Source of the DNA: Corynebacterium atypicum
GTDB lineage: Bacteria > Actinomycetota > Actinomycetes > Mycobacteriales > Mycobacteriaceae
DNA length: 64,000 nucleotides
Direction: 5' to 3'
Assembly: GCF_000732945.1 (NCBI RefSeq)
Contig: NZ_CP008944.1
Location: forward strand, 1,603,784 to 1,667,783
Under the pieces are notes generated by a model. It was given only the letters and a program-made list of their open reading frames with translations. It was not told where the DNA came from and searched no databases. Of this stretch, positions 1 to 64,000 are shown piece after piece. Both the position numbers and the translations under genes were made by a program. Each line of letters opens with the position of its first letter. The stretch's first letter is position 1.

Positions 1-649
1 GAGCGATCTTGGCGCAGAACTTCTCAAAGACCTCGAAATAGCGCGCCGGCGTCCCAAAGTAGTCGAGATGATCCGGCTCAATGTTGGTCACCACTGCGAT
101 GTCGGGACGGTAGCGCAGCAGCGAGGCGTCGGATTCGTCGGCCTCGGCGATGAACCACTCGCCCTCGCCCTCGTGCGAGTTGGTACCCGTCGAGGCCAGC
201 ACTCCGCCCACAGCAAAGCTCGGGTCGAGCCCGGCGGCGGTGAAGGCCCCCACCGCGAATGAGGTGGTCGAGGTCTTGCCATGGGTGCCTGCGATCAGCG
301 CCTGCTTTCGGCCTACCATCAACTCCGCCAGGAGATCGGAGCGCCGGATGACCGCGATCCCGTGCTCCGAAGCGGCGACCAGCTCCGGGTTGTCCTGCGG
401 GATCGCGGCAAACGAGGTCACCACCACGGTGGGCAAGCTCCCGCCGAGCCGGAGATTGTCCGCCCTGTGGCCCACCGCCACCCGGGCGCCGCCGGCACGC
501 AGCCACGCAACCGTCTCGGAGTCGACGCGATCCGACCCAGTGACCACCTTCCCGCGATCGAGCAGGATGCGGGCTAGCCCGGACATGCCGGCGCCGCCGA
601 TCCCGACGAAGTGCACGCGCGAAATATCGTGGCTAGCATGATCTGACAT
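1..649 (-). CDS. murC: UDP-N-acetylmuramate--L-alanine ligase MurC (partial)
   Basis: Cytoplasmic ATP-dependent ligase that adds L-alanine to UDP-MurNAc, the first step in building the peptidoglycan stem peptide. Read on the minus strand from an ATG at 649, the protein begins [24 protein letters not shown] cut short here; it has the N-terminal Rossmann glycine motif ([12 protein letters not shown]) and the Mur-ligase P-loop [11 protein letters not shown] near residue 115, then an [10 protein letters not shown] stretch and [11 protein letters not shown]. The left window edge truncates the C-terminal half. It lies 39 bp after murG and is the last dcw gene visible here. By analogy with related genomes, ftsQ and ftsZ probably follow outside the window. 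Confidence 0.95.
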
Positions 650-688
650 TGCTAGTGGCCTTTCGTTCTATCCATGAAAGTTTGGTTC

Positions 689-1759
689 TTAGCCCCGGCG
701 CAAGTCGCCCAGGACGCGCTCGGCGATCCGGTCTGCGGCCCCACCTGTCCCCGAGACCTGCGCTGCCTTGCGCATCTCCTCGTACGCTCCGGGTTCATCG
801 AAAATGCGCGAGACCTCGGCGAAGAGGCGGTCGCCGTCGAGCTCGTCATCCGCGATCAGCCGTGCCGCCCCGGCGGCAACGACGCCGGCGGCATTGAGAC
901 CCTGCTCACCGTTGCCGTGCGGCAGCGGCACATAGAGGGCAGGAAGCCCCGCCGCAGTCACCTCGGCCACGGTCATCGCACCCGAACGGCACACCACCAG
1001 GTCCGCGACGGCGTAGGCAGCGGCCATATCAGTGATGTACGGCACAGCCGCGTAGTGGTCCTCGCCCGCGACGGCAGGCAGCCTGTTTTTCTTCCCGTAA
1101 GCGTGCAACACCTGGAAGCCGGCGTCGAGAAGCCTGTTCACAGCGTCCGCAAGCGCAGCGTTGATGCGCACCGAGCCCTGCGAGCCCCCAGTCACCAGAA
1201 GCGTCGAGCGGTCCTCGCTGAGGTTCCAGGCAGCTCTGCCGCGGGCGGCGGTCTCCCCGTCACGGCTATGCGCGAGCCCCTCCCGCACAGGGATTCCCAC
1301 TACTTCTCCGGGCATCCCGGAATTGTCGACGGCGTTGAATCCCACTCCGCCGAGCCGGACGCCCAGCTTGTTCGCCATCCCGGCGCGCGCGTTCGCTTCG
1401 TGCACATAAAACGGCAGTTTAAGCGACCACGCGGCAAGGTAAGCCGGGGCGGACACGTAGCCGCCGAATCCCACGACGGCGTCGAAGGCGCCCTCTTGCA
1501 GGACCTTTCGCGCCTGCCCCACCGCTTTGGCCACCCGGTGCGGCAGGCCTAGCAGCTTCAGCGGTTTCTTGCGTGGCACGGGCACCGGGTCGATGAGCCG
1601 CAGCCGGTAACCGCGCGCGGGAACCAGGTCCGTCTCGAGCCCTTTGACCGTTCCCAGGGCCTCCACGTGCGCTCCCCGCTTCGCCAGGGCGTCGGCTACC
1701 GCGAGCGCAGGCTCGATGTGCCCGGCGGTACCACCGCCGGCGACGAGCACGTTGTCCAT
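689..1759 (-). CDS. murG: UDP-N-acetylglucosamine--N-acetylmuramyl-(pentapeptide) pyrophosphoryl-undecaprenol GlcNAc transferase MurG
   Basis: Membrane-associated GT28 glycosyltransferase that converts lipid I to lipid II. The protein (356 aa) starts MDNVLVAGGGTAGHIEPALAV, which carries the family G-loop GGGTAGH; a second G-loop-like stretch VTGGSQGS follows around residue 190, and the UDP-GlcNAc-binding region VCRSGAMTVAEVTAAGLPALYVPLP lies near residue 265. The reading frame is open 19 codons further upstream, but the ATG at 1759 fits the family N-terminus and lies 2 bp after the ftsW stop, so it was chosen. The gene is embedded in the tightly packed ftsW-murG-murC run, implying translation from one transcript. 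Confidence 0.96.
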   Translation of the reverse strand: MDNVLVAGGGTAGHIEPALAVADALAKRGAHVEALGTVKGLETDLVPARGYRLRLIDPVPVPRKKPLKLLGLPHRVAKAVGQARKVLQEGAFDAVVGFGGYVSAPAYLAAWSLKLPFYVHEANARAGMANKLGVRLGGVGFNAVDNSGMPGEVVGIPVREGLAHSRDGETAARGRAAWNLSEDRSTLLVTGGSQGSVRINAALADAVNRLLDAGFQVLHAYGKKNRLPAVAGEDHYAAVPYITDMAAAYAVADLVVCRSGAMTVAEVTAAGLPALYVPLPHGNGEQGLNAAGVVAAGAARLIADDELDGDRLFAEVSRIFDEPGAYEEMRKAAQVSGTGGAADRIAERVLGDLRRG

Positions 1760-1761
1760 CT

Positions 1762-3171
1762 TTATTTGCTTCTCCTTCGCGTGGAATGAGTCCGGGCGGA
1801 CGGGCCCGAGGCCCAAGTGCTTTCGCGTCTACCGTAGCCCGGCCGGTGCTCTTCGCGCGGCGCGGACTGGTACCGGCCGGTTCGCACGCTCGCCGTCAGC
1901 GGCCGGGGGCGCTGGCTAGCCGGCTTCCGGCTGCGCTGCGCCTCCACCGGAGCGCCCTTGGGCTCGCCGATCAAGAGGATCCGGTCAAAGACTGGCCTGC
2001 CGTAGCTTTGCACCGCGGACACGTTCGCCGGCTCGTGGCGGGCGATGTTGGCCAGGATGCCCATCGCCGCCAGGGTGGTAATCGCCGAGGTACCACCGGC
2101 CGAAATGAGCGGCAGCTGAATGCCCGTCACTGGCAAGATACCGATGACGTATCCGATATTGATGAACGCCTGGCAGACCACCGAGGCCGTCAGCGTCGCC
2201 GCCAGGATCGCCTGGAATCGGTCGGCCGCCCGCAGGCTCGTGCGCAACCCGAAAAACCCGAGCACCCCGAACAAGACGATGACGAGCACTCCGCCCCAGA
2301 GCCCCAACTCCTCGCCGATGATCGCGAAGATGAAGTCGTTACCCGCCTCGGGCAGGTAGAACCACTTCGCCCGAGATTGCCCGAGCCCAACGCCCATGAG
2401 CGAGCCATCAGCAAGCGAGAGGAAGCCCTGATAGGACTGGTAGGCCTTATCACCGGTGTCGGTGAAATTGCCAACGAGGGCGTCAAAATAGACGTGAAAG
2501 CGCTCCGAGCGGAACCCTCCGGAAATAAAGACCCACGCCATGCCGACAGCGCCCACACCGATGAGGCTGAGCAGCCACCTTTTGCCCACCCCCGAAAATA
2601 GCAGCACGAAACCGACGACCAGGGCAAACGCGACCGCCATGCCGAGGTCGCCCTCGGCAATGATGAGCACCGTCAGCGCCAGGCCCACCCCGGTGAAGAC
2701 GACAAAGGGGTCGCGCAGCCCCCTGCCCTTAGTGCTGCGGCCCGCAAGTAGCCAGGCTCCAAATATGGCAACCGCGATTTTCGCCGCTTCGGAGGGCTGC
2801 AGCCGCAGTGGACCTAATACGATCCAGGACTGGGAGCCCACTTCGTCTCGCCCCGTTCCCACTCCGGGGATCAGCACGGCGATCAACAGCAGCACCGCGA
2901 CGCCGAACACCGGCAGCGCCACCTTGGCTAATCTCACCGGCGGAATTTTCAGCATCGCCCAGAAAATGACGAGCCCAGCGGCCACCATGACGGCCTGCCG
3001 GGTCGCCCCGCCCCACACCGAGGAGCCCTCGATCACTGACCACGTCATCGAGCTTGACATCACCATCACAATCCCGATTCCCGTCAAAATGAAGACGGTG
3101 AGCCGAATCATGAGGTAGTCCAGGCCGGGTTGCTGGTCTAGGGCCTCAAGAAAGTCTTTCATCCGCTGCAT
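1762..3171 (-). CDS. ftsW: Peptidoglycan polymerase / lipid II-associated division protein FtsW (SEDS family)
   Basis: Polytopic SEDS-family glycosyltransferase that polymerises septal peptidoglycan together with FtsI. The 469-residue protein has about ten hydrophobic segments starting at LMIRLTVFILTGIGIVMVMS, the conserved loop ending in the family block GIQLPLISAGGTSAI near residue 350, and a long basic cytoplasmic C-terminal tail rich in Arg, Pro and Ser that exceeds the enteric proteins. ATGs at 3171 and 3162 are both possible; the first is 4 bp after the murD stop. The open frame upstream of it is an out-of-frame shadow of murD. Confidence 0.95.
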   Translation of the reverse strand: MQRMKDFLEALDQQPGLDYLMIRLTVFILTGIGIVMVMSSSMTWSVIEGSSVWGGATRQAVMVAAGLVIFWAMLKIPPVRLAKVALPVFGVAVLLLIAVLIPGVGTGRDEVGSQSWIVLGPLRLQPSEAAKIAVAIFGAWLLAGRSTKGRGLRDPFVVFTGVGLALTVLIIAEGDLGMAVAFALVVGFVLLFSGVGKRWLLSLIGVGAVGMAWVFISGGFRSERFHVYFDALVGNFTDTGDKAYQSYQGFLSLADGSLMGVGLGQSRAKWFYLPEAGNDFIFAIIGEELGLWGGVLVIVLFGVLGFFGLRTSLRAADRFQAILAATLTASVVCQAFINIGYVIGILPVTGIQLPLISAGGTSAITTLAAMGILANIARHEPANVSAVQSYGRPVFDRILLIGEPKGAPVEAQRSRKPASQRPRPLTASVRTGRYQSAPREEHRPGYGRRESTWASGPSARTHSTRRRSK

Positions 3172-3175
3172 TGCT

Positions 3176-4558
3176 CTAGGCCTCCCCTTCGGACCCTTCG
3201 GACAGTTTCCGAGCGCACTGGGAGAAGATTTCGCCGCGGTGCGCCATGCCGCGGTACATATCCAGGGAGGCCGCCGCCGGCGCAAGCGCCACCGTCGCGC
3301 CATCGGGCGCAAGCTCAGCCGCGGCGCGGCACGCCTGCTCCATCGCATCCCACGGATCCTGCGAATCGATGACCCGCACGGGCACGTCAGGCGCCTGCCG
3401 GCGAAACGCATCGGCGATCTCCTGCCGGTCCACGCCCAAGAGCACAGCACCGGCAAGACGGGGGGCTACCTCGTGGATCAGATCGTCAACCGTAGCGCCC
3501 TTGAGCTGACCGCCCGCGATCCACACCGCGCGGTCAATTCCGGCCAACGCCGTTGCCGCCGCATGCGGGTTCGTCGCCTTGGAATTGTCTATCCATCTCA
3601 GTCTCTTCGTGTGGGCTACCATCTGGCCGCGGTGGCCCTGGACACGAAAGCTCTGCAAGCCGGCCTCGATGTCCGCAGGCCGGACATTCTGACTGTGCGC
3701 CATCGCCGCCGCGGCTAAAGCGTCAAGCACCCCGACCGGCCCGGCCGGTTCGATTCCTTCTATCCCGGCGAGCTCGACTGAGTTATTTCCCACGCGACTA
3801 ACGATGCGGTCGCCGATCACGCCCACTTGGCCCGGGCCCGGCTCGCCGAGGGTGAACCCAATGACGTCGTCGCGGTCGGCCACGAGTGCCTTCACCCGGG
3901 CGTCGTCCGCCCCGACGATCGCCACTGGTCCACGCAACACCCGGTACTTGCTTGCCGCGTAATCATCGAAGCCGCCGTGCCAATCGAGGTGATCGTCGGC
4001 GAGGTTGAGCAGGACCCCGGCGTCCGGGCGAAACGTCGGCGCCCAGTGCAGCTGGAAGCTCGACAACTCTGCGACCAACACGTCGATCCGAGGCTGGTTA
4101 CGCAGCGCGTCGGTGACGGCGACCCCGATGTTTCCCACCGGCTGCGCGGCGGCCCCGGAGGCCTGCATGATGCTCGCCAGCATGCCCGTCGTCGTCGTTT
4201 TCCCGTTCGTTCCGGTCACGGCCAACCAGGTCCGGGCAGCCCCGAACACCCCCTGCTGGTCGAGCCGGTAGGCCAGCTCCACATCGCCGATCACCTCGAC
4301 GCCGCAGCGGCTGGCCGCCACCAAAAGCGGCGAGTTCGGCCGCCACCCCGGGGAGGTGACAACCAGGTCGAAGCCGGACACACGCTCCTCCGCCTCGCCG
4401 AGGCTCAGGACTGTGGCACCGGGCAGAGCAGCCACCTCCGCGGCGGCGTCGACGTCGCGGTCAGCAACGCTGATCTGCCAGCCGAGGCCATCGAGAAGCG
4501 CCACTACGCCTCTGCCCGAGACACCAGCGCCAGCGACCAAAACCTTTCGGGCGGACAT
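3176..4558 (-). CDS. murD: UDP-N-acetylmuramoylalanine--D-glutamate ligase MurD
   Basis: Cytoplasmic ligase adding D-glutamate to UDP-MurNAc-L-Ala. The 460-residue protein begins MSARKVLVAGAGVSGRGVVALL (Rossmann-like N-domain) and carries the Mur-ligase ATP loop VTGTNGKTTTTGML near residue 118, LNLADDHLDWH, and the IDNSKATNPHAAATAL block of the C-terminal domain near residue 325. Length and motif order are typical. It sits 4 bp downstream of mraY and 4 bp upstream of ftsW, consistent with a single operon. Confidence 0.96.
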   Translation of the reverse strand: MSARKVLVAGAGVSGRGVVALLDGLGWQISVADRDVDAAAEVAALPGATVLSLGEAEERVSGFDLVVTSPGWRPNSPLLVAASRCGVEVIGDVELAYRLDQQGVFGAARTWLAVTGTNGKTTTTGMLASIMQASGAAAQPVGNIGVAVTDALRNQPRIDVLVAELSSFQLHWAPTFRPDAGVLLNLADDHLDWHGGFDDYAASKYRVLRGPVAIVGADDARVKALVADRDDVIGFTLGEPGPGQVGVIGDRIVSRVGNNSVELAGIEGIEPAGPVGVLDALAAAAMAHSQNVRPADIEAGLQSFRVQGHRGQMVAHTKRLRWIDNSKATNPHAAATALAGIDRAVWIAGGQLKGATVDDLIHEVAPRLAGAVLLGVDRQEIADAFRRQAPDVPVRVIDSQDPWDAMEQACRAAAELAPDGATVALAPAAASLDMYRGMAHRGEIFSQCARKLSEGSEGEA

Positions 4559-4562
4559 GAGT

Positions 4563-5698
<1,136 letters not shown>

Positions 5699-5702
<4 letters not shown>

Positions 5703-7228
5703 TTCGACAAGCCTCCGTCGTCCTCGTTATTTCTCTCACCGTGCCCGCCGAGCGCCTCGGTCACTCGCCACAGGCCCTGCGAATTCGACGCCTTGACCAG
5801 CACCACGTCGCCGCCACGCAGCCGCTCCTGAAGGATCTCGGCGGCGCTTGCTGTATCCGGCACCGTGGTCGTGTCGACCCCGGCGGCAGCCGCCGCATGG
5901 GCGAGCTCGCCAACTGGGTCCGACTCGCCGACGGCCACGAGCCGGGAAATGTGCATCTTTGCCAGTTGCTCGCCGAGGTCGCGGTGTGCCTGAAGCGTGT
6001 CATCGCCGAGCTCCGCCATCTCGCCGAGCACCGCCCAGCTTGTCGCCTCCGGGCGCCCGGAAGCGGTAAAAGCCAGGGCAGCAACGGCCGCGCGCATCGA
6101 ATCCGGGTTGGCATTATAGGCGTCGTTAATCAGCGTCACGCCATCGGCGCGAGTACGCACGTCCATGCGGTTCGCGCTCGCCGTCACGTGCGAAGAAAGT
6201 ACGGCCGCCACGTCGCTCGCCGGGATGCCCAGCTCGATGCCCACAGCCGCCGCGGCCAGGGCATTTGACACCTGGTGGGCGCCGAAGACCTGCAATCGCA
6301 CCGGGTGGCTTTCCAGGACGCGCTCGCCATCGCGGATTTCGAGCAAGAACGACGCGCGCGCGACGTCGTCGAGCGCGACGCCGCTGGCCACGTAGCGCGC
6401 CCCCGGTGCCGGCGGGTGCTGGGCGCTAAACGAGACAACCTTGGCCCGGGTGCGCTCCACCATCCCGGCGACGAACGGGTCGTCGCCGTTGAGCACGGCC
6501 ACTCCCCCGGACGCAGCCGGGGGCAACGCCTCGACCAGCTCGCCTTTGGCGATAGCGATGTTCTCGCGCGAGCCGAACTCGCCCAGATGCGCGCTGCCCA
6601 CGTTCAGCTCGACGCCGATCGACGGCGGCGCCACGCGCGCCAAGTAGGCAATGTGCCCGATGTTGCGCGCCGACATCTCTGCGACCAGGAACTTCGTGTC
6701 CTCGGTGCAGCGCAGCGCGGTGTAAGGATGACCGATTTCATTGTTGAAGCTGCCCGGCGGAGCCACGGTCTCGCCTGCGTGGCTGAGCACCGAGTTGAGA
6801 AGGTCCTTCGTCGAGGTTTTCCCGGCAGAACCGGTCACCCCGACCACCACCAGGCCGCGGGCGCGCAGCTGATCGACCACGTGGCGGGCGAGCTTGGCCA
6901 TCGCCTTTACCACGGCCGCGGTGGTACCGGAAGAGTCGTGCGCGAAAGCCGCCGCGGTCGCATCTCCGGGGCCAGCCGGCGGCACCACGATAGCCGGGTA
7001 GCCCACCGGGCGCGCGGTCAGCGCCGCCACAGCACCGGCCTGACAAGCAGCGGCGACGAAGTCGTGGCCGTCGACGCGCTCGCCGGGCAGGGCCACGAAC
7101 AGCCCGCCCGGCGTGATCTTGCGGGAGTCGAACTCCACGAACCCAGTCACCCGAGACTCCGGCGCGGCGCCGTCGGCGAGGGTGCCGCCGACGACCTCGG
7201 CGATCTGGGCCAGCGTCATCGAAATCAT
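5699..7228 (-). CDS. murF: UDP-N-acetylmuramoyl-tripeptide--D-alanyl-D-alanine ligase MurF
   Basis: Adds D-Ala-D-Ala to the UDP-MurNAc tripeptide, completing the cytoplasmic pentapeptide. The 509-residue protein starts [17 protein letters not shown] and has the ATP loop [16 protein letters not shown] near residue 133, an [12 protein letters not shown] block, and [17 protein letters not shown] near residue 365. It overlaps murE at its start and mraY at its end by 4 bp each, so the three are probably translationally coupled. A long plus-strand open frame opposite murE/murF is only an antisense shadow. Confidence 0.96.
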
Positions 7229-8763
7229 CGGTTCCCTTTCTCCTTAGTGCCGTACCCGTTGAGCGCAAGAGCGCGTGCTAGCTCCTCGCGGTCGTCGAAA
7301 GGATGGGCCACCCCAGCCACCAATTGGCCCGTCTCATGGCCCTTACCGGCCACAATCACAGCGTCGCCGGGACGCGCCCAGGAAACGAGCTCTTCGATGG
7401 CTGCCCGGCGATCAGCGACGTCGCGAATCTCCACGTCGCCCCGTGACTCGCACTGGCGCTGCCGCGCGCCGGCGAGCACCTGGCTGCGGATCTCGGCAGG
7501 CTCCTCATCGCGGGGGTTATCGTCCGTCACAATCACCAGGTCTGCGCCAGCAACTGCATTGTCTCCCATCAGCGCGCGCTTGGCGTGGTCCCGGTTGCCC
7601 CCCGCCCCGAAAGCGATGCCCACCCGGCCGGTGACCTGTTCGCGCAGGCTGGCCAGCGCCTCGGCGATCGCCTGGGGTTTGTGTGCGTAATCGACGACGG
7701 CTACAAAGCCCTGCCCGGCGTCGATACGCTGCATCCGCCCGGGCACGGCGACGGCACCCAAACCCGCAATCACTCGCTCCAGGTCGACCCCGCAGCGCGC
7801 GGCCAGCCCGATAGCTAGCGCGGCGTTTGCCACGTTGAACTGGCCGGGTAGCGGTAGCCGCACGGTAAAGCCGCGGCCCAGAACGGTCAGCTCAAAGGTC
7901 TGTGCCCCGCTCGGCGACGCCGATGGCGGGCCAGCCACGATATCTGCGCCTGGTTGCCGCTCGCTGGTCGCAACCGTGATCGCGTCCGCGGCGAGTTCGC
8001 TCATTCGCCGGCCCCAATCGTCGTCGACGCACACAACCGCGCGCGGGGCCGACATCGGCGACTCTGCCGCAAAAAGCAGTGCCTTAGCCTGGAAATAGTC
8101 CTCCATCGTCGGATGGAAGTCCAGGTGATCCTGCGACAGGTTACTAAACCCGGCCACCGCAAACTCGACGCCTGCCACCCGGCGCAGAGAAAGCGCGTGG
8201 CTCGAAACCTCCATGACGACGTGGGTCACACCTTCATCGGCCATTCGACGAAACAGGGCCTGCAGGGTCGGTGCCTCCGGAGTGGTCAGCTCGGTCTTGA
8301 CTGGATGGCCGGCGATCCGCGTCCCGGTGGTACCGATCAGCCCCACCTTGTAGCCGGCCGCCATGAGCCCCGCCTCGAGGAGGTAGCTGGTGGTCGTCTT
8401 ACCCGAGGTCCCGGTGATGCCGATGACGGTCATCTGCCGCGAAGGATAACCATAAAGGTGCGCGCTAATCCCGCCGAGTACCTCCCGCACGTCATTAACC
8501 TGAAGGATCGGGCGCGTCTCGCCGACGGCCTGCAACAGGTCCACTCCAGCCGCATCGGTAAGAATGGCACTGGCGTCGGTCTGCGCAGCGAACTGCGCCC
8601 CGTGTGCCCGGGTGCCCGGCACGGCGGCGAAGAGGTCGCCTTCGCTCACCAGAGAAGAGACCAGGTCGATGCCCTTGATCTCAGTGTCCCCAGCGTCGGC
8701 GGGCCCGAGAAGACTGGCCCCGGCTCCAGCGATTTGCTCGAGCTCTTTGAGGGTTGTCGTCAC
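7225..8763 (-). CDS. murE: UDP-N-acetylmuramoyl-L-alanyl-D-glutamate--2,6-diaminopimelate ligase MurE
   Basis: Adds the third stem-peptide residue. The 512-residue protein carries the ATP loop GITGTSGKTTTSYLLE near residue 118 and, near residue 415, the motif DNPRDEEP. The DNPR signature is known to mark meso-diaminopimelate-adding MurE enzymes (lysine-adding ones differ), matching corynebacterial peptidoglycan. The gene follows a 168-bp gap after ftsI that contains three stem-loops, so it may have its own leader or promoter. An SD-like TGGAGG precedes the ATG (rc of 8764-8774). Confidence 0.96.
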   Translation of the reverse strand: MTTTLKELEQIAGAGASLLGPADAGDTEIKGIDLVSSLVSEGDLFAAVPGTRAHGAQFAAQTDASAILTDAAGVDLLQAVGETRPILQVNDVREVLGGISAHLYGYPSRQMTVIGITGTSGKTTTSYLLEAGLMAAGYKVGLIGTTGTRIAGHPVKTELTTPEAPTLQALFRRMADEGVTHVVMEVSSHALSLRRVAGVEFAVAGFSNLSQDHLDFHPTMEDYFQAKALLFAAESPMSAPRAVVCVDDDWGRRMSELAADAITVATSERQPGADIVAGPPSASPSGAQTFELTVLGRGFTVRLPLPGQFNVANAALAIGLAARCGVDLERVIAGLGAVAVPGRMQRIDAGQGFVAVVDYAHKPQAIAEALASLREQVTGRVGIAFGAGGNRDHAKRALMGDNAVAGADLVIVTDDNPRDEEPAEIRSQVLAGARQRQCESRGDVEIRDVADRRAAIEELVSWARPGDAVIVAGKGHETGQLVAGVAHPFDDREELARALALNGYGTKEKGNR

Positions 8764-8814
8764 ATTTACCTCCAGGTCTTCTGCGCGTTAGGTGCGGTTA
8801 AGATTAATCGTTCG

Positions 8815-8880
8815 GCCGGATTTGTCCGGCACTTCGTGGCAGCGAAGTGGCCAGCACTTGCAGCGCCGGCCGTTTCGGCC
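8815..8880 (-). promoter_or_regulatory. Three consecutive stem-loops in the ftsI-murE gap
   Basis: Three short perfect inverted repeats stand side by side: GCCGGA/TCCGGC at 8815-8820 and 8825-8830, CACTTCG/CGAAGTG at 8830-8836 and 8843-8849, and GGCCG/CGGCC at 8868-8872 and 8876-8880. None is followed by a T-run on the minus strand, so they do not look like simple terminators. They could form a structured leader for murE. Function is inferred only. Confidence 0.4.
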
Positions 8881-8931
8881 AGCCTATATTCAGCTCGTTC
8901 ACACCTGCTTATTTTTCCCTGCTAGATAGTT

Positions 8932-10869
8932 CTAACCTGCCTGCAACACGAGTTGACCTTCCATGGGCTTTGATAGCGGAACGTTGTCATGATCCATTAG
9001 CCAGGAGGCAATGTCGCGGTAAAGCGGCGCAGCCGACCGCCCTCCGCTGCCTCCCGGCTCGACGCCACGGTCCGGCTCGTCGACCATGACCGCGATGACG
9101 TAGCGGGGGTTATCCGCGGGCGCCACCCCGGCGAAGGTGATCCAAAAATCCGACATCGAGTACGCTCCGGTGTTCGGGTCCACCTTCTGGGCAGTACCCG
9201 TCTTACCGGTCGTCTGGTATCCCTCGATCGCCCCGTTTGCACCGGTACCCTGCTGTACGCCCGAAGGATCAGATTGCGTGACCGCCCGAAACATGTCAAG
9301 CACCGTACGCGCCGTCTCTGGGCTCACCACCCGGGTCGTGTGGGGCTTTTCCCGCTCGACCTCCTTGCCGTCCGGCCCCACGATCTTCTCTATGATCCGC
9401 GGCTCGACGCGCTCCCCGCCGTTAGCCAGGGCCTGAAAAATCGCAGCCATCTGCAGCGTGGTCAGCGACATGCCCTGCCCTATAGGCAAGTTGGCAAAGG
9501 TGCCGCCGCCCCAGTCCTCGTAGGCGGGAAGTAGGCCCGGGGATTCGTTAGGAAGCTCGATTCCAGTCGTCGAGCCGACGCCGAATTTCTTCACATACTC
9601 CGCGAACTTTTCTTCGCCCACACGCTGCGCGAGCATCAGTGTGCCTACGTTGGAGGACTTCCCAAAGATCCCGGTCGTCGTGTAGGCCACCGTCCCGTGA
9701 TCCCACGCATCGCGCACCGTCACCCCGGCCATGTCAATCGATCCAGGGACCTGATGGACCTCGTCCGGGGTAGTTTTGTTCTCCTCGATCGCGGCAGCAG
9801 CCGTCATCACCTTAGCTACCGACCCCGGCTCGAAGGGCGCGGAGATCGTCGGGTTCTCAAAGGATTTGTCCGCCTTGAGCTGCTTTTCAATATCCCCATT
9901 GGGGTCCACCGTGCCAGTGTTAGCCATCGCCTTGACCTTGCCGGTGTGCGCGTCGAGAACCACCGCCTCGACGGTCTTCGCCCGCGAATGCTCTTTAGCC
10001 TGCTCTACGAGCTGCTGCACGTAGGTCTGCAACTCAAGGTCCAACGTCAACGTGATGTCATCGCCATCGCGGGCGGCGGCGACGTCGCGCAGGGTGCCGG
10101 GGATCACCTGACCCTTAGCTGAGACGTCTTCCGTCGTGCGCCCATTTACTCCGGCAAGGTAGTCGTTGGCCGCGGCTTCCATACCGAACTGCCCTTGCCC
10201 GTCCATCGAGACTCGCCCAATGACGTTGTTGCCGATCGCACCGTTGGGATACTGGCGCACATCCTGGTGGTCTGCCGCCACCCCGTGGAACCGCTTGGCG
10301 ATCTCGGTGGCCAAGTCCGGGTCGACGTTTCTGACCAGGACCTCATAATGAGAGTCGGCGTGCAGCTTGTTCAGGATTTGTTTCTCGTCGATCTGGGCGA
10401 CGTCCTTTCCGGCGGCCTTCATCATCCTCGGGATCTCGCGCGCCATCTCCTGCAGCGTCTCTTCCACCGAGGCGTCGAGAAGCTCAGCTACCTCGTCTTC
10501 CGACTTCCCCTCGATCGCGGAAGTGCCACGCATCTCGTTGAAGTCGCCCTCGCGCAGCTCCTTGCGCAATATCTCCGGCGAAACGGTCAGCGATCGGGCC
10601 TGCATCGTGTAGCTGAGCGGGGTACCGTTGACATCCGAGATTGTGCCTCTCCGCGCTGGCTCGATGTAGACCCGTCCGCGCTGCTCCTGCGCCTGCTCGG
10701 CGAACGCGGGCCCCCAGACGACCTGCACCCAGCCAAGCCGGCCGATCAGCGCGAGAACGGCCACAATGACGATCACGGTCCCCCACGAGGCGCGCCCGCA
10801 CAGGAGCTCATGCTGCTGATGGCGCACCCGATCACCGTGCCGAGTTTCCCACCTCATCGAGGACCTCAC
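8932..10869 (-). CDS. ftsI: Septal transpeptidase FtsI (class B penicillin-binding protein)
   Basis: Class B PBP that cross-links septal peptidoglycan with FtsW. The 645-residue protein has a cytoplasmic N-terminus, one membrane segment (WGTVIVIVAVLALIGRLGWVQ near residue 28), a PBP dimer domain, and the transpeptidase motifs in order: SVAK with the nucleophile Ser at about residue 350, SSN near residue 408, and KTGTAQK near residue 565. A GTG at 10869 and an ATG at 10857 are both possible starts; both have weak SD-like sequence upstream. It lies 68 bp after the ftsL-like gene and is followed by the structured gap before murE. Confidence 0.95.
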   Translation of the reverse strand: MRSSMRWETRHGDRVRHQQHELLCGRASWGTVIVIVAVLALIGRLGWVQVVWGPAFAEQAQEQRGRVYIEPARRGTISDVNGTPLSYTMQARSLTVSPEILRKELREGDFNEMRGTSAIEGKSEDEVAELLDASVEETLQEMAREIPRMMKAAGKDVAQIDEKQILNKLHADSHYEVLVRNVDPDLATEIAKRFHGVAADHQDVRQYPNGAIGNNVIGRVSMDGQGQFGMEAAANDYLAGVNGRTTEDVSAKGQVIPGTLRDVAAARDGDDITLTLDLELQTYVQQLVEQAKEHSRAKTVEAVVLDAHTGKVKAMANTGTVDPNGDIEKQLKADKSFENPTISAPFEPGSVAKVMTAAAAIEENKTTPDEVHQVPGSIDMAGVTVRDAWDHGTVAYTTTGIFGKSSNVGTLMLAQRVGEEKFAEYVKKFGVGSTTGIELPNESPGLLPAYEDWGGGTFANLPIGQGMSLTTLQMAAIFQALANGGERVEPRIIEKIVGPDGKEVEREKPHTTRVVSPETARTVLDMFRAVTQSDPSGVQQGTGANGAIEGYQTTGKTGTAQKVDPNTGAYSMSDFWITFAGVAPADNPRYVIAVMVDEPDRGVEPGGSGGRSAAPLYRDIASWLMDHDNVPLSKPMEGQLVLQAG

Positions 10870-10937
10870 TTAGCTCTTCTACCTTCCTTGGCTGCGGGCG
10901 AACACTTTTGAGTTGGCCTGGTACCGTCCCGAAGCCG

Positions 10938-11678
10938 CTATCTGCCTGCCGAGGTGGGATATGGCGCAGGCGACGCCATCTGCGGTTGTGCTTGCGCAAC
11001 CTGCTCTGACTCTTCTGCTGCGCCGGCCGGTAAAGCACGGTCATGGTAGTCCTCGGTGCCCTCTGGATTCTGGCTGCGCGGAACGGCGGCGAGCTGGCCG
11101 GCCATGCCTTTAGTGCGATCCGGGTCGCTCGAGGCCGGTTTCTGGCTGCCCGTGTTGTCATTGACATCGATGACGGGGCGAGTCTCCAGCTCCGCCGCGC
11201 GCTCTTCGATCACGCCGCCGTCGCGCTGCGTGCGCAAAACGCCGGCCTGCTGCGGCACGCCAAGGTGCTCCCGCCCGGCCCGTACCGCCAGGGCGCTCGC
11301 CGACTTCGCGTCTTCGAGATCACGCGATAGGGTCTCGATCCGGTTGTCCAGCTGGGACTCCTGCACGGTGAGCTGCTGCAGTTGGAAGGTTTGCTGGGTG
11401 CTCAGCCCCGATAGGTACATGGCCAGCCCTACACCCGCTACGAGGAGGCAAAACGCCAGCGTGACGATGCGCCAATAGCGCGGGTTAGCCCGCTCGACGT
11501 GGACGCGCCGACCCCGCACCGAGACCACCTGACGCGAACCGAGCCGACCCGGCTGATGACGCTGCGGGCGCGGCACCGTTGGCGTCGGCGCCGGTACCGT
11601 CGTCTGCCGATTTCGTCTCGGCGGAGCGGTGTATCGCAGGCGCTGCGAACGCTGGGTTGTGGTCGGGGACGCGCTCAT
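10938..11678 (-). CDS. ftsL: FtsL-like division protein
   Basis: Bitopic membrane protein of the divisome, expected to work with FtsQ/FtsB in activating FtsWI. The 246-residue sequence has a basic, Pro/Arg-rich cytoplasmic N-terminus, one membrane segment ([21 protein letters not shown], about residues 88-108) and a short periplasmic helical stretch with heptad character ([24 protein letters not shown], shown here only by position 118-142), then a long low-complexity acidic/polar tail. That layout and the position between rsmH and ftsI identify it; sequence similarity in this family is always weak. Its ATG overlaps the rsmH stop by 4 bp. Confidence 0.8.
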
Positions 11679-12724
11679 TGGGCAGCTTCCTTTGCTACTG
11701 TGCGCTCGAATGCGCGAATTCTTACCGACGCCGCGCGTGGGTTGGCGGCAATCTCATCCTGCGTTGCTTGTTCCGCCCCGCGGGTCACGGCGGCGAAGTA
11801 AGGCTGCGTCCCGGGTAAATCCATGGGCAAGCCAGGCGGTGTGGTGGAAGTGGTCATCTGGGCAATCGCTTTTTTGACGATCCGATCCTCCAGACTCTGG
11901 TAGCTCATGAACACGGCTCGCCCGCCGACCACCAGACGATCCGCTACGGCCGGGATCGCCAGCTGTAACGCGTCGAGCTCGCGGTTGACCTCGATGCGCA
12001 GCGCTTGGAAGGTCCGCTTCGCGGGGTGGCCGCCGTGCCTGCGGGCGGCGGCGGGGATCGTACGGTAGAGCAGCTCGACGAGCCGCCCGGAATCTGTAAA
12101 CGGCTCTTTGCTGCGCTCCCTGATCACCGCGGCGGCGATCTTGCCTGCAAACCGCTCGTCGCCGTACGCCTTCAGCACGTGGGCGAGCTCGCCGTGGCTA
12201 TAGGTATTGAGGATCTCCGCGGCGGTGAGGTCCTGGCTCTGATCCATCCGCATGTCTAGCGGCGCATCCACTTTGTAGGCAAAGCCGCGCTCCTGCCGAT
12301 CGAGTTGCATGGAAGACACACCAAGATCAAAAAGGGCGCCGCAGATGCTGGTAGTTTCTCCAGATTCCTCAAGCTGTAGCTCGTCGAGCGCCTCTGCCAC
12401 GCGATCGAATCGTGTGTGCACTGCGATGAACCGTGCGCCAAACGGAGCCAGCCGCTGGCTGGCCTCGCGCAACGCGTCGGCATCCCGGTCCAGCCCCACC
12501 ACGGTGACCTGGGGGAAGTGGCTCAAAATGCGCTCGCTATGCCCGCCGGCGCCCAGTGTCGCATCGACAAAGACCGGGTTTTCCCCTTGAGCGTCAATCG
12601 CCGGCGCGATCAGCTGCTCAATCCGGTCGATCATCACGGGGACATGACCTCGATGCTCCTTGAGCGCGGCTTGATACGCTGCCCGCGCGCTGTCAGTGTT
12701 TTTGGAATACATTGTGCTGGTCAA
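11675..12724 (-). CDS. rsmH: 16S rRNA (cytosine(1402)-N4)-methyltransferase RsmH
   Basis: SAM-dependent methyltransferase (formerly MraW) that N4-methylates C1402 of 16S rRNA. The 349-residue protein has the substrate-entry motif [11 protein letters not shown], the SAM loop [16 protein letters not shown] near residue 50, and the family block [19 protein letters not shown] near residue 130. A TTG at 12724 has a GGGAG about 6 nt upstream and is preferred; an ATG at 12712 is the alternative. The 158-bp gap separating it from mraZ contains a long perfect inverted repeat. Confidence 0.95.
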
Positions 12725-12781
12725 CCCCCTCTCCCGGGAAAATTCGATGTAGCTGGGAAGTCAAAAGGCGGGGTGCGCCCA

Positions 12782-12850
12782 GGGCTCTGTCCGGGGGATT
12801 GTTCTGATATCGGGGAAGTACACCAGAATCTTCGACCCCGGACAGAGCCC
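12782..12850. repeat. Perfect 15-bp inverted repeat between mraZ and rsmH
   Basis: GGGCTCTGTCCGGGG at 12782-12796 is repeated in exact reverse complement at 12836-12850, with 39 nt between the arms. On the minus (transcribed) strand, the inner part can extend the stem with TTCTG pairing to CAGAA, giving a hairpin of about 69 nt. It starts 33 nt after the mraZ stop. It may be a structured RNA element in the operon, or a small mobile-element remnant with terminal repeats; no clear target-site duplication is visible. Confidence 0.8.
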
Positions 12851-12882
12851 ATGACCGCGCTCCGTCGCGTTATTAAGTTTGT

Positions 12883-13317
12883 CTAGAGCAGGCCACCCAA
12901 GACTTCGTCGGCGTCTGCGGCCGAGAACGCGTCTTCGGTTTCCTGCTGGTAGGTTGCCCAGGCCTCGGCATCCCAGATCTCGAGGAAGTCGACGGAACCG
13001 ATGACCACGCATTCTTTGCTGAGCCCCGCGTAGGCGCGGTGGCCTGCAGAAAGCGTGATCCGGCCGTGGCTATCCGGGCGCTGTTCGTCCGCGCTGGCGG
13101 CAAGGTTGCGGATGAACGCCCGAGCCTGCGGGCTCGTTCGCGACACCTTTGCAGCCTTGCGTGCGCGGGCAGCGAATTCCGCACGCGGGTAGACGGCAAG
13201 ACTATGGTCTTGGCCTTTGGTGACCATCAGCCCTGCGGCTAGCTCGTCGCGGAATTTCGCCGGTAACGTCAGGCGCCCTTTGTCGTCCAGCTTCGGCGTG
13301 TAGGTACCCAGGAACAT
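12883..13317 (-). CDS. mraZ: Transcriptional regulator / nucleoid-associated protein MraZ
   Basis: First gene of the dcw cluster. MraZ proteins form ring-shaped oligomers of two AbrB-like repeats and bind TGGG direct repeats in their own promoter. The 144-residue protein begins [19 protein letters not shown] and contains both DxxGR repeats: [14 protein letters not shown] near residue 11 and [13 protein letters not shown] near residue 83. The open frame extends 41 codons upstream, but the ATG at 13317 matches the family start and has AGGTGG 8 nt upstream. The upstream boxes at 13400-13433 make autoregulation likely. Confidence 0.95.
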
Positions 13318-13399
13318 CCCGGAAACCACCTGCCCTCGCTCGACGCCAACAATCCGGACCCTTCCTCTGCAGCCTGCGGGTCGGTCGCCCTCACCGCCA

Positions 13400-13433
13400 G
13401 CCACTATGACCCACTTTAACCCACTTTGCCCCA
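13400..13433 (-). promoter_or_regulatory. MraZ-box operator upstream of mraZ
   Basis: On the minus strand there are three TGGG boxes spaced exactly 10 bp apart (plus-strand CCCA at 13410-13413, 13420-13423 and 13430-13433) and a fourth degenerate TGGC at 13400-13403. Known MraZ operators are TGGGN repeats separated by 5 nt, i.e. a 10-bp period, so this is a strong match. The array starts 83 bp upstream of the mraZ ATG. Confidence 0.85.
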
Positions 13434-13440
13434 CAGTCAC

Positions 13441-13964
13441 GACAAAAAACTTGAATCACACGGCTGTAACTAGACATTCGCGCAGGTAGGGAAGCAAAAA
13501 TCACGAGGGCGATCACAAGCCACTCTCGGCCACACGCGTCCCAATAGCCCCTCTTTTCACACGTTGACCGTAGAACACCCGCACCCTCCGTCCCTCAGGT
13601 CCCGTCGCACGGAAGGCCGCCGCGATCCCCCGCCGGCTTGCCGGCGCCGACGACCGTGAAGCTCTCATGCCCACGTAATCCAAAAACACCGGCTCATTGC
13701 CCAAGAAATTTCCCTGGTCACAGGGATTTTTGGAAATCTTCAGGAGTTCCCACGCTCGAGCGTGGCCGCCGGGATGAAAGTCCAGGCAAGCCTTCAGCTC
13801 GGTTAGGTCGGATCCTAGGAAACCCCCGAAGCGGTTGACGCTACTTCCCAGTGGGGCGAAGTGGGACAGCCACGCAACTCAGACGCGCCCACGGAACATG
13901 GACCCACATGCCCCGCCGACCCTCTTAAGCCCGCCCACCGGCACCGCGCACAGCAGAACGGACA
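13441..13964. other. Intergenic stretch upstream of the dcw cluster, no convincing gene
   Basis: No open frame here has a recognisable product or good start signal. The stretch holds a hairpin TCCCTG-GTCA-CAGGGA followed by TTTTT on the plus strand (13711-13731), which looks like a terminator without an obvious upstream gene, and a perfect 16-bp palindrome CCACGCTCGAGCGTGG at 13750-13765. It may include part of a long mraZ leader or an unannotated RNA. Confidence 0.5.
13750..13765. repeat. Perfect 16-bp palindrome
   Basis: CCACGCTCGAGCGTGG reads the same on both strands with no spacer. It is about 430 bp upstream of mraZ and 20 bp from a terminator-like hairpin at 13711-13731. A dimeric regulator site or an RNA hairpin are both possible; no function is known. 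Confidence 0.6.
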
Positions 13965-13997
13965 TAAAAAATCCCCTCAGCCGGGCTGAGGGGATTT
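13965..13997 (-). terminator. Rho-independent terminator after the DUF3040 gene
   Basis: AATCCCCTCAG at 13970-13980 pairs perfectly with CTGAGGGGATT at 13986-13996 around a CCGGG loop. On the minus strand the stem is followed by a run of T (ATTTTTTA), about 85 bp after the DUF3040 stop. Confidence 0.9.
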
Positions 13998-14081
13998 GGC
14001 CACATTGGCGGGCCAGGCGATAAGGGCGCGCACACGCTCACACTCCCGCGGCGTGAGAACTACCCGATCGGCACAGTTTAA

Positions 14082-14501
14082 CTATTCGTCGAAGCGGCGT
14101 CGAAAGTTCTCTTCCATTCGCTGGCTCAGCCCGCTTTTACTCCCAGCCGAGCGGGCCCCGGTCTGGCGTCCGCCCTTGCCGCCCAACGTCAAGACGTCAG
14201 CATCCTCGCCCGCGGAGCCACCTCCGCGCAGCATCCACAGGCCGGCACCAAACATCACCAGAAATCCGAGGACGCTCACCGCAATAAACCACATGGACTG
14301 CTGCGCGAGCATCACGCCACCAAGAAGCAAGAGCAGCCCGACCACGCCGACCGCCAGTCCCCGAACGCTGAAGTTTCCACGTGAATCGCCAAAATACCCT
14401 TCAGACTCGGCCCCCACCGAGGACCCAAACTTCGGATCATCCGCCAAGAGCGACTGTTCAATCTCCCGCAGCATCTGCTGCTCTTGCTCAGAAAGGGCCA
14501 C
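14082..14501 (-). CDS. DUF3040 domain membrane protein
   Basis: Small actinobacterial membrane protein of unknown function. From the GTG at 14501 the protein (139 aa) reads MALSEQEQQMLREIEQSLL, which is the typical DUF3040 opening, followed by two hydrophobic segments (about residues 48-66 and 70-90) and a Gly/Arg-rich cytoplasmic tail. GGAGG lies 4-5 nt upstream of this GTG, so it is preferred to the GTG four codons earlier. A strong terminator follows. It is commonly adjacent to the dcw cluster in corynebacteria and mycobacteria, but nothing in the sequence shows a division role. Confidence 0.85.
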   Translation of the reverse strand: MALSEQEQQMLREIEQSLLADDPKFGSSVGAESEGYFGDSRGNFSVRGLAVGVVGLLLLLGGVMLAQQSMWFIAVSVLGFLVMFGAGLWMLRGGGSAGEDADVLTLGGKGGRQTGARSAGSKSGLSQRMEENFRRRFDE

Positions 14502-14602
14502 AATTCCTCCCACGTAGTGTCATCGCCTAGCGTAGCGCCATCTGCCACCACAACGCACCGCCAACTCGAAAAGTTCCACAAGGCCGGTAGGCGCACATGA
14601 CC

Positions 14603-15040
14603 TCAGGCCGCGGAGAGCTCGTCGGCCGCCTCGATGCTGGCAAGGAACGCCGAGACCTCGCTGATAAGCCGATCCACAACCTTCGTTTCCACCTCAGAAT
14701 CTAAGCCGATAGCCAGCCGCGAGCGCACCCGGGAGAACCGAGACATCCGCTCGGCCCAAGCCGCATCCGCCACACTGAGCTTGCGGAGGCGATCAAAAGC
14801 ACCTTGCCCCGCACGACGCGACCGCGAACGCGGCGATCCAGCTTCCGCCAGGCGCGCGCCCGCCGCACGCAGCCCCGCCTGGTAAGCAAATTCAACGGCG
14901 TCCGCTAACCGCCCCTGGCTCCGCGCCTGCGCGGCTTGCGCAGGCAGCCGGGAAGCCTTAGCCAAGAAAGTATCGGCTCTACTGAACCGGCTTCCGTAAC
15001 GATGACTATGGAGCGTCGTGGCTGAAATCAGGGGTTCCAT
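14603..15040 (-). CDS. SAV_6107-type HEPN-domain protein
   Basis: The 145-residue protein is predominantly helical and rich in Ala, Arg and Leu (for example LADAVEFAYQAGLRAAGARLAEAG near residue 45). It resembles the SAV_6107 HEPN family found beside mraZ/DUF3040 genes in actinobacteria. No clear HEPN RNase R-x4-6-H motif is seen, so a nuclease role is not claimed. It is transcribed toward the DUF3040 gene with about 100 bp between them and diverges from the GNAT gene across a 230-bp gap that should hold both promoters. Confidence 0.75.
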   Translation of the reverse strand: MEPLISATTLHSHRYGSRFSRADTFLAKASRLPAQAAQARSQGRLADAVEFAYQAGLRAAGARLAEAGSPRSRSRRAGQGAFDRLRKLSVADAAWAERMSRFSRVRSRLAIGLDSEVETKVVDRLISEVSAFLASIEAADELSAA

Positions 15041-15270
15041 CTGTGCCTCCAGAAAAATTTATCGGACTTTATTTCGATCGTGCTCTAGCATCCCATCAGG
15101 CCACCGAGCCAAGAAGGCCGGGACCTTAAGGGCCTTAGCTTTTCTCGATGGCTCAACGGTATCGAGGTGACGTGTCCGCGCTACCGTCTTATTAGTACAC
15201 GTGTTCGATAGAGGGCTGCGATCTCACCCTCAACGCCCCACATCAGCGGACGGCGTGGTTGCATAACACC

Positions 15271-15825
15271 ATGAGCATTACGCTGCGTCAGCTAACCATC
15301 CCGGAGTTCTATCTGCTCGTCCCCGAGCTCGTAGACATCTATATCTCAGCCATGGGGTACTCGGAGTCGCTGCGCAGCACCCGCATCACCGCCTGGCGTA
15401 ACGACTGCCGCCTGCCCGGATTCACCAGCATCATCGCCACTGAAGCTCACCCCAACGCGCACTACGTCATCGGCACCGCCTACGGCTTCGCGGGCAGCGG
15501 CCGCACCTGGTGGCATCGCCAGGTAGCCGGAGGGCTACGCCCCCGCGGCCAACTAGATCTGCTGCGCGACTACTTCGAGCTCGCCGAGATCCACGTGGAC
15601 CCCAGGCGGCAGGCCCGCGGGGTCGGGCGCGGGCTGCTCACCGAGCTTCTGCGCAACCAGCCCTACGCGCGGGCCCTCTTATCTACCCCGGAAATTCCGC
15701 ACGAGGACAACGCAGCGTTCCGGCTCTACCGATCGTGCGGCTTTACCGACGTGCTCCGGGATTTTCGCTTTACTGGCGACGCCCGGCCGTTTGCAATCCT
15801 GGGGGCAAAGCTGCCGCTGACGTAA
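15271..15825 (+). CDS. GNAT-family N-acetyltransferase
   Basis: Predicted acetyl-CoA-dependent acetyltransferase of unknown substrate. The 184-residue protein begins MSITLRQLTIPEF; the acetyl-CoA loop is visible in LAEIHVDPRRQARGVGRGLLTELL (around residues 104-127, with RGVGRG as the R/Q-x-x-G-x-G/A motif), and the C-terminal part DNAAFRLYRSCGF is the usual GNAT ending. An ATG at 15271 was chosen over an in-frame TTG four codons upstream. It is read in the same direction as idsA, 76 bp upstream of it. Confidence 0.85.
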   Translation: MSITLRQLTIPEFYLLVPELVDIYISAMGYSESLRSTRITAWRNDCRLPGFTSIIATEAHPNAHYVIGTAYGFAGSGRTWWHRQVAGGLRPRGQLDLLRDYFELAEIHVDPRRQARGVGRGLLTELLRNQPYARALLSTPEIPHEDNAAFRLYRSCGFTDVLRDFRFTGDARPFAILGAKLPLT

Positions 15826-15901
15826 CTGACGGTATCTTGGGGAAGGTAAGAAGCGGCAATCCCGGAGCAGGGTCAGCTCTCCCGCGGAAAGGACGACGCA
15901 C

Positions 15902-16993
15902 TTGACGGATAGCTTCGAACCACACAGCGCGCAGCCGGCGGACTTTCCGAGCGCCGTCACGCAAGTCTTGCGCAAGTATTTCGATCGTCGCCAGCCGGAG
16001 ATCGAACGAATCGGCGGGGCTGTCGCCCGCAGCGTGGACCACCTGCGCGACTTCGTCCTCGGCGGCGGCAAGCGCGTGCGCCCCCTCTACGGTTGGGTCG
16101 GCTATCTAGCCGGCGGCGGAGACGATTGCGGCGAGGACCCCCTGGCCGTGCTGCGGGCCGTCTCCTCGCTAGAGTTCATCCAGGCCTGCGCGCTCATCCA
16201 CGATGACATCATCGATTCCTCAGACACCCGCCGCGGCGCCCCCACCGTCCACCGCTTGCTCGCCGACAAGCACAGAGCCGGCACCTGGCTCGGAGACCCA
16301 GACCACTTTGGGGAGTCCGCCGCCATTTTGACCGGCGACCTCGCCCTCGTCTGGGCGGAGGACATGCTGCAGGATTCCGGGCTTACGGCCGCGGCCCTGC
16401 GCCGGACCCGCGAGCCCTGGCGCGCCATGCGCACCGAAGTGATCGGCGGGCAGCTGCTCGATATCGCCCTCGAGGCGACCGGCTCAGAAGACCCGGGCCA
16501 GGCGGACGCAGTCAACCGCTTCAAAACCGCCGCGTACACCATCGAGCGCCCGCTCCACCTCGGCGCGGCAATCGCCGGGGCCAGCGCAGACACCATCAGC
16601 CAACTGCGCGCCTACGGCCGCGATGTTGGCATCGCCTTTCAGCTGAGAGACGACCTGCTTGGCGTGTTCGGCGATCCCGAGGTCACCGGCAAACCCGCAA
16701 GCGACGATATCCGGGAGGGCAAGCGCACCGTCCTGTTCGCCCTCGCGCTCCAGTCTGCGGACGACCACGATCCGGAAACAGCCCAGCTTCTGCGCTCCGG
16801 AATAGGGTCCCACGATCCCCACACCATCGCCGAGGTCACCGCGGCAATCGAGCGCACCGGGGCGCGGCAGGCGGTAGAAGAGCGTATAGACGCCCTGCTG
16901 GACTCCGGGCTGGCGCACCTCGACCGGTTCGACGAGCACACCCAAACCGTGCTCGATCACCTGGCCACGCACATGGCAGCGAGGCACAAGTGA
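15902..16993 (+). CDS. idsA: Polyprenyl (geranylgeranyl-type) diphosphate synthase
   Basis: Trans-prenyltransferase that condenses isopentenyl diphosphate onto allylic diphosphates. The 363-residue protein has both aspartate-rich motifs: HDDIIDSSDTRRG (first DDxxD, near residue 100) and FQLRDDLLGVFGD (second motif, near residue 247), plus GGGKRVRP near residue 54 for IPP binding. The start codon appears to be TTG at 15902 with AAAGGA upstream. Its stop overlaps the mptA GTG (GTGA at 16990-16993), the same pairing as idsA-mptA in C. glutamicum, where the product supplies prenyl donors. Chain length cannot be fixed from the sequence by eye. Confidence 0.9.
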   Translation: MTDSFEPHSAQPADFPSAVTQVLRKYFDRRQPEIERIGGAVARSVDHLRDFVLGGGKRVRPLYGWVGYLAGGGDDCGEDPLAVLRAVSSLEFIQACALIHDDIIDSSDTRRGAPTVHRLLADKHRAGTWLGDPDHFGESAAILTGDLALVWAEDMLQDSGLTAAALRRTREPWRAMRTEVIGGQLLDIALEATGSEDPGQADAVNRFKTAAYTIERPLHLGAAIAGASADTISQLRAYGRDVGIAFQLRDDLLGVFGDPEVTGKPASDDIREGKRTVLFALALQSADDHDPETAQLLRSGIGSHDPHTIAEVTAAIERTGARQAVEERIDALLDSGLAHLDRFDEHTQTVLDHLATHMAARHK

Positions 16994-18573
16994 CAGCCAG
17001 CTTAAGGCTGCGCGGACGCGTCGAGCACGCCATGGACCGGCTGCCATCGCCGCTCCTGCTCGGCACCGTCGCGACGTCGGCAATCGCCCTAGCTTCCTTT
17101 GGCGCCGGCGCCACGCGCAACCGCGGCGGTGTCCTCGACGCACTCGGGCTCAACTCGCTCGCCTTCGGCCACGCCGCCGGAGTTCTAGGCGCGCTCCTGT
17201 GGGCCGGCATCTACCTGCTCGCGTTCTCCTGGATCCTCCTCGGCAGGCGCACGATTTTCGGCGCGGGCGCCCGAACCGAAGCCGAGCGCACCCACAAGGT
17301 GCAGCGCACCCTGTTCGCCTGGGTTACCCCGCTGCTTTTCGCCGCGCCGATCCTCTCCCGCGACGTCTACTCCTACCTCATGCAGGGCGCCATGCTCCGC
17401 GACGGCTTCGACCCGTACACACAGGGCGCGGCCGCCAACCCGGGCCCGATGTTGCTCGAGGTCTCCCACGACTGGCGCAACACCACCACCCCTTACGGTC
17501 CGCTGCACCTGTGGCTCGGCGAGGGCGTCACCCGGCTCGTCGGCGACAACATCACTTTGGGCGTCATCTGCTACAAACTGGTCGCCGTCGCCGGCATGGC
17601 CGCCATCGCCTGGTCAATCCCCCGCATCGCCATCCGGCTGGGCAGCGATTCCGCCTTCGCCCTGTGGTTCGGCGTAGCCAACCCGATCATGGTGCTGCAC
17701 ATGGTCGGCGGGATGCACAACGAGTCTCTCATGGTGGGCCTCGTCTCCGTCGGCCTTCTACTCTGCCTTTACCGCCGCTTTATCAGCGGCGTCGCGCTCA
17801 TAGCAGTGGCAGTATCCCTCAAAGCCACCGCCGCGATCGCCCTGCCCTTCGTCGTCTGGATGGCCACCCGTCACCTCGCGGCCGCCTGGCAGGCCAGTGG
17901 CGGCGCACCCCGCCCCGAAACCGGACGCGCCCCTGCCCTGCGCGCACTGCCATACCGCTACGCTGTCGGGGCCTTCTTCGCCTCCGCAATCGGTTTAGCC
18001 GCGCTGACCATCGCAGTCATCGCTGCGATCACCTGGGCGTCGGGCTCCTCCTGGGGCTGGCTGGCGGAGATCTCTGGCAACTCGAAAGTGATCAACCCGC
18101 TCAGCCTGCCCTCGCTTCTGGCCGGGGTCACCACAGACACCGTGCGGATTGTCGACGATGCCTTTTCCTTTAACGCCCCGCTCACCGTCTTGCGCTCGGT
18201 CTTTTCGATCCTCATGCTTCTCGGGCTCGCGGTAACGTGGTGGCTGTTCAAAGACACAGACCGCGCCGCCGTCCGCGGCATCGCGGTGGCCTACGCCGTC
18301 GCCTTCGTATTTAACGCGGTCTCCCTGCCCTGGTACTACGCCAGCCTGATCACGCTTTTTGCGGTCACCCCGGCCGCGCGGAATACCGTCAGCTGGGCCG
18401 TCGGGATCTCCGTGGTGATCTCCGTTGCGTTCACCGGATCGGGCAACCACCAGCTCTACAACGTCGCGTACATGGTGGCCGCCGCCTTCGCGGCCTGGGC
18501 CCTCGTCTCACTCGTGCGCCCGCACACCGCAGTGCAGCCGGGCGACACCCCGGCGCGCGCTCAGCTCGCCTGA
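16990..18573 (+). CDS. mptA: Alpha-(1->6)-mannopyranosyltransferase MptA (GT-C, polyprenyl-phosphomannose dependent)
   Basis: Polytopic GT-C glycosyltransferase that extends the alpha-1,6-mannan core of lipomannan outside the cytoplasmic membrane, using polyprenyl-phosphate mannose. The 527-residue protein has about twelve or thirteen hydrophobic segments and, in its first extracytoplasmic loop, PILSRDVYSYLMQGAML near residue 119, the acidic catalytic loop typical of MptA/MptB. NTTTPYGPLHLWLGE follows near residue 163. MptA and MptB are paralogous; MptA is preferred because the gene overlaps idsA by 4 bp, as in C. glutamicum. Start is GTG. Confidence 0.85.
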   Translation: MTASLRLRGRVEHAMDRLPSPLLLGTVATSAIALASFGAGATRNRGGVLDALGLNSLAFGHAAGVLGALLWAGIYLLAFSWILLGRRTIFGAGARTEAERTHKVQRTLFAWVTPLLFAAPILSRDVYSYLMQGAMLRDGFDPYTQGAAANPGPMLLEVSHDWRNTTTPYGPLHLWLGEGVTRLVGDNITLGVICYKLVAVAGMAAIAWSIPRIAIRLGSDSAFALWFGVANPIMVLHMVGGMHNESLMVGLVSVGLLLCLYRRFISGVALIAVAVSLKATAAIALPFVVWMATRHLAAAWQASGGAPRPETGRAPALRALPYRYAVGAFFASAIGLAALTIAVIAAITWASGSSWGWLAEISGNSKVINPLSLPSLLAGVTTDTVRIVDDAFSFNAPLTVLRSVFSILMLLGLAVTWWLFKDTDRAAVRGIAVAYAVAFVFNAVSLPWYYASLITLFAVTPAARNTVSWAVGISVVISVAFTGSGNHQLYNVAYMVAAAFAAWALVSLVRPHTAVQPGDTPARAQLA

Positions 18574-18579
18574 CAGGCA

Positions 18580-18945
18580 CTAGAACGCCATCGCCTGGGC
18601 GCGCCGCATGACCTCCCGGGCGCGGTGCCCATGCAGCGCGTCCACCGGCCGGCCCGGCAGCGAGTCGTCTTCGGTGAACAGGTAGCCAAGGATCTCCTCG
18701 TCCTGATACCCGCCGTCGGCGAGCAGCGCGATCACCCCAGGGACGAACTTGTTCACCTTGGCCCGGTTGAAAAAGGCCTCGGGCAAGGCCACCGCGGAGC
18801 CGTCGCGCACCGCGATGAGCTTGTGCTCCTGCAGCAGGTCAATGACGCGGGTTACCGGCACCCCGATCCGCTCGGCGGCGTCTTCAAGCAGCAGCAGCGG
18901 CTCGTGTTCCGGCAGGGCATCTCGAGGGGAAGTCTGGATACTCAC
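18580..18945 (-). CDS. Rv2175c-family DNA-binding protein
   Basis: Small winged-helix DNA-binding protein whose mycobacterial homologue Rv2175c is a phosphorylation substrate of the adjacent kinase PknL. The 121-residue sequence has LEDAAERIGVPVTRVIDLLQEHKLIAVRDG (helix-turn-helix, residues about 20-50) and the C-terminal VPGVIALLADGGYQDEEILGYLF block typical of the family. It diverges from pknL across a roughly 130-bp promoter region and converges with mptA with only 6 bp between stops. The acidic N-terminal Ser/Thr-containing region would be the candidate phosphoacceptor region, by inference. Confidence 0.85.
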   Translation of the reverse strand: MSIQTSPRDALPEHEPLLLLEDAAERIGVPVTRVIDLLQEHKLIAVRDGSAVALPEAFFNRAKVNKFVPGVIALLADGGYQDEEILGYLFTEDDSLPGRPVDALHGHRAREVMRRAQAMAF

Positions 18946-19074
18946 GAGTCATATTCTAGAGCGCCTACCCGTCCCAGAGCACGTCCGGGCGCAGCTACCG
19001 ATGCTTCCGGCTACCGGGCAATTTTTCGGCCACGACGTTTCCTTCTTAGCCCAGCGTGCCGCATACTAGTAGCC

Positions 19075-21432
19075 ATGATTGAGCTAGAGGTAGGCGATCT
19101 TCTGGAAGGGCGCTACCGCATCGATTACCCGATCGCCCGGGGAGGCATGTCGACTGTCTACCGCTGCGTGGACATGCGACTCGCCCGAGCCGTGGCAGTC
19201 AAGGTGATGGATGACCGCTACTCGGGCGACCCTGTCTTTCGGCACAGATTCCGCCGGGAGGCCCAGGCGATGGCCCAGCTAAGCCACCCGAACCTGGTCG
19301 GTGTTTACGATTTCGGCTCCGACGGCGACGTCATATTCCTGGTGATGGAGCTCATCACCGGGGGCACACTGCGCGAGCTGCTCGCCGAGCGAGGACCCAT
19401 GCCGCCGCACGCAGCGACGGCAGTGTTGCAGGCCGTGCTCACCGGGCTGGACGTGGCTCATCGGGCCAACATGATTCACCGGGATCTCAAGCCGGACAAC
19501 GTGCTCATCGGCGCAGACCATAAGGTCAAGCTCGCCGACTTCGGGCTCGTGCGCGCCACCAGCACCGCCAGCGGCACCACCGACACCATCGTCGGCACGA
19601 CCGCCTACCTCTCCCCCGAGCAGGTACGCGGCGACGAGCTCACGTTTTCTAGCGACGTCTACTCGGCCGGCATCGTACTCTTCGAGCTGTTGACCGGCAC
19701 CACCCCGTTTTCTGGGGCCACCTCCTTGGAGCACGCCTACGCCCGGCTGACGGAAGACGTCCCGGCGCCCTCCTCGCGCATCGCCGGGGTGCCCGCGCTT
19801 TTCGACGAGCTGGTTGCCAGCGCCACGGCGAGCGACCCGGCGGAGCGCTTTCACGACGCCGCGGAATTCCTGGCGGCGCTTAACGACGTCGCGCGCGAAT
19901 TGCAGTTGCCCCACTTCCAGGTGCCGGTGCCGCGCAACGCTGCGGCGCACCGCGCGGCCGCAGTGCCCACAGATTCCTCCGGGCTTCCGGGGGTGCTCGC
20001 TCCCACCGGGGTCATTAAGGGCGCGGGCGGCGAAGCCGGAGATCCCGGCGCTTCCGCGGATGCGGAGGCCGCAGGGTACCCGCGCGATGACGGCGGGCTC
20101 TTTGGCTCCACGCCCCGCCGGGCCGAGAATGAAACGACGGCCTTCGACGCTGACCAGCTCGCCCACAGAGCCGCAAAGTCCTCCGAAACCTCCGTCATGC
20201 CGGCCTCACCACGCCCGCCCACCGGCACCCCGGTGCCCGCAGGGCCGTCGACGGCCGGGGCGGAGCCGCAGCCGCGCAATTCTGAGCGGCCCGGCGCGCA
20301 GCGCACGGCCGGGGAGGTCCCCTCCGCTACGGCGAGCCGGGCCGACCGCCCCGTGAGTAATCGATCCCCCTGGCGGTTGGCCGCCTGGATCGTCTTGGTG
20401 ACGCTGTTCCTGGCGGCTATCGCCGTCGGCGGCTGGTGGCTCGGCTCGGGCCGCTACGGAGAGATCCCGCAGGTCATCGGCATGGACCGGGCCGCCGCAG
20501 TGGCCCAGGTGGAGCAGGCCGGCTTTGCTCCGGTGACAAAAGAGGTTTATCACAACGACGTCCCGCGCGCCTTCAGCGCCGGCACCGAACCCGCCTTCGG
20601 CGAGCGCGCCGTGCGCGGCAACCAAGTCGCCGTGCTGATCTCTCGGGGCCGGCCCACGGTGCCCGAGATTCAACCCGGCAGGCAGGCTGCCCGCTACCAG
20701 GACCTCCTCCAGGACCGCACGCTGACCTGGAGCTACGGCGATGCGGTGTTCTCTGACGAAGCGGCTGAGGGAGACCTCGCGGAGGTGGATCCCGCCCCCG
20801 GCAACGAGCTGCCCGTAGGCGGCAAGGTCACCCTGCGGCTCAGCAAGGGGCCGGCACCGGTGGACGTCCCCAACGTTTCCGGGATGACCGTCGAGCAGGC
20901 AACCGGGGTGCTCGAGGCCGCCGGGCTGAAGGTCGGGCAGACTCGCGAGCGATTCGACGCCGCAGTACCGCGCGGCGAGGTCATTGACTCCGATCCCGCG
21001 CCCGGGACTCAGGCATCCCGCGGCAGCACAGTCACCCTTGAGGTCTCTAACTCGCTGACCATCCCGAACGTCGAAGAGATGAGCATCGACCAAGCCAAGG
21101 CCGCGCTTGCCGACGCCGGGCTCGTCGTCGCGGACACCCGCCGCGATTCTTCCGCCACCGCCGACAGCGCCCGGATGGTCCTAGAAATCTCGCCGGCAGC
21201 CGGCAGCCGCGTCGACCCTGCCCATCCCGAGGTGACGCTGACGCTTCCCGGGAAGGTGCGCGTGCCCTCACTCATCGGCCGCCAGGCTGAGGACGCCCGG
21301 GACATCCTGCACGAGGCGGGCCTAGAAGCCAGCCCCGCCAACGCCAGCGGTTGGGTCTACCGGCAAAGCCCAAGCTGGGCGCGCACCGTGAGCCCGGATT
21401 CCAAGGTCCGCCTGTACACCACCGGCGACTAG
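19075..21432 (+). CDS. pknL: Serine/threonine protein kinase PknL with PASTA domains
   Basis: Receptor-type Hanks kinase linked to division and envelope control. The 785-residue protein has a cytoplasmic kinase domain with ARGGMSTVYR (residues 21-30), catalytic-loop Lys at residue 43 (AVKV), IHRDLKPDN near 134, LADFGLVR near 153, and GTTAYLSPEQ near 174; a Pro/Ala-rich juxtamembrane linker; one membrane segment at about 433-455; and five extracellular PASTA repeats (starts IPQVIG, VPEIQP, VPNVSG, IPNVEE, VPSLIG). The ATG at 19075 matches the kinase start; the frame is open upstream only as antisense of the neighbouring gene. Confidence 0.95.
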   Translation: MIELEVGDLLEGRYRIDYPIARGGMSTVYRCVDMRLARAVAVKVMDDRYSGDPVFRHRFRREAQAMAQLSHPNLVGVYDFGSDGDVIFLVMELITGGTLRELLAERGPMPPHAATAVLQAVLTGLDVAHRANMIHRDLKPDNVLIGADHKVKLADFGLVRATSTASGTTDTIVGTTAYLSPEQVRGDELTFSSDVYSAGIVLFELLTGTTPFSGATSLEHAYARLTEDVPAPSSRIAGVPALFDELVASATASDPAERFHDAAEFLAALNDVARELQLPHFQVPVPRNAAAHRAAAVPTDSSGLPGVLAPTGVIKGAGGEAGDPGASADAEAAGYPRDDGGLFGSTPRRAENETTAFDADQLAHRAAKSSETSVMPASPRPPTGTPVPAGPSTAGAEPQPRNSERPGAQRTAGEVPSATASRADRPVSNRSPWRLAAWIVLVTLFLAAIAVGGWWLGSGRYGEIPQVIGMDRAAAVAQVEQAGFAPVTKEVYHNDVPRAFSAGTEPAFGERAVRGNQVAVLISRGRPTVPEIQPGRQAARYQDLLQDRTLTWSYGDAVFSDEAAEGDLAEVDPAPGNELPVGGKVTLRLSKGPAPVDVPNVSGMTVEQATGVLEAAGLKVGQTRERFDAAVPRGEVIDSDPAPGTQASRGSTVTLEVSNSLTIPNVEEMSIDQAKAALADAGLVVADTRRDSSATADSARMVLEISPAAGSRVDPAHPEVTLTLPGKVRVPSLIGRQAEDARDILHEAGLEASPANASGWVYRQSPSWARTVSPDSKVRLYTTGD

Positions 21433-21465
21433 CCGGTGGGCGCGGGGCGCGGGGATCCGCTCGGG

Positions 21466-22890
<1,425 letters not shown>

Positions 22891-22910
22891 TCACCCCGAT
22901 TGTGCAGCGT

Positions 22911-23441
22911 CTAGCCGAGCACTCGGTTGTCCGAGCGAAGTGGCAGCGCAGCGGCGCACACCCGGAACTTTTCCCAGGCAAACTTTGCATCCGCCAGCGC
23001 GTCGTGGAGATCTGCCGGGGCCTCGGGCAAGCGGGGTTTTCCAGCCAGCTCCCACAGCTGTTTGACGTCGCGGGTGTAGTGCGGCACCTCCCGCGGCAAC
23101 TGGCTCATGTCTCCCCAGAGCTGGGCCAACGCCACGTGGTCATACGCCCCCACCCAGGCCCACAGCTGCGGGCGCAGTCGCTCGCGGCGCCCAACGTCCT
23201 CTCCACCGGTGAGGAACCTGAAGAGTTCCTCCCTGATCTGGCGGCGGCTCCGCCAGGCCGGGTCGTCGGCCGGGGGCAGCTGCGGCAAAACGTTCTCGCG
23301 GACCCACTGGTTGGCCACGGACGGGTCAAACTCGGTAGAGACCGCGTAGAACTCCCTGCCGTCCTCGGCGACGACTCCCACCGAAACAAGGTCGATGGTG
23401 TGCCCGTCCTCGAGAAACTCGGTGTCGTAAAAATATCGCAT
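22911..23441 (-). CDS. RNase AS-like 3'-5' exoribonuclease
   Basis: Predicted DEDDh-family exoribonuclease of the Rv2179c/RNase AS group, which trims poly(A) 3' tails. The 176-residue protein begins MRYFYDTEFLEDG, supplying the first catalytic acids (D6, E8), and ends with LHDALADAKFAWEKF, which supplies the His and last Asp. VGAYDHVALAQLWG in the middle provides the second-motif Asp. It is the last gene of a three-gene minus-strand run beginning at the acyltransferase, 3 bp after the small membrane protein. Confidence 0.85.
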   Translation of the reverse strand: MRYFYDTEFLEDGHTIDLVSVGVVAEDGREFYAVSTEFDPSVANQWVRENVLPQLPPADDPAWRSRRQIREELFRFLTGGEDVGRRERLRPQLWAWVGAYDHVALAQLWGDMSQLPREVPHYTRDVKQLWELAGKPRLPEAPADLHDALADAKFAWEKFRVCAAALPLRSDNRVLG

Positions 23442-23444
23442 GAG

Positions 23445-23639
23445 TCAGTTCCGCTGCTGGCTAGCCGGTGGCCGCGAACCCGGAATGGGCACAAAGAGTG
23501 CGACGACGATGAGGATCACGGCCACAGGTCCGGCAGCGGCGGGATAGAAGTCTGCCGCAGCGCACACCAGGTAGCCGAGCAGGAAAATAACCACCGCGGC
23601 AAGCCTGAAGAACAAAACGATGTGGTGGGGCTTTCTCAT
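23445..23639 (-). CDS. Small two-pass membrane protein
   Basis: A 64-residue protein with a basic N-terminus (MRKPHH) and two hydrophobic segments (about residues 8-29 and 36-52). Its ATG overlaps the preceding acyltransferase stop (ATGA at 23636-23639) and its stop is 3 bp before the RNase AS gene, which supports it being a real, translationally coupled gene despite its size. No family is recognised. Confidence 0.65.
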   Translation of the reverse strand: MRKPHHIVLFFRLAAVVIFLLGYLVCAAADFYPAAAGPVAVILIVVALFVPIPGSRPPASQQRN

Positions 23640-24892
23640 CGGATCTTTTCGCTTCCTACGCCCGAGCTGGCAGGCTGTGTCGCCTCAGCACGCCGCCCGG
23701 CGCCGTTGTCGCTCAACTGGGTGCCCAGAACTCGAGCAAGCAAGGGCTCCAGGCGGGGAGGTTTGACCGCCCACCCGAGCACCGGGATCTGGGCGAGCAA
23801 CCAGAACGCAAACGAGCCTAGCAGGCTGGCCACCGCGCCGAGCGCCATCCACACCCCGGTGCGGGTGAGCGGATCGCTCGATTGCCCGTTGACTTCCATG
23901 CCCTCGGCCGCCATAAACAACGGTGTGTAGACGAGCGTCAGCGCAATGGGATGACCCAGGTAGATCGGCAGCGTATGGCGGCCCAGGAACTGCAACCCGG
24001 TAGAAAGGACCGGGATTTTAGCGATACCGACGGCGCCCAGCACCGCTGCAGGCAGCATCAGCGCCTGTCCGAAGGCCCGGACCACGAGCCACATCTCATC
24101 CGGGGTGATCTGGGCAGGCACCGGACACAGCGGCCAGGCCACCGGCTCCAGGCCCACCTCGGCCACGACCCGCCACATCGCGTACACCGCGAACCCCGAG
24201 ACGTAGAACGCCACCGAGGCCACAATTCGAGCCGGGTTGGCGCCCGCCGCGAAATCTTTGATCGCCGTGCTGAAGTGCACGCCCGCCATAAACACCGGCA
24301 GGAACATCAGGGCCTGGGAGACCGCGGGATAGTCCTGCGCCAACGGCAGGATCAACACCGGGAAAAACGTCAACGCAAGGGCCAGCCACCTGGGTAGCTT
24401 CCGTGTGACCCAAAGAAAGATATTGAAAGCGATGAGCGCCCACAGAAACCAATACATGTTCTCCGAGCTCAGCACCGTATACAGGTAGTACCGCCAGCCC
24501 GGAAGGTCCGTGTCGCCGAGCAGCAGCCACTGATGGCGTTTGATGGCCACTTCGATCGGGGTGAAGATCACGTAGGGAACCGCGAAGAACCACAGCCTGC
24601 GGCACCAAAGCTGCCCGAATGTCAGGTGCAGGACTTTCCTCGAGAATAGCCCGCTGACGAGGAAAAACAAGCATAGCCGCAGCGGGTCGAGGATGTGGTT
24701 GACGCCGGCGATGAATGTCTCCATGCCGTGCGGCACTTCGAGGCAGATATGCAGCGCGACGACGCCCAGAATCGAAATGCCCTTGGCTACGTCAGGCCAG
24801 GCCAACCGCGTTTTGGGCGCAGCCGGCGGTACCGGCGTGGCAGGAAACGCCGAGGCCTCGTGCCAGGCTCGAGACGCCATCGCTGAGCTCAC
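23636..24892 (-). CDS. Acyltransferase family 3 membrane protein
   Basis: Integral membrane O-acyltransferase-like protein (Acyl_transf_3 type) of unknown acceptor. The 418-residue protein opens with AWPDVAKGISILGVVALHICLE, the usual WxDxxKGxxIxxVxxxH opening around residues 31-52 with its conserved His, then about ten membrane segments, and GRHTLPIYLGHP near residue 315. A GTG at 24892 with GAGGA upstream is taken as the start; an ATG four codons later is the alternative. Members acylate cell-envelope sugars or lipids, so an envelope role is likely in this neighbourhood. Confidence 0.8.
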   Translation of the reverse strand: MSSAMASRAWHEASAFPATPVPPAAPKTRLAWPDVAKGISILGVVALHICLEVPHGMETFIAGVNHILDPLRLCLFFLVSGLFSRKVLHLTFGQLWCRRLWFFAVPYVIFTPIEVAIKRHQWLLLGDTDLPGWRYYLYTVLSSENMYWFLWALIAFNIFLWVTRKLPRWLALALTFFPVLILPLAQDYPAVSQALMFLPVFMAGVHFSTAIKDFAAGANPARIVASVAFYVSGFAVYAMWRVVAEVGLEPVAWPLCPVPAQITPDEMWLVVRAFGQALMLPAAVLGAVGIAKIPVLSTGLQFLGRHTLPIYLGHPIALTLVYTPLFMAAEGMEVNGQSSDPLTRTGVWMALGAVASLLGSFAFWLLAQIPVLGWAVKPPRLEPLLARVLGTQLSDNGAGRRAEATQPASSGVGSEKIR

Positions 24893-24994
24893 CCATTCCT
24901 CGTCGCAGTGCTCATATATTCCCTAAGCGGCCGCGCCGGCTAGGAACGTGAGTCAAGCCCCTAAGCCGTCCGGCCACTAGTGCAACCTGTCAGT

Positions 24995-25792
24995 CTACTG
25001 CTCGCCACACTGGTTGTACGTGTGGGGCTTGTGGCGGTCCTGACGGGCCTCGGGGTCCCCGGTCGGTTCCGTGCCCGCGGGGTAGCCCTCGCCGGCCTCC
25101 AGCGCGGCGCGCACCTCAGACGCGTAGGCGTCCACGTATTCGTAGCCGGTCAGCTTCGCTAACGTATGCATAATGTAGTCGGTCAGCGCCCGGGCGGTGG
25201 CGCGCTCCTTTGGGGCCATCCGGCGGTGACGCGCCCAGGCCAGCGGGTCGATGCCCGCGCCCACCACGACGCGCACCTTATACGGGCGCGGAAATACGGT
25301 CCCGATCGGGTTGGCCTTGCGGCTGTCAATCATGCCCACCGGGTAGATCATCTGGCCCGTGGCGAGCGCGATGCGCGCGCACCCGGTATGCCCCTTATAG
25401 ATCCGCCCGTCCGGAGAGCGCGTCCCTTCGGGATACACGCAGAAAAGATCACCGCGGTCAAAGACCTCCTTGGCGGCTTCCAACATGGTTCGTCCCGCGT
25501 CCTTCGAGCTGCGGTCCACCGGAACCTGCCCCACCGTGGTGAAAAACCAGCGCTGGAAAGCGCCCTTGATCCCGGTACCCGTGAAGTACTCGCTCTTCGC
25601 CGGGTGGGTCAGCTGGCGATCGCACAGCAGCGGAAAGTAGAAGGAGTCCATGACTGCCTGGTGCGAGGAGGCCAAAAGCCCTGGGCCTTCTTCCGGCAGG
25701 TTGTGGCCGCCCTCGAGAACGGGGCGGTTCCACACGCGCAAAAACGGCCCCAGAAGCACGTACTTGAACATCCAGTACCACTTGTTGTTCAT
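24995..25792 (-). CDS. 1-acyl-sn-glycerol-3-phosphate acyltransferase-like protein (PlsC family)
   Basis: Membrane-associated acyltransferase expected to act in phospholipid or mannolipid synthesis. The 265-residue protein has the catalytic HX4D motif at H44-D49 (SSHQAVMDS), a FTGTGIKGAFQRWFF region, and the substrate motif VYPEGTRSPDG around residues 119-129. The C-terminal part is polar and low in complexity. It lies beside glucokinase and pimB', as in C. glutamicum, where the cluster serves phosphatidylinositol mannoside and lipid synthesis; the exact acceptor is not visible. Confidence 0.85.
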   Translation of the reverse strand: MNNKWYWMFKYVLLGPFLRVWNRPVLEGGHNLPEEGPGLLASSHQAVMDSFYFPLLCDRQLTHPAKSEYFTGTGIKGAFQRWFFTTVGQVPVDRSSKDAGRTMLEAAKEVFDRGDLFCVYPEGTRSPDGRIYKGHTGCARIALATGQMIYPVGMIDSRKANPIGTVFPRPYKVRVVVGAGIDPLAWARHRRMAPKERATARALTDYIMHTLAKLTGYEYVDAYASEVRAALEAGEGYPAGTEPTGDPEARQDRHKPHTYNQCGEQ

Positions 25793-25883
25793 CGATCTTC
25801 CTTCTTTCGGATTTCCGCGGCGAACAGACTAGGCAGACCCATGCGGTAGTGGCCAACACCTTGCCAGGGCTGCGCCCCGCGGC

Positions 25884-26900
25884 TTACAGGGCGGGCGTTG
25901 CTTTTGCACCGACGACGTGGCGGGCCAAGTCGGACACACCAATCATACCTGCCTGGGCGCCCAGCTTTGCCACAGCCACTCTGGGCAGCGGCCGATATCC
26001 GGTACCCACAACCTCGGATCCCATCGCGTCTACCGCCTCGGCCAGGTAAAGGTCGGCGTCGCGGGACACGCCGCCACCGAGCAGCACCAGCTCGGGGTCG
26101 AACAGATCCGCGATGATCCCCAACGCCCGGCCCATCCAGGTGGCGAAGTCGTGCACAATCTCGGTGCCGGCGCTGTCACCCTGCCGGGCCGCGACCATCA
26201 CGTCTTCGCCGGTGACGGAGCTGGGATCGCACCGCAGCTTCGCGGCCAGCGGGGAGTGCGCAAACCGGCGGGCGTGCACGATCTCGATGGCCGATTCCAC
26301 CAGCGCAGTCCCCGAGCAATACCGCTCGAGGCAGCCCAGCTTTCCGCACGGGCACCGGCGCCCACCGGGCACCGCGGTGATGTGCCCGAGTTCCGGGGCA
26401 ATGCCAAAGGCCCCCCGGTAAATCTCGCCGTCATGCATCAACGCCGTCCCGATGCCCGTCCCCACGGCAAACAGCACCCAATCGCGCACCCCTTGGGCGG
26501 CCCCAAACCGGTACTCCCCCCAGGCCGCCGAGTTCGCGTCGTGCTCCAGGCGCACCGGCAGCTCCAACCGAGCGCTCAGCGCCTGGCGCACGTCGGCGTT
26601 ACGCCACGGCAGGTGCGGGGCAAAACGCACGCGCTCGCAGTCCTGATCAAGAAAGCCCGCAATGGCCACGCCCACCGCCGCGATCTTGTTGCGTTTCGAC
26701 AGCTCAGCGACGGCGGCCACGATCGCGTCCTCAAGATCGCCCGCGCGCTCGGGCGCCGGAACCGACAGCGAGTCGACTATCGTGCCCCTCTCGGTGACCA
26801 CGGCGGCGCGGAGATTAGTGCCGCCGATGTCGAACCCCACGGTCAATTCACCGTTGAGTGATGCACGCAGGCGGGGGTCGGTACGCGCGCTAGCGAACAT
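25884..26900 (-). CDS. glk: ROK-family glucokinase
   Basis: Predicted ATP-dependent glucose kinase feeding glucose 6-phosphate into glycolysis. The 338-residue protein has the phosphate loop VGFDIGGTNLRAAVV near residue 21, LEHDANSAAWGEYRFG near 118 (catalytic Asp), AVGTGIGTAL near 142, and the ROK zinc motif CPCGKLGCLERYCSG near 183. The order pimB'-glk-plsC matches C. glutamicum, supporting glucokinase over a ROK repressor; no N-terminal DNA-binding domain is present. A TATACT -10 element (26942-26947) and a palindrome (26929-26940) lie upstream. Confidence 0.88.
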   Translation of the reverse strand: MFASARTDPRLRASLNGELTVGFDIGGTNLRAAVVTERGTIVDSLSVPAPERAGDLEDAIVAAVAELSKRNKIAAVGVAIAGFLDQDCERVRFAPHLPWRNADVRQALSARLELPVRLEHDANSAAWGEYRFGAAQGVRDWVLFAVGTGIGTALMHDGEIYRGAFGIAPELGHITAVPGGRRCPCGKLGCLERYCSGTALVESAIEIVHARRFAHSPLAAKLRCDPSSVTGEDVMVAARQGDSAGTEIVHDFATWMGRALGIIADLFDPELVLLGGGVSRDADLYLAEAVDAMGSEVVGTGYRPLPRVAVAKLGAQAGMIGVSDLARHVVGAKATPAL

Positions 26901-26928
26901 CTCGACTGCTCAACCTTTCCGGGCGACT

Positions 26929-26947
26929 ACAAATGTTTGTGAGTATA
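26929..26947 (-). promoter_or_regulatory. glk promoter -10 with adjacent palindrome
   Basis: On the minus strand a TATACT hexamer (26942-26947) is followed at once by ACAAACATTTGT (26929-26940), an imperfect 12-bp palindrome near the expected transcription start. An operator overlapping the start site is possible. The regulator is unknown. Confidence 0.4.
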
Positions 26948-27037
26948 AACCCCCACGGCACAGTTTCTGTCACCGACGCCGCCAGATAACGGCCAGCAAG
27001 CGCTCGCACCCTCCCGCGGGTTGCGATTAGCTCCAGC

Positions 27038-28186
27038 TCAGCTGAGCCCCAGGACGTGTCGAAGCCGCAGCGTCATCGCCTCCATCGTCCACTCGCGCTC
27101 CACATACGCCCTGCCGGCGCGCCCCGCCTCGCTGGCAGCCCGCCGATTAGAAAGCCAGGCGGCGAGCGCATCAGCGATGGCTTCGATGTCGCGGCCGTCG
27201 ACAATCTGCCCGCAGCCCTCGCCTACCGTCTCTGGCGCTCCCCCAGAGGTGCCCGCAATCACCGGCACGCCGCAGGCCTGCGCCTCCAGGTAGACGATGC
27301 CGAGGCCCTCGACATCAAGCCCCCCGAACCGAGTGCGCGCGGGCATCGCGAAGACGTCGCTAGCCGCCAGAGCGTCGCGCATCGCCTCTTGCTCCAGCCT
27401 GCCTGTCATGACGATGCCCGCACCGGTCGCCCCGGATGGCCTATCCGCCCGTTGCTTGAGGATATTGAGGGTGCGGCCATACCGCCCCCCGCCGACCACC
27501 ACCAGCCGCGCGCCTGGGACTCGCCGACGCACCTGCGGCCACGCCCTGATCAGCTGGTCCTGCCCTTTTCGCGGGACCAGCCGAGAGATGACGATCGCCA
27601 TCGGCTCGTCATTTCCGACGCCGAGCCGGGCCCGGGTATCCGCCCGGATGCGCGCGGAGGCGGGGCGGAAGACGCGCGTACTCACTCCGGAAGGGACATG
27701 GGCGACACGCGTGGCGCCCAGCACCTTCCGTAGCCGGTTGCGGGTGTAGGCAGAGATAAAGGTGACAACATCCGCGCCGCGGAACACCCGGCGTAGCGCC
27801 TGGCGCGCGCCGGGAAGCATCGCCCACCCCACCTCGTGCCCGTGAGTCGTGGCGATGACCCTGCGAGCACCCGCGCTGCGTGCAGCGGGAGCCAAAAGCC
27901 CCAACGGAGCGGCCGCCCCGAACCAGACGACGTCGATGCTTTCCGCCGCGATGATTCGGCGCATCTCGTGCGCCACCGCCGGAGTGGGCAGCATCACCCG
28001 GCGCGGCCAGCGGTAGACCGAGAACTCGGCCGCTTCATCAAAGCGCCGAGCGGCCTGCGGATCCTGGGTGGAGCAGAACACCACCACCTCGCGCGGGTCC
28101 AAGCGCTCGACAAAGTCTCTGAGGTAAGACTGGATGCCGCCGATAGTCGGCGGAAAATCGTTCGTGACCAGCAGCACCCGCGTCAT
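27038..28186 (-). CDS. pimB: GDP-mannose-dependent alpha-mannosyltransferase PimB'
   Basis: GT4 (GT-B fold) glycosyltransferase that adds the second mannose to phosphatidylinositol monomannoside on the cytoplasmic face. The protein (382 aa) starts MTRVLLVTNDFPPTIGGIQSYL, the GGIQ nucleotide/acceptor loop being characteristic of PimB', and has ATTHGHEVGW near residue 111, ISRLVPRKGQDQLI near 206, and GLDVEGLGIVYLEAQACGVPVI near 290 with the E-x7-E motif. The ATG at 28186 is preferred; the frame is open upstream only across the start of the next gene. The position beside glk and an NlpC/P60 gene fits corynebacterial order. Confidence 0.92.
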   Translation of the reverse strand: MTRVLLVTNDFPPTIGGIQSYLRDFVERLDPREVVVFCSTQDPQAARRFDEAAEFSVYRWPRRVMLPTPAVAHEMRRIIAAESIDVVWFGAAAPLGLLAPAARSAGARRVIATTHGHEVGWAMLPGARQALRRVFRGADVVTFISAYTRNRLRKVLGATRVAHVPSGVSTRVFRPASARIRADTRARLGVGNDEPMAIVISRLVPRKGQDQLIRAWPQVRRRVPGARLVVVGGGRYGRTLNILKQRADRPSGATGAGIVMTGRLEQEAMRDALAASDVFAMPARTRFGGLDVEGLGIVYLEAQACGVPVIAGTSGGAPETVGEGCGQIVDGRDIEAIADALAAWLSNRRAASEAGRAGRAYVEREWTMEAMTLRLRHVLGLS

Positions 28187-28191
28187 GGCCA

Positions 28192-29196
28192 CTAGTACCG
28201 GGACGCGCCGGCAAAAGGCATCGAATCGACCGACACCACCTGGACCGGGATCCCGTAGTCCGAGGCGTGCACGATCTGCCCGCCGCCGATGTACATGCCC
28301 ACGTGGGTCACCCCGGGGAAAAAGCCGACGATGTCGCCGGGCTGCAGGTCCGATTTGGCTACGCTCTGCCCGCCAGCGATTTGGGCCTGCGAGGTACGCG
28401 GAATCGTCTTGCCCTGCTGCAGGTAGGACCACACCATGAGTCCCGAGCAGTCGAACGCATCCGGACCGGCGGCCCCCCAGCTGTACGGAGAACCGAGTTT
28501 AGACAACGCGGCCGCCACTACCCCGCTGGCTGCACCGGGGTCGAGCACCGGAGCGACCGGCTTGTTCTTGCCCTCCCAGCGGGCGCGCTCCTCCGGCGAG
28601 AGCCGGTCGACCCGTTCGGTGATCTCACGCACCCTGGCGTCGAGATCCTGCTGCTCCTTCTTGAGCTGCTTGAGCGATCCTTCGAGCTCCTTGTGGCGGA
28701 AATCCGCCTCGGCCTTCGCGCGCGCCGCAGCGTCGCGCTCCCGATCGGCGCGCGCGGTGGCCTTTTCCAACTCGTCAACGGCCGCCTTCGCCTGCCTGCC
28801 AAGCGTCGCAAGGAAGGCCGACCGGTCCAGAGCGGTCTGCGGATTCTTAGCCCCGAGCACGCTGATCGCCTGGCTCGAGGCGGTGCTTCGATAGCGGGTG
28901 CCGGCCACGCTGTTGACCTGCTGGCGGGCCTCGCGCTCGGCAGCTAGCGCAACGTCCGCCTCCTGGGTGGCTCCCGCCGCCTGCGCCTTACGCTCCTCCG
29001 CACCCTGTTGCGCCGCCGCGACCTTGTCCTCGAGCTCCTTGACCTTCTCGTTTTGCGCCGAAGCCTGCTGAGAGACCTCACCCATCGCCTTGATGAGCTC
29101 ATCCACCTCGTCTGCGTGTGCTACAGGCACCACGCAACCGACTATGAGGCTAGTTCCAATCACAGCCAAACCCCGCTGGATAAACGATGGGCGCAC
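28192..29196 (-). CDS. NlpC/P60 endopeptidase with coiled-coil domain (RipC/Rv2190c-like)
   Basis: Secreted peptidoglycan D,L-endopeptidase for daughter-cell separation. From the GTG at 29196 (with GGAGG 6 nt upstream) the protein is 334 aa and starts MRPSFIQRGLAVIG, a signal peptide ending about AHADEV. A long Ala/Glu/Lys/Gln-rich coiled coil (about 35-210) precedes the NlpC/P60 domain, whose catalytic Cys is in AFDCSGLMVW near residue 250 and His in VTHVGMYIGG near residue 298. The coil-plus-NlpC layout resembles RipC, which is activated through FtsEX. The stop is 5 bp before the pimB' ATG. Confidence 0.9.
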   Translation of the reverse strand: MRPSFIQRGLAVIGTSLIVGCVVPVAHADEVDELIKAMGEVSQQASAQNEKVKELEDKVAAAQQGAEERKAQAAGATQEADVALAAEREARQQVNSVAGTRYRSTASSQAISVLGAKNPQTALDRSAFLATLGRQAKAAVDELEKATARADRERDAAARAKAEADFRHKELEGSLKQLKKEQQDLDARVREITERVDRLSPEERARWEGKNKPVAPVLDPGAASGVVAAALSKLGSPYSWGAAGPDAFDCSGLMVWSYLQQGKTIPRTSQAQIAGGQSVAKSDLQPGDIVGFFPGVTHVGMYIGGGQIVHASDYGIPVQVVSVDSMPFAGASRY

Positions 29197-29442
29197 GGGT
29201 TTCCTCCGGGACAATCTCACGAAAATACGAAGCGTTACCTGGCTCTCCACTGAGCCGCGGAGGCCGGCGCTCGCTATGAAAGCAATCGATATGGATAGAA
29301 CTATAGCCAGCCTGAGCTCGGAAGACTAACGTCCCCAGTCGCATGAAACGCGTGGGATTTTTGAGGTTTAAGCTAACCCCTACGCAGCCAAAACGGCCAG
29401 CACAGGATTACGCGAAGGTATCGCGCAGAGGATTCGGCGCCC
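29197..29442. other. Intergenic stretch between the two NlpC/P60 genes
   Basis: This gap carries the likely promoter of the coiled-coil NlpC gene: on the minus strand TATAGT at 29300-29305 is a good -10 candidate, about 100 bp before the GTG. The remaining sequence shows no open frame worth calling. Confidence 0.45.
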
Positions 29443-29476
29443 ATAAAAAATCCCCAACCCGGCGACGGGCTGGGGC
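29443..29476 (-). terminator. Rho-independent terminator after the short NlpC/P60 gene
   Basis: On the minus strand CCCCAGCCC pairs with GGGTTGGGG (one G-U pair; arms 29467-29475 and 29452-29460) and is followed by ATTTTTT. It lies about 57 bp after the gene's stop. Confidence 0.9.
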
Positions 29477-29531
29477 GCACGGCTGCCGAAATACGCCTGG
29501 GCGCGCTACGTTGCGGCCGATAAGAGACCAG

Positions 29532-30119
29532 CTAGAAGCGGACGGCGCTGTGGTACGGCATGTAGTCCAAGGTACGCACTCCCACCGGGGTGCCCGAGTT
29601 CAACGCATCGATGATCTTGCCATCGCCAATGTAGATGCCCACATGCGAGGCGCCACCGTAGAACGAGATGATATCGCCGGGCTGCAGGTTCTCGCGCGAG
29701 ATCTGCTGGCCGCCGGCGGCCTGAGCCTGCGAAGTGCGCGGAATCTGCTTGCCCACCTGAGCGTAGACCCACGAGGTAAAGCCCGAGCAGTCGAAGGCAT
29801 CCGGGCCGGCGGCGCCGTACGCGTAGGGCGCGCCAATCTTCGAATGAGCGATGTCCACGATCTGCTGCGCCTGCGACTTCGGCGCCGCCTGCGAGGCCTC
29901 CGGGGCGGCCTGCGCAGCCTGGCCAGTCACGTCGTTGATGAACTGCGCAGCGCCCGGTATGTTCTCCGCTCCGGGAATGTCGACGGTCTGGCCACTGTAC
30001 GGAAGCTGGACCCCTAGAGCCCCGGCCACGCCCGGAGTCAGGGCGACGGTACCTGCCGCGGCGGCGGAGGCGATGGCAATACGACGGATGGAGCGGTTCT
30101 GCCGACGGTGCTTAGCCAC
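29532..30119 (-). CDS. NlpC/P60 family cell-wall peptidase
   Basis: Secreted D,L-endopeptidase of the NlpC/P60 family. The GTG at 30119 (VAKHRRQN..., 195 aa) is preferred because GGGAGA stands 7 nt upstream and related proteins open this way; a start five codons earlier is possible. A basic signal peptide runs to about ALGVQ, followed by a short linker and the catalytic domain with AFDCSGFTSW (Cys near residue 110), ASHVGIYIGDG (His near 160) and DYMPYHSAVRF at the end. It has a long structured leader and a candidate MtrA site upstream (30325-30342). Confidence 0.9.
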   Translation of the reverse strand: MAKHRRQNRSIRRIAIASAAAAGTVALTPGVAGALGVQLPYSGQTVDIPGAENIPGAAQFINDVTGQAAQAAPEASQAAPKSQAQQIVDIAHSKIGAPYAYGAAGPDAFDCSGFTSWVYAQVGKQIPRTSQAQAAGGQQISRENLQPGDIISFYGGASHVGIYIGDGKIIDALNSGTPVGVRTLDYMPYHSAVRF

Positions 30120-30129
30120 GAATGATTCT

Positions 30130-30262
30130 CCCAATCTTCAAGTGTTCAATCTTGCTCGCTACCCGGGCCACACAACCGCAATCAACTCGCGGTGCTCTTC
30201 CCGGTACCAGTAGCTTGGCTTCTTCAGTTCGTTCATACATCCGGGGCTATCCCCCGGCGGCA
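30130..30262 (-). promoter_or_regulatory. Structured 5' leader of the NlpC/P60 gene (candidate riboswitch)
   Basis: The predicted untranslated leader of about 150 nt folds well. CCGGGG and CCCCGG form a perfect 6-bp hairpin with a GATAG loop (30241-30257). Further down a longer imperfect stem combines CTAC/GTAG, CCGGG/CCCGG and ACCGC/GCGGT pairs (30159-30213). c-di-AMP (ydaO-type) riboswitches are known before cell-wall hydrolase genes in actinobacteria, and this is the right place for one, but I could not match the conserved ydaO core nucleotides by eye. Confidence 0.35.
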
Positions 30263-30273
30263 AGGTCTCGATT

Positions 30274-30304
30274 AGGTTACGAAACGGCAACGATCCGTGT
30301 CCAA
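30274..30304 (-). promoter_or_regulatory. Promoter of the NlpC/P60 gene
   Basis: On the minus strand TTGGACA (30298-30304) and TAACCT (30274-30279) are separated by 18 bp, giving good -35 and -10 elements. The start of transcription would fall near 30267, leaving a leader of about 150 nt. Confidence 0.5.
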
Positions 30305-30324
30305 TCGGCGAACCGCTTCGTCGC

Positions 30325-30342
30325 CGTTATCCTCTCGTTATC
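30325..30342 (-). promoter_or_regulatory. Candidate MtrA box (GATAACG direct repeat)
   Basis: On the minus strand GATAACG occurs twice with an 11-bp period (plus-strand CGTTATC at 30325-30331 and 30336-30342). The response regulator MtrA of corynebacteria is known to bind loosely conserved GTAAC/RTAAC direct repeats and to control cell-wall peptidase genes. The site lies about 58-75 bp upstream of the predicted start. Confidence 0.5.
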
Positions 30343-30590
30343 AAAACGCGACCATTCCGTCATTTCTTGCGCGAGCCCGCCCCACAACCACCACACGAAC
30401 CGCTCGACGTCTCGTTTACCTGCACCTTTATCGTTGATGTGCGTACCCGAAAACGTGCGGAACGCCATCTCTTACAGACACAGACACCCGCGTAAAATTT
30501 CTAATGTGTTTTACGTCACGTCCTCGTTGGTGGCTCGACGTTTCGGCTCGATTTCGCCTTGGCCACCACGCCGTCTCAGGAAAGCATCTC
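30343..30590. other. Intergenic stretch between qcrB and the NlpC/P60 gene
   Basis: No credible gene is seen here. The only notable element is a perfect inverted repeat CGTAAAA/TTTTACG with an 11-nt spacer (30491-30515), AT-rich compared with its surroundings. A 63-codon minus-strand open frame (30277-30468) overlaps the promoter and was not called. Confidence 0.5.
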
Positions 30591-30591
30591 A

Positions 30592-30615
30592 CACAACGAA
30601 CAGGGCTCCGCCCTG
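30592..30615 (-). terminator. Terminator after qcrB
   Basis: On the minus strand CAGGGC-GGA-GCCCTG (plus-strand 30601-30615) forms a tight perfect hairpin followed by TTCGTTGTG, about 50 bp after the qcrB stop. The T-run is weak. Confidence 0.6.
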
Positions 30616-30664
30616 CCCTAAGCAGGTCGGGGCCCTGGTGCTTCGCGTCCAGCGCGAGAGGTCC

Positions 30665-32287
30665 CTAGACGTCGCCTCGTCGCTCGTCGGCAGCGCGATT
30701 AGCCTCGTTGAGCTTTTCTAGCATCTCGTGCTCTTCTCGCTCATTGGCCTTACGGATCTCGCGCTTGCGGCGCTGAATATCTTCCGGATCGGCGGAGAAA
30801 ATACCCGAGGTCTCGCTGTCCGCGTACCCCAGCCTGTTGAGCTGCTTTGGCACCTTAGCGCCGGCGTACTCCAACGGAACCGGGTGGCCATCCTCGTCCA
30901 CCGGGCCCAAGGGCTGGTGGACCTCGATGAAGGCACCGTTAGGCATGCGCAAGATGGTGCCGGTCTCGATACCGTGGGCCAGCACCTCGCGGTCAGACCG
31001 CTGCAGGCCAATGCAGATCCGGTAGGTGATGAAGTAGGCCAACGGCGGCAACACCACCAGGCCGATACGGCCCACCCAGGTCATAGCGTTCAGCGAGATC
31101 TGGAAGTAGTGCGCGATGATGTCGTTGCCACCAGAGATCGTGAGCAGCAGGAAGAAGGTCAGCGCCATCGCGCCCAAACCGGAGCGGACCGGAACGTCTC
31201 GCGGCCGCTGCAACAAGTTGTGGTGGGCGTCGTCACCCGTCGCCTTCTTCTCGATGAACGGATACGAGATCAGCAGCACCACCATGATGCCGGCGAGCAC
31301 CGCGACCCAGAACACGCCCGGGATCGTGTAGCTGCCCAGGTAGAGCTCCCAGGCGGGCATGACACGAGCGGCACCGTCAGTCCACAGCATGTAGAAGTCC
31401 GGCTGCGAGCCCGCGGACACCTGCGAGGGGTTATACGGCCCCAAGTTCCAGATCGCGTTGATCGACGTCAGGCCGGCCATCAGCGCCAGGGCGCCGAAGG
31501 TCATCAGCCCGAAGCCCACCGACTTAACCGCGAAGACCGGCATGATCCGGATGCCGACCACGTTGTTCTCGGTCCGCCCGGCACCGGGGAACTGAGTGTG
31601 CTTCTGGTACCAAACGAGCGCGAGGTGCGCGGCGATAAGGCCAAGCAAGAGCGCCGGAATAATCAGCACGTGCGCAATGTAGAAGCGGTCCAGCATCAAC
31701 TCCGAGGGGAAGTCGCCGCCGAAGATCAGCCAGTGCAGCCAGGTCCCGATGATCGGAAGGCCCACGATGATCGCAGACATGATTCGCAGACCAACACCTG
31801 AGAGGAGGTCGTCCGGCAGCGAGTACCCCATGAAGCCCTCGGCCATACCGAGCAGCAGCAACGTCGAACCAATGATCCAGTTCGCCTCACGCGGGCGGCG
31901 GAACGCACCGGTGAAGAAGATGCGCAACATGTGGGCGACCATCGAGAACATGAACAGCAGCGCGGCCCAGTGGTGCATCTGCCGGATGAACAAGCCGCCG
32001 CGCACCTCGAAGGACAGGTTGAGGGCCGTCTCGTAGGCGCGGGACATCTCCACGCCGTTCAAGGGCAGATAGGCGCCGTCATAGATGACCTTGGTGATCG
32101 ACGGATCGAAGAACAGGGTCAGATACACGCCCGTCAGCAGCAGGATGATGAAGCTATAGAGGGCGATCTCACCGAGCAGGAAGGACCAGTGCGTCGGAAA
32201 GACCTTATTAATCTGTCGGCGAATACCGGCTGCGGCAGTGTACCGCGAGTCAATATTGTTGCCGATCTCCGCAAGTTTGTTGCTCAT
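30665..32287 (-). CDS. qcrB: Cytochrome bc1 complex cytochrome b subunit QcrB
   Basis: Membrane subunit carrying the two b hemes and both quinone sites of the bc1 complex, which in actinobacteria forms a supercomplex with cytochrome aa3. The 540-residue protein is longer than mitochondrial cytochrome b because of a hydrophilic C-terminal extension (about residues 430-540). It shows about nine membrane segments, the paired His positions in [20 protein letters not shown] near residue 105 and [27 protein letters not shown] near 185, then PDFYMLW near 290. The gene starts one base inside the qcrA stop (TAATG). Confidence 0.96.
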
Positions 32288-33504
32288 TAGGACTCACGCT
32301 CCCAGAAGGCGGGGCCGACAGGCTCGGCGAAGTTGTCTTCCGCGACGAGGTAGCCTTCCTCGTCAACGGTGATGGGCAGCTGAGGCAGCGCACGGGCAGC
32401 CGGTCCGAAAATCGGCTTGCCGTAATGCAGCGCGTCGAACTGCGACTGGTGGCACGGGCACAAGATGCGCTGCGTCTGCGCCTCGTAGAGCGAAGTCGGG
32501 CAACCAATGTGCGTGCAGATCTTCGAATAGGCGTAGTAGTCCCCGTAGTGGAACGTCTCCTGCCCCTCGCGTTCCACGACGCGCGCGGCATCCTGAGGAC
32601 GCAACCGAATCAGCATGACGGCGTTGCGCGGGCCGTGGATCGAGTGCATGTGATGTTCGTACACGTCCCGATCCTTATCCGCTTTATCTCCGTCGAGGAC
32701 ATCCTCTTCGGCAAGCGGGAAAACAGTTTCCATGCCGCCCGCTGCCAGATCCTCCGGGCGCATACGGACGAGCCGCGCGATGCCCTTCGTCGTCATGTGC
32801 GTGCCCGTCGAGCTCGTGTGCTCCTCGGCGACCGCGCCGGTGTCGCGGCCCAGGTAAAGCTTGACGCCCTTCTCATGCAAGGTCCAGCCCGAGGTCCACA
32901 GCGTGCCGTCTCCGTGGTAGGTCATCTCGCCGCGCTTCCACGGGTTCTTGATCATCCCGCCCAGGGGCGCGACGATCACCAGCCCCGCGAGCACAGCTCC
33001 GGCGCCCAGCATGCCCTGCATAGCCTTGCGGCGACCCAGTGTGGACGTAGTCCAGGAGTCGTTCAACAGCGCAGTGATCGTGCGGCGATCAACCTCGTCC
33101 GATGGGCCATCGTGGCGACGCTGAACCGAGATCTCCTCAGGAATGAATTTCTTCTGGAATTGGACCAGGAAGATACCCAGGCTCAGAATGCACAGCCCGG
33201 CGGTGAGCCCCAGTAGAGGCGTATAGAAGGTGTACGCCCACAGGCCGTCGTCGCCATGGCCCTTGTAGTGCCACGGCCAGAACAGGTATACAGCCAAAAA
33301 GCCCAGGCCCATGACGATTGACAGGCCCAGCCAGACCATCAACCCGCCGGCGGCCCGCTTCTCTGCGGGATCGTTGTCTACTGGGAAGCGCTCTTTGCGG
33401 TAGGCGACGGTAACGTCATCGAGCTCGGTACCCAGACGCGCCAGCTCATCGTTGCTCATCGCGTCGAGGTCGCGGTCCGTATAAGTCTTGTTCATCTCGC
33501 TCAT
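32287..33504 (-). CDS. qcrA: Cytochrome bc1 complex Rieske iron-sulfur subunit QcrA
   Basis: Carries the [2Fe-2S] cluster of the bc1 complex. The protein (405 aa) starts [21 protein letters not shown], has three hydrophobic segments instead of the single one of mitochondrial Rieske proteins (about residues 50-75, 90-115 and 170-190), which is characteristic of actinobacteria, and the cluster motifs CTHIGC and CPCHQSQFD near residues 335-360. The ATG at 33504 overlaps the qcrC stop by 4 bp; the 19 codons of open frame upstream are within qcrC. Confidence 0.96.
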
Positions 33505-34385
33505 GAGCGCGTTCCAATCCAGATTGCGGCCGTGATGAGGACCATCAGGCCAACGAACCACATAAAGAAGCCTTCAGAGACCGGACCCAGGCCACCCAAG
33601 GACCAGCCGCCGGGGTTCGGCGTCTCCTTGGCGGACTTAATGAAGGCGATGATGTCCTTCTTTTCATCCGCGGACAGCTGACGGTCAGAGAACTTCGGCA
33701 TGTTCTGCGGCCCCGTCAGCATGGCCTGGTAGATCTCTTGCTCGTTAGCGGGGTCGAGGACCGGCGCGTATTTGCCCGAAGACAGGGCGCCGCCGCGACC
33801 CGTGAAGTTGTGACAAGAAGCGCAGTTCAATCGGAAAAGCTCTGAACCGCGGGCGACGTCGCCTGGATCGATCTGGCCGTCGTAGTTGGACCCGCGTAGC
33901 TCTTCCATCGCGATCGAGCCGTCATCGTTGTAGACCAGCCCGGGGCCACCGCCGTTGGCGGCAACGTAGGCCGCAAGGGCCAGCGCCTGATCCTCGGTGT
34001 AGCGAGGCGCCTTACGCTCGGCCTGGGCGTCGTTAGACATCATGGGCATACGGCCGGAGTGCACCTGGAAATAGGCGGCTCCCTCACCGGTACCAATGAG
34101 CGAAGGCCCACGGTCCGGCACGCCCTGCAGGTTTGCCCCGTGGCAGGTGATGCACGCGACGTCGTAAATGTCTTTGCCCTCTTGGATCATTGCCTGATCA
34201 TCCTGCCGGGCGGTGGCAACCTGGGCGTCCGGAGTCAAAGCGCTTGCCAGAACGCCAGCGCCGGTCAGTCCGATGGTCAATGCAAGGGCGCTTCCGACGG
34301 TGCGGCGTGCGCGCCGCCGAGAACGCGTCTTTTTACCCGCCGAGCCGCCACTGGCCTGCGCGGAGGTGTGTGGAGAGGTTTCCAT
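33501..34385 (-). CDS. qcrC: Cytochrome bc1 complex diheme cytochrome c subunit QcrC
   Basis: Electron-transfer subunit with two c-type hemes that passes electrons directly to cytochrome aa3, replacing a soluble cytochrome c. The protein (294 aa) starts [14 protein letters not shown] at the ATG 34385 and contains two heme motifs, CITCH near residue 77 and CASCH near residue 181, each in a cytochrome c fold, plus an N-terminal and a C-terminal membrane segment (last: [19 protein letters not shown]). It lies 82 bp after ctaE and overlaps qcrA. Confidence 0.96.
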
Positions 34386-34467
34386 CGTTTCCCTTAGCTT
34401 TTCTAATATGTCGGTCTCACAATTTGCCCTTGGGTCACGGCACTGTGCAGCGCCGAACCGCGGCAAA

Positions 34468-35118
34468 CTACTGGATCAGGTAGACGATGATGAACAGGCC
34501 GATCCAGATGACGTCGACGAAGTGCCAGTAGTAAGACACCACCATCGCTGCCGTGGCCTGAGCCGGGGTGAACTTCGACTTAGCCACGCGCAGAAGCACG
34601 ACGACGAAGGCGATCACGCCCGCCAAGACGTGCGCGGCGTGGAAGCCGGTTGTAATGAAGAAGACCGATCCGAACACACTGCTCTGAATCGTGACCCCTT
34701 CCATAATCAGCTCGGCGTACTCGTAGGCCTGCATACACAGGAAGATCACGCCCAGCACGATAGTGACCACATACCAGCGCCGAAGCCCGTAGACGTCCCC
34801 CCTTTCGGCCGCGAAGACGCCGAACTGCGAGGTCACCGAAGAGGAGACCAAGATGAGCGTGATTACCGTCGCGTACCAAACGGTCAGGTGGCTGGTTTGG
34901 TAATCCCAGTCACCCGATTGGCCGTTTGCTCGCGCGGTGAAATACATCGCGAACAGCCCGGCGAAGAACATCAGTTCCTGCGACAGGAACACGATGGTGC
35001 CCACGCTGACCATATTGGGTCGGTTCAGCGCCAGCACACGCTCGCGTGCCGTCGTTCCTGGGTTAGAAATTGCGCTCGTCACGCCTTCAAGTATGGCCGG
35101 ATTTTCGCCCTCCGTCAC
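34468..35118 (-). CDS. ctaE: Cytochrome aa3 oxidase subunit III CtaE
   Basis: Membrane subunit of the heme-copper terminal oxidase. The 216-residue protein has about five membrane segments, beginning with [24 protein letters not shown], and the subunit III landmarks [15 protein letters not shown] near residue 153 and [21 protein letters not shown] at the end. A GTG at 35118 has GGAG 5 nt upstream; a second GTG at 35082 would give MTSAISNPG, closer to known corynebacterial proteins but with poor spacing to an SD. First gene of the ctaE-qcrC-qcrA-qcrB operon, with a GlxR-type site far upstream. Confidence 0.93.
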
Positions 35119-35522
35119 ATCGTCTCCCCCGTGCTCATCATGATTTTTTCAGGGGTCTTTCAGCGCACGGCAACCGGTCGCATCCGCCAAAAATTTTCCC
35201 ACCCCCGGGAACTTCCCCTCATCCTCATCCGACTAGCTATCAACGCAGGTCATAAGCTTGACCCCGCAAGGCGTTGCATTGAGCACCTATTTTTCACCGC
35301 GAGGCAGCCAAACCAGAGCACCTCCGCGGACGGCCGTCTACCGATCCCCATGTGAGATACCCCACATTTTTACACCGTCGCCCGGCGCCCATTCTCCTAC
35401 TTTCGGCTAACCCTTGACTCTCGTCCTTTTTACTGAGGTCTAGCTAGCCCACCACTCCCCCGCCTTCGGCTGCGCCTGGCCTCTAAATGCCCATTCACTT
35501 TCGCCGTCGTTGCGGGCGATAG
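35119..35522. other. Long upstream region of the ctaE-qcrCAB operon
   Basis: About 400 bp without a gene. It holds a candidate GlxR site at 35351-35366, about 230 bp before the ctaE start, and no open frame with good support. A long leader or distant activator site would account for the length. Confidence 0.5.
35351..35366. promoter_or_regulatory. Candidate GlxR (CRP-type) binding site
   Basis: TGTGAGATACCCCACA matches the CRP/GlxR consensus TGTGANNTANNTCACA at all but one fixed position. GlxR is the global cAMP-responsive regulator of corynebacteria and is known to control respiratory genes, so a role in ctaE-qcrCAB expression is likely. Confidence 0.65.
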
Positions 35523-35559
35523 AGAAAGCCGCCTTCCGGCTTAAACCGATAAGGCGGCT
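35523..35559 (-). terminator. Rho-independent terminator after ctaF
   Basis: GCCGCCTT (35528-35535) and AAGGCGGC (35551-35558) are perfect inverted repeats. On the minus strand the stem is followed by TTTCTCT, about 50 bp after the ctaF stop. Confidence 0.8.
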
Positions 35560-35606
35560 AATCTACTTTCCCTCGGAGGCAGAAACCGAAGGGTTTAATG
35601 CTGCGC

Positions 35607-36038
35607 TTAGTGCTTCTCTTTAGGAACCCCGTATTGCAAGTTCATCATGGTGCCCGTGTAAATCAGCAACACTGCGCCGAGTGCAATCATCCAGTAGAGC
35701 ATGTAGATGATGCCTAAGCCGAGCACCAGGATCGCGCCGGTCATTGCTAGCGGCCACACTGAGTTGGGCGAGAAGAAGCCCAAGACGCCTGCGCCATCTT
35801 CGATCTCGGCCTCCTCCCAGTCTTCTGGGAGGACGTCCGCGTGCCGCTCAGTGAAGTGCAGGTAGACGCCGAGCATCATGGTCAGCCCGAAGGAAAGGGT
35901 CAGGGCGACGATCCCCGCCCACTCGGCACCGTGAATGTAGCCGTCATCTTGGACGAAGATGGTGGCAAAGATGTAGATGACCGTCATCAGCAACAGGAAC
36001 GTTGCCAATGAATACATAATCTTCGCGGAAGCCTTCAT
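35607..36038 (-). CDS. ctaF: Cytochrome aa3 oxidase subunit IV CtaF
   Basis: Small accessory subunit of the actinobacterial aa3 oxidase. The 143-residue protein begins [25 protein letters not shown] and has four hydrophobic segments, with an acidic loop ([17 protein letters not shown]) around residues 68-84. Length and layout fit corynebacterial subunit IV. It starts 18 bp after the ctaC stop and is followed by a terminator, so ctaC-ctaF is one unit separate from ctaE-qcrCAB. Confidence 0.93.
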
Positions 36039-36056
36039 TGCTGGTCTCCTCGCTCC

Positions 36057-37142
36057 TTAAACCTTCTGATTGTGGTCAACCATGTTGACACCATCGCGGG
36101 TGCCCGTGCGGTCCGAGTTAAACGGGTGCGTCGAGGTGGCGTACGGAGCTTGCCCGATGTGCGCCAGTGCCTCAGCGTTGGTGGCTTCCGGGTTCTGCTC
36201 GCGGAACTGCATGTACTCCGCGAAGTCCTCCGGAGAGACGGCGCGCAGCTCGAAGTTCATCATCGCGTGGTAGGTACCGCACATCTCAGCGCAGCGGCCG
36301 ACGAAGGCACCTTCCTTTTCGATCCGCTCGATCTGGAAGGAGCGCTGCTGCTGGTTCGTCTCCGGGTGTGCGTAGACGTCCCGCTTGAACAAGAACTCCG
36401 GGATCCAGAAGGCGTGGGAGACGTCGCTCGACGCCAGCCGGAACTCGATCGGAGTGTCGGTCGGCAGAACGAGGACCGGCACCTCCTCGGTGGTGCCGAG
36501 CGTTTCGATCTTGTTGAAGTTCAGGTAGGAAAGATCCTTCTTGGACTTGCCGTGGATCGGATTGTTCCCGCTCGGGTCAACCTGAGACTCTTCCGCCTGC
36601 TGCTGGCGTTCTTCGTCGCGGCCCACATAGTCACGCCCGGTGCCCATCACATCGCCGGCAACCTCGGCATACCCAAATTTCCAGTTCCACTGGAATCCGG
36701 TGACGTCGACCGCCACCTTGGGATCCTTATCCAACGCAACGACCTTTTGTTGGGTCTGCACGGTGAAGAAGAAGAGCGCCATGACGATCACGATCGGCAG
36801 CGCGGTGAGCACGAGCTCCAGCGGAATGTTGTACTGAAGCTGCTTGGGAAATTCGCCCTTCCCGTTCTTCTTGGCACGCTTTGCACCCCAGCGGAAAATC
36901 GCCCAGAGGAAGATGCCCCACATGATGATGCCAATGGTCCAAGCCGCAACCCAGACCCACACCCAGAAGTGACCCATGGCCTCAGCCTCCGGGGTAATGC
37001 CCTGCGGCCAGCCCATGCGCAAAAGCTTGTCCACCGGCTCCGGCGGTGCGACTTCGCAGCCCGCCAAGGAGAGCCCGGCGACAGCCATCAGCCCGCCGGC
37101 GACAGCCTTGCGGCCGATGCCTCGCCTGTTTCGCTGTTCCAC
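36057..37142 (-). CDS. ctaC: Cytochrome aa3 oxidase subunit II CtaC (lipoprotein)
   Basis: Carries the CuA centre that accepts electrons from QcrC. From the GTG at 37142 (AAGG 9 nt upstream) the protein is 361 aa and starts MEQRNRRGIGRKAVAGG, with a lipoprotein signal ending LSLAGC (lipobox Cys near residue 29), two membrane segments (about 60-85 and 112-130), and the CuA ligand motif CAEMCGTYHAMM near residue 288. A charged insertion (about 165-205) between the CuA-domain strands is typical of actinobacterial subunit II and helps bind QcrC. The open frame upstream of the GTG lacks family similarity. Confidence 0.95.
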   Translation of the reverse strand: MEQRNRRGIGRKAVAGGLMAVAGLSLAGCEVAPPEPVDKLLRMGWPQGITPEAEAMGHFWVWVWVAAWTIGIIMWGIFLWAIFRWGAKRAKKNGKGEFPKQLQYNIPLELVLTALPIVIVMALFFFTVQTQQKVVALDKDPKVAVDVTGFQWNWKFGYAEVAGDVMGTGRDYVGRDEERQQQAEESQVDPSGNNPIHGKSKKDLSYLNFNKIETLGTTEEVPVLVLPTDTPIEFRLASSDVSHAFWIPEFLFKRDVYAHPETNQQQRSFQIERIEKEGAFVGRCAEMCGTYHAMMNFELRAVSPEDFAEYMQFREQNPEATNAEALAHIGQAPYATSTHPFNSDRTGTRDGVNMVDHNQKV

Positions 37143-37615
37143 GTGTGTCTGCCTTTCTTTTCTACGCAGCTGTAGAGGACACATCTCACGGTTCCTATTC
37201 CCACAGGATAGTCCATGTCGAGTGCCTGACCACCTGGCCCTTTCGCCGCGGGACCTGCTCACCTTTGACCATTGGAGCAGTCCGCACAGGTGTGGGCATT
37301 TTTGGCTCGTAAAAACGGCAGACCGGCGGAGATAGAGTTCATCCCTAAGTTTGCACCCATGTGGGGATCCTTTTGGGTGGGTACCGGGCGCCACAAAGTT
37401 TTATCCTTCCGTCCCGGGCGCTAACTGAGAGTAGTTTCCGGAGTCTCTGCGCACAGCCTCGCCATTGCTCTCCGTGAAGCGGGGAGCCCGCGGCGGGCTC
37501 GAAGGGCGGTGGCACGTCGGGTAAGATCCTGCCTGTCAATAGCGGCGGCCGCAGCCGGGTTGTTTGCGCCGACCGGCCGCCAGACGCCTCTCGGACCTTT
37601 AGGAGCTTATAACAC
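37143..37615. other. Divergent promoter region between ctaC and ltsA
   Basis: 472 bp without a credible gene. Candidate -10 elements are TATCCT on the minus strand (about 37205-37210) for ctaC and TAAGAT at 37522-37527 on the plus strand for ltsA. An AGGAG lies 10 nt before the ltsA ATG. No clear operator was recognised. Confidence 0.45.
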
Positions 37616-39538
37616 ATGTGCGGTCTGCTCGGCCTCCTCACCAGCAATCAGACGGCCAACCAGTACCTCGAAGCCGTCCGGGAGGCGCTCCCGTGCATGA
37701 GGCACCGGGGGCCGGACGGCACCGACACGTTTGCTAACGATGACGTCGTATTCGGCTTCAACCGCCTTTCCATCATCGACCTCGCCCATTCGCACCAGCC
37801 GCTGACGTGGGGGCCGGAGGAAGATCCGGAGCGCTACACGTTGACCTTTAACGGCGAGATCTACAACTACATCGAGCTGCGTGAGGAGCTGAAGGCCGCC
37901 GGTCTTCCCTTCCACACGACTGGCGATACGGAGACCATTGCCGCCGGGTTTCATCACTGGGGCGAAAACGTGGTCGATCACCTACGCGGGATGTTTGCCT
38001 TCGCCATCTGGGATTCAAAGTCCCGGTCGCTTTTCCTGGCTCGCGATCAATTTGGCATCAAGCCCATGTTCATCGCTACCACCGAGGCTGGCACCGCGTT
38101 TTCCTCGGAGAAAAAGACGCTGCTCGCCCTAGCCGAGCGGATGGGCATCGACCTGTCGCTTGACCGGCGCGCCATTGAGCACTACGTCGACCTGCAGTAC
38201 GTCCCCGAGCCAGAGACGCTCCACCAGGGCATCCGTCGGCTCGAGTCTGGCTGCTGCGCGACCGTGTCGCCGGGCGGCGAGCTGGCGGTGCGCCGTTACT
38301 TCAAGCCCCGTTTCCACGCGACACCCGTTCCTAAGGGCCAGGAACAGGATCTCTTCGACCGCATCACCAACGTTCTCGAAGACTCCGTGGCCAAGCACAT
38401 GCGCGCGGACGTCACCGTAGGTTCGTTCTTGTCCGGCGGGATCGATTCGACGGCGATCGCCGCGCTGGCCAAGCGCCACAACCCGAAACTCCTCACCTTC
38501 ACCACGGGCTTCGAGCGGGAGGGCTATTCGGAAGTCGACGTGGCCGCCGAGTCCGCCGCGGCCATCGGCACCGAGCACATCGTCAAGATTGTCTCCCCCG
38601 AAGAGTATGCCGACGCCGTCCCGAAGATCATGTGGTACCTCGACGACCCGGTGGCCGATCCGTCGCTAGTCCCCCTGTACTTTGTCGCCGCCGAGGCCCG
38701 TAAACACGTTAAAGTGGTCCTCTCCGGCGAGGGGGCGGATGAGCTCTTCGGTGGCTACACCATCTACAAGGAGCCGCTGTCCCTTAAGCCCTTTGAGAAG
38801 GTACCCGCGCCCCTGCTCAAGGGCCTGCGTCGCCTCTCCGCGGTTCTTCCCGATGGCGTCAAGGGCAAGTCACTGCTCGAGCGCGGCACGCAGCCCATGG
38901 AGGACCGCTACTACGGCAACGCTCGCTCGTTCAACTTTAAACAGCTCAACCGCGTGCTGCCCTGGGCCAAGCCAGAGTGGGACCACCGCGAGGTCACCCG
39001 GCCCATCTACGCACAATCGACCGAAATGGACCCGGTTGCCCGCATGCAGCACCTCGACCTGTTCACCTGGATGCGCGGCGACATCCTGGTCAAGGCCGAC
39101 AAGATCAATATGGCCAACTCGCTCGAGTTGCGCGTGCCGTTCCTCGATAAGGAAGTCTTCCGCGTCGCCGAATCCATCCCCTACGACCTGAAAATCGCCC
39201 ACGGGACGACCAAGTACGCCCTGCGCAAGGCCTTGGAGAACATCGTTCCCGCGCACGTTCTGCACCGCCGCAAGCTCGGCTTCCCCGTGCCCATGCGGCA
39301 CTGGCTCGCCGGCGACGAGCTGTACGGCTGGGCTCAGGATCAGATCAAAGCCTCCCAAACCGACGACATCTTTGATAAGCCCGCCGTGCTCGAGATGCTT
39401 AAGGAACACCGCGACGGCGTCTCCGACCACTCCAGGCGGCTGTGGACGGTGCTCGCATTCATGATCTGGCACGGAATCTTCATCGAGGACCGCATCCATC
39501 CGACCATCGATACCCCCGACTACCCGGTCGACATTTAG
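37616..39538 (+). CDS. ltsA: Glutamine amidotransferase LtsA (asparagine synthetase-like)
   Basis: Glutamine-dependent amidotransferase. In C. glutamicum LtsA amidates meso-diaminopimelate in peptidoglycan precursors, and mutants are lysozyme sensitive. The 640-residue protein begins MCGLLGLL, giving the N-terminal nucleophile Cys2 of class II glutaminase domains, with RHRGPDGTD near residue 29 and NGEIYNY near 81; the synthetase domain has the PPi loop SGGIDSTA near residue 272 and EGADELFGGY near 372. The position next to ctaC is the same as in C. glutamicum. It is called ltsA rather than asnB on context and that similarity. Confidence 0.9.
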   Translation: MCGLLGLLTSNQTANQYLEAVREALPCMRHRGPDGTDTFANDDVVFGFNRLSIIDLAHSHQPLTWGPEEDPERYTLTFNGEIYNYIELREELKAAGLPFHTTGDTETIAAGFHHWGENVVDHLRGMFAFAIWDSKSRSLFLARDQFGIKPMFIATTEAGTAFSSEKKTLLALAERMGIDLSLDRRAIEHYVDLQYVPEPETLHQGIRRLESGCCATVSPGGELAVRRYFKPRFHATPVPKGQEQDLFDRITNVLEDSVAKHMRADVTVGSFLSGGIDSTAIAALAKRHNPKLLTFTTGFEREGYSEVDVAAESAAAIGTEHIVKIVSPEEYADAVPKIMWYLDDPVADPSLVPLYFVAAEARKHVKVVLSGEGADELFGGYTIYKEPLSLKPFEKVPAPLLKGLRRLSAVLPDGVKGKSLLERGTQPMEDRYYGNARSFNFKQLNRVLPWAKPEWDHREVTRPIYAQSTEMDPVARMQHLDLFTWMRGDILVKADKINMANSLELRVPFLDKEVFRVAESIPYDLKIAHGTTKYALRKALENIVPAHVLHRRKLGFPVPMRHWLAGDELYGWAQDQIKASQTDDIFDKPAVLEMLKEHRDGVSDHSRRLWTVLAFMIWHGIFIEDRIHPTIDTPDYPVDI

Positions 39539-39552
39539 CGGATATGACGCGT

Positions 39553-39584
39553 GTGGGCCCGCCGGCACCAGCCGGCGGGCCCAC
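39553..39584. terminator. Bidirectional terminator-like hairpin between ltsA and erpA
   Basis: GTGGGCCCGCCGGC at 39553-39566 and GCCGGCGGGCCCAC at 39571-39584 form a perfect 14-bp stem with an ACCA loop between two convergent genes. There is no strong T-run on either side. Confidence 0.75.
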
Positions 39585-39605
39585 GTGCTCGAGAGCAATA
39601 CGGTC

Positions 39606-39950
39606 CTAGTTAAAGGAATCGCCGCACGCGCAAGAGCCGGTGGCGTTGGGGTTGTTAATGGTAAAGCCCTGCTGCTCGATGGTGTCCGCAAAGTCGATGG
39701 TGGCGCCGTTCAGGTACGGGACCGACATGCGATCGACCACCAGGTTCACGCCGTGGAACTCGTCGACCTTGTCGCCGTCTAGTGCGCGGTCATCGAAGTA
39801 CAGCTGGTACCGCAGCCCAGCACAGCCGCCGGGCTGCACCGCGATGCGCAGCGAGAGGTCGTCCCGCCCCTCCTGGTCGAGAAGCGCCTTGGCCTTCTTC
39901 GCCGCGGCGTCGGTAAGAGTCACCCCAGTCTGTGTGGACGGTGCAGTCAT
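39606..39950 (-). CDS. erpA: Iron-sulfur cluster insertion protein (ErpA/HesB type)
   Basis: A-type carrier that delivers Fe-S clusters to apoproteins. The 114-residue protein starts MTAPSTQTGVTLTDAAAKKAKALL at the ATG 39950, which has AAGGAG 7 nt upstream, and has the three conserved cysteines: GGCAGL near residue 41 and SCACGDSF at the C-terminus. Length is typical. Lipoate synthase LipA encoded downstream in the window is one plausible client, by inference. Confidence 0.92.
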   Translation of the reverse strand: MTAPSTQTGVTLTDAAAKKAKALLDQEGRDDLSLRIAVQPGGCAGLRYQLYFDDRALDGDKVDEFHGVNLVVDRMSVPYLNGATIDFADTIEQQGFTINNPNATGSCACGDSFN

Positions 39951-40117
39951 GGTCAAGCTCCTTCACGCAAGGTGTCATTTTCGGGCTAGTGTGCACACTC
40001 TACTCCCTTAAGCGGTACAGCCTAGCTCCACGTGGCTAAACCTTACCCGCATTTATTCCGGAAAACACCGCGGCCCACTGGCCCACGGGGTCGAGGCCGG
40101 CTTGTAACCTGGAGATC

Positions 40118-40843
40118 GTGAAATTCCCTTGGCAGAAGAAAGATGACGCCGCGGAGCCTGAGTCGGGTTCGCACGCTGTCCGCGCCGAAGAGGCTTCGCT
40201 CGAGCACACCTCGCCTACAGCCGGCGGCGCCGAACGCGACCGCGGTTATACCCCGCCAAAAGGGCGCCCGACCCCGAAGCGGCGGGACCAGGAGCGCGCC
40301 CGCGGCGTAATCCGCGGAGAATCCATGGCGCCGACGACGCCCGCGCAGGATAGGGAAAAGCGCAAGAAGCTCAAGGAGTCCATGACCAAGGAGGAATGGA
40401 AAGCGCACAAGGCCAAGGAGCGCGAACAGCACCGGGCCGCGCAGCGCGAAGCGCAGGCCCGCATGGATGCCGGCGACGAGCGCTACCTCTTGGCCCGCGA
40501 CCGCGGGGAGGAACGCCGCTTTGTGCGCGATTGGGTAGACGCACGGCGGCACATCAATAACTTCGTCATGCCGGCGGCCCTCGTTCTGTTGGTGATCATG
40601 TTGGTCTCGAACGCGGCGCCGCAGCTAGCCCAGGTCACCTCCCTCGTTGCGATGGCCTTCATCGTCGTGTTCTTTATCGAGGGGATCTTTATCGGCCGAC
40701 GGGCCAACGCGGCCGTGCGTGAGCGCTTCCCGGGCACTAACCAGACCGGGTTTGGGTTAGGCATGTCCGCCTACTCTCGGGCCACCCAGCCGCGGCGATG
40801 GCGCACTCCGCGCCCACGCGTAGAGCTCGGCGCCGACATCTAG
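40118..40843 (+). CDS. DUF3043 domain membrane protein
   Basis: Actinobacterial protein of unknown function. The 241-residue sequence has a charged, Lys/Arg/Glu-rich N-terminal half that begins MKFPWQKKDDAAEPESGS and contains PKGRPTPKRRDQERARG near residue 46, then two hydrophobic segments (about 150-168 and 172-192) and a basic C-terminus. The GTG at 40118 is preceded by TGGAG. It is divergent from erpA and 12 bp upstream of the cobT-like gene, an order also found in C. glutamicum. Confidence 0.85.
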   Translation: MKFPWQKKDDAAEPESGSHAVRAEEASLEHTSPTAGGAERDRGYTPPKGRPTPKRRDQERARGVIRGESMAPTTPAQDREKRKKLKESMTKEEWKAHKAKEREQHRAAQREAQARMDAGDERYLLARDRGEERRFVRDWVDARRHINNFVMPAALVLLVIMLVSNAAPQLAQVTSLVAMAFIVVFFIEGIFIGRRANAAVRERFPGTNQTGFGLGMSAYSRATQPRRWRTPRPRVELGADI

Positions 40844-40855
40844 CGGGAAGCCGAC

Positions 40856-41959
40856 GTGTCGATCACTCAACCCGACCTTGCCTGCGGGCAGATCCCGGAG
40901 CCGGACCGCGCGGCCTACCGCAGGATGCAGCGGTTGTTGCGTAATGCGATCTCGCCCGCCGCTCCGTTGAGCGCCGAGCAACTTGGGCGGCTGAAGGACG
41001 TCGCGGCGTTTTTCGCCGGCGCGCGCTCAGCGGTGCCGCCGGAGCCGATTGGGCGGGCTCAGCTCGTGGTCTTCGGGGCACACCACGGAATCGCCGAGCG
41101 CGTCGAAACTTCCTCCCGGGCGGATGCCACGGATCGGATTGCGGCGGGGCTCGCCACGGGCCAGTCCCCGGCTGCGGTCACGGCGCCCAGGGCGGACTGT
41201 GGAGTCACGCTTATCGACGTCGCGTTGCGTGGCGAGGTGCCCGGCTTCGACCAGCGCACACGGGTGCGCGAAGGGGTCGGCAGGATCGACGTCGAGGATG
41301 CGATGGACACCGCGGAGCTGGAACGCTCCTTCGCACTCGGCCAGGAGGCGGCCTCGCACGCCATCGACTCCGGGGCCGACGTGGTGGCGCCTGCGGTATT
41401 TGGCGCCGGCGTCGAGCTCGCGGCGTTGGCAGTAATGGGCAGGGTGACCGGGATCGAGCCGGTGGCGCTGCTGGGGTTCGAGGGCACTGACGATCGCCGC
41501 TGGGTTCGCCGGCTCAGCGTGGTGCGCGACGCGATGTTCCGGGCCCGCGCGACCGGCCGCGATCCGGCGGGGGCGCTCCGCGTCTGCGGCGGCTGCGACC
41601 TTGTCGCCGTCGTTGGATTCGTCGCAGAGGCTGCAGCGAGGCGCACCCCGATTGTCCTGGACGGCATGGAAACTGCGGTCGCTGCGCTGTGCGCGGACAC
41701 ACTTGCTCCGGGGTCCGGCGAGTGGGTGCTCCCCGGTGCGTTGACCCCCGGCCCAGCCCACGCCCGCGTGCTGCGCGCGCTGGGGCGCCGTGCGCTTTTC
41801 GCCATCAACGTCCCGGTTGGCCAGGGCTTTCAGGCTCTGACGACCCTGTCGATCCTGCGCTCGGCGGTGGTGATCGCTCGCGGCTGCGAGCTCCCGGAGC
41901 CCGCCGGCCCGCAGGAGCCGCCGGAGCCTGCTGAGGCTGCGCACGGCGACGGGGCATAA
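40856..41959 (+). CDS. cobT: Divergent CobT-like (nicotinate-nucleotide:DMB phosphoribosyltransferase family) protein
   Basis: The 367-residue protein has the CobT fold signature in its N-terminal half (VVFGAHHGIAERV near residue 71, where CobT has GDHG) and overall length. CobT activates the lower base of cobalamin using nicotinate mononucleotide. Here the C-terminal active-site region departs from the family: where CobT has an SHxSxEPGH stretch and the catalytic Glu in LGEGxGA, this protein has ALTPGPAH near residue 298 and VPVGQGFQAL near residue 321, putting Gln at the catalytic position by eye alignment. cobU and cobS, which adjoin it in C. glutamicum, are absent between DUF3043 and ilvE. 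It may be inactive or repurposed. Confidence 0.7.
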   Translation: MSITQPDLACGQIPEPDRAAYRRMQRLLRNAISPAAPLSAEQLGRLKDVAAFFAGARSAVPPEPIGRAQLVVFGAHHGIAERVETSSRADATDRIAAGLATGQSPAAVTAPRADCGVTLIDVALRGEVPGFDQRTRVREGVGRIDVEDAMDTAELERSFALGQEAASHAIDSGADVVAPAVFGAGVELAALAVMGRVTGIEPVALLGFEGTDDRRWVRRLSVVRDAMFRARATGRDPAGALRVCGGCDLVAVVGFVAEAAARRTPIVLDGMETAVAALCADTLAPGSGEWVLPGALTPGPAHARVLRALGRRALFAINVPVGQGFQALTTLSILRSAVVIARGCELPEPAGPQEPPEPAEAAHGDGA

Positions 41960-41983
41960 GCCGCTTCGACTGCGCTCCCCGGC

Positions 41984-42007
41984 GCCACCGCCCGGGCGCG
42001 CGGTGGC
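41984..42007. terminator. Hairpin between convergent cobT-like and ilvE genes
   Basis: GCCACCGC (41984-41991) and GCGGTGGC (42000-42007) form a perfect 8-bp stem with a GC-rich loop. It lies between two converging stop codons; the T-run is absent, so termination strength is uncertain. Confidence 0.5.
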
Positions 42008-42011
42008 ACGC

Positions 42012-43127
42012 CTAGTTCTTCGCGGGCACGAGCACGTAACGCCACCCGTGCGGGTCGTCCGCCTCGCCATGTTGGATTGCGGTCAAGGCCTCGCGCAGCT
42101 GCATCGTGATCGTCCCGGCCTCGTTGCCATTGACTTCGAACTCCCCGTCTTCAGAGAGCACCCGGCCCACCGGGGTAAGCACGGCCGCGGTGCCGCACGC
42201 GAGCGCTTCGGTCATCTTGCCTTGCGCGACGTCGTCACGCCACTGCTCGACGGTGATGCGCTCCTCGGCGGTCTCGAACCCGAGGTCCTCGGCGACCTGC
42301 AGCAGCGAGTCCCGGGTAACCCCGGGCAAAAGCGATCCGGACAGCGCTGGGGTGACCACCTTCACGTTGCTCTCGGCGGCCGAGCCGTAAACGAACATCA
42401 GGTTCATCCCGCCCATCTCTTCGATATACGTACGGTCGATAGCATCAAGCCAGACCACCTGGTCGCAGCCCTTCTCCGCAGCTTGGGTCTGCGCTTTGAG
42501 GCTGGCGGCGTAGTTACCAGCGAACTTCGCGGCACCGGTGCCCCCGGGCGCCGCGCGCACGTAGTCCTGGCAGATCCAGACGCTGACCGGCTTCACCCCG
42601 CCGGTGAAATACGCCCCAGAGGGCGAGGCGATGACGAACATCGAGTAGGACTTTGAGGCGTGCACGCCGAGCGTCGGTTCGGTGGCGAACATAACCGGGC
42701 GCAGGTAGAGCGCCGCCTCCCCGCCCGCCGCGGGGACCCAGTCCTGATCGACGTCGACAAGCACGCGCAGGGCTTCCAGGAAATCTTCCTCCGGCAGCTC
42801 GGGCATGTCCATGCGCCGGGCAGAGTTCTGGAACCGCCGAGCATTCTGCTCCGGGCGGAAGGTGGCGATCGAGCCGTCGGGCAGGCGGTAAGCCTTCAGC
42901 CCTTCGAAGATAGCCTGGCCGTAATGCAAGACGCTGGCGGCCGGCGAGATCGAGAAATCGCCGTACGGCACGACCTGGGCTTCGGTCCAGCCGGAGTCTT
43001 GTGTCCAGGTAATACGCACCATGTGGTCGGTGAAGACCTGGCCGAAGGCCGGGTCCCGCAGGATTTCCGCGCGCTCGTCTTCAGGAGTCGGATGTAGGGT
43101 GCGATGAATCTCAAAATCTAGAGCCAT
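42012..43127 (-). CDS. ilvE: Branched-chain amino acid aminotransferase IlvE
   Basis: PLP enzyme for the last step of leucine, isoleucine and valine synthesis. The 371-residue protein is a class IV (BCAT eukaryote-like) aminotransferase with GQAIFEGLKAYRLPDG near residue 70, the Schiff-base lysine in GGTGAAKFAGNYAASL (K201), and EEMGGMNLMFV near residue 238. A short 5' leader is likely: TAAGAAT lies just before the ATG. No leader peptide rich in Leu/Ile/Val was found upstream. Confidence 0.95.
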   Translation of the reverse strand: MALDFEIHRTLHPTPEDERAEILRDPAFGQVFTDHMVRITWTQDSGWTEAQVVPYGDFSISPAASVLHYGQAIFEGLKAYRLPDGSIATFRPEQNARRFQNSARRMDMPELPEEDFLEALRVLVDVDQDWVPAAGGEAALYLRPVMFATEPTLGVHASKSYSMFVIASPSGAYFTGGVKPVSVWICQDYVRAAPGGTGAAKFAGNYAASLKAQTQAAEKGCDQVVWLDAIDRTYIEEMGGMNLMFVYGSAAESNVKVVTPALSGSLLPGVTRDSLLQVAEDLGFETAEERITVEQWRDDVAQGKMTEALACGTAAVLTPVGRVLSEDGEFEVNGNEAGTITMQLREALTAIQHGEADDPHGWRYVLVPAKN

Positions 43128-43375
43128 ATTCTTACCGTACTCTTCCGTTTTGCCTGCCTCACCACTTGCCCGCTCGCGGCAATTTCACTCCCGCACCCGG
43201 TTCGCGCCGGGGCAGCGCTGCCCGGCGACCGAGTGGTGGGCCCAGCGCTACCTGGCTCCCGGCGGCTAGGGTAAAGGCAACCTACAAGCACACCATTGTG
43301 AAGGTCAGCTAGAAGTGTCTTCGCCATTTCCCCCCGGCTACCGGAGCCGTCGCAGCCGCTTACCTGGGTAAAAAG

Positions 43376-44923
43376 GTGCCCAAGAAGGCCGAGGCCTTAG
43401 TGCTCGGCGTGTTTTCCGCCCCCCCCGATGAGGGCGAGCCGCCTGCGGCTTCCACCCGCCCTCGGGCCGGCGGCATTGAACTCGCCGTCCCGGCCGCGCT
43501 GAGTGCCGGCTGCGCCAAGGCGGTCCTCCGTCGCCTCGAGGCGGCCGGCGTGACGGGGGCGCCCGGCTCCGTCACCGCCGTCGCGGCCCCGGCCGAGGGC
43601 GAATCGGGCTATCAAGAAGGCCTGCCCGCCACGATCATTACGGTCGGTCTAGGCGACGCCGAAAGCCTCGACTCGGAGGCGCTGCGGCGCAGTGCCGGCG
43701 CGGTTGCCCGGTGGCTGACCGCAGCCCCCGCGAAATTCGGGCACGTCGCAACCACGCTCAGCGACTTTGGCCTGGCCGCCGCGGTAGAAGGCTGGCTGCT
43801 GGGCTCTTACCAGTTCACGGGGTTCGCGCACCAGGCCGCCCACGCCCCTGGGGTGACGTTTGTGGCCGCAGGCAAGGGCTCGAAAAAGGAATTCGTGGCC
43901 GCTCAGATCACCGCCGAGGCCGTCATCTTCGCCCGCGACCTGGTGAACACCCCCGCGAATTTCTGCTACCCGGCCGCGTATGCCGACTACCTCGCGCATA
44001 CCGCAGAGCAGTTGGGCGTCAAGGCCCAGGTGTTTGACGCCAAGGAGCTGGCCAAGCGCGGCTTCGGCGGGGTGCTCGCCGTGGGGCAAGGCTCGCACCG
44101 CGAGCCCCGGGTGGTGCACCTGAAGTGGAAGCCGAAGAAAGCCAAGAAGCTTACCGCACCCAAACTCGCCCTGGTGGGCAAGGGCATCACCTTCGATACC
44201 GGCGGCATCTCGCTGAAGCCGGCACGCTCGATGGAAGACATGATCTCTGATATGGGCGGATCCGCTGCCGCAGCGGCCGCGGTGTTTGCCGCCGCGCGGC
44301 TAGACCTCCAGCTCGAGGTAACCTCCACCCTGGCGATCGCGGAGAACATGCCATCGGGCCACGCCACGCGCCCCGGCGACGTGATCACTCACTATGGCGG
44401 CACCACCTCCGAGATCATCAACACCGACGCCGAAGGCCGCCTCGTTCTGGCCGACGCCATCGCCTTCGCGGCCGAGACCGAGCCGGATTATCTGGTAGAG
44501 ACGTCGACGCTGACCGGGGCGCAGATCGTCGCCCTGGGCACGCGCACCGCCGGCGTGATGGGCTCGCCCGAATTCAGCGCTCAGGTGGCCGCTATCGGCC
44601 GCGAGGTGGGAGAAAACGCATGGGCGATGCCGCTGCTAGAGGAACACGACGAGGCGGCGCGCTCGCCTATCGCCGACCTCCGCAACGCGTCGAACTCCCG
44701 CGACGGCGGCATGCTCTTTGCCGCGACGTACCTCTCGCGGTTCGTCCCCGACTCGCTGCCCTGGGCCCACGTGGATATCGTCGGGCCGTCTTTCAACACC
44801 GGTAGCGCCCACGGCTACACCCCCAAGCGCGCTACTGGCACGCCCGTGCGCACCTTCATCGCACTGATGCAGAAGCTCTGCGCCGCGACGGCTCCCGCGA
44901 CTGGCCCGGAGGCTAAGGCGTAG
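43376..44923 (+). CDS. pepA: Leucyl aminopeptidase (M17), probable 5' frameshift
   Basis: Cytosolic dinuclear-metal aminopeptidase. The 515-residue frame has the M17 metal and catalytic blocks: VGKGITFDTGGISLKP near residue 269 and NTDAEGRLVLADA near residue 350, plus LRNASNSRDGGMLFAATYL near 439. The first usable codon in frame is GTG 43376, with no SD. Upstream in another frame a GTG at 43315 has GAAGG about 10 nt before it; removing one C from the C6 run at 43330-43335 joins that start to the frame and adds about 20 residues (beginning SSPFPPATGAVAAAYLG). The frame is therefore probably truncated by a +1 indel. Confidence 0.92.
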   Translation: MPKKAEALVLGVFSAPPDEGEPPAASTRPRAGGIELAVPAALSAGCAKAVLRRLEAAGVTGAPGSVTAVAAPAEGESGYQEGLPATIITVGLGDAESLDSEALRRSAGAVARWLTAAPAKFGHVATTLSDFGLAAAVEGWLLGSYQFTGFAHQAAHAPGVTFVAAGKGSKKEFVAAQITAEAVIFARDLVNTPANFCYPAAYADYLAHTAEQLGVKAQVFDAKELAKRGFGGVLAVGQGSHREPRVVHLKWKPKKAKKLTAPKLALVGKGITFDTGGISLKPARSMEDMISDMGGSAAAAAAVFAAARLDLQLEVTSTLAIAENMPSGHATRPGDVITHYGGTTSEIINTDAEGRLVLADAIAFAAETEPDYLVETSTLTGAQIVALGTRTAGVMGSPEFSAQVAAIGREVGENAWAMPLLEEHDEAARSPIADLRNASNSRDGGMLFAATYLSRFVPDSLPWAHVDIVGPSFNTGSAHGYTPKRATGTPVRTFIALMQKLCAATAPATGPEAKA

Positions 44924-45308
44924 GGTCTTCCCCTTGCTCGAACCGGGCCCGGCGGTCCCGCTGCTCGGCACGCTTGCGCAAGATGCGATCGCGCTCGATC
45001 CGTTTGCGCATCCGGTCGGGGTAGCCCGTCTCCTCGACGTCGTAGACGGGAACACCGAGCAGCTTGGCCACGGCGTCGATACCCTTGGGCCCGCCGATGG
45101 GGCGGCGGGTGAACTCCCCGCCACGGTCGACCAACACCACGGACATCTCATTGAGCATGGTTTCGGGCTCCACGTAGGCCTCGATGGGGCCCCGCCCTTC
45201 GGCCCACTGAGTCAACCGCTGGGCGTCGCGCGGCCGGATCGTGTCTCCCGGAGCACGCGGCGGGCGCACGGGACTTGAGCGGCGGGATCGGCCGAAGAGG
45301 TTAAACAC
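44913..45308 (-). CDS. Conserved hypothetical protein
   Basis: A 131-residue basic protein beginning MFNLFGRSRRSSPVRPPRAPG with no family I recognise. It has a charged helical C-terminus (RMRKRIERDRILRKRAEQRDR around residues 99-119) and a central MSVVLVDRGGEFTRRPIGGPKG stretch. Its last codons overlap the pepA 3' end by 11 bp on opposite strands. Related genes occupy this place between pepA and aceF in C. glutamicum, which supports it as real. It diverges from aceF across 150 bp. Confidence 0.7.
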   Translation of the reverse strand: MFNLFGRSRRSSPVRPPRAPGDTIRPRDAQRLTQWAEGRGPIEAYVEPETMLNEMSVVLVDRGGEFTRRPIGGPKGIDAVAKLLGVPVYDVEETGYPDRMRKRIERDRILRKRAEQRDRRARFEQGEDPTP

Positions 45309-45459
45309 GCCCTTCGATTGTAGGCGAGCCCTTCGGGTTCATTCGGGGATTCCTCGCGCGGCGCTCGGACCTGCGCATTACATCGGCACCGCTAAGCGGG
45401 TACGGTTGTGTTTAAAACTACACCCAAATACACGCGACTTTTCGAGGAGTCTGACACCC

Positions 45460-47199
45460 ATGGCTTTCAACGTAGAGATGCCCGAGCTGGGCGAGTCCGT
45501 CACCGAGGGCACCATCACCCAGTGGCTGAAGTCGGTCGGCGACACAGTGGAGGCCGACGAGCCGCTGCTCGAGGTCTCTACGGACAAGGTAGACACCGAG
45601 GTGCCCGCACCCGCCTCCGGCACGCTTCTTGAGATCAAAGCCGAAGAGGACGACACCGTCGAGGTCGGCGAGGTCATCGCGGTTATTGGTGATGAAAACG
45701 AGGCCCCCTCTGCTACCGACTCTGCCGCTGAGGCGCAGCAGGAAGACGAAGCCAAGGAGGCCGAGTCGAAGCCGCAGCAGCAGAAGGGCTCTGGCAAGGC
45801 CACCGACGTCGCGATGCCCGAGCTCGGCGAGTCCGTCACCGAGGGCACCATCACTCAGTGGTTGAAGTCCGTCGGCGACACCGTCGACGTCGACGAACCG
45901 CTCCTCGAAGTCTCCACGGACAAAGTCGACACCGAGGTCCCCTCCCCCGTCGCCGGCACCCTCGTTGAAATCCTCGCCGAAGAAGACGACACCGTCGACG
46001 TCGGCGCAGTCATCGCCCGCGTCGGCGACCCCGACGCCGCCGGCAGCGACAACGACGACTCGGCCGACTCCGAGCAGCAGGAAGAAGACCACGAGGTGCC
46101 GTCCGAGGAAGCCACAAAGGCCGCCGCGGACAAGGACGAGGCTGCGACCGTGGACGAGGCGCCGAAGAAGGAGGACAAGCCCGCTCGAGACACGCAGCAG
46201 AAGGCCACCCAGCCGGAAAAGAAGGCGCACGACGAGCAGTCCTCGGGCAAGGTGCCCTACGTGACCCCGCTCGTGCGCAAGCTGGCCGAGAAGCACGGCG
46301 TGGACCTCTCGACGGTCACGGGTACGGGCATCGGCGGGCGTATCCGCAAACAGGACGTGCTGGCTGCGGCGCGCGGCGAAGAAAAGCCGACCGAATCGGG
46401 TTCCGCGGAGTCGACCGAAAAATCCGGCGGCGAACGCGCGAACTGGTCGACGAAGTCGGTCGACCCGGAGAAGGCCAAGTTGATCGGCACCACCCAGAAG
46501 GTCAACCGGATCCGGCAGATCACCGCATCGAAGATGATCGAATCGCTGCAGACGACCGCCCAGCTCACCCACGTCCAGGAAGTGGACATGTCGCGCATCT
46601 GGAAGCTGCGTAAGGCCAACAAGCAGGCGTTCATCGACAAGCACGGCGCAAACCTCACCTTCCTCGGATTCATCGTCAAGGCCGCCGCCGAGGCGCTCGT
46701 GTCTCACCCGAACGTCAACGCGTCCTACAACGCGGAGACGAAGGAGATGACCTACCACGCGGACGTGAACATCGGGATCGCGGTGGATACGCCTCAGGGC
46801 CTCCTGGTGCCCGTGATCAAGAAGGCGCAGGAGAAGTCCCTGCCGCAGATCGCCCAGGAGATCGCGGATCTGGCTGAGCGCGCACGCACCAAGAAGCTGC
46901 GCCCGGACGACCTTTCAGGAGCGACCTTCACGGTGACCAACATTGGTTCCGAGGGCGCGATGCTCGACACTCCGATTCTCACCCCGCCGCAGGCCGGAAT
47001 CCTGGGAACCGCCGCGATCGAAAAGCGCCCGGTAGTCGTCACCGAGAACGGCACGGACGCGATCGCGATCCGCTACATGTGCTACCTGCCGTTCACCTAT
47101 GACCACCAGGTGGTCGACGGCGCCGACGCCGGCCGGTTCATCACCACGATCAAGGACAGGTTAGAGACGGCCAACCTCGAAGCCGACCTCGAGCTTTAA
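45460..47199 (+). CDS. aceF: Dihydrolipoamide acyltransferase E2 (AceF/SucB)
   Basis: Core E2 of the pyruvate dehydrogenase complex; in corynebacteria the same E2 also serves the 2-oxoglutarate complex. The protein (579 aa) starts MAFNVEMPELGESVTEGTI at the ATG 45460, preceded by GAGGAG. It has two lipoyl domains (acceptor lysines K43 and K155 in the TDKVDTEVP repeats), acidic linkers, a peripheral-subunit-binding domain at about 265-305 (VTPLVRKLAEKHGVDL), and the catalytic domain with DHQVVDGAD (H549, D553). A pair of terminators follows. The gene stands upstream of lipB/lipA, which attach its cofactor. Confidence 0.95.
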   Translation: MAFNVEMPELGESVTEGTITQWLKSVGDTVEADEPLLEVSTDKVDTEVPAPASGTLLEIKAEEDDTVEVGEVIAVIGDENEAPSATDSAAEAQQEDEAKEAESKPQQQKGSGKATDVAMPELGESVTEGTITQWLKSVGDTVDVDEPLLEVSTDKVDTEVPSPVAGTLVEILAEEDDTVDVGAVIARVGDPDAAGSDNDDSADSEQQEEDHEVPSEEATKAAADKDEAATVDEAPKKEDKPARDTQQKATQPEKKAHDEQSSGKVPYVTPLVRKLAEKHGVDLSTVTGTGIGGRIRKQDVLAAARGEEKPTESGSAESTEKSGGERANWSTKSVDPEKAKLIGTTQKVNRIRQITASKMIESLQTTAQLTHVQEVDMSRIWKLRKANKQAFIDKHGANLTFLGFIVKAAAEALVSHPNVNASYNAETKEMTYHADVNIGIAVDTPQGLLVPVIKKAQEKSLPQIAQEIADLAERARTKKLRPDDLSGATFTVTNIGSEGAMLDTPILTPPQAGILGTAAIEKRPVVVTENGTDAIAIRYMCYLPFTYDHQVVDGADAGRFITTIKDRLETANLEADLEL

Positions 47200-47219
47200 G
47201 CTCACGTCCCGGCCCGGAG

Positions 47220-47256
47220 AGCCCTAGGCCGTTAGTGAACGGGCCTAGGGCTTTTC
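47220..47256 (+). terminator. Terminator after aceF (first of two)
   Basis: AGCCCTAGGCC (47220-47230) pairs perfectly with GGCCTAGGGCT (47242-47252), followed by TTTTC. It begins about 20 bp after the aceF stop. Confidence 0.9.
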
Positions 47257-47263
47257 ACTTCGA

Positions 47264-47293
47264 CCCCGCCGCAGCCGCGGCGGGGTTACTTTT
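47264..47293 (+). terminator. Second terminator between aceF and gcvP
   Basis: CCCCGCCGC (47264-47272) pairs perfectly with GCGGCGGGG (47277-47285) around an AGCC loop, then TTACTTTTTT. It ends about 150 bp upstream of gcvP, so it separates the aceF unit from the gcv genes. Confidence 0.85.
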
Positions 47294-47445
47294 TTACCTG
47301 ACCCCCACCCCCTGGCCCGCGGATGCCTAAGGAAACACAGGAAAACCGGCGTCGCACAGCCGCCGGAACGCTTACACTCGGCACTACGACCCTTCAAGCG
47401 CCCTACTCGCGCTCGGTTACGATTTGTAAGGAGCCCGTTTTCACC

Positions 47446-50343
47446 ATGACCTGTGCCTTCAACGACCGCCACATCGGGCCAGACGCCACGGAGACCGCTC
47501 ACATGCTCGCCGCCGTCGGCATGGATAGCCTCGACGAGCTCATCCAGACGGTGCTACCCCCGGCTATCGGGCGCGAGAACCCGGACAAAGTACCCGAGCT
47601 GATCGCCCCGCTGAGCGAGGACAAGGCCCAAGAGCAGCTGCGCAAATTCGCACGCCAGAATACGGTTCTGCGGGCGTTTTACGGCCAGGGGTTTTCTGAT
47701 ACCTCGACTCCTGCTGTGATCCGCCGCGGGGTTCTCGAGGATCCCGGCTGGTACACCGCCTACACGCCTTATCAGCCGGAGATTTCCCAAGGGCGCCTCG
47801 AGGCGCTGCTGAATTTTCAGACGATGGTCACCGAGCTGACCGACCTGGACATCGCCAACGCCTCGCTGCTTGACGAGGCAACGGCAGTGGCTGAGGCAGT
47901 CGGCCTGATGGCGCGGGCCACCCGCAAGGGAAACCGCGTCCTGCTGGACTCCCGGCTGCACCCCCAGGTGCTCGCCGTGGCCGCACAACGTGCACGCACG
48001 CTCGACCTCGAAGTCGAAGTCAGCGACGCCGGCACACCGCTGGTCAGGGATGGCTTCGTCGGCGCCGTCCTCGCTTACCCGGGCACTGCCGGGGACTTAC
48101 TCGACCCGCGGGCGGCCATAGCCGCTATGCATGAACGCGGCGGGCTCGTGACGCTTGCCTGCGACTTACTCGCCCTGCAGCTTATCGAGTCGCCCGGCAC
48201 GCTGGGGGCGGACATCGCGGTCGGTTCCACCCAGCGGTTCGGCGTGCCGCTTTTCTTCGGCGGCCCGCACGCAGCTTTTATGGCGGTGCACGACAAGTTG
48301 AAGCGCAAGATGCCCGGCAGGCTCGTCGGCGTCTCACACGACGCGGATGGCAACCCCGCCTACCGGTTGGCGTTGCAGACCCGCGAGCAACACATCCGCC
48401 GGGAGAAGGCGACCAGCAATATCTGCACCGCACAGGCGCTCCTGGCCGTGATGGCGTCCATGTACGCCGTCTACCACGGGCCGCAAGGGCTGCGCGCTAT
48501 CGCCGAACGGGTCAACCAGACTGCCCGCCTGTTCGCAGCCGCCGTCCGCACGGCCGAGGGCGCTCGGGTCGTCTACGGTGAGTTTTTCGACACGGTCGTC
48601 GTGGAGGTCCCCGGCCGAGCCCACGGCATTGTGGATAGCCTCGCCGAGGCGGGCTACCTGGTGCGCCCCTTGAGCGAGGACGCGGTTGCGGTGGCCTTCG
48701 GGGAATCCGCCACGCCGCACGACGCCGCGGTGATCGCCGAGGCATTCGGCGCACCGGCGGCCCGGGAGACGACCGGTGCTCACGAGTGGGCCCCCGTGCC
48801 GAGCATCCCGGAATGCCTGGAGCGCACGACGCCTACCCTCGAGCATCCGATCTTCAGCTCGATTCACTCAGAGACCCAGATGATGCGCTACCTGCGCCGG
48901 CTCTCGGACAAGGACCTCGCGCTCGATCGGACGATGATCCCGCTGGGCTCCTGCACGATGAAGCTCAACCCGGCTGCCGCCCTAGAGCCCATCAGCTGGC
49001 CGGAGTTTGCCAACGTCCATCCGATGAGCCCCGAGCGGTTCACCAGGGGCTGGCGCGGCCTGTTAGAACAGTTGGCCGACTGGTTGGCCACAATCACCGG
49101 CTACGCGAAGGTTTCGCTGCAACCGAACGCCGGGTCGATGGGAGAGCTGGCTGGCCTGATCGCCATCCGGCGCTACCACGCTTCGCGCGGCGACGAGCAA
49201 CGCACGATCTGCCTGGTGCCGGCCTCGGCGCACGGCACCAACGCGGCGTCGGCGGCGCTGGCCAATCTGAAGGTCGCAGTGGTGGCTACGGCCGAGGACG
49301 GCTCGATTGACCTAGCGGACCTCGACCGGAAGCTTGCTGAGCACGGACCACGCGTGGCGGCGATGATGATCACCTACCCCTCGACGCACGGGGTGTTCGA
49401 GGAGAACGTCACCGAGGTGTGCGACAAGGTGCACGCCGTGGGCGGGCAGGTCTATATCGACGGTGCGAACATGAACGCGGTGGCAGGCATCGCCCGCTTC
49501 GGCCAGATCGGCGGCGACGTCAGCCACCTCAATCTGCACAAGACTTTCGCCATCCCCCACGGCGGCGGCGGGCCCGGTGTGGGCCCGATCGGGGTGGCCG
49601 AGCACCTCGTGGATTTCCTGCCCACCGACCCGGCCACGGCAGGCTACCTTCCCGCCGCCGCGGCAACCGGCGTTCCAGTAGCCGGCACGTTCTTCGGTTC
49701 CGCAGGCGTCACACCGATTAGCTGGGCTTATCTCGCCATGAGCGGTACCCAGGGGCTGCGGCGGAACTCCGCGCACGCCATTCTGGCGGCTAATTACGTT
49801 GCGCACGAGCTGGGCGACGTTTTCCCGGTCCTCTATACGGGGCCGGGCGGAATGGTCGCCCACGAGTGCATCCTCGACCTGCGCGAACTGACTGCGGCGA
49901 CTCATGTGACCGCCGCCGATGTGTGCAAGCGACTGGTGGACTTCGGCTTCCACGCACCCACCCTGGCCTTCCCGGTGGCCGGAACGCTCATGGTGGAGCC
50001 GACGGAGAGCGAAGATAAGGCGGAGCTGGATCGTTTTATCACAGCGATGCGCCAGATCCATGCCGAGATAACAGAGATCGCCGAGGGCCACGTCGACTAC
50101 GCCGATTCGGTGCTTGCGCACGCGCCGTTTACCGCCGCAAACATCGGGACAGACCGCTGGGAGCACCCGTTTACGCGCCAGGAAGCAGCCTGGCCGGTGG
50201 CCTCGCTCTACCAGAGCAAGTACTTTCCGCCGGTCTCTCGCATCGACGAAGACTACGGGGATCGCCACCTGGTGTGCTCCTGCCCACCCCCGGAGGCCTT
50301 CGAGAGCGCGGCGGCCGGCGAGCCGCCGAGCGCGCAGGCCTAG
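47446..50343 (+). CDS. gcvP: Glycine dehydrogenase (decarboxylating) GcvP
   Basis: P-protein of the glycine cleavage system; PLP enzyme that decarboxylates glycine onto the lipoyl arm of GcvH. The protein (965 aa, full-length fused form) starts MTCAFNDRHIGPDATETAHML at the ATG 47446 and has SICTAQALLA-type and GSCTMKLNPA blocks near residues 325 and 500, and the PLP lysine K699 in LHKTFAIPHGGGGPG. The open frame upstream of the ATG is a spurious extension. It begins the gcvP-gcvT-gcvH run. Confidence 0.96.
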   Translation: MTCAFNDRHIGPDATETAHMLAAVGMDSLDELIQTVLPPAIGRENPDKVPELIAPLSEDKAQEQLRKFARQNTVLRAFYGQGFSDTSTPAVIRRGVLEDPGWYTAYTPYQPEISQGRLEALLNFQTMVTELTDLDIANASLLDEATAVAEAVGLMARATRKGNRVLLDSRLHPQVLAVAAQRARTLDLEVEVSDAGTPLVRDGFVGAVLAYPGTAGDLLDPRAAIAAMHERGGLVTLACDLLALQLIESPGTLGADIAVGSTQRFGVPLFFGGPHAAFMAVHDKLKRKMPGRLVGVSHDADGNPAYRLALQTREQHIRREKATSNICTAQALLAVMASMYAVYHGPQGLRAIAERVNQTARLFAAAVRTAEGARVVYGEFFDTVVVEVPGRAHGIVDSLAEAGYLVRPLSEDAVAVAFGESATPHDAAVIAEAFGAPAARETTGAHEWAPVPSIPECLERTTPTLEHPIFSSIHSETQMMRYLRRLSDKDLALDRTMIPLGSCTMKLNPAAALEPISWPEFANVHPMSPERFTRGWRGLLEQLADWLATITGYAKVSLQPNAGSMGELAGLIAIRRYHASRGDEQRTICLVPASAHGTNAASAALANLKVAVVATAEDGSIDLADLDRKLAEHGPRVAAMMITYPSTHGVFEENVTEVCDKVHAVGGQVYIDGANMNAVAGIARFGQIGGDVSHLNLHKTFAIPHGGGGPGVGPIGVAEHLVDFLPTDPATAGYLPAAAATGVPVAGTFFGSAGVTPISWAYLAMSGTQGLRRNSAHAILAANYVAHELGDVFPVLYTGPGGMVAHECILDLRELTAATHVTAADVCKRLVDFGFHAPTLAFPVAGTLMVEPTESEDKAELDRFITAMRQIHAEITEIAEGHVDYADSVLAHAPFTAANIGTDRWEHPFTRQEAAWPVASLYQSKYFPPVSRIDEDYGDRHLVCSCPPPEAFESAAAGEPPSAQA

Positions 50344-50400
50344 CCCCGAGCCAATGGACGTTTCCTCCTCCCTCAAGCGAACCGGAAAGGTTTTTGCATC

Positions 50401-51579
50401 GTGACACAACACCGCACCGAGCAGGCCGCAATGGCCGCACCCACAGCCACCGGGGAAGGCCCGGACTCAACACGTCACAGCCCGCTTCATGACCGCCACG
50501 TTTCGCTGGGCGCCACGTTCACCGACTTCGGCGGCTGGCAGATGCCGCTGAAGTACGGCCGCGAACTCGCCGAGCACGCGGCCGTGCGCGAGCAGGCAGG
50601 TCTGTTCGATCTCTCGCATATGGGAGAGCTGCGCGTGCATGGCCCTCAGGCCGCGGAGTTTTTAGACTTCGCGCTCATCTCCAAGCTATCCGCGATCAGC
50701 GTCGGCCGGGCGAAGTACTCGATGCTGGTCGAGGCCACCGGAGGGATTATCGACGACCTCATTACCTACCGGCTCGGCGAGGAGGAGTTCCTCGTCGTAC
50801 CCAATGCGGCGAATACCACCGCGGTCTACGACGCCCTGGTTGAACGCTCGAACGGTTTCGACGTCCGGATCGACAACGAGACGCTTGGCACGGCGCTCGT
50901 GGCAATCCAGGGGCCACGGGCCGAAGAGATTGTGCTCCGGCTTGTGGGCGCTGCCGACGACGCTGATTCGGTGCGCGATTTGCGCTACTACTCCGCCGTA
51001 ACGCTTTGCCTGGCTAGTGTTTCTGAGGTTCTTCTCGCACGCACCGGCTACACCGGCGAGGACGGATTTGAGCTCATCGCGCCCGCAGCTGACGCCGCCG
51101 CGATCTGGGATGCTGCCCGGGAGGCCGGAGACGACCTGGGGCTTACCTGCTGCGGGCTGGCCGCCCGCGATTCGCTGCGGCTCGAGGCCGCGATGCCGTT
51201 CTACGGCCACGAGCTCTCGCGTGCACTGACTCCCGTCGCGGCCAGGCTGAAGGTTCTGGTGAGCAAGAAGAAAAAAGGCGAGTTCTTCGGGCGCGCGCTG
51301 CTCAGCGCTCCCGAGCCCGGGCGCGTGCTTGCCGGGTTCTCCTCGACGGGACGGCGCGCCGCACGCGCCGGCGCCACGATCACCTCCCCGGAGGGCACGG
51401 AGATCGGCGAGGTCACCTCTGGCCAGCCTTCCCCCACTCTGGGACGCCCAATTGCCCTGGGCTACATCGACAGGCAATATGCAGAGCCTGGCACCGAAGT
51501 CCAGATGATCATCCGGGGCCGCGCTTACCCCTTTGAGGTTGTGGAAACGCCGTTTTATCGCCGCGCCACAACGGCCTAA
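50401..51579 (+). CDS. gcvT: Aminomethyltransferase GcvT
   Basis: T-protein that transfers the methylene group from the aminomethyl-lipoyl GcvH to tetrahydrofolate. The 392-residue protein has FTDFGGWQMPLKYG near residue 40, LFDLSHMGELRVHGP near 68, SRTGYTGEDGFEL-type block (LARTGYTGEDGFELIAP) near 215, and GLAARDSLRLEAAMPFYGHEL near 253. A GTG at 50401 has GGAAAGG about 10 nt upstream; an in-frame ATG 30 bp later is possible. It lies 57 bp after gcvP. Confidence 0.95.
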   Translation: MTQHRTEQAAMAAPTATGEGPDSTRHSPLHDRHVSLGATFTDFGGWQMPLKYGRELAEHAAVREQAGLFDLSHMGELRVHGPQAAEFLDFALISKLSAISVGRAKYSMLVEATGGIIDDLITYRLGEEEFLVVPNAANTTAVYDALVERSNGFDVRIDNETLGTALVAIQGPRAEEIVLRLVGAADDADSVRDLRYYSAVTLCLASVSEVLLARTGYTGEDGFELIAPAADAAAIWDAAREAGDDLGLTCCGLAARDSLRLEAAMPFYGHELSRALTPVAARLKVLVSKKKKGEFFGRALLSAPEPGRVLAGFSSTGRRAARAGATITSPEGTEIGEVTSGQPSPTLGRPIALGYIDRQYAEPGTEVQMIIRGRAYPFEVVETPFYRRATTA

Positions 51580-51665
51580 TGCGCGCGCACTGCACTAATT
51601 TTTAAAGCATCCCTGCTCCCCGTGGCACCTGGCTTACGGCGAGCACCACAGAAAGGACAATGCAC

Positions 51666-52061
51666 ATGGCCAACCTGCCACAGGACTTTTCCTATTCGGC
51701 CGAGCACGAGTGGATCGACTGCCCGGCGGACGAGGCCCCGGGGGCCACCGTCAAGGTCGGCGTCACCTCCGTGGCTACCGAGCGTCTCGGCGAAGTCGTC
51801 TTTGCCGAGTTGCCGGCGGTGGGAGACCAGGTCACCGCCGGCGAGCCGTGCGGTGAGATCGAATCGACCAAGTCGGTCTCTGACCTCTACTCGCCGGTGA
51901 CCGGGACCGTAGCCGAGGTCAATGAATCCGTTCACGATGACTACGAGGTGATCAACGCCGATCCCTTCGGCGCTGGCTGGCTGTTCAGCGTCACCGTCGA
52001 CGACGTCGGTGAGCTTGTCGACGCCACTTCTTACGCGGCCGCCAATGGCATCGAGGCCTAA
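51666..52061 (+). CDS. gcvH: Glycine cleavage system H protein GcvH
   Basis: Lipoyl carrier protein of the glycine cleavage system. The 131-residue protein starts [18 protein letters not shown] and carries the lipoylation lysine in [15 protein letters not shown] near residue 66. Two ATGs stand 6 bp apart (51660 and 51666); the second has GAAAGGA at 8-nt spacing and was chosen. It is 86 bp after gcvT and 29 bp before lipB, the enzyme that can octanoylate it. Confidence 0.95.
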
Positions 52062-52090
52062 GCGACCGCTCACGCGTAGCCTTAAAGGCT

Positions 52091-52915
52091 ATGACAGCAC
52101 CGCGCGATCCGTTCTTTCCCCCGCATCGTTGTATTCGAGCAAGCTCAGCGCCGGTGGAAATCCGCCGCCTGGGCCTGGTGGATTACCTTCAGGCCTGGCG
52201 CCTGCAGGCGGATCTCGCGGCGGCCAGATACCGTGAGGAGATCGGCGATACGGTCCTCGTGCTCGAGCATCCGAGTACCTATACCGCCGGCAAGCGCACC
52301 CAGCCGTCCGATCGGCCGGATAACGGGCTGCCGGTGGTCGACGTCGATCGCGGCGGGCGGATCACCTGGCACGGCGAGGGCCAGCTCGTGGTCTATCCCA
52401 TCATCAAGCTTGCTGACCCGGTCGACGTAGTGGACTATGTTCGCCGCCTTGAAGAGGCGCTGATCCAGGCTGTACGCCGTGTTGGCGTGGCCCGGGCCGG
52501 CCGCATCGACGGCCGCTCCGGAGTGTGGGTGCCCGGGCAAGATAAGACGGATGGGCAGTCGCGTGGGCTCGGGTGGGCGCCGCCCGAGCTGCTGCGCCAA
52601 GACCGCAAGGTGGCTGCCTTAGGGATCCGCATCACCCACGGGGTGACGATGCACGGCCTCGCCCTGAATTGCTCGAACACGCTGGAGTATTACAAGCACA
52701 TCGTGCCCTGCGGTATTTCCGATGCGGGGGTAACCACGCTGAGCCTCGAATTGGGCCGAACGGTCACGGTCGCAGATATGGCAGAGCCGCTTGTATGCGA
52801 TTTGCTCGACGCGTTATCCGGAAAACTCCAGGTGGCTAACCATAGCTTCGCCTCCGCGCCCGATCCGACGAAAGTGAGTGCGCCCCACCGGCCGGCACCG
52901 CCGGTGGGGCTCTAG
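52091..52915 (+). CDS. lipB: Octanoyl-[acyl carrier protein]:protein octanoyltransferase LipB
   Basis: Transfers octanoate from ACP to the lipoyl domains of GcvH and E2 subunits. The 274-residue protein has [16 protein letters not shown] near residue 55, [18 protein letters not shown] near 87, and the catalytic region [22 protein letters not shown] with its lysine near residue 175, then [15 protein letters not shown], where the Cys is the acyl carrier residue. The start ATG is 29 bp after gcvH. The C-terminal 35 residues are polar and variable. Confidence 0.95.
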
Positions 52916-52928
52916 GTACAGTGACAGT

Positions 52929-53993
52929 GTGACTATCACTGCACCCAACGGACGTCGTTTGCTGCGCATCGAAGCGCGCAACTCGCAGACCCCCATCGAG
53001 CACAAACCCCGGTGGATCCGCAACCAAGTGAAAAATGGCCCGGAATACCAGGACATGAAGTCACGTGTTTCGGGAGCTTCCCTGCACACCGTCTGCCAAA
53101 AGGCAGGCTGCCCTAATATCCACGAGTGTTGGGAATCGCGCGAGGCCACCTTCCTGATCGGCGGTGCGAATTGCTCGCGGCGCTGCGACTTCTGCATGAT
53201 CAACTCCGCGCGGCCGGAGCCTTTGGATCCCGACGAGCCGCGGCGAGTGGCCGAGTCAGTACGCGAGCTGAAGTTGAACTACTCGACGATCACCGGTGTC
53301 ACCCGCGACGACCTCGATGATGAAGGCGCCTGGCTCTATGCGGAGGTCGTCCGCGAAATCCACCGGCTCAACCCGAATACCGGGGTGGAAAACCTCACCC
53401 CAGATTTTTCCGGCAAACCGGACCTGCTTGCCGAGGTCTTCGAAGCCCGCCCCGAGGTCTTCGCCCATAACCTGGAGACCGTCCCGCGCATCTTCAAGCA
53501 CATCCGCCCGGCGTTTCGTTACGAGCGCTCGCTGGAGGTCATCCGGCAGGCCCGCGACTTCGGCTTGATCACCAAGTCAAACCTGATTTTGGGGATGGGG
53601 GAAACGCGCGAGGAGATCCTCGAGGCGCTAGCGGACCTCCACCAGGCAGGCTGCGACATCATCACCATTACCCAGTATCTGCGTCCGGGCCCGCTCTATC
53701 ACCCCATCGATCGATGGGTGAAGCCCGAGGAGTTCGTCGAATACTCGCAAGCGGCCAAGGAGCTGGGCTTTGGCGCCGTCATGTCGGGGCCGTTGGTGCG
53801 CTCGTCTTACCGGGCGGGCCGATTGTACGCCCAGGCGATGGCGGCACGCGGCCTTGAACTTCCGGAGAACCTGGCTCACCTTGCGGAGACGACGAAGAGT
53901 TCGACCGCCCAGGAGGCCGGCACGCTGCTCAACAAGTACGGCCCATCGGAGGACGCGGAGCAATCCCCGGTGGCTGCCGGCTCCCGCCGCTAA
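52929..53993 (+). CDS. lipA: Lipoyl synthase LipA
   Basis: Radical-SAM enzyme that inserts two sulfur atoms into protein-bound octanoate. The protein (354 aa) starts at GTG 52929 ([15 protein letters not shown]) and has both cluster motifs: the auxiliary [4Fe-4S] motif [12 protein letters not shown] near residue 57 and the radical-SAM motif CSRRCDFC near residue 83, plus [13 protein letters not shown] and [10 protein letters not shown] near the C-terminus, whose Ser ligates the auxiliary cluster. The stretch of open frame upstream overlaps lipB and is not used. lipB and lipA are 13 bp apart. Confidence 0.95.
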
Positions 53994-54083
53994 GCGCGAG
54001 TCGGTCCGCCGTGGGCCGGTTCTTCGAGCGTGGGCGTGAGGTGGATGCCAGATGGGCTGAAGCTATCCCCTATCCTTGATCAC

Positions 54084-54878
54084 ATGGCGAACGCGAATAA
54101 GGCCGCAGCCAAGGCGGCGAAAAAGGAAGAGAAGCAGGAGAAGCGCGCGCAGCGCAAGCGCAACTCCGGCCAGCTCTGGCAGGCGTTTAATATCCAGCGC
54201 AAGCAGGATAAGTGGCTGATTCCGCTGATGCTGGTGGCCCTTCTCGTGCCCGCCCTGGTTTTATTCGGCCTCGGGTTCTTATTTGGCGGCCAGTGGTTCA
54301 TGCTGGTCCTCGGCCTGGCGAGCGGCGTACTTGCGGCCTTCTGGCTGATGACCCGGCGCATCGAGCGCTCGGTTTACGATAAAGCCCAGGATCAGCCCGG
54401 GGCTGCCGGCTGGGCGCTGGAGAACATGCGCAACACCGTCGGCGTGGTGTGGTTTACTAAGACCTCCGTCGCGATGACGACGCACCTCGACGCCGTGCAC
54501 CGCGTCGTGGGCGTACCGGGGATCGTACTAGTGGGCGAAGGCGAGCCGCACCGGCTCAAGCCGCTGATGGCCCAGCAGAAGCGCCGGCTCAACCGGCTGG
54601 TTGGCGGGGTTCCGATCTACGAGATCTTTGTCGGTTCCGGCGAAGGCCAGGTTCCCCTCAAGCGTCTGCAGCGCGAGATGATCAAGCTGCCACGCAACTA
54701 CAAAAAGGACGACGTCTACCCGATCAATTCGCGGATCGAGGCGATGGACAACCACGGCGCAGGCGGCAACCCGCAGGCCGGCCTGCCCAAGGGGCCGCTG
54801 CCGAAAGGCGCACGCATCTCGGGCATGAATCGTCGCGCCCGCCGTGCGCAGGAGCGCAGCAACAAGGGCCACAAGTAA
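54084..54878 (+). CDS. DUF4191 membrane protein
   Basis: Actinobacterial membrane protein of unknown function. From the ATG at 54084 the protein (264 aa) begins MANANKAAAKAAKKEEKQEKR, a strongly basic N-terminus, followed by two hydrophobic segments (about 44-66 and 70-88) and a soluble domain with VHRVVGVPGIVLVGEG near residue 139. Such genes typically follow lipA in actinobacteria, so it is probably co-regulated with lipoate genes, by inference. A terminator follows. Confidence 0.85.
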   Translation: MANANKAAAKAAKKEEKQEKRAQRKRNSGQLWQAFNIQRKQDKWLIPLMLVALLVPALVLFGLGFLFGGQWFMLVLGLASGVLAAFWLMTRRIERSVYDKAQDQPGAAGWALENMRNTVGVVWFTKTSVAMTTHLDAVHRVVGVPGIVLVGEGEPHRLKPLMAQQKRRLNRLVGGVPIYEIFVGSGEGQVPLKRLQREMIKLPRNYKKDDVYPINSRIEAMDNHGAGGNPQAGLPKGPLPKGARISGMNRRARRAQERSNKGHK

Positions 54879-54891
54879 GTCCCCTGCCCAC

Positions 54892-54927
54892 GCCCGACGC
54901 CGCGGGTAAGCTGGCGCCGGGCTTTTT
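54892..54927 (+). terminator. Terminator between DUF4191 gene and the RDD gene
   Basis: GCCCGACGCC (54892-54901) pairs with GGCGCCGGGC (54913-54922) with one mismatch, followed by TTTTT. It lies 13 bp after the DUF4191 stop and just before the convergent RDD stop. Confidence 0.85.
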
Positions 54928-54933
54928 CGTGCA

Positions 54934-55410
54934 CTAACCGCGGATGACCACGGTCTGGGTAACCCGATCGTGTACGCCGCGGCCGTCGGCGTCGACCATC
55001 GCCGCGAGGAAGATCGTGCCCGTCATGAGCACGCGCACCGCCGAGCGCCACAGCCCTACCTGCTGGCTCGGGGCGTCGATACGCGCCACCCCCATCCCGA
55101 GCACGGCCTGGCCCGGGGTGCGGGCGAAAAAGAGGACGCTGACGAAGCCGAGGATGAAAAAATAGAGGTAACACAGCGTCGGAGTCGACGGCATAGCGTC
55201 GGTGAACATGTTGGTGAAGGCCGCCAAGATCCAGCAGATAATCCAGTCGATGAACACCCCGCCGGCGCGGCGGGTCACGCTTGCCATTGACCGGGGGCCG
55301 TCTTTGGGCAGGCCTAACAGCTGGCCGGGGTAGGCGCTCTGTTTTCCTTCCGGATCAAATTCTGAGGGGATAGCCGGGCCGTCGAGCCAGCTGCGGCGGG
55401 GTTGATTCAT
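54934..55410 (-). CDS. RDD family membrane protein
   Basis: Small membrane protein of the RDD family, function unknown (some members are linked to transport or stress). The 158-residue protein has a soluble N-terminus of about 45 residues, then RRAGGVFIDWIICWILAAF (the conserved Arg-Asp pair of the RDD domain around 48-55), and two further hydrophobic segments; SVLFFARTPGQAVLGMGVARID near residue 90 is characteristic. It converges with DUF4191 across a terminator and diverges from the glnA region. Confidence 0.85.
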   Translation of the reverse strand: MNQPRRSWLDGPAIPSEFDPEGKQSAYPGQLLGLPKDGPRSMASVTRRAGGVFIDWIICWILAAFTNMFTDAMPSTPTLCYLYFFILGFVSVLFFARTPGQAVLGMGVARIDAPSQQVGLWRSAVRVLMTGTIFLAAMVDADGRGVHDRVTQTVVIRG

Positions 55411-55710
55411 GGGTTCCAGGCTAATACGAGCCGGGTTCCGCTGGGGCCTGGGCCTTACTCGACCGGCGCCCGAGCTAGCTACCCGGCGAGGCGGCGTTCG
55501 CTGCGGTTACTAGAATCTCTCCCGGCGTGCGGGTTACGGGGGATCCACCGCAGCCGGGGTTAAGCGACAGGTTTCGGGGCGTGGTTCTAGAATCGTGAGT
55601 GAGGTGGGCGCCGAATTTTTAGTGGCCGATAGGTATTGTTTAAACTGACCGGCGTACGCAGGTGCACCGCCGCCTAGAACTCGCCGCAAGCGTTGCCACA
55701 AGGAGAGATC
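55411..55710 (+). promoter_or_regulatory. Region upstream of glnA
   Basis: 300 bp between the RDD start and glnA with no gene. TAAACT at about 55631-55636 with TTAGTG about 16 bp upstream is a plausible promoter, giving a leader near 70 nt. AGGAG precedes the GTG by 5 nt. I could not identify a clear AmtR box, although glnA is AmtR-controlled in C. glutamicum. Confidence 0.4.
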
Positions 55711-57147
55711 GTGGACATTCACTCGACCGAAGACGTTCTGAAATTTATTAAAGACGAGGAGGTTGAGTTCGTCGACGTCCGCTTTACCGACGTACCCGGC
55801 ACCGAACAGCACTTCACCATCCCCGCCGAGCTTTTCGACGAAGACGCGATCGATGAGGGCCTTGCCTTCGATGGCTCCTCGGTGCGCGGATTCACCACCA
55901 TCGATGAGTCCGACATGAACCTGCTGCCGGATCTCACGACCGCCCAGCTGGACCCCTTCCGCGAGTCCAAGACGCTCAACGTGCGGTTCTTCGTCCACGA
56001 TCCGTTCACCCGCGAGCCATTCAGCCGCGATCCCCGCAACGTGGCCCGCAAGGCCGAAGAGTACCTGGCGGCCACGGGAATTGCCGATACCTGCAGCTTC
56101 GGCCTCGAGGCGGAATTCTACCTCTTTGACAAGGTCCGCTACGCCACCGACATCAACCAGTCCTTCTTCGAAGTCGACTCCGAGGAAGGCTGGTGGAACC
56201 GCGGCAACGATACCAACCTCGATGGCACCCCAAACCTTGGCGGGCAGACCCCGGTGAAGGGCGGCTATTTCCCGGTCCCCCCGTTCGATCGCACCGAGCA
56301 TGTGCGCGACGAGATGGTGCGCACCCTCAAGGCCTGCGGCTTTGAGATCGAGCGCTTCCACCACGAGGTAGGCACCGGCGGGCAGCAGGAGATCAACTAC
56401 CGCTTCAACACGCTATTGCACGCGGCAGATGACCTGCAGAACTTCAAGTACATCGTGAAAAACACCGCCCGCCGGATGGGACGTACGGCCACCTTCATGC
56501 CGAAGCCGCTGGCCGGGGACAACGGCTCGGGCATGCACGCTCACCAGTCCTTGTGGAAGGACGGCAAGCCGCTCTTCCATGACGAGTCCGGCTACGCGGG
56601 GCTTTCCGACGTCGCGCGCTACTACATCGGCGGCATTCTCGCCCACGCCGGTGCGGTGCTGGCGTTTACGAACCCGACGCTGAACTCCTACCACCGGCTG
56701 GTGCCGGGCTTTGAGGCGCCAATCAACCTGGTATATTCGCAGCGCAACCGCTCGGCCGCGGTGCGGATTCCGATCACCGGCTCTAACCCGAAGGCGAAGC
56801 GCATCGAGTTCCGGGCCCCGGACCCCTCGGGCAACCCCTACCTCGGGCTGGCGGCCATGATGTTGGCCGGCCTCGACGGCATCAAGAACCGCATTGAGCC
56901 GCACGCGCCGGTGGACAAGGATCTCTACGAGCTTCCGCCCGAGGAGGCACGCTCGATCCCCCAAGCGCCGACGTCGCTGGAGGCCTCGCTGGCCGAGTTG
57001 GAGAAAGACAACGAGTTCTTGACCGAGGGCGACGTGTTCACCGAGGACCTCATCGACACCTACCTGCAGTACAAGTACGACAACGAGATCGCCCCCGTGC
57101 GGCTGCGGCCTACCCCGCAGGAGTTCGAAATGTACTTCGACTGCTAG
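55711..57147 (+). CDS. glnA: Glutamine synthetase type I (GlnA)
   Basis: ATP-dependent synthesis of glutamine from glutamate and ammonia, the main ammonium-assimilating enzyme. The protein (478 aa) starts at GTG 55711 ([12 protein letters not shown]) with AGGAG 5 nt upstream and has [10 protein letters not shown] near residue 53, the ATP region [20 protein letters not shown] near residue 265, and the adenylylation site Tyr406 in [11 protein letters not shown], so activity is probably controlled by the GlnE adenylyltransferase. The TTG 18 bp upstream is less likely. Confidence 0.96.
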
Positions 57148-57228
57148 CCGCAGGGAACGCACTTTAGGCATTGGTTGCGGGGGCGGCTGGCCTTACTTAA
57201 GCTCACCAGTAAAATACACTTGCTCAGT

Positions 57229-58299
57229 ATGCAGCCACTTCCCTTCCCCGTCGCAGTCCTCGACGTCGAGACCACCGGTTTTTCTGGATGTGATCGCATC
57301 CTGGAGATCGGGATTTTGACCTTTGACGAGTCTCGGACCGAAACCGATACCCTGCACACGCTCATCCAGCCTGATCGGGATATTCCAAACACGGACATCC
57401 ACGGGCTGACTGCGAGCACGTTGCGCGACGCTCCCCTATTCAGCGAGGTCGCCGGCCAAATCGCGGCGCTTATCGACGGGCGCGTGGTGGTCGCGCACAA
57501 TTGTTCGTTTGACACTCGGATGCTGCGCCAGGAGTTTGACAGACTCGATTTTCCCTTCCCCGTGGGGCCATCAAACACCGTGGACACCATGCGTCTTTCT
57601 CACCAGCTGCTTCCGGGCGCCCCGAAAAAATTGAGCGCGGCGCTGGCTGCGGCGCAGTTGAGCAACAAGGCAGCGCACACCGCGTTTGGTGACGCCGCGG
57701 CGACGGCCCAGCTCTTTTTCTACCTGGCAGATCACGGGGCCCGGCTCACGAAGACCCCGGTGACGTTGCCCGCCGGGCTGTTGCGGTTGAACTCGGGTGA
57801 GCTGCTGCCCCGTCCGGTGCGCACGGGCCAGCCGGAGACCGACACGTACCAGCAGATGCTGGTGGCCGCTTTGGACGACGGCGTGGTCACCGAAGCCGAG
57901 CGGGAATTCTTGGTGCGCAAGGCTGGCGAGCTGGGGCTCGAGCCCGACGAGGCGCAGGAGATTCATCGGGACATGCTCGCGCGCATGGCGATGATGGCCT
58001 GGGCCGACGGCGTGCTGACTGACACCGAGCGTGAGCTGATTAAATCCGCTGCCCAGAACCTGAAGGTCAGCGACCGCGACGTCGAACAGCTACTGATCAA
58101 ACCGGACAAGGTGGTGGTGGACATCGCAGCGGGAGCCCGGGTGAGCTTTACCGGGGAGCTGACCTTGCCGCGCGACGAGTGGGAGTCCCGGGTGCGCGCG
58201 GGGGCTTACCGTGGGCGGGGTAACGAAGCGCACAGCTGTTCTTGTGGCCGCCGATCCGGAGACGAGGAGCGGGAAGGCCAAGAAGGCGCGCAGCTATAA
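57229..58299 (+). CDS. DEDDh exonuclease-TerB-BRCT protein, N-terminal part (frameshifted)
   Basis: The 356-residue frame has a DnaQ-like 3'-5' exonuclease with catalytic residues D12 and E14 (LDVETTG), D95 (AHNCSFD), H150 and D155 (AHTAFGDAA), then a TerB-like helical domain at about 205-290 with two acidic helix-capping motifs (DDGVVTEAE and ADGVLTDTE), and the first half of a BRCT domain from residue 301 (GARVSFTGELTLPRDEWES). After A324 the frame leaves the BRCT consensus (GAYRGRGNEAH). Removing one G from the G5 run at 58200-58204 continues the BRCT in the next frame. The ATG at 57229 was chosen; TAAAAT at 57210-57215 would make a nearly leaderless mRNA. Function unknown, possibly nucleic-acid processing. 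Confidence 0.8.
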   Translation: MQPLPFPVAVLDVETTGFSGCDRILEIGILTFDESRTETDTLHTLIQPDRDIPNTDIHGLTASTLRDAPLFSEVAGQIAALIDGRVVVAHNCSFDTRMLRQEFDRLDFPFPVGPSNTVDTMRLSHQLLPGAPKKLSAALAAAQLSNKAAHTAFGDAAATAQLFFYLADHGARLTKTPVTLPAGLLRLNSGELLPRPVRTGQPETDTYQQMLVAALDDGVVTEAEREFLVRKAGELGLEPDEAQEIHRDMLARMAMMAWADGVLTDTERELIKSAAQNLKVSDRDVEQLLIKPDKVVVDIAAGARVSFTGELTLPRDEWESRVRAGAYRGRGNEAHSCSCGRRSGDEEREGQEGAQL

Positions 58300-60502
58300 C
58301 GTGCCCATTATCTCCGAGGCGGAGTTGGGCTGGCTGCTAAACAATATGCCCGGAGAGCTCGAAGACGCGGCCGGCGAGGCCGCGCCGGCGGCCGCCACGG
58401 CCACCCCAGTGGACGCAACCGATGACGAGGGATTCGGTTCCGCCCCCGGGGACCTCGCGGCGCTCTTCCCGTGGGCCCAGGATGCGACAAGCGTGGGCGA
58501 GTTGACCCAGCAATGGATTACCCTCTACCAGTCAGAGCCCCTAGCGAGCATCTCCCCGCACTTGAGCATGCAGCTTTTTGCCGACTCCGTTGGCCGCTTT
58601 CCGATGCGCACCAGGCGCTGGCTCAATCGCTTCCCAAATCCGCTGCAGGCCTCCGTCGCCGAGCTTTACGATCTCCCCGGATTTGGGCCGAAGACCGTCG
58701 CGAGCGCCGTCGAGGCGGTGGTTCTCCTGGCGCTGGATGGATCGGAGGCCACCGAGGACGATGTCAACGCCGCGCACCCGCAGGCAGCGGGAGGCGAGGC
58801 TGCCGATCGCTCGGCCCTGCCGGGCGACGCCCCGGCGCGCGAGGAGCACCAGGCGGCCCCGGCAGCACCGACAGAGCTGGCAGGCCTCGAGCACGAGTTC
58901 GCCCCCGGCGCGGTCGACACTGAGCCGACGCCTCCCCAGGCGGGCGGGGACGCCGCGCGCGTGGTCGACTGGTGGGCGCTGACCAAGCAGTCAGTGGAGG
59001 AAAAGGTCGCGGGCGCTCCCGCGGCAGTTCAGCTGGCCGCCCGGCGCCTGGACGCCGGAGCCGAGGCCATCCGCCTGGGCTGCGCGCAGAAGGCCTGCGC
59101 CGAACTGAATAGGTTCTTCGGCGAAGACGAGCGCTACTTGCCGATCTTTACTGATCGAATCATCGCTTCGCATCCATTGCGGCTCGAGGATCTTGGCGCC
59201 CGTTTCGGGGTGAGCCGGCAGCGCGTGCGTCAGCTGCAGAGCAAAGTGAATTCGTTTGCCACCGAGATGCTCGCCGCGTCGGTCGCCGCCCTGGCACACC
59301 GCGTGCGTGCTCCACAGCTGCGCTCTGACTTCTTGGCGGCCAACCCCGACTTTGCCATCGAAATCGCGCCGTCGATTACTTTGCTGAAGGTGGCCGTCGC
59401 GTTGAGCGACGCGGTGCGGCTGCGCGAGGGCTTTGTTGAACCGGAAGCGGCGGCGGACGCGCTGTCCGACACCGCGGGCAAGGTGGCCGACGAGTACGGC
59501 GTCGTCTCGGCTGCCCAGCTTGCCGCCGACTGCGGCCTGGGCGAAGAGATGGACCAGGACACCTGGCGCAGTTGGGTGGAATCGGTGATGCCCGACTGGA
59601 CCTGGTACGGCGAGCACTTACTCACCCAGACCCGCTCGCAGCCGGATCGCGGGGTAGCGGTGCTCGCACTCGAGGGGCACCCGATGACCACAGAGGAGCT
59701 GAGTTTGGCGATTGCCACCGGAACCGTAACTGCGCTGGACAACGGCCTCGCCCTGGATCCGCGCGTGCACCGGGTGGCCAAGGGAACCTGGGCGCTCAAG
59801 GCCTGGGGCGGGGAGGAATTCACCACAGTCGCCCGGTGGATCGCTAATCGCGTGGATCCCACCGGCTCCGTGGCGCTGACCGAGCTTATCGCCCAAGCCC
59901 CCGAGGTGGGCATAGCGGAATCCACCGTGCGTACTTACTGCGCCAGCGGCGAGTTCACAACGGTCGACGGTATGGTGATGCGCAACACCGAGGAAGTGGT
60001 GGTTGATAGCAACCCCCAGGACTCCGCGGGCATGTACTACCGCGACGGGAGCTGGCAGCTGCTCGTCACGATCAACCACGATCACCTGCGCGGTTCCGGG
60101 TTCGCCGTACCGCGCTGCCTGGTCGGAATGCACCAGGTTTCATTCCTCGGCAAAAAGGAGTTCACCTCCGAGTTGGGCCCGCAGGAGTTACGCTTCGGCC
60201 GCACCAACGCCAGCTGCGGCACGATCCGCAGGTTCTTGCAGGCTCTAGGAGCCGGCGAAGGCGATCGGGTGTGGGTGGAATTTAGCCCCGCGGGAACGTT
60301 CGCCGTCACCCCGGCGCTGCCGCGGGTTCCCGGGCAGGCTATGGCGGAGCTCGCCAACCGCTGCGGGCTACCGGCGGACGCCACCTTGGCCGATGTGAAC
60401 CAAGCGCTCGGCCTGGCCCCCGACGCCCCGCGCCGACGCACCGTAGCCGTGCTCTACCACCGCAGGGAGGAGGACCTGGCGGACATCGTGCGCGCTCTTT
60501 AG
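58211..60502 (+). CDS. BRCT-HhH-sigma-region-4-like protein, C-terminal part (frameshifted)
   Basis: The frame begins mid-BRCT (GGVTKRTAVLVAADPETRSG, completing the domain with VPIISEAELGWLL near residue 31), so its GTG is probably not a true start and the gene likely continues from 57229, giving about 1090 residues in all. Next come a helix-hairpin-helix (LYDLPGFGPKTVASAV near residue 153), an acidic linker to about 250, a sigma-region-4-like helix-turn-helix (LRLEDLGARFGVSRQRVRQL near 323-342), two more winged-helix-like stretches (about 475-595), and a C-terminal domain with no recognised family. The combination suggests a large DNA- or RNA-binding nuclease. Nothing in the housekeeping neighbours explains it. 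Confidence 0.75.
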   Translation: MGGVTKRTAVLVAADPETRSGKAKKARSYNVPIISEAELGWLLNNMPGELEDAAGEAAPAAATATPVDATDDEGFGSAPGDLAALFPWAQDATSVGELTQQWITLYQSEPLASISPHLSMQLFADSVGRFPMRTRRWLNRFPNPLQASVAELYDLPGFGPKTVASAVEAVVLLALDGSEATEDDVNAAHPQAAGGEAADRSALPGDAPAREEHQAAPAAPTELAGLEHEFAPGAVDTEPTPPQAGGDAARVVDWWALTKQSVEEKVAGAPAAVQLAARRLDAGAEAIRLGCAQKACAELNRFFGEDERYLPIFTDRIIASHPLRLEDLGARFGVSRQRVRQLQSKVNSFATEMLAASVAALAHRVRAPQLRSDFLAANPDFAIEIAPSITLLKVAVALSDAVRLREGFVEPEAAADALSDTAGKVADEYGVVSAAQLAADCGLGEEMDQDTWRSWVESVMPDWTWYGEHLLTQTRSQPDRGVAVLALEGHPMTTEELSLAIATGTVTALDNGLALDPRVHRVAKGTWALKAWGGEEFTTVARWIANRVDPTGSVALTELIAQAPEVGIAESTVRTYCASGEFTTVDGMVMRNTEEVVVDSNPQDSAGMYYRDGSWQLLVTINHDHLRGSGFAVPRCLVGMHQVSFLGKKEFTSELGPQELRFGRTNASCGTIRRFLQALGAGEGDRVWVEFSPAGTFAVTPALPRVPGQAMAELANRCGLPADATLADVNQALGLAPDAPRRRTVAVLYHRREEDLADIVRAL

Positions 60503-60521
60503 CTCGCGCGCGTGAGCCGAG

Positions 60522-61070
60522 CTAGTAAGCCTGTCGGCCCGGTTGGCCGTGCTTGTGCCACCCGATGCGGGGGACGAAGCGCTGCGGGTGGCGCAGCTGG
60601 GCCACCGCATCGGCGCACGCCAACCGGAACCGAGGATTGGTCACCGGCAGGTGCATAGCCTCGAACCAGCCGACCTCAGTCGATTCCTCGTCGCCCACGA
60701 CGGGCTCGGCATCGGCGGGCACCGACAGCCGCAGCGCGACGTCGAGGTAGCTGGCTTTGTCCCCGTTCGGGTACTCCACCGGCCCCACGGCACCAGTGCC
60801 TAAGAACGCCTCGACCTGTGCGTCGAGCCCGGTTTCTTCCGCGACCTCGCGCACGGCGGCGACGTCCGGATCTTCACCCGGATCGATGATCCCGGTCACC
60901 GGTGTCCACTCGCTGTTATCGGCCCGCTTGACCAGGAGAATTTTCGGCGTCTCCCACGCCGGAGCGCCGTCCGGCACCGGGCGCACCACAATCGCGGTGA
61001 CGCCGGGCAACCAGAGGTGCTCGTGACCCACGTGGCTGCGCAGCTTAGTGATGAATTCTGGGGTGGCCAT
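60522..61070 (-). CDS. Nudix hydrolase
   Basis: Predicted nucleoside-diphosphate-linked hydrolase of unknown substrate. The 182-residue protein has a full Nudix box, GIIDPGEDPDVAAVREVAEETGLDA around residues 60-84 (shown here by its ends), matching GX5EX7REUXEEXGU. N-terminal residues HLWLPGVTAIVVRP form the usual first strand. It converges with the frameshifted nuclease gene and follows the hypothetical gene at 61139 with a 68-bp gap. Confidence 0.88.
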   Translation of the reverse strand: MATPEFITKLRSHVGHEHLWLPGVTAIVVRPVPDGAPAWETPKILLVKRADNSEWTPVTGIIDPGEDPDVAAVREVAEETGLDAQVEAFLGTGAVGPVEYPNGDKASYLDVALRLSVPADAEPVVGDEESTEVGWFEAMHLPVTNPRFRLACADAVAQLRHPQRFVPRIGWHKHGQPGRQAY

Positions 61071-61138
61071 CTGCCGCTTCTCCTCTGCTGATTCGACCGC
61101 GCCTTACGTGCCGCCGGCGGCGGGGTTATGTGCACACC

Positions 61139-62326
61139 CTAGCCGGCGTTGAACTCCGCCAGCCAGCTGTCGAAGTCGAACCCGCCGGCGCCGACGTTTC
61201 TTAGCGGCTTCGGATCTATCGGAGCAGAAAGAGAGGAAGGTGCCGAATGAGACGAAGACTGCCACGTCGAGGAACCCAAGGAGCTCGGGCGGCCGTCCCA
61301 CTCGGATTCCGTGTGCCGCAGAGGATTCGAGCCCGCAGCCGGCCCACCGGCTGGCTCGACCACGGGGCTCCAACTCGGCTCGCGCTCCCCGCTGCTAGCG
61401 CCGCCCATCGCGGGCCCAAAATCGCCGAAGGCCACCTGGTCACTGCCGGAAGCGCCGTGCGCGCTCAGGGAAAAACCGCTGCTGCGATCGACTCCAGCCC
61501 CGGCGGTGGCCCGATCGTTGTCGTCCTCTCGGGCCCGGCGCCGCCGGCGTCCCCCGGGGCGACTGGAGGGACGGTCGCTGGCGGGAAGGCCGAAGCGCTC
61601 TTTAAAGCTTGCCGAATCCCCACCGAAGCTGGCGGCGGGCCGGGATGCTTCCCCGTTCATCCAGCCGCTCGACGATTGGCTCAGCCCGCTCGACGATTGC
61701 TCCATTCGGCTAGGCGGTTCCTCGCTCGCCCAGCTGCTGCGGAAATCTTCGCCGGGCCAGCCGCCGGCAGTCTTTTCATCCGCCCAGCTAGACGTTGGTT
61801 TCTCCCGCGCCGCCACGGGCACGGGCTGGGACCCGCCTATCCCGCGCCACGGGCCGGTCGGGGCGGCCGAGGCGGCGAAGTCGTTGCTCACGGCCTCGGC
61901 GTGTTCTTCTACCTCTAGGCCCAGCTCGGTTGCTCGCATCGCGATCTGGCCTAAGTGAAAGTCAAGGACTTCCACCGGCACATCGCGAGCCGATACCTGG
62001 GCCACGATGCCGGTATCTTCGCCGACTAGGGCCAGGCCGATCAGCGCCGGGCCGCAGCGGGCGATCACACGCGCCTGGTCGGTTTCCGGTGCCGCCGCAT
62101 CCCGGCCCACGGTCATCGCCTGCACCGCGCGGGCGAGCCCGACGAGCTGGCCACCGCGCGCGGCAAACTCACCGGACTGGAAGGCCAGCGCGGCGTCGGA
62201 AATGTGAAGTAGCGCGCTGGACTCGTACTCCGGCAAGCGCGAGTCCAAGGCGCGCAGCACCCCGGGACGAGCGCCCGAGGCCGGGCGTACGGGCTGGTGA
62301 TACGCGCGGGAAGAGTGCCGTGCCAT
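61139..62326 (-). CDS. Hypothetical protein with low-complexity Ser/Gly-rich C-terminus
   Basis: A 395-residue protein without a recognised family. The N-terminal half (about 1-150) is folded-looking, with a stretch RALDSRLPEYESSALLHISDAALAF and RCGPALIGLALVGEDTGIVAQVSA; the rest is unstructured, rich in Ser, Gly, Pro and acidic residues, with Trp-centred repeats (SSWADEK, SSWASEE, SSSGWMN) around 180-225 and a basic patch RRRRRARED near 258. It ends in a hydrophobic FDFDSWLAEFNAG. The ATG at 62326 is a clean start. Roles might include scaffolding, but nothing shows one. Confidence 0.65.
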   Translation of the reverse strand: MARHSSRAYHQPVRPASGARPGVLRALDSRLPEYESSALLHISDAALAFQSGEFAARGGQLVGLARAVQAMTVGRDAAAPETDQARVIARCGPALIGLALVGEDTGIVAQVSARDVPVEVLDFHLGQIAMRATELGLEVEEHAEAVSNDFAASAAPTGPWRGIGGSQPVPVAAREKPTSSWADEKTAGGWPGEDFRSSWASEEPPSRMEQSSSGLSQSSSGWMNGEASRPAASFGGDSASFKERFGLPASDRPSSRPGGRRRRRAREDDNDRATAGAGVDRSSGFSLSAHGASGSDQVAFGDFGPAMGGASSGEREPSWSPVVEPAGGPAAGSNPLRHTESEWDGRPSSLGSSTWQSSSHSAPSSLSAPIDPKPLRNVGAGGFDFDSWLAEFNAG

Positions 62327-62444
62327 CGCATCCTTTTACTGTTCTCGTACTACGGTGGTTAATCCTCGGCGCACCCCGGAAAACTCCCGGGGCACACGGC
62401 GCCGACGCCTTAAGCGGCGTGCGGCGTGACAGGTTTCAAAAGGC

Positions 62445-62588
62445 CTAGTTCGGCTTGTCCTTTTCGGCCTCGGGCTCGGCCTCATCGTCCTGGTGGACCT
62501 GGTGCGCCTGAGCCGCAAGTTGATCGGCAAACCGCTCGGGATCGAACTCGGTGAAGTACTCCGGCCCGGCAAATCGTTCCTGGGGCAC
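62445..62588 (-). CDS. Small acidic protein (47 aa) after thrC
   Basis: Starting at GTG 62588, which has AAGGA 5 nt upstream, the frame encodes VPQERFAGPEYFTEFDPERF and continues as a very acidic tail ending EAEKDKPN. It begins 46 bp after the thrC stop on the same strand, so it is probably co-transcribed. The consistent SD, start and composition suggest a real small gene; no family is recognised. Confidence 0.55.
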   Translation of the reverse strand: MPQERFAGPEYFTEFDPERFADQLAAQAHQVHQDDEAEPEAEKDKPN

Positions 62589-62634
62589 AGTTTTCCTTTC
62601 CCGTAAAACCTCTGGTGGTGAGCGCAGCCTGCGC

Positions 62635-64000
62635 TCAGCGACTAAACGCGCCGGAGCCGCCCGCCACGCTGTCTGCGATGAAGTCCTTGACCACCTGGGC
62701 GTCATTGGGCAGCTCGGTGACGTGCCGCCCGGCGTCCATGATGTGCGCAAAACGCTGCGGCACATCCGGATTCTCGCCCGTGGCCTCGAAGATCGTCTCC
62801 TGGAACTTCACCGGCAAGGCAGTCTCCAGGCAGACGATCGGGCTTGAGACTTCGCTCTCCAGCTGACGGGCGACGTGCACGCCATCGGCGGTGTGGGGGT
62901 CGAGCATGACGCCGTTGTTGCGCCAGCAAGCCCCGATCGCAGCCACCCGGTCAGCGTGAGTGGAACGCCCTGAGCTAAACCCAAACTCCTCGTGCGCGCG
63001 CCGCAGATCGTCGGCGCCCAAGGTAAACCCGCCCTGGTGGACCTTCGTTCCGAAGAGCTCACGGGTCTTATCAGCATCACGGCCCAGAAGATCGAAGACG
63101 AAGCGCTCGAAGTTCGACGCCCGAGAAATGTCCATCGAAGGACTCGACGTCGCCTGCGTTTGCACGCTCGAGCGCGGCCGATAGGTGCCCGTACGGAAAA
63201 ATTCGTCGAGGACGTCGTTCTCGTTGGTCGCCACGATCAGCGTGTCGATGGGAAGGCCCATCTGCCGGGCGATGTGGCCGGCGCAGATATCGCCAAAGTT
63301 CCCGGTGGGCACGCTAAAGCTCACTTGCTTCGCTTCGGTGCGGGCGGTGACCTTCAGCCAGCAAGAGAAATAGTAGACAACCTGGGCCAAAAGCCGGGCC
63401 CAGTTAATCGAGTTGACCGCCCCGATGTGGTAGCGCGCTTTGAAATCCGCGTCCGCGGAGACGGCCTTGACTACGTCCTGGCAGTCGTCGAAGACCCCGT
63501 CGAGGGCCACGTTGAAGATGTTCGGGTCGTCGAGACCAAACATTTGAGCCTGCTGGAACGGGGTCATCCGCCCGGCCGGGGTCAGCATGAACACGCGGAT
63601 GCCTCGGCGACCCCGCATGGCGTACTCAGCGGAGGAACCGGTATCGCCCGAGGTCGCGCCCAGAATATTCAGCTCCGCGCCGCGCCGGGCAAGCTCGTAC
63701 TCGAAGAGCTCGCCCAGAAGCTGCATCGCCATGTCTTTGAAGGCGGCGGTGGGGCCTTGGGAGAGGTGCCCGATGAACAACCCGCCGTTAAGCTCGGTCA
63801 CCGGCACGATCTCCGGGTCGTCGAAAACCGGCTCGCGGTAGGCCCGGCGGGCGATCGCGCGCAGCTCATCCTCCGGTATATCGGGGACGTAGAGCCGCAA
63901 TATCTCCGCGGCTAAATCCGCGTATCCGCCCGAGTTCAGCACCTCCCGGAAGGCCTCGAGCTGCTCGGAATCCACCTGGGGGTACCGGGACGGAAGGTAG
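62635..64000 (-). CDS. thrC: Threonine synthase ThrC (partial)
   Basis: PLP enzyme that converts O-phosphohomoserine to threonine. The visible 455 codons run off the right edge, where the frame continues upstream (..LPSRYPQVDSEQ). Landmarks are ELNGGLFIGHLSQGPTAAFKDMAMQLL with the PLP lysine in AAFKD, LGATSGDTGSSAEYA, and the substrate region VPTGNFGDICAG. A GTG at 63975 lies inside the gene and is not the start. Threonine biosynthesis genes are often attenuated or amino-acid regulated, but the promoter is outside the window. Confidence 0.95.
   Translation of the reverse strand, partial: YLPSRYPQVDSEQLEAFREVLNSGGYADLAAEILRLYVPDIPEDELRAIARRAYREPVFDDPEIVPVTELNGGLFIGHLSQGPTAAFKDMAMQLLGELFEYELARRGAELNILGATSGDTGSSAEYAMRGRRGIRVFMLTPAGRMTPFQQAQMFGLDDPNIFNVALDGVFDDCQDVVKAVSADADFKARYHIGAVNSINWARLLAQVVYYFSCWLKVTARTEAKQVSFSVPTGNFGDICAGHIARQMGLPIDTLIVATNENDVLDEFFRTGTYRPRSSVQTQATSSPSMDISRASNFERFVFDLLGRDADKTRELFGTKVHQGGFTLGADDLRRAHEEFGFSSGRSTHADRVAAIGACWRNNGVMLDPHTADGVHVARQLESEVSSPIVCLETALPVKFQETIFEATGENPDVPQRFAHIMDAGRHVTELPNDAQVVKDFIADSVAGGSGAFSR

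What the first reader, a model, noticed from the sequence alone, without database searches (positions are those of the whole stretch)
57229..60502. Large exonuclease-TerB-BRCT-HhH-sigma4-like protein
A single gene of about 3.27 kb appears to encode a DEDDh exonuclease, a TerB-like helical domain, BRCT, helix-hairpin-helix, a sigma-region-4-like helix-turn-helix and two more winged-helix-like regions. I do not know a described protein with this order. BRCT and HhH bind DNA breaks or branched DNA, and the HTH regions add sequence- or structure-specific binding, so it could process damaged or foreign nucleic acid. It sits between glnA and the Nudix gene among housekeeping genes, so it is not in a defence island.
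Basis: partly seen in the sequence, partly recalled or inferred. Interest (0 to 1): 0.72.

Follow-up and report, generated by a model that had tools for sequence, protein, structure and literature searches.

The report
Nine-domain exonuclease with defence-linked DNA-reading half
A large Corynebacterium protein joins a DNA-degrading enzyme to a row of DNA-reading parts that other bacteria keep as a separate gene, in a good share of cases beside virus-defence genes, so it may be a DNA-targeting defence nuclease; the copy in this genome is broken.

The parts
57229..58299 (+). First reading frame: exonuclease, TerB-like domain, first part of BRCT (ATG start)
   Evidence: ORF; Pfam; kin profiles; 100% identical over 324 residues to P0001
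57244..57735 (+). DEDDh 3'-5' exonuclease domain
57835..58110 (+). TerB-like helical domain
   Evidence: Pfam TerB 1.4e-6; kin profile
58126..58339 (+). BRCT domain, divided over the two frames
   Evidence: kin profile in both frames; Pfam BRCT 1.3e-5 in the intact homologue P0002
58211..60502 (+). Second reading frame: rest of BRCT and the C-terminal module
   Evidence: ORF; 99.9% over 674 residues to P0001
58457..58741 (+). Helix-hairpin-helix, RNA polymerase alpha-CTD-like
59015..59266 (+). Sigma-70 region 4-like helix-turn-helix
59291..59629 (+). Winged helices 1 and 2
   Evidence: predicted structures; kin profile
59630..59986 (+). Winged helix 3 (HARE-HTH-like) and winged helix 4
   Evidence: PF05066 in 13 of 19 members of a kin alignment, best 4.9e-6; structures
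60011..60322 (+). Probable B3-like DNA-binding barrel with conserved DHLRGSG motif
   Evidence: Foldseek of P0101 to plant B3 domains TEM1, LEC2, VRN1, VAL1, ARF2, probability 0.87-1.00 but E 0.010-0.031; alignment; sequence-only tests negative or weak
60341..60493 (+). Conserved basic helical tail
   Evidence: kin profile; helices in the model
55693..57147 (+). glnA, left border of the variable interval
   Evidence: 76-85% identical orthologues in 15 of 15 same-genus relatives of one draw
60522..61070 (-). Nudix gene, right border of the variable interval
   Evidence: orthologue at E<=1e-40 in 15 of 15 same-genus relatives of one draw

Best explanation
An intact copy of this gene most likely makes a single-protein DNA-targeting nuclease used against foreign or wrongly marked DNA. 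Proposed mechanism: the C-terminal module (alpha-CTD-like HhH, sigma4, four winged helices including a HARE-HTH-like one, B3-like barrel) docks on duplex DNA by sequence or by base or backbone modification. BRCT holds a nick or a 5'-phosphate end. The DEDDh domain then degrades the 3' end, with TerB as a helical adaptor or regulator. Elsewhere the same reading module is a separate subunit, in some operons with helicase-nucleases such as PbeA/PbeC; in Corynebacterium it was fused, probably once, to the exonuclease. Shown: architecture, conservation, intact catalytic residues in the window copy, defence neighbours of the module in part of the loci, one clade for the fused forms. Inferred: DNA as target, docking then degradation, defence as the role. 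The window copy as assembled cannot make the whole protein.
Against: For 15 of 25 C-module loci outside the genus no defence gene was seen beside it; this is mostly by eye, and L073 (3.6 kb contig) and L168 were not really inspected. The 25 are best-scoring loci, not a random sample, and L156, L157 and L175 are one lineage. Two of the six Pbe-linked modules are partial or far by kin profiles: L172 matches only in the winged-helix part, L114 only in winged helices 3/4. The fourth genome with PbeC has no C-module beside it (L193). Most Corynebacterium copies sit among ordinary genes; two fused copies have a GmrSD homologue nearby (L044, L101). In L036, L039, L040 and L043 the gene lies on the other side of Nudix, not in the glnA-Nudix interval. 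30 of 65 homologues carry D-to-E at the third catalytic position and a few have lost the site. The B3 assignment rests on predicted structure alone, at weak E-values. No activity is shown anywhere.
Confidence: 0.5

Rival explanations
1. It is a DNA-repair exonuclease of Corynebacterium: BRCT and HhH find nicks or branched DNA, the exonuclease trims 3' ends, the winged helices give extra DNA grip. No role in immunity.
For: DEDDh-BRCT proteins of the PRK06063 type match the N-half below cutoff. Housekeeping neighbours in the window. One C-module lies in an operon with UvrD/RecB-like helicase and PD-(D/E)XK genes (L059), others beside a UvrD helicase (L156, L157, L175).
Against: Patchy presence: 62 of 201 genomes of the genus by hand count. 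Exonuclease site lost in some copies while the reading module is kept (L034, L035). PbeA/PbeC coupling of the module.
Confidence: 0.25
2. It is a transcription-linked protein: alpha-CTD-like and sigma4-like parts bind promoters or RNA polymerase, and the nuclease acts on transcribed or displaced DNA or RNA.
Against: Only region 4 of a sigma factor was found in P0002 and P0101; sigma-like HTHs are taken as DNA-binding parts in BrxL and occur in a DndH variant (passages of PMC12839542 and PMC10853773).
Confidence: 0.1
3. The fused protein is mainly a DNA-binding protein whose exonuclease is decaying; the D-to-E change and lost sites show relaxed selection.
For: 30 of 65 carry E at the third acid, 3 of 65 broken; L034, L035, L052 and L060 broken; C-only forms survive in the genus (L053-L059).
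Against: 62 of 65 keep the other four residues; N-only forms without the reading module also survive (L061-L063, L065, L066).
Confidence: 0.1

Closest known systems
PADLOC candidate PDC-S48 (model PDLC05027, 411 aa)
   Same: Exonuclease-TerB-BRCT half matches the model; stand-alone proteins of 411, 433 (Blastococcus) and 502 aa with these three parts exist
   Different: The model is 411 aa and its end matches the BRCT part; the C-terminal module lies outside it. No paper with the name PDC-S48 was found
PbeABCD / CxC ABC-ATPase-DndE systems
   Same: Stand-alone relatives of the C-terminal half lie directly upstream of PbeA in five loci and beside PbeA/PbeC in a sixth
   Different: No PbeC match at 1e-60 in the window's genome; PbeB of the literature is a small protein (66 aa; passages of PMC6459918 and PMC10853773), not these of 418-1297 aa
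[not shown]
   Different: The fused protein has a DEDDh exonuclease; sequence profiles of the two B3 groups do not match (hhalign probability under 1%)
DndG / SspB / FokI triple winged-helix modules
   Same: Tandem winged helices in restriction and modification systems, DNA-binding in FokI (passages of PMC10853773)
   Different: Here four winged helices with sigma4, alpha-CTD-like and B3-like parts; no direct comparison made
DinG-type and PRK06063-type DEDDh exonucleases
   Different: Far below the PRK06063 cutoff (115 against 389 bits); no helicase domain found

Membership tests
DEDDh exonuclease | five catalytic residues D-E-D-H-D | tested here: met
   Window sequence (via P0001, identical in the first 324 residues) DEDHD; 32 DEDHD, 30 DEEHD and 3 others of 65 homologues
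DEDDh exonuclease | RNase H-like exonuclease fold | tested here: met
   [not shown]
DEDDh exonuclease | 3'-5' exonuclease activity | not testable with these tools
   needs protein
PADLOC PDC-S48 | match to model PDLC05027 | tested here: met
   7.5e-84 for the first frame, 2e-12 for the start of the second; the system rule of the program was not run
B3 DNA-binding superfamily | B3 barrel fold | tested here: inconclusive
   Foldseek matches of the whole P0101 model to plant B3 domains, TM-score by target 0.48-0.53 for four of the five proteins, E 0.010-0.031; domain not folded alone
B3 DNA-binding superfamily | sequence relation to known B3 families | tested here: inconclusive
   Pfam B3 in 1 of 22 members, E 0.072; no B3 among PDB sequence hits; hhalign against R.CglI-type B3 negative
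HARE-HTH | Pfam PF05066 at gathering score | tested here: inconclusive
   13 of 19 members match, best 4.9e-6; the one bit score shown, 22.3, is under the cut-off of 25.9
sigma-70 factor | region 2 for core polymerase and -10 binding | tested here: not met
   Only region 4 in Pfam scans of P0002 and P0101 at E<=0.1
PbeABCD system | PbeA and PbeC beside the gene | tested here: not met
   Window neighbours are glnA and Nudix; no PbeC at 1e-60 in G000
CglI/NgoAVII restriction system | R-protein with NgoFVII-type B3 domain in the genome | tested here: not met
   PF20731 in 3 of 201 genomes of the genus, not in G000

The most novel reading that the evidence does not exclude
Probability: 0.3. Interest if true: 0.85.

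Novelty: new variant of a known kind. Interest (0 to 1): 0.64.

Why it matters
If right, a protein family found in about a third of the sampled Corynebacterium genomes (62 of 201), whose members carry source names such as 'exonuclease domain-containing protein' or 'sigma factor-like helix-turn-helix DNA-binding protein', is a defence nuclease. Its reading module would be a missing recognition subunit of Pbe-, MZA- and GmrSD-type systems: the two such stand-alone proteins scanned with PADLOC's models at 1e-10 (L186, L187) and the two scanned at 0.001 (L114, L113) had no match. It would also make the glnA-Nudix neighbourhood a place to look for defence genes in Corynebacterium.

Tried and rejected
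Programmed frameshift: rejected, since kin have one open frame and the break is inside BRCT, not at a domain border. Two separate genes by design at this point: rejected; natural splits in L051, L052, L117 and L118 fall at or after the HhH-sigma4 border. Which event broke the window copy (sequencing error or mutation) cannot be told.

Sequence proof of the B3 domain: failed in PDB profile searches, nearly so in Pfam and failed in hhalign against R.CglI-type B3. The alignment search of genome contigs gave one Corynebacterium locus (L101) among 10; the single-protein scan gave none. The phylum draw with the whole stand-alone alignment was swamped by ordinary sigma factors: all 296 of 296 genomes matched, 6 of them (own included) at E<1e-24. 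No match to the viral structure library at E<=0.001. Literature, in the held library only: no paper holds TerB, BRCT and exonuclease as whole words together; none holds PDC-S48; the searches listed no paper that I recognised as describing this protein (titles and starts of abstracts only). The 2012 HARE-HTH paper is not held, so its content is known only through citing passages. The DndG-like winged-helix relation was seen in a paper and not tested. Species not identified; the genus is inferred from a named homologue (P0004, C. doosanense) whose module is identical to that of L031 from G098, a same-genus genome. An early idea that the fused gene shares one interval with L036, L039, L040 and L043 was wrong: there it lies on the other side of Nudix.

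Full report
WHAT IS THERE. The window lies in a 2.36 Mb genome of two contigs. A named homologue, P0004 of Corynebacterium doosanense, has a module identical to that of a same-genus genome (L031, G098), so the genus is taken as Corynebacterium; the species is not known. At 57229-58299 and 58211-60502 are two overlapping plus-strand frames. Direct Pfam hits are strong for exonuclease and TerB and weak for the rest. P0001, a database protein, matches the first frame at 100% over 324 residues and the second at 99.9% over 674, in a single open frame. So intact copies exist and the window copy is damaged or mis-sequenced. The break falls inside the BRCT domain.

CONSERVATION. In a genus draw 92 of 201 genomes match the second frame at E<=1e-3. 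By hand count of the printed rows, 62 have the C-terminal half at E<=1e-28: 50 in one frame of 917-1296 aa, five in shorter frames, seven C-only. By kin profiles 63 of 124 database proteins show all nine parts, as do 22 of 55 loci. Variants are informative: N-only forms (L061-L063, L065, L066), C-only forms (L053-L059), and gene splits in L051, L052, L117 and L118. On a tree of the C-module (88 of 180 available rows, quick method, SH-aLRT only, midpoint root) all 37 rows with an exonuclease lie in one clade of 51 rows, support 99; 8 changes of the label are needed. One fusion with later losses and splits is the simplest reading.

CATALYTIC RESIDUES. Of 92 aligned rows 65 hold the exonuclease start: 32 DEDHD, 30 DEEHD, 3 broken. 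In the 23-row locus alignment 10 are DEDHD, 9 DEEHD and 4 broken (L034, L035, L052, L060). The window sequence is DEDHD.

THE SITE. glnA and the Nudix gene are present in 15 of 15 same-genus relatives of one draw; of these 15, three hold a fused copy elsewhere in the genome (G001, G006, G010), one an N-only and one a C-only match. I fetched six relatives in which glnA and Nudix lie 2-10 kb apart. Their interval holds AbiD (L180; Pfam Abi_2 6.7e-35, PADLOC 8.2e-51), a type III methylase with a ResIII protein (L184; 3.1e-208 and 5.4e-11; PADLOC had no match for the latter at 1e-10), PIN and DUF559/MTES_1575-type proteins (L185), genes that look like haem uptake (L183, by eye), or nothing of this kind (L181, L182). 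In L036, L039, L040 and L043 the fused gene is also next to Nudix but on its other side, towards thrC. So the neighbourhood is variable and the gene sits at more than one place in it; the sample is small and chosen, and gives no statistic.

VERDICT. The architecture is real, frequent in the genus and not described in the papers that my searches listed. The finding gains from the defence links of its second half. Activity, target and role are untested, and the window copy is broken.

Noticed in passing
L068 6214-6708; L121-L125 (for example L122 7024-7983): Small frames of about 164-319 aa with only winged helix 3/4 and/or the B3-like part, beside oligopeptide ABC transporter genes in several Corynebacterium genomes; some such matches run over a stop.
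   Followed up: partly
L156 4624-10301, L157 5231-10866, L175 3953-9832: In family f86 a UvrD-like helicase gene lies between a protein with only the B3-like part and a C-module protein, in a three-gene row.
   Followed up: partly
[not shown]
   Followed up: partly
L173 484-6544 and L174 2233-9567: Row of HATPase, Mrr-ResIII protein, small gene, short C-module gene and C5 cytosine methylase; a possible undescribed restriction system.
   Followed up: partly
L059 6030-13964: Corynebacterium C-only gene directly after UvrD/RecB-like helicase and PD-(D/E)XK genes on the same strand.
   Followed up: partly
L034 6713-10498, L035 6435-10070: Fused proteins with decayed exonuclease acids (DKKHV, DKKHD) but a complete reading module and a long linker.
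   Followed up: partly
L180-L185, glnA to Nudix: Interval between glnA and Nudix varies between species and carries AbiD, type III restriction-modification or PIN/DUF559 genes in some.
   Followed up: partly
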